From: a virus
DNA length: 34,113 nucleotides
Direction: 5' to 3' (one strand)
IMG/VR virus record: IMGVR_UViG_3300022602_000262
Coordinates: 1 to 34,113 of that record
The position numbers were made by a program, and so were the translations under genes. Below, piece after piece: positions 1 through 34,113 of the stretch. Every line of letters begins with the position of its first letter. The stretch's first letter is position 1. The notes beneath the pieces were generated by a model that had not been told where the DNA came from, searched no databases, and was given only the letters and a program-made list of their open reading frames with translations.

Positions 1-102
1 ATGTTATTTCTTTATTTTAGCTGTCCCTGTACTATTACCTCTTATTATAGAAAGAGAATATCTATATTTAAAGCTAATGATTACAGATATTTTTTATAAT
101 GA

Positions 103-720
103 CTAAGAACAAGTTTCAACGAGCTTGGCTTCGGCTTCTCTCCTGGCTATTAATCCATCTAAACCTTTACCTTCCCAGATTCTTTTCATTTTTCTAAGTT
201 CGTTAGCTATTCCTTTATAATCTCTTTTTGGTACAAGAACTCTTATATTACGCATTTCAAGTCGACTATCACCTACCATAGATGTACCTCTATTAAAAAC
301 TAACGAAACAATTGCTCCATAAGCATTGTCACATAAATCGTTTAACCCAGGGAACGCTCTTTCCGCTAACCTTGCAAACTTAGGCCAAGTTAAGTCATCA
401 AATAGTTTAACAGCTTGATCCCAGGTAATAGTAATATTAGCATTTTTAACAGCTTCAGACTTTACATAAGCTCTACCTGCTTCACCTGTCTTACCAGATG
501 CATTCTTAATAACATCAAGTTGATCGGCGTTTAAAAAGCTAAACATGTTAGCAAGTTCATTAGATGTATAATATCCGCAATCTATACCTATACCTAGAGT
601 TAACCCACTGTAGCCTCCGGGCCATGTAGGGTGTGTCAGGTATTTGTTGTAAAATTCTTTACCACCACCTACTTCATACTCTAAAATAAGGTCTAGTACT
701 GCTGTTGAGGGTTGTTTCAT
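103..720 (-). CDS. Endolysin (lysozyme-like, GH24/pesticin-type)
   Basis: A 205-aa muralytic enzyme candidate expected to cleave peptidoglycan at the end of infection. The N-terminus carries a pattern I know from phage lysozyme/pesticin-like domains: EYEVGGG (residues 14-20, E16 the likely catalytic acid), PTWPGGYSG (31-39) and TLGIGIDCGY (41-50, D47). These correspond in order to the Glu/Asp/Thr active-site region of T4 lysozyme. No signal peptide is visible, so it would need a holin. Its ATG overlaps the stop of the holin-like gene upstream (TAATG), indicating translational coupling. The stop TAG lies at 103-105. The hydrolase call is fairly safe; the exact family and bond cleaved are inferred. 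Confidence 0.75.
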   Translation of the reverse strand: MKQPSTAVLDLILEYEVGGGKEFYNKYLTHPTWPGGYSGLTLGIGIDCGYYTSNELANMFSFLNADQLDVIKNASGKTGEAGRAYVKSEAVKNANITITWDQAVKLFDDLTWPKFARLAERAFPGLNDLCDNAYGAIVSLVFNRGTSMVGDSRLEMRNIRVLVPKRDYKGIANELRKMKRIWEGKGLDGLIARREAEAKLVETCS

Positions 721-1178
721 TAGTTATTAACCTCCATAATATTATAATCAGGTTCTTTAGCGTTCTTTGTTAAATTCTCTGTTATGTTTTCATTATCGTT
801 TAAGTCACTATTATTAGTATCAGTCTCTGTATTCATCGATACACTTGATGAACTACTATATCTTAAATCGACAGCGGCTTGTACACCGAGATAGGTAGCA
901 ATAATAATACTAAACACTTCCATTACTTTAGTAAATATTGTTACATACCCACCTATAAAAACAGAGTCCCTAGGCATTAAAAACAATATACCTACACATA
1001 TAAAGAAAAAGAATATTAATGTAATAAATGATGTAAAGATTACAAAGAACTTCTTTGATGCTAAATGATTTTCGTTTTCTAACGATTGCCTCATCTTGTC
1101 TGAAGCACCAGGAGGAGCCTTTCCGTATTCCAGAAAGGCTACAGCTGATTTTAATATCGTATCAATAGCTCCGAACAT
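720..1178 (-). CDS. Two-TM membrane protein, holin candidate
   Basis: A 152-aa protein with a short polar N-terminus, two strongly hydrophobic segments (about residues 44-68 and 78-102) and a hydrophilic, Ser/Asn/Asp/Glu-rich C-terminal tail of about 45 residues. Size, topology and position (stop overlapping the lysozyme start as TAATG) fit a holin that permeabilises the inner membrane to release the endolysin. There is no family motif I recognise. The short membrane protein just upstream (1192-1338) is an alternative holin or an antiholin. The function rests on topology and neighbourhood only. Confidence 0.5.
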   Translation of the reverse strand: MFGAIDTILKSAVAFLEYGKAPPGASDKMRQSLENENHLASKKFFVIFTSFITLIFFFFICVGILFLMPRDSVFIGGYVTIFTKVMEVFSIIIATYLGVQAAVDLRYSSSSSVSMNTETDTNNSDLNDNENITENLTKNAKEPDYNIMEVNN

Positions 1179-1191
1179 TGCTTAATATTTA

Positions 1192-1338
1192 TTACAATAT
1201 TAAACCAAGAATCAAACCAAAAAGAAAACCAATAAGAAGGAGAGTAAACTTAGGATGAGCATTAAGCCAATTTCCTGACTTAATGACATCTGTCTTAACA
1301 GTATTTTCTACTGATGAAAGAGGAGGTAGACTATTCAT
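1192..1338 (-). CDS. Small single-TM protein in lysis cassette
   Basis: A 48-codon gene from ATG at 1338 to TAA at 1192-1194. The product begins MNSLPPLSSVENTVKT and ends with an 18-residue hydrophobic stretch (residues 31-48) containing repeated glycines. Its ATG overlaps the stop of the upstream spanin candidate (TAATG), and 13 nt separate its stop from the holin candidate. The same TAATG coupling occurs at the holin-lysozyme junction, which supports this as a real gene in a four-gene lysis operon. N-in/C-out single-span proteins of this size can be holins, antiholins or pinholins. I cannot choose among these. Confidence 0.6.
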   Translation of the reverse strand: MNSLPPLSSVENTVKTDVIKSGNWLNAHPKFTLLLIGFLFGLILGLIL

Positions 1339-1925
1339 TATAGTATAGCTCCAGTTCTAAAGAGAAGATAAAGAAGACCTGCGATAATAATCAACAATAC
1401 AACAATAATAACATTATCTCTAAAGATAGTAAATTGATCGGAGATATGTTCTTTTTGAAGTTTATTAATATCATTTATAATCTTATCCTTCATAGCTGCT
1501 TGTTTAGCAAGTTCAGTATCAACAATTGCTTTATCCTTAACGATATTAATATTATCCTTCTTAAGTTGATCAGCTACTGCTTTCACTTTTAGAAGATCTT
1601 GATAATCACTAGATCCAACCACTACAACTTTTTCATTCTTATACTGATCAGGAACGAGAACGACTCTAGTCTTATCAGCATTTTTTGTTCCCTTAACAAC
1701 TTGTCCGGCTTCATAAACAGACTGAATCTCTATACGCTTCTTAGGTATCTTAACCAACCTTGTTGTTTGATCTGAATAATAATAAGCTAGATCAATACGA
1801 CCTTTGTTAACTGAATCGTTAGTAGCGTAAACATTCTGACTTAATGCCTCGCTCTGTTTCTCGGTATAAACCGTGCAGGAACTTAAAAAGCACAATGATA
1901 GTGCTAGAAGGGTAATCTTTTTCAT
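1338..1925 (-). CDS. Lipoprotein with C-terminal TM, unimolecular spanin candidate
   Basis: A 195-aa protein with a lipoprotein signal peptide (MKK, hydrophobic core, lipobox LSSC with C17) and a C-terminal membrane span (about residues 172-190) ending in RTGAIL. The middle (about 100-165) is Lys/Asp/Glu/Gln-rich and probably helical. A lipid anchor at one end and an inner-membrane anchor at the other is the defining topology of u-spanins such as T1 gp11. These bridge the outer and inner membranes and fuse them after the cell wall is degraded. The gene lies upstream of the holin and endolysin candidates in the same operon. It implies a Gram-negative (diderm) host. The spanin role is inferred from topology. 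Confidence 0.6.
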   Translation of the reverse strand: MKKITLLALSLCFLSSCTVYTEKQSEALSQNVYATNDSVNKGRIDLAYYYSDQTTRLVKIPKKRIEIQSVYEAGQVVKGTKNADKTRVVLVPDQYKNEKVVVVGSSDYQDLLKVKAVADQLKKDNINIVKDKAIVDTELAKQAAMKDKIINDINKLQKEHISDQFTIFRDNVIIVVLLIIIAGLLYLLFRTGAIL

Positions 1926-1947
1926 ACCCTAATAATTAGACCTTTAA

Positions 1948-2580
1948 TTAGTGTTTTTCAACTGCTATTGCTGCAACGTAGCCGGAAAGAAGTATTGACT
2001 CTAATTTAAGCTCTTTATAAATGTTTTCTGGTAAAAATCCGTCATTCTTAATAAGATCTACCCCAAGTATACCGATAAACCCGCCTTCTAAACATTTAAT
2101 AGGAAATATGTAAACAGTATTAGCGCCACGATTTTCCCAGAAAGAACGGAGGGCATGATCTTGTTCAGTATGTATATCTGTTATAACACTCTCTTCTCCG
2201 TTATTAAGCTTTTGTAAAGAAGAGCTAAAAAATGATACAGGTAAGTTTTGCATTCTCATTATATCAGTAGCAACCCCGGGAGCTGAACTTTCAAACGTAA
2301 CAGACATCTTTTTCATTGACTTACCACCCGGATAGAAATTACCACCATTATGAAACTGAGCTACCCAAAGTCTATCTAAATCAAACTTTTCTTGAAGCTT
2401 ATTTAAAGACTTATTAATGAGCTCTTGAGTCTCAATAGTATTTTCAAAATCGGTTTTACGAGAATCGAGTTGTCTGTTTTTAGTACGAAGCTTGTGTTTG
2501 ACATAGGTTAATCCTACTGGACCTGCTATACCGGTTAAAAAAGCTGCCACTAATGGATAAAGATTAGTAAGATTGACCAT
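1948..2580 (-). CDS. Membrane-anchored GAF-like protein
   Basis: A 210-aa protein with an N-terminal membrane span (about residues 8-26), a short Lys/Arg-rich linker, a helical stretch (about 45-68) and a globular domain from about residue 70. The core motifs are LWVAQFHNGG, KMSVTFE, an intervening TDIHTEQDHALRSFW segment and GGFIGILGVD, which resemble GAF-type sensor domains found in phage and bacterial proteins. It is first in the lysis operon, 22 nt before the spanin candidate. A membrane-bound ligand sensor in this position could time lysis, but that is speculation. No catalytic residues were recognised. Confidence 0.45.
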   Translation of the reverse strand: MVNLTNLYPLVAAFLTGIAGPVGLTYVKHKLRTKNRQLDSRKTDFENTIETQELINKSLNKLQEKFDLDRLWVAQFHNGGNFYPGGKSMKKMSVTFESSAPGVATDIMRMQNLPVSFFSSSLQKLNNGEESVITDIHTEQDHALRSFWENRGANTVYIFPIKCLEGGFIGILGVDLIKNDGFLPENIYKELKLESILLSGYVAAIAVEKH

Positions 2581-2593
2581 AATAAACTAATAA

Positions 2594-2600
2594 TATTTAA
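2594..2600 (-). promoter_or_regulatory. Late-promoter-like box TTAAATA for lysis operon
   Basis: TTAAATA on the minus strand, 13 nt before the ATG of the GAF-like gene at 2580. It matches 6 of 7 bases of ATAAATA and is divergent from the box at 2612. The spacing is longer than for most copies in this window. Confidence 0.3.
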
Positions 2601-2611
2601 GCAAAAGGTAG

Positions 2612-2618
2612 ATAAATA
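2612..2618 (+). promoter_or_regulatory. Late-promoter-like box ATAAATA
   Basis: ATAAATA, 6 nt before the ATG of the fibre gene at 2625. It matches the core of the T4 late promoter (TATAAATA). No Shine-Dalgarno sequence fits in the remaining gap. Confidence 0.45.
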
Positions 2619-2624
2619 TAGTTA

Positions 2625-4391
2625 ATGTCCAGTCGTCTACACAACAAGTTTCATAGACATAATCATCATACTAGCCCTCCTAGTAATAATGATCCAAGAT
2701 ACCCTGATGCGTCATTTGATCCGATAGCTTCTTATACTGTACCTTTTAACGGTCCTTTTGTAATACAGAATCCAAATTTAATAGCTCCTACAACACCATC
2801 AACACTTCATACCCCTAATATAGCTATTGATGTAGCTGGAGATATAGCTGCTACTGGTAATATATATGCAGCAGGACAATATTTTGGTGACGGATCTCAA
2901 TTAGCTTTAGGTAACAATACATCATTAATTGCTACTGTAACAGGTACCCCTTTCGTATACGGTGCTTCTAACCCTGTTACTTCTATTGTATCTTCAATAA
3001 CAGGTACCGGTAATAGTTCTCGAGCACAATACTCTACTGTAGCAGGCGGATCTGGTAATACAATAAACAGTAGTGGTAGTTTTTCTTTTATTGCAGCTGG
3101 TTCTAGTAACCAAACAAATGTCCCTAATACATTTATTTTAGGTACAAATATTAATGCTAGTTTACCTAATTACACATATGTAAATAATCTTAGCTCATTA
3201 GGTACTATTTACGCTACTACAATAGGTGCAAGTAGTGTTAACGCAATACATACAGGTGATGGTAGCCTATTAAATTTATCAAACAACCCTTTAAGTGCTA
3301 CAACAACAACTTTAGTTAATAATGTTTCTACAACACTTAATGCTTCAGTTACATCTTCGATTACTTCTTTAAGTTCTACAACAACAACTTTAGTTAATAC
3401 AGTTTCAACAACACTTAACGCTTCTATTACATCCTTAAGTTCTACAACAACAACTTTAGTTAATACAGTTTCTACAACACTTAATTCAACTATAACTGGT
3501 TTACAATCTTTATCAGGTAATTGGCAGAGTGTTTATAGTTTAGTTAATACAACAACAGCTACTACATTTAATGTTAAAGGGTTAAGTGCAACAGGACTAA
3601 TTAGTGCTTCAGCTTTTAATGCATCTAACGGCTTTTATTCAACAAGTGCCTTTAGCGGTACTTATACTGATGGTATTGTTACTGATTACGTAACTGGTTT
3701 AGGCCGTATTAGTGTTGGTGCTGCTGACGCTTTAGCTTTCTATAACGGCGGCCCTGCTAGTACAGCTACAGTAATGGTTTGTGCTAACGGTAATGTCGGT
3801 ATCGGTACTACAGTACCTAATCAGAATTTAACTGTTGTTGGTAATATTAGTGCTACAGGCGCTGTTTATAGTACGAATACAGGTATAATAGGTTCACCTA
3901 CGTATTATGTAACACCGACTAATTCTCCGCAGCTTACAGGAGGACCAGGTACAGCTTATTCGTTAAGCAAACCGGTATTTACAGCTTTACCTAGCGCATC
4001 TGCTGATTATTTAGTTGCTAATGCAGGATACGAGATAGAATATAATTTATTCAATTATACAACAGGTTCGTTAGGATTTTACTTCACACTTTCAGCTAGT
4101 AGTACATTAAGTATTATGTCTGCAATATATGCATCAGACAATTTAACTAATATTACTACTACTCCTGCTATAGTTGTAGATGGTAATACTCTAACAGGGG
4201 TTAGTTTATTACCTTTACCTGAAACGCATAACAGTCCAAATTCTTTTAATATCATTAATATTAAATCCTATTTAACAACAGGTAATAATCCATGCTACTT
4301 AAGTTTAATTTTTAATAATCAAACTACAGTAACTACAACAGGTATGACAATATTATCAGGTAGTTATAGAAAAGTTACAAGAGTGTTTTAA
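2625..4391 (+). CDS. Tail fibre / adhesin with beta-roll and coiled-coil repeats
   Basis: A 588-aa low-complexity, Ser/Thr/Asn/Gly-rich fibre protein. The N-terminus is His-rich (residues 4-16). Next comes a short YadA-head-like beta-roll module (STVAGGSGNTINSSGSFSFI and following, about 138-165) and the collar motif FILGTN...YTYVNNLSSLGTIY that recurs in other fibres here. Then come 22-residue repeats of the type TTTLVNTVSTTLNASITSLSS (about 225-290), which look like a trimeric coiled coil. The module SLSGNWQSVYSLVN is followed by a GLGRISVG...VGIGTTVPNQNLTVVGNISATG segment shared with the fibre at 9178. The last 160 residues look like a beta-sandwich tip. It is probably a distal host-binding fibre. 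Divergent from the lysis operon. Confidence 0.7.
   Translation: MSSRLHNKFHRHNHHTSPPSNNDPRYPDASFDPIASYTVPFNGPFVIQNPNLIAPTTPSTLHTPNIAIDVAGDIAATGNIYAAGQYFGDGSQLALGNNTSLIATVTGTPFVYGASNPVTSIVSSITGTGNSSRAQYSTVAGGSGNTINSSGSFSFIAAGSSNQTNVPNTFILGTNINASLPNYTYVNNLSSLGTIYATTIGASSVNAIHTGDGSLLNLSNNPLSATTTTLVNNVSTTLNASVTSSITSLSSTTTTLVNTVSTTLNASITSLSSTTTTLVNTVSTTLNSTITGLQSLSGNWQSVYSLVNTTTATTFNVKGLSATGLISASAFNASNGFYSTSAFSGTYTDGIVTDYVTGLGRISVGAADALAFYNGGPASTATVMVCANGNVGIGTTVPNQNLTVVGNISATGAVYSTNTGIIGSPTYYVTPTNSPQLTGGPGTAYSLSKPVFTALPSASADYLVANAGYEIEYNLFNYTTGSLGFYFTLSASSTLSIMSAIYASDNLTNITTTPAIVVDGNTLTGVSLLPLPETHNSPNSFNIINIKSYLTTGNNPCYLSLIFNNQTTVTTTGMTILSGSYRKVTRVF
3375..3506 (+). repeat. 66-bp tandem repeat in fibre coiled coil
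   Basis: Two nearly identical 66-bp units start at 3375 and 3441 (tctacaacaacaactttag). A diverged copy precedes them near 3297. Each unit encodes 22 residues of the predicted coiled coil, so copy-number change would lengthen the fibre shaft in frame. Confidence 0.7.
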
Positions 4392-4399
4392 TACTCTTG
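4378..4399 (+). terminator. Weak hairpin after fibre gene
   Basis: The inverted repeat CAAGAGT/ACTCTTG (7 bp, 8-nt loop) spans the stop codon of the fibre gene and is followed by aataatttt. It is AT-rich and lacks a clean T tract, so it is at best a weak terminator before queC. Confidence 0.3.
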
Positions 4400-4413
4400 A
4401 ATAATTTTAAAAA

Positions 4414-4428
4414 GACTATAATATAGTC
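4414..4428 (+). promoter_or_regulatory. Palindromic TATAATATA element before queC
   Basis: GACTATA-A-TATAGTC is a palindrome with 7-bp arms ending 2 nt before the queC ATG. Its core TATAATATA (4417-4425) lies 5 nt from the start codon. The amidotransferase (12404) and DUF366 (13738) genes have the same kind of core at nearly the same spacing. It contains TATAAT and could be a promoter -10 element, an operator, or both. Confidence 0.45.
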
Positions 4429-4430
4429 AT

Positions 4431-5132
4431 ATGTCTAAAGCTGTAGTTGTTTATAGTAGTGGAATGGATTCAACCGTTCTTCTTCATCATGCTTTTAAAT
4501 TACATAATGAAGTTTATGTTTTAACGTTTGATTACGGTCAGCGTCATAAGAAAGAAGTAGAAATAGCAATGTCAATCTGTCATCCAAAGATTAAAGATCA
4601 TAAGCTTATTGATTTAAAGTTCTTTAGAGATCTTGTTCCCTCTTCTGCTCTTACCTCTGATAGTATTGATGTACCAAAGATGAAAGATATTATTGGTGAG
4701 GCCCAGCCGGTAACTTATTGTCCTAATAGGAATATGATGTTTCTTTCTATTGCTTGTTCCTATGCTGAAGCACATAATTGTTCTGATGTTTATTACGGAG
4801 CTGTAGCTGTTGATAATTTAAGCGGATACTGGGACTGCACTGAACAGTTCGTAGAAAGTATGAATAACTGTTTAGGCTTAAATAGAATGAACAGAATTCA
4901 GATTCAAGCTCCCTTACTCTATAAGACTAAGAAAGAAATTATTGAAATGGGTATAGAATTAGGAGTAGAATTTGAACATACCTGGACTTGTTATGAAGGA
5001 AAGAAAGAGAGTTGTGGCACATGTCCATCCTGTGCCGCTAGAATTCGAGGGTTTGCTGATGCTGGTTATATTGATCCTTTGCCTTACACTCGAGAAATTA
5101 ATTGGTTGAAATACAATTGTAAACCTCTGTAA
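4431..5132 (+). CDS. queC: 7-cyano-7-deazaguanine (preQ0) synthase QueC
   Basis: A 233-aa enzyme that converts 7-carboxy-7-deazaguanine to preQ0 using ATP and ammonia. The PP-loop SGMDST is at residues 10-15 and is followed by a typical TFDYGQRHKKE segment. The C-terminal zinc site CYEGKKESCGTCPSC supplies C187, C195, C198 and C201, the same spacing as in bacterial QueC. The length is normal for the family. It sits alone between two fibre genes rather than with other deazaguanine genes. Phages use preQ0 to make 7-deazaguanine bases in DNA that resist restriction. The class II amidotransferase at 12404 may be its partner. No DpdA transglycosylase, FolE, QueD or QueE is seen in this window. Confidence 0.93.
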   Translation: MSKAVVVYSSGMDSTVLLHHAFKLHNEVYVLTFDYGQRHKKEVEIAMSICHPKIKDHKLIDLKFFRDLVPSSALTSDSIDVPKMKDIIGEAQPVTYCPNRNMMFLSIACSYAEAHNCSDVYYGAVAVDNLSGYWDCTEQFVESMNNCLGLNRMNRIQIQAPLLYKTKKEIIEMGIELGVEFEHTWTCYEGKKESCGTCPSCAARIRGFADAGYIDPLPYTREINWLKYNCKPL

Positions 5133-5138
5133 ATAAAG

Positions 5139-5184
5139 TACGGGGATAGATTGGAAAGATTGTAAAGAGTTGTAATACGGGGAT
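5139..5184 (+). repeat. Direct repeat TACGGGGAT x2 between queC and beta-helix gene
   Basis: The 9-bp sequence TACGGGGAT occurs at 5139-5147 and 5176-5184, 37 bp apart, in the 78-bp gap upstream of the gene at 5211. The GC-rich core stands out from the surrounding AT-rich sequence, so it may bind a regulator. Function unknown. Confidence 0.4.
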
Positions 5185-5197
5185 GTATATGCTTAAA

Positions 5198-5205
5198 TAT
5201 ATTTG
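5198..5205 (+). promoter_or_regulatory. Possible promoter element TATATTTG
   Basis: TATATTTG (5198-5205) lies 5 nt before the ATG at 5211 and fits the TAnnTTTG -7 element known from Bacteroidota. It overlaps a TTAAATA box at 5194. The same octamer precedes the DUF366 gene (13729-13736). In AT-rich sequence this may be chance. Confidence 0.25.
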
Positions 5206-5210
5206 CATAT

Positions 5211-6797
5211 ATGTCCTTAACGTATTTAAACTCTTCGATGATATTAGAGCCAGCCGCGCTGGCTACTCTAAGTGCAGTTAATGTAACTGTTTACGGAGAA
5301 TTATCAGCATTACATCAAAACTATCAACCGATTGCCGATACTTATTACGTTGCTACATTTGGTTCTGATGACGCCTTAGGAGCTCAGGATACAGCAAATG
5401 GAAGAGGTAGAAACGAGCAACTTCCTTATGCTACTATAAAATACGCTGCTTCTAAGATTGCTGCAGCTAGGGCAGCTGGAGACACTAACCCTTATACAAT
5501 TTTTGTTCGTTCAGGTTCTTACACTGAACAGAACCCTATCTACTTACCTCCTAATACTTCCGTTATTGGAGACAATTTAAGAAGAGTTAGTATTGTTCCA
5601 GCTAATCCTACATTAGATATTTTCTGGGTAAGTAGTGCTTGTTATCTTTGGGGAATGACTTTCCGTGGTCATCAATCCCCTGCTGCTGCCGTCGCTTTTC
5701 CTCTCTGGTATAGTACAGCTACAGCAACAAATAGTGGATTAAACCCAACAGCTTTTGCAAAAGCTTATAATAATCCCGGTACACTTGTTACTCCTCCTTC
5801 GGCTAGACCGCTTATAGCTGTTAGTCCTTATACCCAGGGTTGTACTTCATATGCTACTTCTACTAACCCTATTAATAATGGCGGTGACGCTGGATGCGGT
5901 ATGCGTATTGACGGAAGCTTAGTTGATGGAACCATAAGAAGCATGGTTATTGATTCCTTTACTCAAGTTAATCAAGGTGGTAGAGGTATTCATTTACTCA
6001 ATCATGGTTACGCTCAATTTGTTAGTACCTTCACTGTAGCCTGTACTGACGGTATAGTTTGTGAATCTGGTGCTACTTGTTCCATATCTACATCAAACTG
6101 TACGTTCGGTTTATCCGGATTAGTAGCTAGAGGTAAATCATCATCTCCTATTCTTAGTGGAGTATTTGCCGGGTTTACTACTGGATCAAATACATTAGCT
6201 ATAAGTGGGGTTACCCCATTAGCCATAGCTCTCTCAGGTAATGATAAACAATATGTAGCTCAAGTTCCTTATCCAGGTACTTGTTTTACTATTAATGGTT
6301 TAGCAATAAGTGCTATTAACCCTGTTTCTCTTACCGTTCCTACAGGTTATAATGCTAATCAGCAAAACTTATTCTTTGTTAACTCTCCGTTAAGTGCCGC
6401 TAACGATACAAATAAGACTTGGTATATTCCTTTAGATAATAATATAGGTTTCAATTTAAGTACTTACTTCGGTCAACCAGTTTATTTCTATGCTCGTTCT
6501 GCTATAGCTACCGGCTCCCACACCTTTGAATATATGGGATGTGGTACAAATATCTTATCCGCTATTCCGGCTCAAGGTGGTATTGTTAATAATGCTAACG
6601 AAGTTGTTTATGATGGTTTACAGGATTATTACGGTAATGCTCCCGGTATTGTTTATTATACTAGCTCTAATGAAAAGGGTAACTTTAACGTTGGTCCTAA
6701 CTTCCAGATTGTTCAAAGTACAGGTACTATTCAAGGAGATACATTCAAACGTTCAATATTAACACTCGTAACCCCATTAAATATTGCTTTAGAATAA
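5211..6797 (+). CDS. Beta-helix (pectin-lyase-like) tail fibre/tailspike protein
   Basis: A 528-aa virion adhesin. After a short N-terminus, the segment YYVATFGSDDALGAQDTANG leads into a motif typical of parallel beta-helix proteins: LPYATIKYAASKIAAARAAG, TIFVRSGSYTEQNPIYLPPN and VIGDNLRRVSI (about residues 45-125). Ser/Thr/Gly-rich coils follow, with several Cys residues around 275-297. This arrangement is common in T4-like marine phage fibres. No catalytic triad for polysaccharide cleavage is recognised, so it may only bind. The stop TAA is part of the late-promoter-like box for the next gene. Confidence 0.7.
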   Translation: MSLTYLNSSMILEPAALATLSAVNVTVYGELSALHQNYQPIADTYYVATFGSDDALGAQDTANGRGRNEQLPYATIKYAASKIAAARAAGDTNPYTIFVRSGSYTEQNPIYLPPNTSVIGDNLRRVSIVPANPTLDIFWVSSACYLWGMTFRGHQSPAAAVAFPLWYSTATATNSGLNPTAFAKAYNNPGTLVTPPSARPLIAVSPYTQGCTSYATSTNPINNGGDAGCGMRIDGSLVDGTIRSMVIDSFTQVNQGGRGIHLLNHGYAQFVSTFTVACTDGIVCESGATCSISTSNCTFGLSGLVARGKSSSPILSGVFAGFTTGSNTLAISGVTPLAIALSGNDKQYVAQVPYPGTCFTINGLAISAINPVSLTVPTGYNANQQNLFFVNSPLSAANDTNKTWYIPLDNNIGFNLSTYFGQPVYFYARSAIATGSHTFEYMGCGTNILSAIPAQGGIVNNANEVVYDGLQDYYGNAPGIVYYTSSNEKGNFNVGPNFQIVQSTGTIQGDTFKRSILTLVTPLNIALE

Positions 6798-6800
6798 ATA
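6794..6800 (+). promoter_or_regulatory. Late-promoter-like box ATAAATA
   Basis: ATAAATA is formed by the stop codon of the previous gene plus ATA. It lies 11 nt before the ATG at 6812 and is followed by TATAAAA. The gene at 9178 has an almost identical leader. Confidence 0.4.
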
Positions 6801-6811
6801 TATAAAACATT

Positions 6812-7156
6812 ATGGCCGTCGCACTAAATTATTTCAATAGAGTTACTTCTTCAGTAACAACTACCCCTACACCAGTATATACAGTACCGTTCCAAAAAGC
6901 CGGTATTATCATTACTGCTTTAGCTTCTAACTTAACTTCTCAGCCTCAAACTATTACAGCTTCTTTATCAACAGCTGGTACACCAGGTTCTAGTTACGTT
7001 ATTGTTCAGAGTTTTCAGTTACCTCCTAACGATACTACTAATATTGTTATTAACAAGTTAGTATTAAATCAGTATGATAGCTTTATTGTATCAGCTGGTG
7101 CTAACAGTGTTGCTAATATAACTCTTTCTGTTTTAGAAACAGTAAATACACCATAA
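6812..7156 (+). CDS. Small virion-associated beta-sandwich protein
   Basis: A 114-aa protein made of alternating hydrophobic and Ser/Thr/Asn residues with no helix-forming stretches, suggesting one small all-beta domain. There is no signal peptide and no Cys. It lies 14 nt after a beta-helix fibre gene and 6 nt before a beta-roll fibre gene, with no transcription break, so it is most likely a fibre accessory or decoration protein. I do not recognise a family. Confidence 0.5.
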   Translation: MAVALNYFNRVTSSVTTTPTPVYTVPFQKAGIIITALASNLTSQPQTITASLSTAGTPGSSYVIVQSFQLPPNDTTNIVINKLVLNQYDSFIVSAGANSVANITLSVLETVNTP

Positions 7157-7162
7157 TCTTTC

Positions 7163-9163
7163 ATGCAGACCTATCATCAAACAATAGGTAACGTTATTCA
7201 GTTAAAAGCTTTAACGGCTACCGATCTTCAGACTAATGCTTATAACAATAATTTTATAGCATTAAATTCTGTTGAACCGAGCTTAGGTCTTCCTACTGGT
7301 ACTTCTAACGCTAATCCTAATAACAAATACTTTTTTCCTTTATTAGGAACTGAAACTTCTTATCTTTCTTCCAGACGTACATCAGGTAACGATACTTTAT
7401 ATATTCAAGGCTCCTCTGTTTATATTGGAGGTAATATTGTTATAGGGGATAAGAGTTCGACAAATAATAATAATTCAAGTATCTTAGGCGGTGACTGTAA
7501 TGTAATTAATGCCAATTATTCTACTATAGCTGGCGGTCTTAGTAGCCGTATTACTGGCTCCGGTCCTGGTAATTCAATAGGTGGCGGTTATCAAAATACA
7601 GCATCGGGGTTTTATGTTACTGTGGCTGGTGGTCATAATAATAAAGCTCTTTCCCCTGGTGCTTCTATTGGTGGTGGTAATACAAACTACATCGGTCTTA
7701 CAGGTTATGATTCTGTTATTGCCGGTGGTATGTACAACACTATTAACGGCACAAACGGTTGTAGGTCTGCTATTGTTGGAGGTTACGGTAACACTATATC
7801 GTCTTTTTATTCTTTTGTCGGAGGCGGTTGTATTAACACAGTTTCTAGTTATTACTCCGCTATTGTTGGAGGTTATTATAACACAGTCTCTAACGGATAT
7901 GGTTTTATTGGTGGGGGTTTAGCAAATTGTGTTACAGGTATAGCTAGTGCTATAGTAGGAGGTAGTAGTAATTGTGCTCAAGGTACAAATACTGCTGCTT
8001 TCGTTGGCGGTGGTACAAATAACTGTGCTATAGGAGACGGGTCTGTTGTAGGAGGTGGTTCTTGTAATTGTGCTACAGAATTTTTCTCTGTTGTAGCTGG
8101 AGGTACTGGTAATAAAGCTTCTGGAAATTATTCTACAGTTGCTGGTGGTTGCAATAATACAGCTTCAAATCTTTATTCTTTTGTTGGTGGAGGTTTTAAT
8201 AACACAATTAATGACACAGGGACATCAGTTATTGTAGGAGGGCAAAATAACATTCATTGCTGTTCTTCCGGTTCGTCTTTTATAGGCGCCGGCTTTAATA
8301 ATTGTTCAACTCAATCATACACTGTTATTGGAGGAGGTAATAGCAATATAACATCCGGAGCGTATTCTGTTATTGGAGGAGGTAGTGGCAATATAACATC
8401 CGGAGTGGTTTCTGTTATTGGAGGAGGTAGTGGCAATATAACATCCGGAGTGTATTCTACTGTTTCTGGAGGATATTGTAACACAGCTTCTAGTTTATAT
8501 GATTTTGTAGGAGGAGGTTGCGGTAATTGTGCTAGTGGAGGTCAATCAACAGTTTCAGGCGGTTATTGTAATAAGGCTACAGGTAATGAATCCACTGTAG
8601 CAGGTGGTTTTTGGAATAATGCTACAGGAAGATTCTCAACAGTGGCTGGAGGTATCTGTAATATAGCTTCAGGAAAAAGTTCGTTTGTAGGTAGTGGAGG
8701 TACCGATTTCCCTCTTCAAACAGGTAATACAGCTTCAGGCAATTACTCTAGTGTTGTCGGAGGTATTTGTAATACTGCATCAGGTCTTTACTCTTTTGTA
8801 GCAGGTGGTTCTGCAAATGATACAAAAGGCTTTACTAATACATTTATCTTAGGTACTAACCTTTCAGCATCTCGAGCTAACTTTACATACGTTAATAATC
8901 TTAGTGCATCTGGTACTATATACGGTAATTTTGTAATACCGAATTCTCTTACTAAGGCTGTTACATCTATAGGTAACGGAGTTGCTACAGCGTTTAACTT
9001 TGTTCATAACTTAAATTCTTTAGATGTCATAACTCAAGTCTATAGCAATACCGGTGGTATAGTCGTAACACCAACTATTGCTAACATTAGTACATCAACA
9101 GTAAGTCTTTCCTTTAGCACACCTCCAGCCTTAACAGCTTATAGGGTTGTAGTTGTTGGATAA
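7163..9163 (+). CDS. Beta-roll (YadA-head-like) tail fibre
   Basis: A 666-aa fibre. About residues 105-570 are a long run of 14-16-residue repeats of the type GGGxxNxAxGxxSxVxGG, the pattern of the left-handed beta-roll of trimeric adhesin heads. Many repeats carry Cys at or beside the N position (GGGSCNCA, GGYCNTA). After the roll comes the collar FILGTN...FTYVNNLSASGTIY, then a beta-rich tip (about 600-666) without Cys. The N-terminal 100 residues are a distinct domain with TDLQTNAYNNNFIALNSVEPSLGLP. It probably forms a trimeric receptor-binding fibre. Confidence 0.75.
   Translation: MQTYHQTIGNVIQLKALTATDLQTNAYNNNFIALNSVEPSLGLPTGTSNANPNNKYFFPLLGTETSYLSSRRTSGNDTLYIQGSSVYIGGNIVIGDKSSTNNNNSSILGGDCNVINANYSTIAGGLSSRITGSGPGNSIGGGYQNTASGFYVTVAGGHNNKALSPGASIGGGNTNYIGLTGYDSVIAGGMYNTINGTNGCRSAIVGGYGNTISSFYSFVGGGCINTVSSYYSAIVGGYYNTVSNGYGFIGGGLANCVTGIASAIVGGSSNCAQGTNTAAFVGGGTNNCAIGDGSVVGGGSCNCATEFFSVVAGGTGNKASGNYSTVAGGCNNTASNLYSFVGGGFNNTINDTGTSVIVGGQNNIHCCSSGSSFIGAGFNNCSTQSYTVIGGGNSNITSGAYSVIGGGSGNITSGVVSVIGGGSGNITSGVYSTVSGGYCNTASSLYDFVGGGCGNCASGGQSTVSGGYCNKATGNESTVAGGFWNNATGRFSTVAGGICNIASGKSSFVGSGGTDFPLQTGNTASGNYSSVVGGICNTASGLYSFVAGGSANDTKGFTNTFILGTNLSASRANFTYVNNLSASGTIYGNFVIPNSLTKAVTSIGNGVATAFNFVHNLNSLDVITQVYSNTGGIVVTPTIANISTSTVSLSFSTPPALTAYRVVVVG
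8324..8458 (+). repeat. 45-bp tandem repeat x3 in beta-roll
   Basis: Three 45-bp units (starting 8324, 8369, 8414) share gttattggaggaggta and caatataacatccggag with very few differences. Each encodes one 15-residue roll turn (VIGGGSGNITSGV). The near identity contrasts with the diverged neighbouring turns and indicates recent in-frame duplication. Confidence 0.8.
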
Positions 9164-9166
9164 ATA
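9160..9166 (+). promoter_or_regulatory. Late-promoter-like box ATAAATA
   Basis: ATAAATA contains the TAA stop of the previous fibre gene and lies 11 nt before the ATG at 9178. The leader ATAAATATATAAAA matches that of the gene at 6812. Confidence 0.4.
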
Positions 9167-9177
9167 TATAAAATAAT

Positions 9178-11253
9178 ATGCCTATTAACATTCTCGATAA
9201 TGAAACAGTAATTGGAACTCTTTCCTCAAGTAGTACTATCTATGATGGTAATGGAGGAAATAGTGCACAGTGGGACGGAGCTGTTAATAATATAACTGGG
9301 TTACAGAGTCTTTCAGGTAATTGGCAGAGCACCTATGCTACAGTTTGTGCATTAAGCAGTAACTGGAGTGCTGCTTATGCCTCAACGACTGCTTTAAACC
9401 TTTCTAGCGGTAAATGGAATAACGTTTTTACATTAATCAATACAACAACTGCTACGACATTTAACGTTAACAATTTAAGTGCCACAGGCACTGTATACGC
9501 CAATAGTATATCAACTACTACAATATCTGCTAATAACACTTTTAGTAGTGGTAATCAGTACGTTATTTCTGATGGTGTTGGTAATAACAATACAGGTAAT
9601 GGTGCTAATACAATTTCATTAAACGCTGTTAGTGGTACATATATTGGTAGTAATTTAACTATTAAAGGTAATCTTTCTGCTACTGGTAACGTTATTAGTA
9701 GTGGTTCTTGGGCTAATAGTGTTTATACAGGAATAAGCGGTGATGGTGTTCTTATTGACTACCTTCAAGGGTCACCAGGTCTAGGCCGTATTAGTGTTGG
9801 TAATGGTACTGGAACGGACTCATTAGCTTTTTATAGTAACGGACCAGCTTATTCACCTACTACATCAACTTTATATCTTTCAGCTAACGGTTTAGTCGGT
9901 ATTAATACAAACGCACCTAATCAACAATTAACTGTTGTTGGTAATATTAGTGCTACAGGTAATCTTTACGGTACATTAGCAAATGTTCCTTATACACTTA
10001 ATACCTCCACTAGCTCTATTGTACCTACTGTAGGTATAAATACAGCATCTGGAGTATATTCTAATGTAGGTGGAGGACAATGTAATACAGTAACATCTAA
10101 TTGTTCTTTTATTGGCGGAGGTTTGTGTAATAATATTTCTACAGCAGGTGGTTTTGCTTCTATAGTGGGCGGGTTTCAAAATAATACGACAAGAAGTAAT
10201 TTTACATTTATAGCGGGTGGTTCAGCCAATAGTATAGGAGCTGGATCTCAATCATGTATATTTACCTCTAATATAATAGGGGGTTTTTATAACTGCATAC
10301 AAACAGGCTTTACAGGTAGAACAATTTGTAATTCAAATATTATTGGTGGTGCTAATAACATAATAACAAACTCAACTGGTACACTTTATACAAATTACAA
10401 TAATTCTATTATAGGTGGTAATTTAGGTTATATCTCTGGTAATACTACTAACAGTAGTATAGTTGGAGGTTGCTGTAACTGTTTATTTGGAGCAACATAT
10501 ACCACTATAGCAGGCGGTGCTTGTAATACAGCATCTGGAGGATATTCATTTATTGCAGCAGGTTCTGCTAACAATACAAATAATTTATCTAATACATTTA
10601 TTTTAGGTTCTAACATATTAGCATCTCAGTCTAATTTTACTTACGTTAATAATCTTTCCTCTTTAGGTACTATATACGGCGGTAACATTTATTCCAACGG
10701 TGTATTATTAACAAACAGTGGAGGTAGTTCAAACGTTGATACTGGCGTTAGAGCTTTAACCGGTAACTGGCAATCAACATATGCTACAGTTTGTGCTTTA
10801 AGTGCTAACTGGAATACAGCATATAATATAACTACAGCGTATCAAAGTGTATCGAGTACATTTGCTACCAATAGCACTATAACAAATAACTATTTACCTT
10901 TATCTGGAGGTACAATAACCGGTCAGCTTAAAGTTAATGGCGTTGTAACAGCTTCCGGTAGTAACGTTAATATTAATGTTGTTAATACATCTTCTAACTG
11001 GATATTCAGTAATGCTGATAACAATAAAGCAATTCATTTTAATACAAATTCAAGTGTATTAACAGCAAGTATTCCTTCTGGACTTCAAGCCGGTTTCAAC
11101 GTAGCATTAATGAATACAGGGACTAATAGTGTTATTCTTTCATCTCAAACTACGTTGTTCGCTTCTGGTTCAAGTGTTGCTAGTGGATTTGGAGGCGCAT
11201 TAATATATACTGATTCTTCTAACAACGTCTTTGCTGTTGGTAGATTATTCTAG
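9178..11253 (+). CDS. Modular tail fibre with coiled-coil and beta-roll domains
   Basis: A 691-aa fibre. Modules in order: N-terminal VIGTLSSSSTIYDGNGGNSAQW; a coiled-coil-like LSGNWQSTYATVCALSSNW module (about residues 43-65); a GLGRISVG...VGINTNAPNQQLTVVGNISATG segment shared with the fibre at 2625; about a dozen Gly-rich beta-roll turns (290-455) with Cys; the collar FILGSN...FTYVNNLSSLGTIYG; a second LTGNWQSTYATVCALSANW module; the fibre motif YLPLSGGTITGQL (about 570-583); and a C-terminal beta domain. The repeated modules suggest assembly by domain shuffling. Start and stop are unambiguous, and 3 nt separate it from the next gene. Confidence 0.75.
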   Translation: MPINILDNETVIGTLSSSSTIYDGNGGNSAQWDGAVNNITGLQSLSGNWQSTYATVCALSSNWSAAYASTTALNLSSGKWNNVFTLINTTTATTFNVNNLSATGTVYANSISTTTISANNTFSSGNQYVISDGVGNNNTGNGANTISLNAVSGTYIGSNLTIKGNLSATGNVISSGSWANSVYTGISGDGVLIDYLQGSPGLGRISVGNGTGTDSLAFYSNGPAYSPTTSTLYLSANGLVGINTNAPNQQLTVVGNISATGNLYGTLANVPYTLNTSTSSIVPTVGINTASGVYSNVGGGQCNTVTSNCSFIGGGLCNNISTAGGFASIVGGFQNNTTRSNFTFIAGGSANSIGAGSQSCIFTSNIIGGFYNCIQTGFTGRTICNSNIIGGANNIITNSTGTLYTNYNNSIIGGNLGYISGNTTNSSIVGGCCNCLFGATYTTIAGGACNTASGGYSFIAAGSANNTNNLSNTFILGSNILASQSNFTYVNNLSSLGTIYGGNIYSNGVLLTNSGGSSNVDTGVRALTGNWQSTYATVCALSANWNTAYNITTAYQSVSSTFATNSTITNNYLPLSGGTITGQLKVNGVVTASGSNVNINVVNTSSNWIFSNADNNKAIHFNTNSSVLTASIPSGLQAGFNVALMNTGTNSVILSSQTTLFASGSSVASGFGGALIYTDSSNNVFAVGRLF

Positions 11254-11256
11254 TAT

Positions 11257-12135
11257 ATGGCTTTAAACATAAATCAGTTAATCGGTATTTACGATAGTCA
11301 AGGAGATGCTGACGCTATAAAGTATTTTAATGCTATTATTGCTAATGGAGGCACGTTAACAGCATCTATAGAGAACGCTATTACTAAATTTGTATTATCA
11401 TTAAAGTCTAATGGTACCTGGAATTTAATCTATGATATGGCTCTCTTTGCTGGAGCTACAAATTTGTTTGGTAATTCAGGTATACCAAAACTAAAGACTG
11501 TTACTCCTTATACAAAATTAGTTAACTATAATTTTATACCTTCAACCGATTATGTAGCTACTGGAAGTACAGCAGGTATTAAAGGTAATGGAACATCAAA
11601 GTATCTTGATACACAATTTAACCCTTTAGTAAATAGTGCTCTAGTAAACAATTTTAGTTTATTTAGTTATGTTCAAGGATATGAATCTATAGGAACTTCA
11701 AGAGCTATTATTGGTGCTCAGCAATTTGTTGATAGTAGTACAACAAATACGACAATATTAGGTTGGGTTAATAACGGAGACTTAGATGGTGGGGGTATTG
11801 GTGCTGTTAGTGTACCGACTCAGTATAGCCCTGATTCTGTTAATAATGCAGGTATTCAACGTCAAGGTGCTCTTCAAGTAACAACAAACGGATCTAATAC
11901 TGTTAACTACTATAAAGACGGAGCTTTAATTAATAATCCTTCAACAACAACAGGTAGTCAACCTAATCTTAATTTCTATGTTGGAGCTGCTAATACTATT
12001 TCTGGAGCCTCTTATTATTCTACTCGCTATATAAGAGGGTATGCTATATCTCAAGGAATGAATGCAGCTCAGGCTTCAAGTTTTGCTGCTAGCTGGGACA
12101 CATTAATGACAGCTTTTGGTGCTTATACAACTTAA
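11257..12135 (+). CDS. Lectin-like (concanavalin A/LamG-type) virion protein
   Basis: A 292-aa protein with a helical N-terminal part (about residues 1-95, with YDSQGDADAIKYFNAIIANGG) and a C-terminal beta-sandwich. The latter has the pattern of phage LamG/ConA-like domains: GIKGNGTSKYLDTQFNP, an internal VNYYKDGALI strand pair, LNFYVGAAN and YIRGYAISQGMNAAQASSFA. It follows the fibre gene by 3 nt and is probably a carbohydrate-binding fibre tip or accessory. Catalytic residues are not evident. The family assignment is by pattern only. Confidence 0.55.
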   Translation: MALNINQLIGIYDSQGDADAIKYFNAIIANGGTLTASIENAITKFVLSLKSNGTWNLIYDMALFAGATNLFGNSGIPKLKTVTPYTKLVNYNFIPSTDYVATGSTAGIKGNGTSKYLDTQFNPLVNSALVNNFSLFSYVQGYESIGTSRAIIGAQQFVDSSTTNTTILGWVNNGDLDGGGIGAVSVPTQYSPDSVNNAGIQRQGALQVTTNGSNTVNYYKDGALINNPSTTTGSQPNLNFYVGAANTISGASYYSTRYIRGYAISQGMNAAQASSFAASWDTLMTAFGAYTT

Positions 12136-12138
12136 ATA
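12132..12138 (+). promoter_or_regulatory. Late-promoter-like box TTAAATA
   Basis: TTAAATA includes the stop codon of the lectin-like gene and lies 5 nt before the ATG at 12144. Confidence 0.35.
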
Positions 12139-12143
12139 TTGTT

Positions 12144-12368
12144 ATGAATGAATGGCTTATAGTTACTGATGAACAATTGATAGCTCTTAATAATATTAAT
12201 GATGCTCATTCTGATCAGAAATGTACAGCTATACAAACTACAGACGGTATCTGGGTTACTTCATCTGATAAAATAGGGGATAGTTATTGGTCAGATTGGC
12301 AAGACTTTCTTCAAAGCTTAACACCGTTTGAGGGTACTCCCTCTTTCCCTATAGTTACAGGTGTATAG
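12144..12368 (+). CDS. Small hypothetical protein after lectin gene
   Basis: A 74-aa protein containing DEQLIALNNINDAHSDQK and IWVTSSDKIGDSYWSDWQDF, rich in Trp and acidic residues, with no signal or membrane segment. It is the last gene of the first adhesin island, 8 nt after the lectin-like gene. Small genes in this position in phages are often fibre chaperones or accessory subunits, but I recognise no family. Confidence 0.45.
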   Translation: MNEWLIVTDEQLIALNNINDAHSDQKCTAIQTTDGIWVTSSDKIGDSYWSDWQDFLQSLTPFEGTPSFPIVTGV

Positions 12369-12383
12369 TTGATTTAGTTCATT

Positions 12384-12402
12384 TATCATTTAATATATGA
12401 TA
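12384..12402 (+). promoter_or_regulatory. Inverted repeat with TTTAATATA core before amidotransferase
   Basis: TATCAT-N7-ATGATA (6-bp arms) ends 1 nt before the ATG at 12404. The core TTTAATATA (12389-12397) lies 6 nt from the start codon. Compare TATAATATA at 5 nt in front of queC and the DUF366 gene. Confidence 0.4.
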
Positions 12403-12403
12403 G

Positions 12404-13042
12404 ATGTGCGGAATTGCCGGATCTAGTTCATTTGATAAAGCTTTTGATCTCTATGAAAAGAATCTAAAGCGCGGGTACTTTTCTTCAGGATTTCTTTCAT
12501 ATGATGAAAAAGGTAATATCTTAATAAAGAAACAAAAAGAGAAGTTTAATAAAGAAGATTTGTTTAAAGATATAACCTATAACCTTATAGGGCCAGTACA
12601 ATATCTATTTCATTCTAGAGCCCCTACTAATAGTAAGGAACCTTTTTCTGAAGCGACTTGTCATCCTTTTGACTTTGATAACTATTATGTATCTCATAAT
12701 GGTATTATAACAAACTTTAAAAGCTTTCCTGAGCATCCAGAGTTTACTGTTGATAGTTCTATTATACCTTATCACTTAACAAAGAATAACGGTGATATAA
12801 AAAAGACATTTGAAGCTTATGAAGGTCTACTTACTTGTTGGATCTATAATCATCTAGATGGAACAACGAGAATAGTTAAAGCAGGTAGTTCTTTGTATAT
12901 GGATGATGATAGTTTTTCATCTGTACCGTTTAAAGGAGCTCAATGTATTGAAGAAGATGGAATAGTATTTTGGTATTATCAAGATAAAATAATGCAAATT
13001 ACTAACTCTACATTTAAGTACGATAACCCTTACGAACTATGA
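12404..13042 (+). CDS. Class II glutamine amidotransferase (Ntn hydrolase), stand-alone
   Basis: A 212-aa glutaminase domain that releases ammonia from glutamine. It starts MCGIAG, so after Met removal C2 is the N-terminal nucleophile. Other family motifs are FHSRAPT (69-75), HPF (87-89) and SHNGIITN (97-104, with the N99/G100 oxyanion pair). There is no fused synthetase domain; asparagine synthetase, GlmS and PurF are all longer. In phages and archaea this domain is found fused to QueC (Gat-QueC), and this phage also carries an unfused QueC at 4431. A split amidinotransferase making a G+-type base is plausible. Its last 4 nt overlap the glycosyltransferase start (ATGA), so the two are coupled. 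Confidence 0.85.
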   Translation: MCGIAGSSSFDKAFDLYEKNLKRGYFSSGFLSYDEKGNILIKKQKEKFNKEDLFKDITYNLIGPVQYLFHSRAPTNSKEPFSEATCHPFDFDNYYVSHNGIITNFKSFPEHPEFTVDSSIIPYHLTKNNGDIKKTFEAYEGLLTCWIYNHLDGTTRIVKAGSSLYMDDDSFSSVPFKGAQCIEEDGIVFWYYQDKIMQITNSTFKYDNPYEL

Positions 13043-13713
13043 AACAAGTATTACTAGTAACAGCTACAAAAGCAAAGACTGAAGAAGAATTTAAAAAGAG
13101 ACCTATTTGTAAATCAATCAAGAAGATATACGATATGTATACTTCTGAAACATTTGATTTCACTGTTATTAAAGATAACAAAGAAGGGTTGTCTACTGTT
13201 TATAACAAATACATTACTGATGAAAACTCTGATAAAATTGTTCTGTTCGTCCACGACGATCTCATTATTGATACGTTGTTTCTTGTTGAGCATCTTAACA
13301 AATCTCCTTATCCTGTTACTGGTTTGGCTGGTACAAAAAGTTTAGATTTAAAAGCTGAAAAAACAGCTTGGCATTTAATGGGTGATAGAAAAGACTTCTT
13401 AGGAGAAGTTCGACACATTAAAGATAGTAATGTTTGGTGTACATCGTTTGGTCCTACTATTGGTCAGGTAGCAGCTTTAGATGGATTGTTCTTAGCAGTA
13501 AACGTTGAACAGATTTTAACAACAGGTGCTCGATTTAACGAAGAGTTTAACTTTCATCATTACGATTTAGCTTTTGCTATGGAATGTAAAAAACACAATG
13601 TAACAATGGGAGTCATGCCAATTAATGTCATCCATTACGGATTAGGAGACTCAATGCTTACTCAAGATTGGGAAGACTCTAATAAAAAATTTAAAGAAGT
13701 TTATTGCAAATAA
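13039..13713 (+). CDS. GT-A-fold glycosyltransferase-like protein
   Basis: A 224-aa protein resembling the Glyco_tranf_2_5 (StrF-like) group. An N-terminal beta-alpha region includes GLSTVYNKYI. It is followed by the metal/nucleotide-sugar site VLFVHDDLII (68-77, HDD at 72-74), a GPTIGQVAALDGLFLAVN segment, and the C-terminal FNFHHYDLAFAMECKKHNV, which matches the family's conserved acceptor-side helix. It is coupled by a 4-nt overlap to the amidotransferase. Substrate unknown: a modified DNA base, a virion protein or a surface glycan are all possible. Its position beside deazaguanine-type genes makes base glycosylation worth considering. Confidence 0.65.
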   Translation: MKQVLLVTATKAKTEEEFKKRPICKSIKKIYDMYTSETFDFTVIKDNKEGLSTVYNKYITDENSDKIVLFVHDDLIIDTLFLVEHLNKSPYPVTGLAGTKSLDLKAEKTAWHLMGDRKDFLGEVRHIKDSNVWCTSFGPTIGQVAALDGLFLAVNVEQILTTGARFNEEFNFHHYDLAFAMECKKHNVTMGVMPINVIHYGLGDSMLTQDWEDSNKKFKEVYCK

Positions 13714-13721
13714 AAATAAAG

Positions 13722-13734
13722 AATATAATATATT
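13722..13734 (+). promoter_or_regulatory. Palindromic TATAATATA element before DUF366 gene
   Basis: AATATA-A-TATATT is a palindrome ending 3 nt before the ATG at 13738. The core TATAATATA (13724-13732) lies 5 nt from the start, as for queC. It is followed by TTTG, giving TATATTTG. Confidence 0.4.
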
Positions 13735-13737
13735 TGT

Positions 13738-14325
13738 ATGATTATTAACCGTAACGAACTAAAGACAATAACAGGATGTGACTATTATGATGGAGCTGTA
13801 CTTCATCAGCGATTTGCTTATAAATTCTTTAAGAAGAATGTTCGTGCTGTAGGTAATATTGTAGCATTTGAAGCTCCAATGGAAGTTACTACTAATCTTA
13901 TTGACTTAGAAGATGCTATCAATAATGATTATATTTACTCAGTAAGGGCTATTAACTTTCTTATTGAGATTCCTAATATTGATCTCTTTGCCGGTGTTTG
14001 TTTTCAGCGTTTGTATAACGCTCAGTTAGGTTCTCTCCTTTGTACGAAGTATCTTCAGAAGGAAGGTTATGTAGATGGAGATGATATTATGGTAAAGGAC
14101 GGAGAAGAGTTTAAGAAGGCCTCTGTATCTATTGCTACTAATGTAAATGGAGCTGTTCTTATTCACGTTGGTATTAATATCAATGCTGGAGATAAGGCTC
14201 CTTCTTTTGCTTACTCTACCCACCTTACTGACGAAGCAGCTAACGCTTTTATGCTTGATGGTATTCAGATGTTCCAGGCAATGGTCCAAGACATCTTCAC
14301 GGCTACGAGCAAGACGATTGCGTGA
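13738..14325 (+). CDS. DUF366 family protein
   Basis: A 195-aa protein matching the DUF366 pattern as I recall it: YYDGAVLHQRFAY (16-28), VAFEAPMEV (42-50), LIDLEDA (54-60), a central Ile/Phe-rich segment, YVDGDDIMV (111-119), ASVSIAT (128-134) and LIHVGINI (141-148). The conserved Asp/Glu/His residues suggest an enzyme. The biochemical function of the family is not settled as far as I know. My recollection is that DUF366 members occur with 7-deazaguanine genes in some phages; this is unverified. It lies 24 nt after the glycosyltransferase and shares an upstream element with queC and the amidotransferase. Its stop overlaps the next gene's GTG (GTGA). Confidence 0.65.
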   Translation: MIINRNELKTITGCDYYDGAVLHQRFAYKFFKKNVRAVGNIVAFEAPMEVTTNLIDLEDAINNDYIYSVRAINFLIEIPNIDLFAGVCFQRLYNAQLGSLLCTKYLQKEGYVDGDDIMVKDGEEFKKASVSIATNVNGAVLIHVGININAGDKAPSFAYSTHLTDEAANAFMLDGIQMFQAMVQDIFTATSKTIA

Positions 14326-14675
14326 CAATATTCGATTATCTAGGAGATATACTAGTTAAGAAGAAAGGGGATTTACCTCTAGAAGAATACGTTCCCTTTC
14401 TTATTAATAGGTGGCTAGCGTTCAGTTCTAATGAAGCAGCTAACGCTATTAATCAAACAGTAAACTCTCTAGGTAATATAGATAAGAACATACACTATAA
14501 ACTTCTTATATCAGCATTTCCTAAATTCGGTCGAATGCCTAGAATAGACTACATTAAAAAAGTAAAACCGGAAAAAGAAGAGAAGGATAATAAAGTAGCT
14601 TTACTATCTTCTAATATGGAGCTATCACAAAGAGAAATAAAACAATTGCTTGAATTAAAAGAACTAACGACTTAA
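14322..14675 (+). CDS. Putative clamp-loader small subunit (gp62-like)
   Basis: A 117-aa protein with a GTG start overlapping the upstream TGA stop (GTGA). The stretch VPFLINRWLAFSSNEAANAI followed by HYKLLISAFPKFGRMPRIDY has the layout of the T4 gp62 core: an N-x-x-L-S-like helix, a small helix, then HFNYLMAAVPRGKR. Marine T4-like phages have short homologues. The C-terminal third is Lys/Glu-rich and probably a helix. With gp44 it would load the sliding clamp for replication; no gp44 or gp45 is in this window. The assignment is tentative. Confidence 0.45.
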   Translation: MTIFDYLGDILVKKKGDLPLEEYVPFLINRWLAFSSNEAANAINQTVNSLGNIDKNIHYKLLISAFPKFGRMPRIDYIKKVKPEKEEKDNKVALLSSNMELSQREIKQLLELKELTT

Positions 14676-14685
14676 ATTAAATTAT

Positions 14686-15123
14686 ATGTTTAGACAACTA
14701 CCAAATGAATCAAACGGTGTAGCAGCAGAGGATTATAAAGATCTTCCACTTCCTGAAGACTATGAAATTACTTCCCTTCTTGGAGACGTAATTGCTGTAG
14801 AGTATATTGACGTAGCCGAAGACGGAAAGAGTCTTATCCGTAATGGAATTATTCTTCCTGGTCAGGTTATTGATAATAGAGCTTGGCGTATAGCGCAGGT
14901 TAAGATTACTGGTCCTGATGTTAAGCAGGTCAAGGTCGGAGATGTAGTTATCTTCCCAGGTGATCGAGGACTTCAAGGTCTTCAGCGCAATGGTAAGATG
15001 ATTATTTTCTTAAACGAACAAAGAATTTTCGGTATTTGTGAGCATATTAAGAAGCCAACAATTGAGCAGATTTCTCATCAGTTGCCACCTATTAAAAGGA
15101 AGGTGCTTAAGAAGAAACAGTGA
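14686..15123 (+). CDS. GroES-like co-chaperonin (gp31-like)
   Basis: A 145-aa protein with the GroES/Cpn10 layout. SLLGDVIAVEY (30-40) is the first strand. IRNGIILPG (51-59) is the end of the mobile loop that contacts GroEL. VKVGDVVIFPGDRG (82-95) matches the conserved V-G-D-x-V-x-F element, and MIIFLNEQRIFGICE (105-119) matches the closing strands. It is longer than bacterial GroES (about 97 aa) because of extra residues at both ends, similar to phage gp31-type proteins. It probably replaces host GroES for capsid protein folding. The stop overlaps the next gene's GTG start. Confidence 0.8.
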   Translation: MFRQLPNESNGVAAEDYKDLPLPEDYEITSLLGDVIAVEYIDVAEDGKSLIRNGIILPGQVIDNRAWRIAQVKITGPDVKQVKVGDVVIFPGDRGLQGLQRNGKMIIFLNEQRIFGICEHIKKPTIEQISHQLPPIKRKVLKKKQ

Positions 15124-15509
15124 GACTTGGAATAGGTGCATTAACAACTCTTCTATTAAATAGCGTCGTCGAAGTTAGATTTCGACGACGTATAGAAAAA
15201 GCAGGTCATAAAGACTATAGAAGAATGTTATGCACTAATGACCGATTATTATTAAATTCACAATTAGGTAGAAATATACTCAACTATAATCCTCCACATG
15301 ACGGTGGATTAAAATACAATCCAGCTCAAAAAAATCTAATACCTGTTTGGGATATATTCATGCAAAATTATAGAATGGTAAATTGTAATGATGTCGATGT
15401 AGTATCTGTTATAAAAACATCTCCAGACCCTACAGAGTTTTGGAAATACTTTAATGAGAATCTTGTACCTATGTCTTCAGATCAAAAGGCATCATTTATG
15501 GATAACTAA
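15120..15509 (+). CDS. Hypothetical protein, DUF2693/SH3-like pattern
   Basis: A 129-aa protein with a GTG start overlapping the upstream TGA (GTGA), the same coupling as at 14322. Conserved-looking motifs are VVEVRFRRR, YRRMLCTND, KNLIPVWDIFMQNYRMVNC and a final MSSDQKASFM. The strand order, with R-M-x-C-T and V-W-D followed by an aromatic/Arg pair, resembles small phage SH3-like/DUF2693 proteins. I cannot assign a role. It is downstream of the co-chaperonin in the same transcription unit. Confidence 0.5.
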   Translation: MRLGIGALTTLLLNSVVEVRFRRRIEKAGHKDYRRMLCTNDRLLLNSQLGRNILNYNPPHDGGLKYNPAQKNLIPVWDIFMQNYRMVNCNDVDVVSVIKTSPDPTEFWKYFNENLVPMSSDQKASFMDN

Positions 15510-15512
15510 AAT

Positions 15513-15890
15513 ATGTCAACAGTAAATACATACATCGATAGTTATCCTGGAGAAGCATTTTTTACAAAATCCTTACAAGATAATTTAGTTTTTACTCTTG
15601 GTAAAAAAATAGTTAAACAAGGCAGATTAATAATTTTTAGACAAGCTCACTTCTATATACAATTAACACTTCTTAGTCATAAGAACGTAAAAGAAGTATT
15701 AGAAATACCGATTCCTTTTTATGTAGAGAATTATCCGCTTGAAAATTTAGTTTATTTTGATTATCGTTTTAGAGCATTAGCTGGTAATGATCAGGAAATA
15801 AGTCAACGATTACAAAAAGTAGTAATTAAAAATATTAATCCGTCTCAGTACTATAATAAAATTCTAGAAATTAAAACAGTAAACCCATAA
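15513..15890 (+). CDS. Hypothetical protein
   Basis: A 125-aa mixed alpha/beta protein rich in Lys, Ile and Tyr (LIIFRQAHFYIQLTLLSH, VLEIPIPFYVENYPLENLV). It has no signal peptide, membrane segment or Cys. ATG lies 3 nt after the previous stop, so it is in the same operon. Not recognised. Its TAA stop forms part of the ATAAATA box of the next gene. Confidence 0.5.
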   Translation: MSTVNTYIDSYPGEAFFTKSLQDNLVFTLGKKIVKQGRLIIFRQAHFYIQLTLLSHKNVKEVLEIPIPFYVENYPLENLVYFDYRFRALAGNDQEISQRLQKVVIKNINPSQYYNKILEIKTVNP

Positions 15891-15893
15891 ATA
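15887..15893 (+). promoter_or_regulatory. Late-promoter-like box ATAAATA
   Basis: ATAAATA overlaps the stop codon at 15888-15890 and lies 6 nt before the ATG at 15900. Confidence 0.4.
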
Positions 15894-15899
15894 ATACAT

Positions 15900-16919
15900 A
15901 TGACTCCAACTTTTGATGAAATCTACGAAAGCTTACTTACTGAGCTTTCTCCTGTAACTTCTGATTACGATGCATTTAGTTCTTCTTTAGAGAAAGGAAT
16001 TGGAAGTGAAAAGACAGGTGGCTATCTTATCGGTGATATTGCTGAAGCTCTCGGTATAGATAAAGAAGCAGCTGTTAGAATGATTTCTCAAAAGCTCTAT
16101 GATGAAGTTTTTGGTAAGTATGAAAATAATGTTAATCCTTCTAATACTGAAGATGACTATAGAAAAGATATTGCTACAGCGTTAAAAGGTATTGTTGACG
16201 GTATTAAAGAACATCACCCTGAAGCTAGTAAGCTTAAAAATTATGAAGCGTATAGAGGTTATACAGCTAGGATTGTATCTAAGCTTGCTGAAGCTACTAA
16301 AGATTTTGGTAATCCAGTTACAAAGAGTAATCTTAAGGTAGCTGTTGAGGATGCTACATCTGAACTTGAAGGTTCAGCTGGCGCTGATGAAGGGGAAGAA
16401 GATGATCAAGAGAATCTTTCTAGTGAATTCGAAGATCAAGATACGTTAGAAGAGCCTGAAGCTGATGAATCTGAAGACGAAGATGGAGATGAATTTACTG
16501 ATGATGGTAAAGTAGAGCCTGAAAAAGGTGTCACCTTCTCAACACATATAGAATATTTTATCAATCCAGAAGATGACATTAAGGCTGGTACATTAAGCGG
16601 GGATCTCAAATCTGTTTACGATAAGCTTAGTGGTATGGCTGGGGAGACAAATACCGGAGAAGATATCTCTGATAGGTTGCGTAAGGCAGGAGTACCTCAG
16701 AATAAAATTAACGGATATCTTAAGAGCCTTGTTGCTAAGGGAGTCCTTGAACCTCAAGAAGCTGAAGGCAAAGGTAGTGGAGGTGCTTTAGAAGGCAGTG
16801 AAGAGAATATGCGTGACGTTGAAAAAGATACTTTCAATAGACACTTTAGTGATGCTTATCAAGACTATCTACGTTCTGGAGGTAGTGAACTTTCCGGTAG
16901 AGAGTCTAACTACGAATAA
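15900..16919 (+). CDS. Acidic protein, possible head core/structural factor
   Basis: A 339-aa protein with three parts. The N-terminus (about 1-155) is helical and starts MTPTFDEIYESLLTEL, a type of opening seen in other T4-like marine phage head proteins. A very acidic linker follows (about 160-210, mostly Asp/Glu/Ser). The C-terminal region (about 215-339) includes DISDRLRKAGVPQNKINGYLKSLVAKGVL, which reads like a winged-helix fold. It has no membrane or signal sequence. The charge profile suggests an internal scaffold or DNA-associated protein. No family is recognised with confidence. Confidence 0.5.
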   Translation: MTPTFDEIYESLLTELSPVTSDYDAFSSSLEKGIGSEKTGGYLIGDIAEALGIDKEAAVRMISQKLYDEVFGKYENNVNPSNTEDDYRKDIATALKGIVDGIKEHHPEASKLKNYEAYRGYTARIVSKLAEATKDFGNPVTKSNLKVAVEDATSELEGSAGADEGEEDDQENLSSEFEDQDTLEEPEADESEDEDGDEFTDDGKVEPEKGVTFSTHIEYFINPEDDIKAGTLSGDLKSVYDKLSGMAGETNTGEDISDRLRKAGVPQNKINGYLKSLVAKGVLEPQEAEGKGSGGALEGSEENMRDVEKDTFNRHFSDAYQDYLRSGGSELSGRESNYE

Positions 16920-16922
16920 ATA
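16916..16922 (+). promoter_or_regulatory. Late-promoter-like box ATAAATA
   Basis: ATAAATA overlaps the stop at 16917-16919 and lies 6 nt before the ATG at 16929. Confidence 0.4.
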
Positions 16923-16928
16923 ACTTAT

Positions 16929-17096
16929 ATGGATAACTTTGATAATCTTGTAAACAGTATTTTAATTACTGAAAAGAAAAAGAAGACTGGTATGTTCGCT
17001 AAGATTGAGAAGGCTGCTGAAAAGGAGTACGGTTCTAAAAAGATCGCTCTTAAAGTAGCTGGAGCTATTAAGGCTAAGATGGCTAAGAAGAAGTAA
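16929..17096 (+). CDS. Small basic protein (55 aa)
   Basis: ATG at 16929 to TAA at 17094-17096, 55 residues. The N-terminus MDNFDNLVNSILITE is neutral to acidic. The remainder is a Lys/Ala-rich amphipathic helix region (MFAKIEKAAEKEYGSKKIA, VAGAIKAKMAKKK). A very similar pattern of small Lys-rich proteins occurs in other T4-like marine phages. It may bind nucleic acid or be an internal head protein; this is unproven. The last 14 nt overlap the 3' end of the convergent deaminase gene. Confidence 0.6.
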   Translation: MDNFDNLVNSILITEKKKKTGMFAKIEKAAEKEYGSKKIALKVAGAIKAKMAKKK

Positions 17097-17502
17097 TTCT
17101 CATTACTTCAATATCGTAAAACTTAAAGATATCTAAAGCTTTTGTATCTTTAGAGTAAACATCTCTATAGATAACTCTTTTCACACCATGGGCTACAATA
17201 TGAGTAGCACAAGAGGAGCATGGCATTAACGTACAAGCTACTGTATGAGCCTCATTACGTTTAAACAATGATAGTAAATTAGTTTCAGCATGAAGTATAT
17301 AAGGCCTTCTTCCATCCCTATCTGACCAGAATACGTTAGATACTATTTTACCAGGTGCTAGCCCGTTATAGGCCACACCAAGCACTCTATTCTCTTTGTC
17401 TAGTGCACATGCTCCAACCTGAACAAAAGGGTCTTCAGAACGTAGGGCAGCTACTTCAGCAAGTTTTAAAGCATAGCTATCCCAATCAATTCTCTTATTC
17501 AC
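17083..17502 (-). CDS. dCMP deaminase
   Basis: A zinc-dependent deoxycytidylate deaminase that makes dUMP for dTMP synthesis. Motifs are HAETN (the HxE zinc/catalytic site) and MPCSSC (the PCxxC zinc ligands), with LAEVAALRSEDP and VGACALDKENRVLGVAYNG before them. I chose the GTG at 17502, giving 139 aa (H71, E73, C95, C98), because it overlaps the upstream gene by only 8 nt, has GGAGG 11 nt upstream and starts next to the conserved RIDWDSY. An in-frame ATG at 17550 would add 16 residues but overlap 56 nt of the upstream gene. It is convergent with the 55-aa gene. Confidence 0.85.
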   Translation of the reverse strand: MNKRIDWDSYALKLAEVAALRSEDPFVQVGACALDKENRVLGVAYNGLAPGKIVSNVFWSDRDGRRPYILHAETNLLSLFKRNEAHTVACTLMPCSSCATHIVAHGVKRVIYRDVYSKDTKALDIFKFYDIEVMRITSS

Positions 17503-17908
17503 AGCTATAATGTCCTCCGTTAGTTGACCAGATAATTTGTTTGAATTCATGATACTTTAATAAGTTTTCACAAGACTGACAAGGCTTAGCTAAAGCTATC
17601 TTATCATTCCTGTCGTATCTAATATTTATTAAGGTACACTTCTTTGTATCAATATTTGTTAGACGCTTTATCTTTAAAATAGCATTTAATTCTGAACACG
17701 TATGTTTTTGATCAGAGTAATCCTCCCCAGTCACTTTCGATACTTTTCTATTAATAAGATTGAAAGGATGAGTCTTAGTATTATTAACCCCGGTAGCAAT
17801 CAATTTATTCTTATAGAGAATAAAAGTAAAGTGCCTACAACGACGATCGGAGTTATAACCAACTAAACTTTGAGCTATCTCTTCTAGCCTTTTAAATTGC
17901 TTCACCAA
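17495..17908 (-). CDS. Second deaminase-fold protein (CxE...PCxxC)
   Basis: A 137-aa protein with the cytidine deaminase-like layout: RHFTFILYKNKLIATGVNN (strands), TCSELNAI (C71-S-E73, with Cys in place of the usual His, as in Cdd-type cytidine deaminases), CTLINIRYDR, and AKPCQSC (C110, C113). It lies directly upstream of the dCMP deaminase and probably shares its mRNA. The substrate is unknown: free cytidine, dCMP or a modified base. An ancient duplication with its neighbour is possible, but the two differ strongly outside the zinc site. Confidence 0.65.
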   Translation of the reverse strand: MVKQFKRLEEIAQSLVGYNSDRRCRHFTFILYKNKLIATGVNNTKTHPFNLINRKVSKVTGEDYSDQKHTCSELNAILKIKRLTNIDTKKCTLINIRYDRNDKIALAKPCQSCENLLKYHEFKQIIWSTNGGHYSCE

Positions 17909-17914
17909 ACTATA

Positions 17915-18172
17915 TTAGCTCTCTTTTGGTGCTATTACAACTGTAAATTTATAAAGAAGCATTCCTTCGGTAACTGACTTACGATTCTCGTTTAACTTAT
18001 GTACAAGTTCGTTTGAAGGTTTTCTTATTTGAAGTTCTTTTTTAGCACTTATAATTTTTTTCTTTAATGATAAAACAGACAATCTTTCATCTAAACTCTT
18101 TTGAGCTAATTCTTCACTCTTAAAAAAACCACTCCATTTTACAATGTTGTCGTTTACAGAGTAAGGTTCCAT
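17915..18172 (-). CDS. Small hypothetical protein with coiled-coil
   Basis: An 85-aa Lys/Glu/Ser-rich protein. SEELAQKSLDERLSVLSLKK and the following residues (about 19-65) are predicted helical with heptad-like Leu spacing. The C-terminus MLLYKFTVVIAPKES looks like a beta strand. It is 6 nt upstream of the deaminase-fold gene and downstream of tRNA-Cys. Not recognised. Confidence 0.5.
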   Translation of the reverse strand: MEPYSVNDNIVKWSGFFKSEELAQKSLDERLSVLSLKKKIISAKKELQIRKPSNELVHKLNENRKSVTEGMLLYKFTVVIAPKES

Positions 18173-18177
18173 GTAGA

Positions 18178-18184
18178 TATTTAT
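18178..18184 (-). promoter_or_regulatory. Late-promoter-like box ATAAATA
   Basis: ATAAATA on the minus strand, 5 nt before the ATG at 18172. It would drive the deaminase operon. Confidence 0.4.
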
Positions 18185-18203
18185 TTAAATTGAGGGATTA
18201 AAA

Positions 18204-18281
18204 TGGAGCGTAGAGCCAGATTTGAACTGGCGATTTTATCCTTTTGCAGAGGATTGCCTTTGACCACTCAGCCATCTACGC
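18204..18281 (-). tRNA. tRNA-Cys (GCA)
   Basis: A complete cloverleaf with encoded CCA. The acceptor GCGTAGA pairs with TCTACGC. The anticodon stem ATCCT/AGGAT encloses loop CTGCAAA with anticodon GCA. The T-arm is GCCAG-TTCAAAT-CTGGC. Discriminator U73 is the known identity base for tRNA-Cys. It starts 1 nt after the stop of the secreted-protein gene at 18283, so it is probably cut from a shared transcript. Confidence 0.93.
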
Positions 18282-18282
18282 G

Positions 18283-18894
18283 TTATTGAATATCATTAGT
18301 ATACACGAGCTCTCCACAAAAGGTAAAGCTAATATTTCCACTATTATTGATAATAAGCCCTTCACCAGGATAAAGGATAGTATTGTCAGCTGGTGTTACG
18401 TAATCCCCACTTACTATTCCATTTGAAATATAAATGTAGGTTACACACCCTCCATTACCATCAGGAGTAGAAAGAGCGTCTGAATAGTCTTCAAAGCCTG
18501 TAGAGTTAGAAACAAACTGTTGAAGAGTAGTATGCTGTCTGACATTGATTGCTAGAGTCTGTCCTTGAAGTTCGGGAGGTACATTAGTAGCTGTAATGAT
18601 GTTTTGAGTATTAGTAGTTATGTCAAAAATATATCCGTTATAGTTTGTACTTGTTACTTCAACATAATGAGGAATATTTATAATGTTATTAGTTATGACA
18701 TTATTAATAGTAAATGTCTCTCCATCTACTACAGCATTACCACTATAGATAGGAGGATTAACAAACGGATTAGTTACTAAACACCATCCGCCAGGAAAGG
18801 ACATTGTATCATATCCATAGACTGGAGAATATGCTACAGAGGTTTGAGCTTTAAGTGATGCTAAACTTAACAGCAGTATTAGAAGATACTTCAT
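18283..18894 (-). CDS. Secreted protein resembling TIGR02597 family
   Basis: A 203-aa protein with a Sec signal peptide (MKYLLILLLSLASLKA, cleavage likely after A16) and no later membrane span. The mature part begins with PVYGYDTMSFPGGWCLVTNP, then a predicted SH3-like beta region, GQTLAINVRQHTTLQQF, and a C-terminal YVTPADNTILYPGEGLIIN. This order resembles the TIGR02597 family, which I associate with Verrucomicrobiota, often in multiple copies. If correct, it was probably taken from such a host. It sits between tRNA-Glu and tRNA-Cys, a typical site for acquired genes. The role in infection is unknown, and the family match is from memory. Confidence 0.5.
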   Translation of the reverse strand: MKYLLILLLSLASLKAQTSVAYSPVYGYDTMSFPGGWCLVTNPFVNPPIYSGNAVVDGETFTINNVITNNIINIPHYVEVTSTNYNGYIFDITTNTQNIITATNVPPELQGQTLAINVRQHTTLQQFVSNSTGFEDYSDALSTPDGNGGCVTYIYISNGIVSGDYVTPADNTILYPGEGLIINNSGNISFTFCGELVYTNDIQ

Positions 18895-18905
18895 ATATTA
18901 ATTTA

Positions 18906-18980
18906 TGGCATTCCTAAGGGGATTCGAACCCCTGCTAGATCTTAGAAAGAGATCGGTGCTAACCGCTACACTATAGGAAC
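18906..18980 (-). tRNA. tRNA-Glu (TTC)
   Basis: A complete cloverleaf with encoded CCA. The acceptor GTTCCTA pairs with TAGGAAT (one G-U). The D-arm region is GTGTAGCGGTTAGCAC. The anticodon stem GATCT/AGATC encloses loop CTTTCTA with anticodon TTC. The T-arm is AGGGG-TTCGAAT-CCCCT. Discriminator G73 fits tRNA-Glu. Confidence 0.95.
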
Positions 18981-18992
18981 ATTACGTATATA

Positions 18993-19109
18993 CTAGCGAC
19001 GCTTTCTAAAGAGTCCAATAAAAAATTTAATAATAACTACAATACTATAACAAGACAAAAAGAATAAAAACATCACCCCTGTCATGGCAGCCTCGAGGGG
19101 ATCGATCAT
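18993..19109 (-). CDS. Small single-TM protein (38 aa)
   Basis: ATG at 19109 to TAG at 18993-18995, 38 residues. MIDPLEAAMTG leads into a hydrophobic span (VMFLFFLSCYSIVVIIKFF) and a positive end (GLFRKRR). It begins 8 nt after the HNH gene and ends 12 nt before tRNA-Glu. The topology is plausible for a small inner-membrane protein (N-out/C-in). There is no similarity I recognise, and it could be a chance reading frame. Confidence 0.35.
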   Translation of the reverse strand: MIDPLEAAMTGVMFLFFLSCYSIVVIIKFFIGLFRKRR

Positions 19110-19117
19110 ATAATTAA

Positions 19118-19477
19118 TTATTCAAAATGCTCTTCTTTTAACTTTGCATTCCAGATCTTAGCGTCTTCAACTGAGTTAGGATTAATGTTTTTATAGTCTC
19201 CTAAATGACCGACAAGTATGTGGCAGATGATTCCATAACTTGCACACTCACATAATGTAATAAGATTGCTAGGTTCTAATTCTAAATCCGGATGAAGATG
19301 AAAAGGCTTAATATGATGAACGTTTAACTGCTGAGTACCTTCACAAATAGCACACTTTGGAAATTTCTTTAAGTGCTCCTTACGAACAGCAGCCCACTTA
19401 GGTGAACGCTTTGGTCCATCTGTAGGAATTTTACCGTGAGCTACATCTCTAGTATGACATAAACGTGTCGAGGCCAT
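19118..19477 (-). CDS. HNH endonuclease
   Basis: A 119-aa protein with a compact HNH domain: KCAICEG (C42, C45), LNVHHIKPFHLHPDLEL (H54, H55) and NLITLCE (N71, C76), followed by a C-terminal CHILVGHLGDYKN. The N-terminus RSPKWAAVRKEHLKKFP is the usual leading helix of free-standing phage HNH proteins. It is inside the tRNA block, where such genes often act as homing endonucleases or packaging-associated nickases. Which one is unknown. The start follows an ATAAATA box by 5 nt. Confidence 0.85.
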   Translation of the reverse strand: MASTRLCHTRDVAHGKIPTDGPKRSPKWAAVRKEHLKKFPKCAICEGTQQLNVHHIKPFHLHPDLELEPSNLITLCECASYGIICHILVGHLGDYKNINPNSVEDAKIWNAKLKEEHFE

Positions 19478-19482
19478 ACTAT

Positions 19483-19489
19483 TATTTAT
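19483..19489 (-). promoter_or_regulatory. Late-promoter-like box ATAAATA
   Basis: ATAAATA on the minus strand, 5 nt before the ATG of the HNH gene at 19477 and just downstream of the tRNA-Thr 3' end. Confidence 0.4.
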
Positions 19490-19494
19490 TAAAA

Positions 19495-19569
19495 TGGAGC
19501 CGATCTAGGGACTTGCGCCCTACTCTCAGGTTTACAAAACCCGTGCATCGCTGTCTATGCTTGAAAGGC
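19495..19569 (-). tRNA. Atypical/degenerate tRNA-Thr (TGT)
   Basis: A 75-nt cloverleaf ending in CCA. The anticodon stem CGGGT/ACCTG encloses loop TTTGTAA (anticodon TGT, Thr). The T-stem is TAGGG/CCCTA. The D-stem GCAT/ATGC is intact. Oddities: the acceptor GCCTTTC/GATCGGC pairs at only 5 of 7 positions (4 and 5 are mismatched); the D-loop AGACAGCG has no GG; and the T-loop CGCAAGT lacks TT at 54-55. The tertiary elbow contacts therefore cannot form normally. Its first base directly follows the T-tract of an intrinsic terminator. It may be a decaying gene, a pseudo-tRNA or an unusual functional tRNA. Confidence 0.5.
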
Positions 19570-19619
19570 AAAAAAAAACTGGGCGTGAGATAGCTTGTAT
19601 GTACAGAGGCCCGCCCAGT
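19570..19619 (-). terminator. Intrinsic terminator between tmRNA region and tRNA-Thr
   Basis: On the minus strand ACTGGGCG, a 26-nt loop and CGCCCAGT form a perfect 8-bp GC-rich stem. It is followed at once by a run of nine T (19578-19570, the first shared with the stem). The large loop is unusual for a terminator. It would end transcripts from the tmRNA promoter. Confidence 0.6.
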
Positions 19620-19633
19620 CTACTAAAAATAAT

Positions 19634-19698
19634 GTAAGTTCTTTTGTCCCAAAAACTTGAAGCGTCCTTCATTATGTATTGGCTTTGTACGAACTTAC
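19634..19698 (-). ncRNA. Structured RNA candidate downstream of tmRNA
   Basis: A 65-nt segment closed by a perfect 8-bp stem GTAAGTTC/GAACTTAC. Inside are two small hairpins, GAAG-GACG-CTTC and TTTT-TGGGAC-AAAA, giving a three-way-junction shape. There is no T-arm, so it is not a tRNA. It lies between the tmRNA 3' end and the terminator on the same strand. T4 encodes small stable RNAs of unknown role beside its tRNAs; this could be an analogue. The rest of the 19570-19767 gap shows no gene. Confidence 0.4.
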
Positions 19699-19767
19699 GA
19701 TGAGCCGGTTTCGTTTACAATCTTTCGCGATCAACTGTAAAGAGGAATTTACCGACTTCTATTAAAT

Positions 19768-20213
19768 TGGTGGAGGCGAGGGGAGTCGAACCCCTGTGTT
19801 CATAATGTTTTGTTTGTATCTCTACATGCTTAGAACGACTTCGTACTTTCGTTGACTCCAGGTAACGAGGTGTCGCCAACCTATCTATGTTTAAAGTCCT
19901 ACCTGTACGAGTGATTAAGGACCTCGTACTACCCCTTGCACTTATTTTGTTAGAATCACAAGTTCTTCTAAACCTACTAATATTTCCAAAAGATTTAATA
20001 GGATCCTCTTCTGGTGTTTTAGGCAGCCATGAGGCAAAGCTCGTCTTCGTATCCGAAGAAGGACTCTGCAGCATTTGTCACGAATGACTTGACTGACTCA
20101 ACTGCATTAGCGATTGCTTTTGCGTTTAGTTTTTAATCCGTTTTTAAGTAGCCACAGATCAACTACTGCATGCAATACAAATTCCGACTATGAGTCGAAA
20201 CCAGTACGCCCCC
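19768..20213 (-). ncRNA. ssrA: tmRNA (ssrA), one-piece, phage-encoded
   Basis: The 5' end GGGGGCG (20213-20207) pairs with the 3' CGCCTCC, followed by encoded ACCA (19771-19768). The 5' end continues TACTGGTTTCGACT, the tmRNA signature. The 3' T-arm is AGGGG-TTCGACT-CCCCT. The long P2 helix is visible: TTTGTAT plus TGCATGC (20181-20168) pair with GCATGTA and ATACAAA (19829-19813) across a GAG bulge. Helix ends and both terminal domains are therefore complete. At about 446 nt it is longer than typical tmRNAs (about 350-400). It would rescue stalled ribosomes and tag proteins, using host SmpB since none is seen here. The only apparent promoter is ATAAATA at 20218-20224. Confidence 0.9.
20019..20123 (-). 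other. tmRNA tag-peptide reading frame (proposed 34 aa)
   Basis: After the A-rich stretch AAAAACTAAAC, a GCA codon at 20123 is in frame with TAA at 20021-20019. The tag would start AKAIANAVESVK and end GYEDELCLMAA. A GCN resume codon and a terminal Ala-Ala are usual for tmRNA tags and needed by ClpXP-type proteases, but 34 residues is long (common tags are about 10-15). The exact resume codon cannot be fixed from sequence: later in-frame GCA/GCT codons exist (20117, 20105, 20069). Confidence 0.6.
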
Positions 20214-20217
20214 AAAT

Positions 20218-20224
20218 TATTTAT
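20218..20224 (-). promoter_or_regulatory. ATAAATA box 4 nt before tmRNA 5' end
   Basis: ATAAATA on the minus strand, then ATTT, then the first G of the tmRNA at 20213. This spacing is what a T4-type late promoter would have to its start site. It offers an internal ruler for the other copies. Confidence 0.5.
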
Positions 20225-20235
20225 CAAAGATCATT

Positions 20236-20254
20236 GAGCTTGTTGCTCTTTTTT
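20236..20254 (+). terminator. Short hairpin with T-tract
   Basis: GAGC-TTGTT-GCTC followed by six T. The stem is only 4 bp, and no plus-strand gene is seen between 17096 and here, so its use is unclear. Confidence 0.3.
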
Positions 20255-20292
20255 AATTATGGCAACAAAAGTAGTATTTACAAGCTTTTTTC

Positions 20293-20299
20293 TTAAATA
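20293..20299 (+). promoter_or_regulatory. Late-promoter-like box TTAAATA
   Basis: TTAAATA, 10 nt before the ATG at 20310. It falls inside the longer reading frame starting at 20259 and is a reason to prefer the later start. Confidence 0.35.
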
Positions 20300-20309
20300 C
20301 TTCTATGCT

Positions 20310-20684
20310 ATGAAACTCTCACCAGAAATAATCCGTGAAAGGATGTTTGACTCCTTTAAGAAAGACGTGAGAGCTTTTTATGATGAAAGACAAGAACGAT
20401 ACTTTGAAATCTTTGAAGCTAAGTTAATGAGCGGGGAAATAGATGTTACCGATCCTAACTATAAGAAAATAGCTTTAAAAGAAGCTGAAGCCTATATGGC
20501 AACTCGTCCTCAAGAGCTTTTAAAGTTTATTAAAAACTATGTAAATTTTAACTTTGATATTATAGCTGACGCTGTAAGTGAAGGTATTATGGATAAAGAA
20601 ACAGCAGAAGTATCAATGGAGGTATTAAAACATATATTAGTAGCTGGGGAACTTGAAGTAGATCCAGAAGCTCGACTTAAATAA
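20310..20684 (+). CDS. Hypothetical protein upstream of gp15-like gene
   Basis: A 124-aa helical, charged protein beginning MKLSPEIIRERMFDSFKKD. FDIIADAVSEGIMDKETAEV and VLKHILVAGELEVDPEAR follow. An in-frame ATG at 20259 would add 17 residues (MATKVVFTSFFLKYFYA), but a TTAAATA box lies between the two starts and the added residues look non-homologous in style (hydrophobic). It sits 6 nt before the tail sheath stabiliser gene in the same operon, so a morphogenesis role is likely. Not recognised. Confidence 0.55.
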   Translation: MKLSPEIIRERMFDSFKKDVRAFYDERQERYFEIFEAKLMSGEIDVTDPNYKKIALKEAEAYMATRPQELLKFIKNYVNFNFDIIADAVSEGIMDKETAEVSMEVLKHILVAGELEVDPEARLK

Positions 20685-20690
20685 TAGATA

Positions 20691-21755
20691 ATGCGCAATT
20701 ATACGTACAATTGGGAAGTGTCTACGATGTTCACTATGTTCATCGCTGCTTTAGATGATATAATTGTAAAAAGGTATAATAAAGATAAGGTTGCCCAAGA
20801 TCAGATTCAATGTAGATTTGTTTATGCTCCAAAGCAAAGAGTGCTTTTAGACATTTTAGATAAAGCTCAAAATATTCAGCTTCCTGTTATAGCGGTATCA
20901 AATGGCGGTATAACTAGAGATGTTAATAGAGTCTTTAATAAGATAGTCGGATCTCATCTTAATAATACTGATCCTCGTTATTCTCCCAATCTCCTTCAAC
21001 CTATACCAATTGATTTAACTATCAGCATGTCTATCCTGGCAAGATATCAAGAAGACTACGATCAGATTATAACAAACATTTTACCCTATTTTGATCCTTA
21101 TATTGAAATATCCTGGCGTATACCTGGTGTTACTGACTATGAAATTAGAAGTAAAGTAATTTGGTCTGGTAATGTAGCTACAACTTATCCGACAGATCTT
21201 AACGCTAATCAAACAGCTAGAGTTCAAGGAGATACGTCATTTACCTTTCAGGGATGGTTATTTAAAGCAATGCCAGAAGCTGATGGTAATATCTTTAATA
21301 TTGTAGTAGATTATTCTACTCTTCCTGGATTAACAACCCAGTACTCGTTAGCTACTCTTCTTAGCTCTTATCCAAATACAACTGATCGTTTTGTTCTTTC
21401 AGCTCAACCTCAACCTGATGCTATTGTTCCTTATACATCATTATTATCTGCTTCTAATGCTTATAACCTATACGGGCAATCATTTCTTGAAGTAAGTAAT
21501 GTTTACGTTTCTGGAACACCCTTTACAGGTACAGATACATTCTATAATCCGTTCTCAGGCTACTCTACTCTATCTGCTAGTTATCCTGGGTTTACTGCTG
21601 TACAGCTACTTACCTCTCAATACACTACCAATAATGAAAATTATATTCAGTTCATTATGCCTCCTCCACTTTACCCCGGTAACATAGACGTTATTGTACA
21701 GAATCCTGCAGGATATGGTAAATTAACTCAATATGCTAGTTTAACTTCTTTCTAA
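20691..21755 (+). CDS. Tail sheath stabiliser/completion protein (gp15-like)
   Basis: A 354-aa protein. The segment VSTMFTMFIAALDDIIVKRY followed by CRFVYAPKQRVLLDILDK matches T4 gp15 (YATLMGDLFSNIQIKR...VPITYASKEHFMMKL). The signature SMSILARYQEDYDQIITNIL and PYFDPYIE matches gp15 LSIFTRYEDDMFQIVEQILPYFQP. A later SFTFQGWLFKAMPEADG matches LTFEVNGWMYPPV. These are ordered and collinear. T4 gp15 is 272 aa; here a C-terminal region of about 130 residues (from about 225) rich in Ser/Thr/Pro/Tyr is extra. In T4 gp15 caps the tail tube and sheath and contacts the neck. Confidence 0.85.
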   Translation: MRNYTYNWEVSTMFTMFIAALDDIIVKRYNKDKVAQDQIQCRFVYAPKQRVLLDILDKAQNIQLPVIAVSNGGITRDVNRVFNKIVGSHLNNTDPRYSPNLLQPIPIDLTISMSILARYQEDYDQIITNILPYFDPYIEISWRIPGVTDYEIRSKVIWSGNVATTYPTDLNANQTARVQGDTSFTFQGWLFKAMPEADGNIFNIVVDYSTLPGLTTQYSLATLLSSYPNTTDRFVLSAQPQPDAIVPYTSLLSASNAYNLYGQSFLEVSNVYVSGTPFTGTDTFYNPFSGYSTLSASYPGFTAVQLLTSQYTTNNENYIQFIMPPPLYPGNIDVIVQNPAGYGKLTQYASLTSF

Positions 21756-21756
21756 T

Positions 21757-24015
21757 ATGTCTTATATACCTCCGTACTCTCAAGGTCTTCTAGTTTTTAA
21801 TTCTAATCCTTTTTATGCTGGTTACAGTAATGTAAGCGATGTTAAAAATAATAACGTTCTTGTTCGTCAGTTAGGTACTGTAGATACAATTGTATCTAAT
21901 GTAACAGCTACTCAAGTTCATGGTAACACTGTACAGTTATTAGGTTATTATAATCAAAACGATAACGGGGGTAGTACAATAGTTTGGAATGCTACTAGTA
22001 CGGCAATAGATGATAATGCAACAGTTTTTAAACCTTCTAATATTACTGGAGCTGGTCGTTGGATAAGGCAGTTTAATAACGGTATAGCAAATGTAAGAAT
22101 GTGGGGAACTAAAGAAGACGGTTCTTCAGACGACGTACCAGCTATTCAAAATGCTATTAACTATTGTTCGTTAAGCGGGGTACCGAATTTATATTTTAAC
22201 AGTAATACTTACTTTTTAAGCTCGTTTGGTATACCATGGTATGATCAAAACGGTAATTACAATAGTGTTTACGAACCAGCATATCTCGGTCTAGGTAATT
22301 ATCCTAATACAAATAATAAAGTTAATATTAATTTATACGGTAACGGGGCTACTTTATATACAAATAATTTTACATTTGTTAATGGTGTAAGTGGTATTCG
22401 AAGTTCGATATTTACAATTGTTGAAAATCTTTCTACGTGCACTATTAACGGATTCACATTAAAAAATACAGGTTACTTATGCGGCTATCAAGGTAATAGT
22501 GGTATATCTATAAGAGGTAACAAAGGAGGTAGCTTTAGTTGGGGTATTAATTCACCATACGCAATTAATAGAGATACAATTAATATATCTAATAATACCT
22601 TTATAGATTGTCATCGTGCTATTAACAGTCAGAGTTCTTATATCGCAGGTAGTGGTACAAAAACGCTTAATATAATTGGTAATAAATTTTTATACCCGAA
22701 TGGTAGTAACTCAACAAATAACGGTGGAGGCGGACAATTAGTATACATATACCCTGATACTCAAAATCTTAACGTTATTAATAATTTTGCTGAAGGTACA
22801 AGTACTGTACCTGTTAATAGTCCAAATAATTATTCAAAAGACGGGTTTATATTTTATGCAGGTATAGTTAATAAAATAGCTAATAATACTCTAGCAAGAT
22901 TTGGTGTAGAAACTTTTGCTCTAGATCAAAATTGGGACAGTTTTTATCTATCAACGTATGGCACTGGAGGTTATTTTGGGGATACAACACCTATTATAAA
23001 TAATATACCTGCTGTAGGACAATCAATAACATTAAGTTCGATTTGGATTAGTGCTAATACTTGGCAGCAAGTAGATAGTCTTACAGCTACAAACGGATTT
23101 AACATTGGTAGTTATGTTGTATGGACAGGTGGTAAATACACTATTAATGGTAATACAGATAATACTAACGATGCCGGTATATATCAAATTACTAGCTACC
23201 CTTATAGAGGTTGGACTAACTACGGTGCTACTACAGCCATTAGTGTACGAATGACTAGAGTATCAGGTGTTGATACTTATCCATATAATGTTCTTGCTAA
23301 TACAAGAACTAATACAACAGGTATTAACGTTACTGGAGGAATTTTAACACCGTTTAATCGTTCTAATACGTTTGGTGCTAGCTCGATAGTTATTGACAAC
23401 GTCTTTACGATAGGTTTAGCGGCTTCAACAGCTAATTTACAATATTTAGCACACAACCCTGCTGTAAGAGCTGAAACAGGTCAAATATATTTGTCAGGTA
23501 ATAAAATATATGGAGCCGGATTAATGCCTTTCACTACAGTAGCAGAACCGAGATCTAACTGGTTAATAGAAAAAAACGATTTTTATCTATATAATGAAAA
23601 GCCTATCTTACCTGTAGGATTCACTCACTACACAGATGGAGTGGGTGGTGTAATGTGTTTAGGTGCAGTAGTTAGAAACAATAATTTACATTTCTGGGTA
23701 GATATAAATGGTAATACAGCAACGACAGTTAACTCTGCAGTACCAGAACTTTACACTAATAATCCTCCAGATTATCAACCAACATATTATTCTGGGTTCG
23801 GCGTTAACTACGCTTATTGGGGTTGGAATCAGACTCCTCCTCTTACCGGACAAACATTTATTAATAATATATGTTATTGTTCAGTACCTTCAATGTCTGG
23901 TATGATTATACCTATTAGTCAAGCTGCTAGTATATCAAAAGCTGTTAACGGTTTAGATCCTAACTCCAATGTTTATAACTTTGTAAGCGGCAATAATATA
24001 GTATTTGGACCTTAA
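21757..24015 (+). CDS. Tailspike with beta-helix domain, possible depolymerase
   Basis: A 752-aa protein. N-terminal domain (about 1-100): VHGNTVQLLGYYNQNDNGGS followed by TGAGRWIRQF, a pattern shared by many phage tailspikes. Then MWGTKEDGSSDDVPAIQNAI (about 115-134), the classic entry of a pectate-lyase-like beta-helix (polysaccharide-active spikes often have the WGAxGDGxxDDTxAIQ motif). Asn/Ile/Gly-rich helix coils continue to about residue 620, with a beta-rich C-terminus. It starts 1 nt after the gp15-like stop, so it has been inserted between gp15 and the portal gene. Catalytic residues were not identified. Confidence 0.75.
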   Translation: MSYIPPYSQGLLVFNSNPFYAGYSNVSDVKNNNVLVRQLGTVDTIVSNVTATQVHGNTVQLLGYYNQNDNGGSTIVWNATSTAIDDNATVFKPSNITGAGRWIRQFNNGIANVRMWGTKEDGSSDDVPAIQNAINYCSLSGVPNLYFNSNTYFLSSFGIPWYDQNGNYNSVYEPAYLGLGNYPNTNNKVNINLYGNGATLYTNNFTFVNGVSGIRSSIFTIVENLSTCTINGFTLKNTGYLCGYQGNSGISIRGNKGGSFSWGINSPYAINRDTINISNNTFIDCHRAINSQSSYIAGSGTKTLNIIGNKFLYPNGSNSTNNGGGGQLVYIYPDTQNLNVINNFAEGTSTVPVNSPNNYSKDGFIFYAGIVNKIANNTLARFGVETFALDQNWDSFYLSTYGTGGYFGDTTPIINNIPAVGQSITLSSIWISANTWQQVDSLTATNGFNIGSYVVWTGGKYTINGNTDNTNDAGIYQITSYPYRGWTNYGATTAISVRMTRVSGVDTYPYNVLANTRTNTTGINVTGGILTPFNRSNTFGASSIVIDNVFTIGLAASTANLQYLAHNPAVRAETGQIYLSGNKIYGAGLMPFTTVAEPRSNWLIEKNDFYLYNEKPILPVGFTHYTDGVGGVMCLGAVVRNNNLHFWVDINGNTATTVNSAVPELYTNNPPDYQPTYYSGFGVNYAYWGWNQTPPLTGQTFINNICYCSVPSMSGMIIPISQAASISKAVNGLDPNSNVYNFVSGNNIVFGP

Positions 24016-24045
24016 CATTTTAGTTTAAAAACAATACACTCTGCA

Positions 24046-24052
24046 TTAAATA
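24046..24052 (+). promoter_or_regulatory. Late-promoter-like box TTAAATA
   Basis: TTAAATA, 6 nt before the portal ATG at 24059. Confidence 0.4.
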
Positions 24053-24058
24053 ATAAAC

Positions 24059-25966
24059 ATGATTAGTACATCTACGTCATATAATAATGCTGTTCCAGGT
24101 GATTCTCAAGGACCTAGAAACGATCAAGCGTTTCCGTCTACGACGTTATTAGGTGCTTTCGTATCTAGACTTCCTTATGCTTATCAGATTCTTGATAGCA
24201 TGATGCAAAGGAATCCTAAGTTCCCTCTCTTTAAGGGAGCTGCTCCAAAGAGAGAGGAAATGATTCAAGATGAATCTGTATTCTTACATGAACCTGCTTT
24301 TCAACAAGCCCCTGCTGGTACCCCTAGTAGCTTACTAATTAATAAAGATTATCAGGCGTTCATTTACGCAAATGTTGATAAAGATAAAGCACGTCGTTTA
24401 ACTGATTATCGTCGAATGGCAGCTTATGCAGAATTAGCTGACTGTTTAGATGAAATTGCTGACGAATGTATTGTTAAGGATGAAAATGATATTATTGTTA
24501 GCTTTAGCTTAAGAGGTGATTACACAAAAGAAGTTAAAGATATTGTTGAAAAAGAATTCAAGAAGTTTGTTAATATATTTGACTTAGAAGATTCTGGTTG
24601 GGAGTATTTCCGTCAGTTCTTAATTGATGGTGAATTATACTTTGAAAATATTATTGATGATGAACGTCCTCATTTAGGTATTATCGGCATGATATCAATG
24701 CCGGCTGAGTTAATCAACCCTGTATATCAGAACGTACAAAATGAAATGGTTAAAGGATTCTTAATTCGTAAACCTGTACTAGGTCCAGCAACATCAGTTA
24801 ATCAAAAGGATCAAGAAGAATTATTCTTCATGCAAAAGGCTCAGGTCACTTATGTTCACTCCGGTATCTGGAATGAATATAAAGCCATTCGTTTACCTTA
24901 TATTGAGAACGCAAAGCGTGCCTATCGTCAGTTATCTCTTATTGAAGACTCAATTGTTATCTATCGTTTAGTTAGAGCTCCTGAACGTCTCAAGTTTACT
25001 ATCTATACTGGTAACATGCCAGCTCCAAAAGCTGAAGCTTATCTCCGTCGATTAATGCAGCAGTACTGGTCCAAGAAGAATTGGGATACTGGTGCTGGTA
25101 ATAGCCCGAAGGGTGGTGTAACAAACGTTTATGATCCCCAAAGCATGTTAGATGCTTATTGGTTTACTAAGGACGCTCAGGGTAATGGCTCCGATGTTTC
25201 TTCTCTTCCTTCTGGAGCCAACTTAGGTGAAATGAAAGACTTGGAATACTTCTTAAAGAAGCTTTACAACTCCTTAAAGATTCCAACTACCCGCTTCTTA
25301 GGAGATTCTCAGCCCTTTAAGGATGGTACTGAAATTACTCGAGACGAATTACGTTTTGCTCGTTTCATTATTCGTATCCAGCGTCAGTTTGCAACCTCTA
25401 TTAGAGATACCTTTATTGCTCACTTAAAGTTAAAAGGTTATTGGAAGCAGTACAAGTTAAAAGAGCGAGCTATTCACGCTGAATTTAACGTACCATCAAC
25501 ATTCATGGCAATGAGAGATCAACAGTTGTTGGATCTCAAGATGGATAACTTTAATAAAGCTACTCAAAATTCTTCTATTGCTCCTTCTTATGCTCAGAAG
25601 TATCAGTTAGGCTTATCTGATGAGCTCATGAAAGAGAATAGAGATTGGTTGAAAAAAGATGCTGCTCTTGAATGGGAAATAGGTCAGATTAAACAAATGG
25701 GTCCAAACTTTAGAGAGATACTTCAGGCTCAAATGGGAGGAGCTGAAGGTGCTGCAGCAGCCGGGTTAGGCGGAGGAGGCGGCGGAGGTGGAAGCTTACC
25801 AGGTATACCTCCAGCTGGTGGAGGTGGAGAAGAAATTCCTGAATTTGGTGGAACTGCACCAGTAGGAGCAGAAGGAGCACCAGGTGGGGAAACACCTCCA
25901 GGTCAAGGACCTCCAATAACTAATGCAGGTACGGCTCAGGGCGGTAATGAAGCAGCTCCTGCCTAA
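24059..25966 (+). CDS. Portal vertex protein (gp20-like)
   Basis: A 635-aa dodecameric portal through which DNA is packaged and ejected. Recognisable T4 gp20 features in order: YRRMAAYAELADCLDEIADE, FRQFLIDGELYFENIIDDE, LPYIENAKRAYRQLSLIEDS, IVIYRLVRAPERLKFTIYTG, NMPAPKAEAYLRRLMQQYWS, LGEMKDLEYFLKKLYNSLKI, PTTRFLGD and DELRFARFIIRIQRQFATSI. The last 80 residues are Gly/Pro/Ala-rich (GLGGGGGGGG and similar), a low-complexity tail not found in T4 gp20 (524 aa). Codon use (more CGT/CTC/TTC, GC-richer) looks more like that of a highly expressed gene than the fibre genes. Confidence 0.93.
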   Translation: MISTSTSYNNAVPGDSQGPRNDQAFPSTTLLGAFVSRLPYAYQILDSMMQRNPKFPLFKGAAPKREEMIQDESVFLHEPAFQQAPAGTPSSLLINKDYQAFIYANVDKDKARRLTDYRRMAAYAELADCLDEIADECIVKDENDIIVSFSLRGDYTKEVKDIVEKEFKKFVNIFDLEDSGWEYFRQFLIDGELYFENIIDDERPHLGIIGMISMPAELINPVYQNVQNEMVKGFLIRKPVLGPATSVNQKDQEELFFMQKAQVTYVHSGIWNEYKAIRLPYIENAKRAYRQLSLIEDSIVIYRLVRAPERLKFTIYTGNMPAPKAEAYLRRLMQQYWSKKNWDTGAGNSPKGGVTNVYDPQSMLDAYWFTKDAQGNGSDVSSLPSGANLGEMKDLEYFLKKLYNSLKIPTTRFLGDSQPFKDGTEITRDELRFARFIIRIQRQFATSIRDTFIAHLKLKGYWKQYKLKERAIHAEFNVPSTFMAMRDQQLLDLKMDNFNKATQNSSIAPSYAQKYQLGLSDELMKENRDWLKKDAALEWEIGQIKQMGPNFREILQAQMGGAEGAAAAGLGGGGGGGGSLPGIPPAGGGGEEIPEFGGTAPVGAEGAPGGETPPGQGPPITNAGTAQGGNEAAPA

Positions 25967-25973
25967 AAATAAC

Positions 25974-25995
25974 TAGCGTATTATTTCTTACGCTA
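25974..25995 (+). terminator. Hairpin overlapping a late promoter
   Basis: TAGCGTA, 8-nt loop, TACGCTA (7-bp perfect stem) follows the portal gene. Its 3' arm supplies the first two bases of the TATAAATA box at 25994. There is no T-tract. It may be a transcript 3' end or a processing site. Confidence 0.4.
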
Positions 25996-26001
25996 TAAAT
26001 A
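25994..26001 (+). promoter_or_regulatory. T4-type late promoter TATAAATA
   Basis: A perfect 8/8 match to the T4 late promoter, 12 nt before the ATG at 26014. It is the best promoter match in the window and would require a gp55-like sigma factor, not seen here. Confidence 0.6.
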
Positions 26002-26013
26002 CTTTAGGTAACC

Positions 26014-27471
26014 ATGTCTGATGATATTATTAATTTCTATAAAAAAGCCTCTGATGTTGAAGAGGTAGTACCGGAGATAGTTACTGAGGAAGTTAAATCA
26101 GAATCTATTGAAGTACCTGAAGATGATCCGTTACAAACTGTATTTCAAACATTAGTTGAAAACTTACAGAAGACAAAAGCTTCTGAATTTAATAAACCTA
26201 AAGAAGAAATTATAGAAGAAAGTAACGAAGAGCCGTTTGCTAAGTTCTTGGGTAATGTTGCTAATATTATTAGAGAGGATAGTAAGCTTCAAACAGATGA
26301 GCAAATAAAAGAAGCTACTATAGGTTTCATAAACAAAATTAAAGATAAAGATTTAAAACCTGTAGAAGAAAAAAAGAAAAGAATTCCTTATGCCCCTGCT
26401 AAACTTTTAAAAAATTACCCGAAGAAAAAACTTAATAAGTTACCTACAGTTATTGAGCCTAAAGAGGTAGTAAAAGAAGAACCAGTTGTAGAAGAAGTTG
26501 AAGAACCTACAGTAAGAAATGCTTACGTTAAAGAGCTTAAGACAAAAGATGATAAGGTAAGAAAGAATCATACACCTGGTAAGCCAACAGATCTTAAAAC
26601 ACTAGTTGAAAAGAAAGTTAGAGAAGAAATAGATAAGTTTAGTCAGCATTTTGCTCAAATTAGTATGACTGCAGGTGGTGGAGGATCGGTAGCTGTTCAA
26701 TACGCTGACGGTGGAACAATGAGAGGAGACTTAAATGTTACTGGTAAGTATCTTTCTGGAGGTATAGATTTAGCTACTGTATTTTCTGGAGGTGGTGGAG
26801 GTTCTCCAACAAATTCCTTATCAGCAAACGGCTATACTTTAACTCTTAATAATGATGGATCAGTTACATTCCCTGATAATATTATTAGATCGGAATATGA
26901 TGCTCCTATTACTATAGTATCAGAAAGTTTAAATGATATATACTATTCTGGTATTGCTTTATCGCCATATGCTTTTTACGCTTATGATAATGCTGGTAAT
27001 AATATATATTTTAATAGTACAGATAATAATATTATTTTAGAAACATTATCCGCTAATCCTTGGACGTTTGATCATAAAGGTACTTTGATCGGTCCTAATA
27101 ATGTTTTAACTGTCGGTGGTACAATTAGTGCTTTAGGTCCTATTTTATCAGGAGGTGTCGATATAGCTACATTACTTGGTCAAGGAGGCACAACAATATC
27201 AGCTACAACAACTGCTAACTGGCAAAGTACATATCAAACAGTTTGTGCTTTATCTGCTAATTGGAATACTGCTTATAGTATTACATCTACTACAGCTACT
27301 ACATTTAATGTTAATAATCTTTCTGCACAAAACACGGTATCGACAGTTAATTTAACAATTAATAAAGCACCACAAACATTTGTTAACCCTGTAACTGCTT
27401 CAGGTACATTTTTAGTTGTTAATGTTAATGGTACAAATCAAGCTATTCAGCTCTGGAATTATTCATCGTAA
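26014..27471 (+). CDS. Fibre-associated structural protein with acidic N-terminus
   Basis: A 485-aa protein. Residues 1-200 are highly charged and probably disordered or helical (repeats of Glu/Lys/Val, Pro-rich). A helix (TLVEKKVREEIDKFSQHFAQ) follows, then MTAGGGGSVAVQYADGGTMRGDLNVTG and a fibre-type C-terminal half: ISGTISALGPILSGGVDIATL-like strands, the TTANWQSTYQTVCALSANW module, TATTFNVNNLSA, and the end NPVTASGTFLVVNVNGTNQAIQLWNYSS-type tail, also present in the fibre at 27838. The charged N-terminus is unlike the other fibres, so it may anchor to the virion. Confidence 0.6.
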   Translation: MSDDIINFYKKASDVEEVVPEIVTEEVKSESIEVPEDDPLQTVFQTLVENLQKTKASEFNKPKEEIIEESNEEPFAKFLGNVANIIREDSKLQTDEQIKEATIGFINKIKDKDLKPVEEKKKRIPYAPAKLLKNYPKKKLNKLPTVIEPKEVVKEEPVVEEVEEPTVRNAYVKELKTKDDKVRKNHTPGKPTDLKTLVEKKVREEIDKFSQHFAQISMTAGGGGSVAVQYADGGTMRGDLNVTGKYLSGGIDLATVFSGGGGGSPTNSLSANGYTLTLNNDGSVTFPDNIIRSEYDAPITIVSESLNDIYYSGIALSPYAFYAYDNAGNNIYFNSTDNNIILETLSANPWTFDHKGTLIGPNNVLTVGGTISALGPILSGGVDIATLLGQGGTTISATTTANWQSTYQTVCALSANWNTAYSITSTTATTFNVNNLSAQNTVSTVNLTINKAPQTFVNPVTASGTFLVVNVNGTNQAIQLWNYSS

Positions 27472-27483
27472 TAAAGTATTTGC

Positions 27484-27490
27484 ATAAATA
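27484..27490 (+). promoter_or_regulatory. Late-promoter-like box ATAAATA
   Basis: ATAAATA, 5 nt before the ATG at 27496. Confidence 0.45.
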
Positions 27491-27495
27491 ATAGT

Positions 27496-27837
27496 ATGCT
27501 TCCGTATACTATCCCTCCAGCACTCAGAGGTGATACCTGGTCAGGTATTACATCCATTACTATTACCAATAGTGGTGTACCTATAAGTCTTTCAGGTGCA
27601 TTGATTAAGATGCAGTTAAGAGAGGATTTAGATGCTCCTGTTGCTTTAGAACTTTCTACAGATAACGGACTTATAGTTATTACTAATCCATTGAGCGGTA
27701 TATTTCAAATTCCTCCTCAAATTATTAATATTCCTTTTGATACATACAATTACGATATTCAAGTGACATTTCCAAATGGTACTGTTACAACCTATATAGC
27801 AGGTACTTGGCAGATTACTCCAGATATTACCCAGTAA
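27496..27837 (+). CDS. Small baseplate/fibre protein, BppU-like Ig domain
   Basis: A 113-aa protein that reads as one all-beta domain: MLPYTIPPALRGDTWSGITS, LSGALIKMQLREDLDAP, LELSTDNGLIVITNPLSGIF, NYDIQVTFPNGTVTTYIAG and a terminal WQITPDITQ. I know this pattern from small phage proteins preceding fibre genes and from BppU N-terminal-type domains. Its stop is directly followed by the ATG of the next fibre gene (TAAATG), so it may form an adaptor for that fibre. Confidence 0.6.
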   Translation: MLPYTIPPALRGDTWSGITSITITNSGVPISLSGALIKMQLREDLDAPVALELSTDNGLIVITNPLSGIFQIPPQIINIPFDTYNYDIQVTFPNGTVTTYIAGTWQITPDITQ

Positions 27838-30147
27838 ATGAGCGACACTATTACAGTAAATACCTCAACAACTAATATAACGTTGAGTGTTTTTTCTCAA
27901 CCTAACAATATTAATGTTAAAGTTGTTGAAGCTGGAGCTGTTTGGGGGTCGATAAATGGAACAATTACCAATCAAGCCGATTTAGTTAATTATATTGGCG
28001 GTTTAGGTGTAACATCTCCTTACGGTTTTGCAGCAAGCAATACAAGTATCTTTCCTCTTAATGGTACTAATGTTATAGCTGCTACTGCTACTAATAGTGT
28101 TATAGCGGGGGGTCAACACAATTCTGTTTCCGGTTATTATTCTGCTATTGGCGGCGGTGGCGGTAATAAGATATGTGACTACGGATATAATATTATAGCA
28201 GGTGGGCAATCTAATACTATTTCCTGTTGCTATAATAACTTTATAGGTAGCGGTTTTTTAAATACAGCTTGTGGTAAAGCAGTAAGTATTGTTGGTGGTG
28301 TTAGTAATACTGCTTCCGGTAATTATTCAACCCTCGTTGGAGGCTTTAGTAGTTTAGCTTCAGGTAATTTTTCTTTTGTTGGTGGTGGCAACAGTAATAA
28401 AGCTTGTGGGTGTACTTCTACTGTGGGGGGGGGTTTAGGTAATACAGCTTCTGCAAGATATGCTACAGTGGGAGGCGGTGTATGTAATACTGCTAGTTTA
28501 TATTATACTGTTATAGCAGGTGGATCGAATAACATTGCTGAAAATACAGGCTCTAATATATCTGGCGGAATATTTAATAGAGTTAATGGTGCAGTCTCTA
28601 CTATAGCTGGAGGACAGTATAATACGGCTTCAGGCAATTATGCTAATATAGCTGGTGGTTCAAATAATTGTACTTGTGGAAATTGTTCAACCGTTAGTGG
28701 GGGATATAATAATTGTGCTTTAGGTACATCTTCTACTATAGCAGGTGGCGCTTTTAATACCGTTTTTGGAAATTATTCAAGTATAGGCGGAGGGTTAAAT
28801 AATAATACTTCTGGTAATTATTCATCAATCGTTGGCGGGCAAAGTAATTATACTTGTCTCAGTAATACATTTGTTTTAGGATCTAATCTTAGTGCCTCTC
28901 AACCAGATTATACATATGTGAATAATCTTAGTACTCCGGGTAGTATTTGTGCTGGTACATTTTATGGAGACGGTAGTCATTTAATAGGAGCATCTCTTCC
29001 TGGACAAGCAGGTATTAATTCTTTAATTACTAATACATCTGGTAATTGGAATACAGCTTATAATGTTGCTACCTCTTATAGTTCTGTATCAGGTACGTTT
29101 GCTACTAATACAACAGTTAATACATTAACTAGTCTTTTAACATTAACAACTACTACTAAAACTTTAACAGGTTTCTTAACCCCTCTAACAACTACTAATA
29201 CTCTTACAAGTCTCCTAGTTACAAATACAGTATTCGGTAACTATCAGACTAACGTTGCTAATACAACAGCTACTCTATTACCAACTTCAGTTTATCAAAA
29301 CGCTTCTGGTTCTTTTGCTACTAATACAGCACTTAACGCCGCTTCAGGCCTTTTAACACCTTTAACTACTACTAATACTTTAACTAGTCTTTTAGTTACA
29401 AATATAGCATTTAGTAGCTATCAAACTAATGTTGCTAATACAACAGCTACTCTTTTACCTACTTCAGTTTATCAAAGTGCTTCAGGTTCTTTTGCTACAA
29501 ATACTAATGTTAACTCTCTTACAAGTCTCTTAGTTAAAACAACTGATCTTAATACATTAAGTGCTACTCTCTTAACACGTACAGATGCCAATACTCTTAG
29601 TAGTTTATTAACATTAACAACTACTACAAATACTTTAACAGGGTTATTAGTAAAAACTACAGATCTTAATACTCTTTCTGCTACTTTACTGACTCGCACT
29701 GATGCTAATACATTAACAAGTCTCTTAATAACAAATACAAGTTTTAATAACGTTTCAGGGAACTGGCAATCGACATACGCTACTGTATGTGCTTTAAGTG
29801 CTAACTGGCAGAGTGCTTATACAAAAGTATCCGCTAACAATCTTTATCTTAATGCTAATACAACTTCGTTAAGTGCTTTAAACGCCTATTTAGTAGTACA
29901 AACAATTTCTGCTGCTAGTTATGTTGGTATTCCTTCTTCAGGTGGATCAGCAACAGGGGCGTATTTACCGTTAAGCGGGGGCACATTAACAGGTAATCTT
30001 ACAGCTAGTTATATTGCTGTAAGTAGTTTAAATATAACATCTGCACCGGTAACATTTAATAACCCTGTTACCGCATCAGGTACATTTGTAATTGTAAATA
30101 TTAACGGTACGAATCAAGCCCTTCAACTTTGGAATTACACTTCTTAA
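27838..30147 (+). CDS. Beta-roll and coiled-coil tail fibre
   Basis: A 769-aa fibre. N-terminal beta domain (1-60) with VKVVEAGAVWGSINGTITNQ, then about 18 Gly-rich beta-roll turns (80-345) containing about 17 Cys, then the collar FVLGSN...YTYVNNLSTPGSIC. A long Thr/Leu/Ser coiled-coil-like region follows (about 400-650) with a duplicated 59-residue unit and shorter repeats such as KTTDLNTLSATLLTRTDANT. Then come SGNWQSTYATVCALSANWQ, YLPLSGGTLTGNL and the C-terminal VTASGTFVIVNINGTNQAL tail shared with the protein at 26014. Its ATG directly follows the previous stop. Confidence 0.75.
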   Translation: MSDTITVNTSTTNITLSVFSQPNNINVKVVEAGAVWGSINGTITNQADLVNYIGGLGVTSPYGFAASNTSIFPLNGTNVIAATATNSVIAGGQHNSVSGYYSAIGGGGGNKICDYGYNIIAGGQSNTISCCYNNFIGSGFLNTACGKAVSIVGGVSNTASGNYSTLVGGFSSLASGNFSFVGGGNSNKACGCTSTVGGGLGNTASARYATVGGGVCNTASLYYTVIAGGSNNIAENTGSNISGGIFNRVNGAVSTIAGGQYNTASGNYANIAGGSNNCTCGNCSTVSGGYNNCALGTSSTIAGGAFNTVFGNYSSIGGGLNNNTSGNYSSIVGGQSNYTCLSNTFVLGSNLSASQPDYTYVNNLSTPGSICAGTFYGDGSHLIGASLPGQAGINSLITNTSGNWNTAYNVATSYSSVSGTFATNTTVNTLTSLLTLTTTTKTLTGFLTPLTTTNTLTSLLVTNTVFGNYQTNVANTTATLLPTSVYQNASGSFATNTALNAASGLLTPLTTTNTLTSLLVTNIAFSSYQTNVANTTATLLPTSVYQSASGSFATNTNVNSLTSLLVKTTDLNTLSATLLTRTDANTLSSLLTLTTTTNTLTGLLVKTTDLNTLSATLLTRTDANTLTSLLITNTSFNNVSGNWQSTYATVCALSANWQSAYTKVSANNLYLNANTTSLSALNAYLVVQTISAASYVGIPSSGGSATGAYLPLSGGTLTGNLTASYIAVSSLNITSAPVTFNNPVTASGTFVIVNINGTNQALQLWNYTS
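29179..29532 (+). repeat. 177-bp in-frame duplication in fibre shaft
   Basis: Two units of 177 bp (59 residues) start at 29179 and 29356 and each encode TPLTTTNTLTSLLVTN, YQTNVANTTATLLPTSVYQ and ASGSFATNT. The units differ at scattered, mostly silent sites, so the duplication is older than the one at 8324. Confidence 0.7.
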
Positions 30148-30155
30148 CATTATCA

Positions 30156-30162
30156 TTAAATA
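30156..30162 (+). promoter_or_regulatory. Late-promoter-like box TTAAATA
   Basis: TTAAATA, 9 nt before the ATG at 30172. The leader TTAAATATATAAGA resembles those at 6794 and 9160. Confidence 0.4.
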
Positions 30163-30171
30163 TATAAGACT

Positions 30172-33100
30172 ATGTCATTACAAATAGAAATTACACCTTT
30201 TCAGTTTAATAATACCGTTACAGGTTTAAGTAGTGCGGTATTTAATTCTATTTCAGCTGCTTCCATATTAGGGGGTAATTCAAGTCAATGGAATACAGCT
30301 TATCAATCTGTTTCTTCACAGCCTCTTACTTTAGTAAATGCTACAAGTTCTATTACTACAGTAAGAGGCTCTAATACAGCTTCTGGAAACTATTCAGCTG
30401 TTCTCGGAGGTACTAATAATCAAGCTATTAGTAATTGTTCTGTTGTAGTTGGTGGTTGTACTAACTGTATTACATCAGGTCAACAGCTTTCCTTTATTGG
30501 CGGTGGTGATTCAAACGTAGTTGGAAATGCACTATCTGTTGTAGTAGGAGGTCACGGAAATGTTAATTGTGCACAACAATCATATATTGGTGGAGGTAGA
30601 TATAATTGTGTATGTAATACTGCCGCTTATGCTACTGTTGTTGGTGGTAGACAGAGTTGTACAGCTAGTGCATATTCAGCAATTATTGGTGGGTATGTTA
30701 ATAATGTAACATCATCTGCATGTTACGGTATTATAGGTGTTGGTAGATCTAATTTGGTATGTGCTCCGTACAGCGGTATATTTTCTGGTTGCTTTAATAC
30801 AACAGCTAGCACAGGGTGTTATTCGACAGTTGTAGGTGGCGGGTGTAATAGTGTAACAGGCTGTTACTCAACAGTTGTTGGTGGATTTAGTGGTTGTGCT
30901 ACAGCTCCATTTACCTTTGTAGGTGCAGGTTCTGGTAACTGTGCTACTGCTAGTTATAATGTGGTAGTTGGTGGTATAAACAATGCTGCCTGTAGTGTTG
31001 GCGGAATGAGTATTATTGTTGGCGGATGTAATAATACAGTATCATCTTATGGTAGTAATAATATTGTTATAGGTGGTACTTTAAACTGTGTTCGAAATTA
31101 TTATGCTACAGTAATCAGCGGTTGTAAAAATTATACAAACGGTAATTACAGTCTTATTGGTAGTGGTATTTGCAACACAATGAGTGGAAATTACTCGGGA
31201 GCATCTACAATTATAAATGGTGTATATAACTGTATAACACAAGCCTGTTCATTTATTGGTGCTGGTGTCTGTAATAGAATCGACGGATATAGTTCTAGTA
31301 TTGTTTCTGGTATGTGTAATCGTGCCACTGGAAACTATTCAACAGTCGTTGATGGGTTCAGTGGGTGTGCTACAGGATATTCAACTTTCGTTGGTGCTGG
31401 TTCAGGAAATTGCGCTACCGGTAATTATGCTGCTGTAGTTGGAGGTAAATGCAATACTGCATCTGGTTGTTATTCGTTTATTGCTAGTGGTTCAGCTAAT
31501 AATACAAATAATCAGTGTAATACCTTCATTTTAGGTTCTAATATAACAGCGGGTCAATCAAATTATACATATGTTAATAATATTTCATCATTAGGTTTAG
31601 TTTATGACGGTACTGGTAATTCTAATCAATGGAATAGTGCGTATCAATCTGTTTCAACAGTTCCTTATACATACTCTGGTAATAATAGTATTACACCTAA
31701 ATTAGGCGGTAATACAACTTCAGGTAATTGTTCTGTTATAGCTGGTGGTGTTAGTAATATATTAACCGGTAATTGTTCCAATGTTGGGGGCGGTGGAAGC
31801 AATACAGTAACTGGTGATACATCTACTGTTGCTGGTGGTTTAAATAATAAAGCTATAGGAACAGGAGCAATTGTTGGTGGTGGTGCTAGCAATTGTGCTT
31901 GTGCAAATTATGCTACTATAGTAGGTGGAAATAATAATTACGCTTGTGGCAGTAGTTCCTTTATAGGTGGTGGTATAGGTAATACTGCTTGTGGAGGAAT
32001 TTCTGTTATAGCTGGTGGTATAGGTAATACCGTGTCTGGATATAATTCCTTTGTTGGTGGTGGTAGTAATAATAATGTTAGCGGGACTAAAGCAACAATA
32101 GCTGGTGGTTTTTATAATACAGCATCCGGTAGTTATGCCAATATAGCTGGTGGTACTAGTAATTGTGTTGTTGGAGCATTTTCAAATGTAGCTGGTGGAA
32201 ATAATAATACAATTTCTTCCTATGTTAATAGTTCAGGTATATTAAACGGTAATACTAACAGTATTATTGGTACTAATACAAATACTGCCTGGTGGTCGGG
32301 TATCGGTAGTGGTTGTGAAAACGTTATAAAGGGACAATCATCCTTTATTGGGGCCGGAGCTGGAAATACAAATTCCGGTTATGCTTCTATTATTGGTGCT
32401 GGTCAAGCTAATAATATTATAACACCTGTAAGTAATATTACATCATATTGGAACTTAGATGAAGCAAGTGGTAATAGAGCAGATAATATTAGTAATAATT
32501 ACTTGTATCAGCATAATACAGTACCTTCAACAACCGGTCTTATTAATAACGGTATTATAGGTAATGGTTCTGGGTGGTTAGAGACGACAACCTCGTTTGA
32601 TTTTTCTGGAGATTTTTCTATTAATTATTGGACGATACCGAATACAAACGGAACCCAACAACAGTTCTCTGGTACAAATAGTGTAGGGTTAAACTTTAAT
32701 GTAACAAATTCTTATATTTATTACGGTATACCTAGTGTAAAAGCGTTTGCAACTTATTTTCCTCCCGGTGGTATTCCAACAGTTAACTGGAGCATGGCTA
32801 CCCTTGTTAGATATAGAAATTACATTTCCATGTATCTAAATGGAGTTAGAGTTGCAGGCCCGAGCTATAATGGCGGTAATTACTCATCTGTTATTGCTTT
32901 ATTAGCGTTACCCGGTGGAGGTTATGCCTCTAGTAATACTAGTGTTAAGATGGATGAAGTTGGTATATGGAAAAGAGCTTTAACACCAGCAGAAGTTTTT
33001 AACCTTTATAACAATGGTCGTGGGTTTACCTACCCGTTTAATACAAGCGGGTTATATAGTAGTTCTATACAAAGCGGTAACTATAACTATATAGGATCAA

Positions 33101-33327
33101 ATTGTTCGTTCATTGCAGCTGGTACTAACAATAATATACCTCCAGGTTCAGACAATACATTTATTTTAGGTTCTAATATACAAGCATTATCAGCTAACTT
33201 TACATATGTAAATAGCCTTGAATTAGCAAATACACCTTCAATATTGATATTAAAAGACTCCACCGGAAAGCGATGGAAGATAGGCGTTAATACTAGCGGT
33301 ACTCCAGTAGGATTAGGAGCAGCTTAA
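30172..33327 (+). CDS. Large cysteine-rich beta-roll fibre with LamG-like insertion
   Basis: A 1051-aa adhesin, the longest gene here. Two blocks of Gly-rich beta-roll turns (about residues 65-440 and 505-750), separated by the collar FILGSN...YTYVNNISSLGLVY, carry about 38 Cys, usually in GGC/NC/GC positions. At about 755-955 is a LamG/concanavalin-like lectin domain (YWNLDEASGNRADN, INYWTIPN, YISMYLNGVRV, VKMDEVGIWKRALTPAEVFN, where MDEVGIWKRALT is typical). A short roll and collar resume and the protein ends GKRWKIGVNTSGTPVGLGAA. The lectin interrupts the roll, suggesting insertion of a binding head. Confidence 0.75.
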   Translation: MSLQIEITPFQFNNTVTGLSSAVFNSISAASILGGNSSQWNTAYQSVSSQPLTLVNATSSITTVRGSNTASGNYSAVLGGTNNQAISNCSVVVGGCTNCITSGQQLSFIGGGDSNVVGNALSVVVGGHGNVNCAQQSYIGGGRYNCVCNTAAYATVVGGRQSCTASAYSAIIGGYVNNVTSSACYGIIGVGRSNLVCAPYSGIFSGCFNTTASTGCYSTVVGGGCNSVTGCYSTVVGGFSGCATAPFTFVGAGSGNCATASYNVVVGGINNAACSVGGMSIIVGGCNNTVSSYGSNNIVIGGTLNCVRNYYATVISGCKNYTNGNYSLIGSGICNTMSGNYSGASTIINGVYNCITQACSFIGAGVCNRIDGYSSSIVSGMCNRATGNYSTVVDGFSGCATGYSTFVGAGSGNCATGNYAAVVGGKCNTASGCYSFIASGSANNTNNQCNTFILGSNITAGQSNYTYVNNISSLGLVYDGTGNSNQWNSAYQSVSTVPYTYSGNNSITPKLGGNTTSGNCSVIAGGVSNILTGNCSNVGGGGSNTVTGDTSTVAGGLNNKAIGTGAIVGGGASNCACANYATIVGGNNNYACGSSSFIGGGIGNTACGGISVIAGGIGNTVSGYNSFVGGGSNNNVSGTKATIAGGFYNTASGSYANIAGGTSNCVVGAFSNVAGGNNNTISSYVNSSGILNGNTNSIIGTNTNTAWWSGIGSGCENVIKGQSSFIGAGAGNTNSGYASIIGAGQANNIITPVSNITSYWNLDEASGNRADNISNNYLYQHNTVPSTTGLINNGIIGNGSGWLETTTSFDFSGDFSINYWTIPNTNGTQQQFSGTNSVGLNFNVTNSYIYYGIPSVKAFATYFPPGGIPTVNWSMATLVRYRNYISMYLNGVRVAGPSYNGGNYSSVIALLALPGGGYASSNTSVKMDEVGIWKRALTPAEVFNLYNNGRGFTYPFNTSGLYSSSIQSGNYNYIGSNCSFIAAGTNNNIPPGSDNTFILGSNIQALSANFTYVNSLELANTPSILILKDSTGKRWKIGVNTSGTPVGLGAA

Positions 33328-33366
33328 TTTATTTGATAATTTATAATTTTGGTATAAACTATCTAA

Positions 33367-34113
33367 ATGAACGTAGCTGTAGTTTGTTGCTATTTTAATT
33401 TTACAAATAGTGCTTTTAGATACAAGAACTATCAGCACTTTCAAAAGAACATTCGTAAGCATAATATTAAACTACTAACTGTAGAGTTTAATCCTACAAA
33501 TAGATACGAACTGAATAATAAAGATGCTGATTCTTTAGTTCAAACATCTGATGGGGATATAATGTGGCAGAAAGAAAGATTACTTAATATTGGAATTGAT
33601 CTACTGCCTTCAAATACAGATATAGTAATAATTGCTGATACTGATATTGTTTTTGGTAGAGAAGATTTTGTAGATATATTATGTAAGAGTTTAGAACAAT
33701 ATAAAGTTGTTCAATGCTTTTCAGACACTTTAGTTTTTAATCCGTTACTTGAATTAGATGATGTTAATTTCTTTAAACTTAATCACAATCTAACTTACAA
33801 CTTTTGTAATATGGGTACATCTGTTGTACGGAATCATCTTATTAATGGTGCAATTAATAGAAGTGATTCAGCGTATGGATTAGCATGGGCGTTTAGATAT
33901 GATATTTTAAAAAGTATAAAGTTATTTGATTATAATATTATTGGAAGTGGAGATAAGCTTTTATTTGGTGCTTTATTTGATATATTGTTTAAGCATGAGG
34001 TAGCGGGTATCAATATTAAACCTTATGTAGAGTATACTAAAAATTTATCTTTGTACGTTAAACCAGAAGAAGTATCTTTTGTAAACGATCTTACTGTCTA
34101 CTCAATGTATCAT
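33367..34113 (+). CDS. Glycosyltransferase-like protein (3' end outside window)
   Basis: ATG at 33367, open for 249 codons to the window edge. MNVAVVCCYFNFTNSAFRYK with YQHFQKN is a start I know from phage GT-A-type proteins. VMWQKERLLN-like MWQKERLLN (66-74) and IIADTDIVFG (88-97, DTD at 91-93) give the nucleotide-sugar/metal site. AYGLAWAFRYDIL and IIGSGDKLLFGALFDIL follow. It lies 39 nt after the large fibre gene. A possible late box TATAAACT (33353-33360) lies 6 nt before ATG. It may glycosylate a fibre or DNA; the substrate is unknown. Confidence 0.7.
   Translation, partial: MNVAVVCCYFNFTNSAFRYKNYQHFQKNIRKHNIKLLTVEFNPTNRYELNNKDADSLVQTSDGDIMWQKERLLNIGIDLLPSNTDIVIIADTDIVFGREDFVDILCKSLEQYKVVQCFSDTLVFNPLLELDDVNFFKLNHNLTYNFCNMGTSVVRNHLINGAINRSDSAYGLAWAFRYDILKSIKLFDYNIIGSGDKLLFGALFDILFKHEVAGINIKPYVEYTKNLSLYVKPEEVSFVNDLTVYSMYH

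Follow-up and report, generated by a model that had tools for sequence, protein, structure and literature searches.

The window, by which we mean the whole stretch of 34,113 nucleotides analysed here (IMG/VR virus record IMGVR_UViG_3300022602_000262), is a 34-kb contig of a T4-like phage, a virus of bacteria, and is placed in the T4 superfamily because of its gp20 portal gene. On its minus strand, at 20213-19768, lies a complete one-piece tmRNA (ssrA) gene of 446 nt. The presence of the portal gene and of a gp15-like protein gene bears out the proposal of a first-pass annotation, made from the letters alone, that this tmRNA is phage-encoded. The features of the locus are:

19768..20213, minus strand: one-piece tmRNA (ssrA), 446 nt (RF00023 full length; covariation over 73 pairs)
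20207..20213, minus strand: acceptor stem, 5' strand GGGGGCG, including G3 of G3-U70 (pairs with 19772-19778)
20168..20193, minus strand: P2, 5' strands in three stretches, partner 19800-19829 (helices 2-4)
20135..20167, minus strand: pseudoknot PK1, AGUAG/CUACU and GAUCUGU/ACGGAUU (helices 5-6)
20124..20128, minus strand: frame-setting UAAAC just 5' of the resume codon, U at -5 and A at -4
20022..20123, minus strand: tag reading frame, 34 codons, AKAIANAVESVKSFVTNAAESFFGYEDELCLMAA (translation, pN/pS)
20055..20123, minus strand: codons 1-23, predicted amphipathic helix (AlphaFold2, helical moment)
20022..20036, minus strand: codons 30-34, CLMAA, predicted C-terminal degron (relatives have YALAA, CLAAA, YLLAA and LAIAA)
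20019..20021, minus strand: tag stop codon TAA (same place in all complete relatives)
19973..20014, minus strand: pseudoknot PK2 (helices 7-8)
19952..19969, minus strand: short hairpin separating PK2 from PK3 (helix 9)
19896..19929, minus strand: pseudoknot PK3 (helices 10-11)
19779..19795, minus strand: T-arm AGGGG-UUCGACU-CCCCU (RF00023 alignment, covariation)
19768..19778, minus strand: acceptor stem, 3' strand CGCCUCC, and encoded ACCA (sequence, RF00023 alignment)
20691..21755, plus strand: gp15-like tail sheath stabilizer, synteny anchor with the related contigs L003-L005 (protein match)
24059..25966, plus strand: T4-like portal gp20 (PF07230, E 5e-97)

Genes resembling those for QueC, a glutamine amidotransferase, a clamp loader and GroES are found elsewhere in the window, at 4431-5132, 12404-13042 and 14322-15123.

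In a cmscan search, positions 1-374 of the 374 in RF00023 align to 20213-19768 on the minus strand with 103.6 bits (E 1.2e-39; gathering score, 47 bits), and the match is not truncated. The first-pass annotation had placed the tmRNA at exactly these coordinates; P2, the T-arm, the acceptor stem and the encoded CCA that it described are all present, and the covariance model that it proposed as a check aligns both terminal domains. ARAGORN, the other program proposed, missed the gene and reported only tRNA-Glu and tRNA-Cys nearby. Among 13 homologous tmRNAs, 93.3% of 945 pair cells are kept paired and compensatory two-sided change occurs in 35 of 73 base pairs; shuffles average 15.1 two-sided pairs, with 0 of 500 reaching 35, and control slides are 36-50% paired. 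Since pairing and two-sided changes exceed both shuffles and slides, the fold of the window tmRNA is not a product of chance. P2 is 91-99% paired with two-sided changes present, the T-stem is 91% paired in the alignment of relatives, and two-sided changes are found in all three pseudoknots of the pair model: the two helices of PK1 are 100% and 93% paired, with such change in 5 pairs, and in PK3 helix 10 shows it in 7/7 pairs, helix 11 being weaker (77% paired). A G-U pair occupies the third position of the acceptor stem in 13/13 relatives, and in the window this G3-U70 pair is the known alanine identity element. A scan for sigma-70 promoters and terminators around the tmRNA gave no signal above chance.

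The tag frame is opened by GCA at 20123 and closed by TAA at 20021-20019, and its product, AKAIANAVESVKSFVTNAAESFFGYEDELCLMAA, has 34 residues and ends in LMAA. The resume region of the window reads AAAAACUAAAC, with 11 nt between the end of PK1 and the resume GCA. U-5 and A-4 are kept in 28/28 distinct relatives, and the resume codon is GCA in 27 of these and GCT in 1. In the E. coli tmRNA, the frame is set by U85/A86 within the region AAAAAAUAGUC (PMC2481249), and the spacing from PK1 to the resume codon is the same 11 nt. The pN/pS ratio is 0.23-0.28 in the tag frame and about 1.0-1.3 in the other two, and codons 1-17 alone give a significant 0.28 (6/200 shuffles). Judged by these comparisons the 34-codon frame, which the first-pass annotation had read in the same way and which translation and selection confirm, is real and selected at the protein level. 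The further idea that the frame yields a free phage-made peptide is unsupported, because no start codon opens the frame and the resume signal of the tmRNA stands before it.

Three contigs recovered with the adjacent gp15-like protein as query carry the same tmRNA at the corresponding locus, where it is complete (L003), interrupted (L004) or cut by the contig end (L005), and pattern scans of IMG/VR yielded 28 distinct complete tmRNA sequences on about 45 contigs of up to 226 kb. A tag of 32-35 codons is present in 28/28. Long tags are a property of the window tmRNA family, because a tag-blind PK1 pattern also catches tmRNAs on other viral contigs whose tags are mostly of 8-12 residues (GVNQLALAA, ADTSVLALAA). 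Published tags span 8-35 residues and usually have 10 (PMC3968760, PMC8012679), so that a tag of 34 residues lies at the top of the known range; it is unusually long, as had been claimed, in the sense of being rare, and not in the sense of exceeding that range.

The long tags fall into three types that are unrelated in sequence beyond the first alanine and the alanine-rich end. Type A reads AKAITNAVKSVKSFVTNxAESLFxxEDELCLMAA, with variants ending in YALAA or CLAAA, type B reads AEDNTDALLAEAEYIFNNAAEFLGGVEEEYLLAA and type C AKTKVSAILAKVKKAANTITEFCLCDEMAPLAIAA. The first residue is alanine (AK or AE) at the same codon in all three, and an (L/M/I/A)AA terminus is found in all variants but one. 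Taken separately, each type shows purifying selection at the protein level: in frame, pN/pS is 0.28 and 0.36 for type A, 0.29 for type B and 0.22 for type C, with at most 1/200 shuffles as low; out of frame it is mostly about 0.8-2.4, the lowest value being 0.57. AlphaFold2 models the tag as one helix (pLDDT 88/85 over residues 1-20) with a low-confidence tail. The helical hydrophobic moment of the first 23 residues exceeds that of shuffles at P about 0.001 in most type A tags and at P 0.01-0.03 for type C and most of type B, and is not significant in two type B variants (L105, P 0.07; L121, P 0.19). An amphipathic N-terminal helix is thus predicted for types A and C and for the greater part of B, although it could be no more than a consequence of the tag's richness in alanine. 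Most type A tags carry a net charge between 0 and +2, and the helices of type B are acidic (L005, net -6).

The tag and the RNA that surrounds it differ in their patterns of relatedness. Mean identity in the 5' part of the RNA is 76.3% between types A and C and 76.1% within type A, whereas tag identity between types falls to 46-49%; pairs of different type exist whose 5' parts are 90-94% identical and whose tags are 43-46% identical, such as L074 (type C) and L053 (type A), with 94.4% in the 5' part and 43.5% in the tag. In a tree of the tag-free RNA, a single type B clade is rejected (p-AU 1e-11) and a single type C clade is borderline (p 0.05; 0.024 on the 5' part alone). At the same locus, the window and L005 are 79% identical in the upstream flank, 87% in the tmRNA 5' part and 51% in the tag, and in the portal tree L005 nests with the window and L004 in a tight clade; L003, with a portal 93% identical to that of the window over 437 residues, was left out of the portal-tree reading. 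As read from these alignments and trees, tag type is independent of the history of the surrounding RNA or phage. Either the tags have been swapped or the RNA around them recombines, and in both cases the comparisons indicate separate histories for tag and scaffold.

No SmpB gene was found on 29 searched records, most of them fragments, so that host SmpB would have to serve the window tmRNA, and no phage-encoded SspB was found in 21 records. ClpP-like genes were seen in 4 of 5 contigs with a YALAA-ended tag (L092, L172, L173, L174) and in no others. A pairing of tag and protease was considered and set aside: none of the contigs concerned matches the T4-like portal, and the association is therefore confounded by phage lineage. 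The ClpP-like gene may mark another lineage, for example as a head protease. A ClpC-like ATPase with a Clp_N domain, a UVR motif and two AAA domains is encoded at 1-2319 (plus strand) of L168, a phage contig of 199 kb on which a type B tmRNA is present as well.

We consider it likely that the locus encodes a functional phage tmRNA that works with host SmpB and carries a two-part tag, helix and degron, that is exchanged as a cassette. Comparison of sequences shows the gene, the fold, the frame, selection on the tag, its conserved length and its exchange. By analogy with known tmRNA biology, host AlaRS would charge the RNA with alanine and host SmpB would carry it into ribosomes that have stalled, in the course of infection, on broken mRNAs of phage or host. 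The ribosome would switch to the tmRNA frame at GCA 20123, extending its product by Ala plus 34 residues, laid out as an amphipathic helix of ~22 residues, an acidic linker and the hydrophobic putative degron CLMAA. The latter would be recognized by a ClpXP-type AAA+ protease of the host, leading to degradation. For the helix, the most likely role, and a speculative one, would be binding of a partner, be it an adaptor, a protease domain, a chaperone or the membrane, that governs the handling of rescued products. Phages exchange cassettes A, B and C while keeping tag length and type of end. The earlier suggestion that tagging alters what becomes of rescued peptides is plausible, since length and a predicted terminal degron, and mostly the helix, are conserved across three unrelated tags.

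Other accounts of the long frame were weighed against this one. If translation resumed at an inner Ala or Val codon, the real tag would have about 16-17 residues; inner GCN codons are indeed present, and for one relative (L078) ARAGORN calls a late resume codon and a 17-residue tag, VAESLFSQEEDYCLMAA. This late start is contradicted by the comparative evidence of codon selection and a conserved upstream signal: UA at -5 and -4 together with the 11-nt spacing from PK1 fits only GCA 20123, codons 1-17 are conserved as protein, and all three tag types start with alanine at that exact codon. The comparative data do not favour a short standard tag, and we regard such a start as extremely improbable. 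The long frame might instead be a by-product of RNA conservation, with only the last residues acting as a tag, as would fit the overall conservation of tmRNA and the finding that the E. coli tag beyond the degron is often dispensable (PMC2481249). Changes nevertheless fall at third codon positions, the other frames give pN/pS mostly near or above 1 and column shuffles about 0.85, and three unrelated nucleotide sequences agree in encoded length and, for the most part, in helix pattern, which makes this account improbable.

A different role for the tag deserves somewhat more weight, although we think it unlikely: the tag could shield or relocate its products, for example by membrane docking of the helix, so that phage proteins survive rescue. 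The strong amphipathic helix, the neutral to weakly positive charge of most type A tags and the many members that end in LMAA rather than LAA speak for it, but close relatives end in YALAA, YLLAA and LALAA, which are classic ClpX-type ends, and the acidic helices of type B are ill-suited to membrane binding. Finally, the gene might produce a decoy RNA that titrates SmpB or blocks the host tmRNA, in the manner of the TLD-only form from mycobacteriophage DS6A. TLD-only phage tmRNAs are known (PMC4131195, PMC11915505) and the searched records lack a phage SmpB; a decoy, however, would need neither pseudoknots nor a frame, and both are kept under selection, so that we hold this to be very improbable. 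Returning to the functional tmRNA with an exchanged two-part tag, we offer one extension only tentatively: the tag may be an exchangeable effector cassette in a large set of uncultured phages, in which recombination swaps whole A, B or C tags within a rescue RNA that is otherwise conserved, the helix recruits different host or phage partners, and each phage thereby rewrites the destination of rescued proteins during infection.

The window tmRNA resembles the one-piece E. coli tmRNA (RF00023) in its tRNA-like domain, G3-U70, PK1, UA at -5/-4, a GCA resume codon 11 nt past PK1 and an alanine-ended hydrophobic tag terminus. Unlike the E. coli gene it lies on a phage, with no SmpB on the record, and its tag has 34 rather than about 10 residues, with an added helix-forming first part. 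Mycoplasma and Mesoplasma tags, of 27 or so residues with a final alanine, are read by Lon in hosts without ClpXP. The window tag is like these in a length well above 10 and an alanine end, but its family comprises three exchangeable types in phages. The isolates Bacillus phage G, Mycobacterium phage Nanosmite and Caulobacter phage phiCbK likewise carry a tmRNA in the phage genome, often near tRNA genes; the window tmRNA has no sequence match to theirs, and it differs from that of phage G, with a 13-residue tag (read by eye as AKLNITNNELQVA), and from that of phiCbK, which is permuted and has a 20-residue tag. The permuted phiCbK gene, reported by ARAGORN at 741-1180 (plus strand) of that phage's record (L096), is absent from the record's annotation.

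Searches of sequenced phages gave no near match to the window tmRNA by DNA, only short T-arm or tRNA stretches, and none to tags A, B or C by tblastn; neither the tag nor a PK1 pattern was found in the searched GTDB species genomes, and a 25-residue tag ascribed to mycobacteriophage Bxz1 has no match in the collection. Phage tmRNAs on record number 79 in a database of 97,179 (PMC11915505), and among open papers we found none that describes a phage tmRNA family whose tags keep 32-35 residues or come in exchangeable types. The window tmRNA is thus a member of a known RNA family, and what is new is the set of about 45 uncultured phage contigs with long tags of three types. As a rule, little importance is attached to the part of the tag that precedes the final few residues. 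In this family it is long, evolves under protein-level selection and is exchanged whole, suggesting that phages steer protein fate via ribosome rescue. Cassettes A, B and C offer ready reagents for experiments on what a long tag contributes. Phage tmRNAs are probably undercounted, because ARAGORN misses or shortens such genes.

Several relatives are interrupted or deviate in structure. In L004, the tmRNA at about 6450-7530 (minus strand) has its PK1 loop split by about 600 bp that contain an Endonuclease VII-type HNH reading frame at 6819-7394 (minus strand; PF02945, E 2.5e-24), and the insertion has no Rfam intron match. The tmRNA introns known so far sit only in the T-loop (PMC11915505). A type C tmRNA at 5071-6340 (plus strand) of L115 has two insertions: an Endonuclease VII-like reading frame at the same PK1-loop site, 72% identical in nucleotides to that of L004 and overlapping the PK1 3' strand with its end, and a group I intron in the T-loop at 6089-6293 (RF00028, 83 bits). 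The T-loops of L004, L052 and L082 deviate from UUCGANU (UGCAACU, GGCAGUU and UAUCGUA, respectively), while their T-stems still largely pair via compensatory changes; such loops might weaken function. In L054 and L056, other sequence takes the place of the encoded CCA directly after the acceptor stem.
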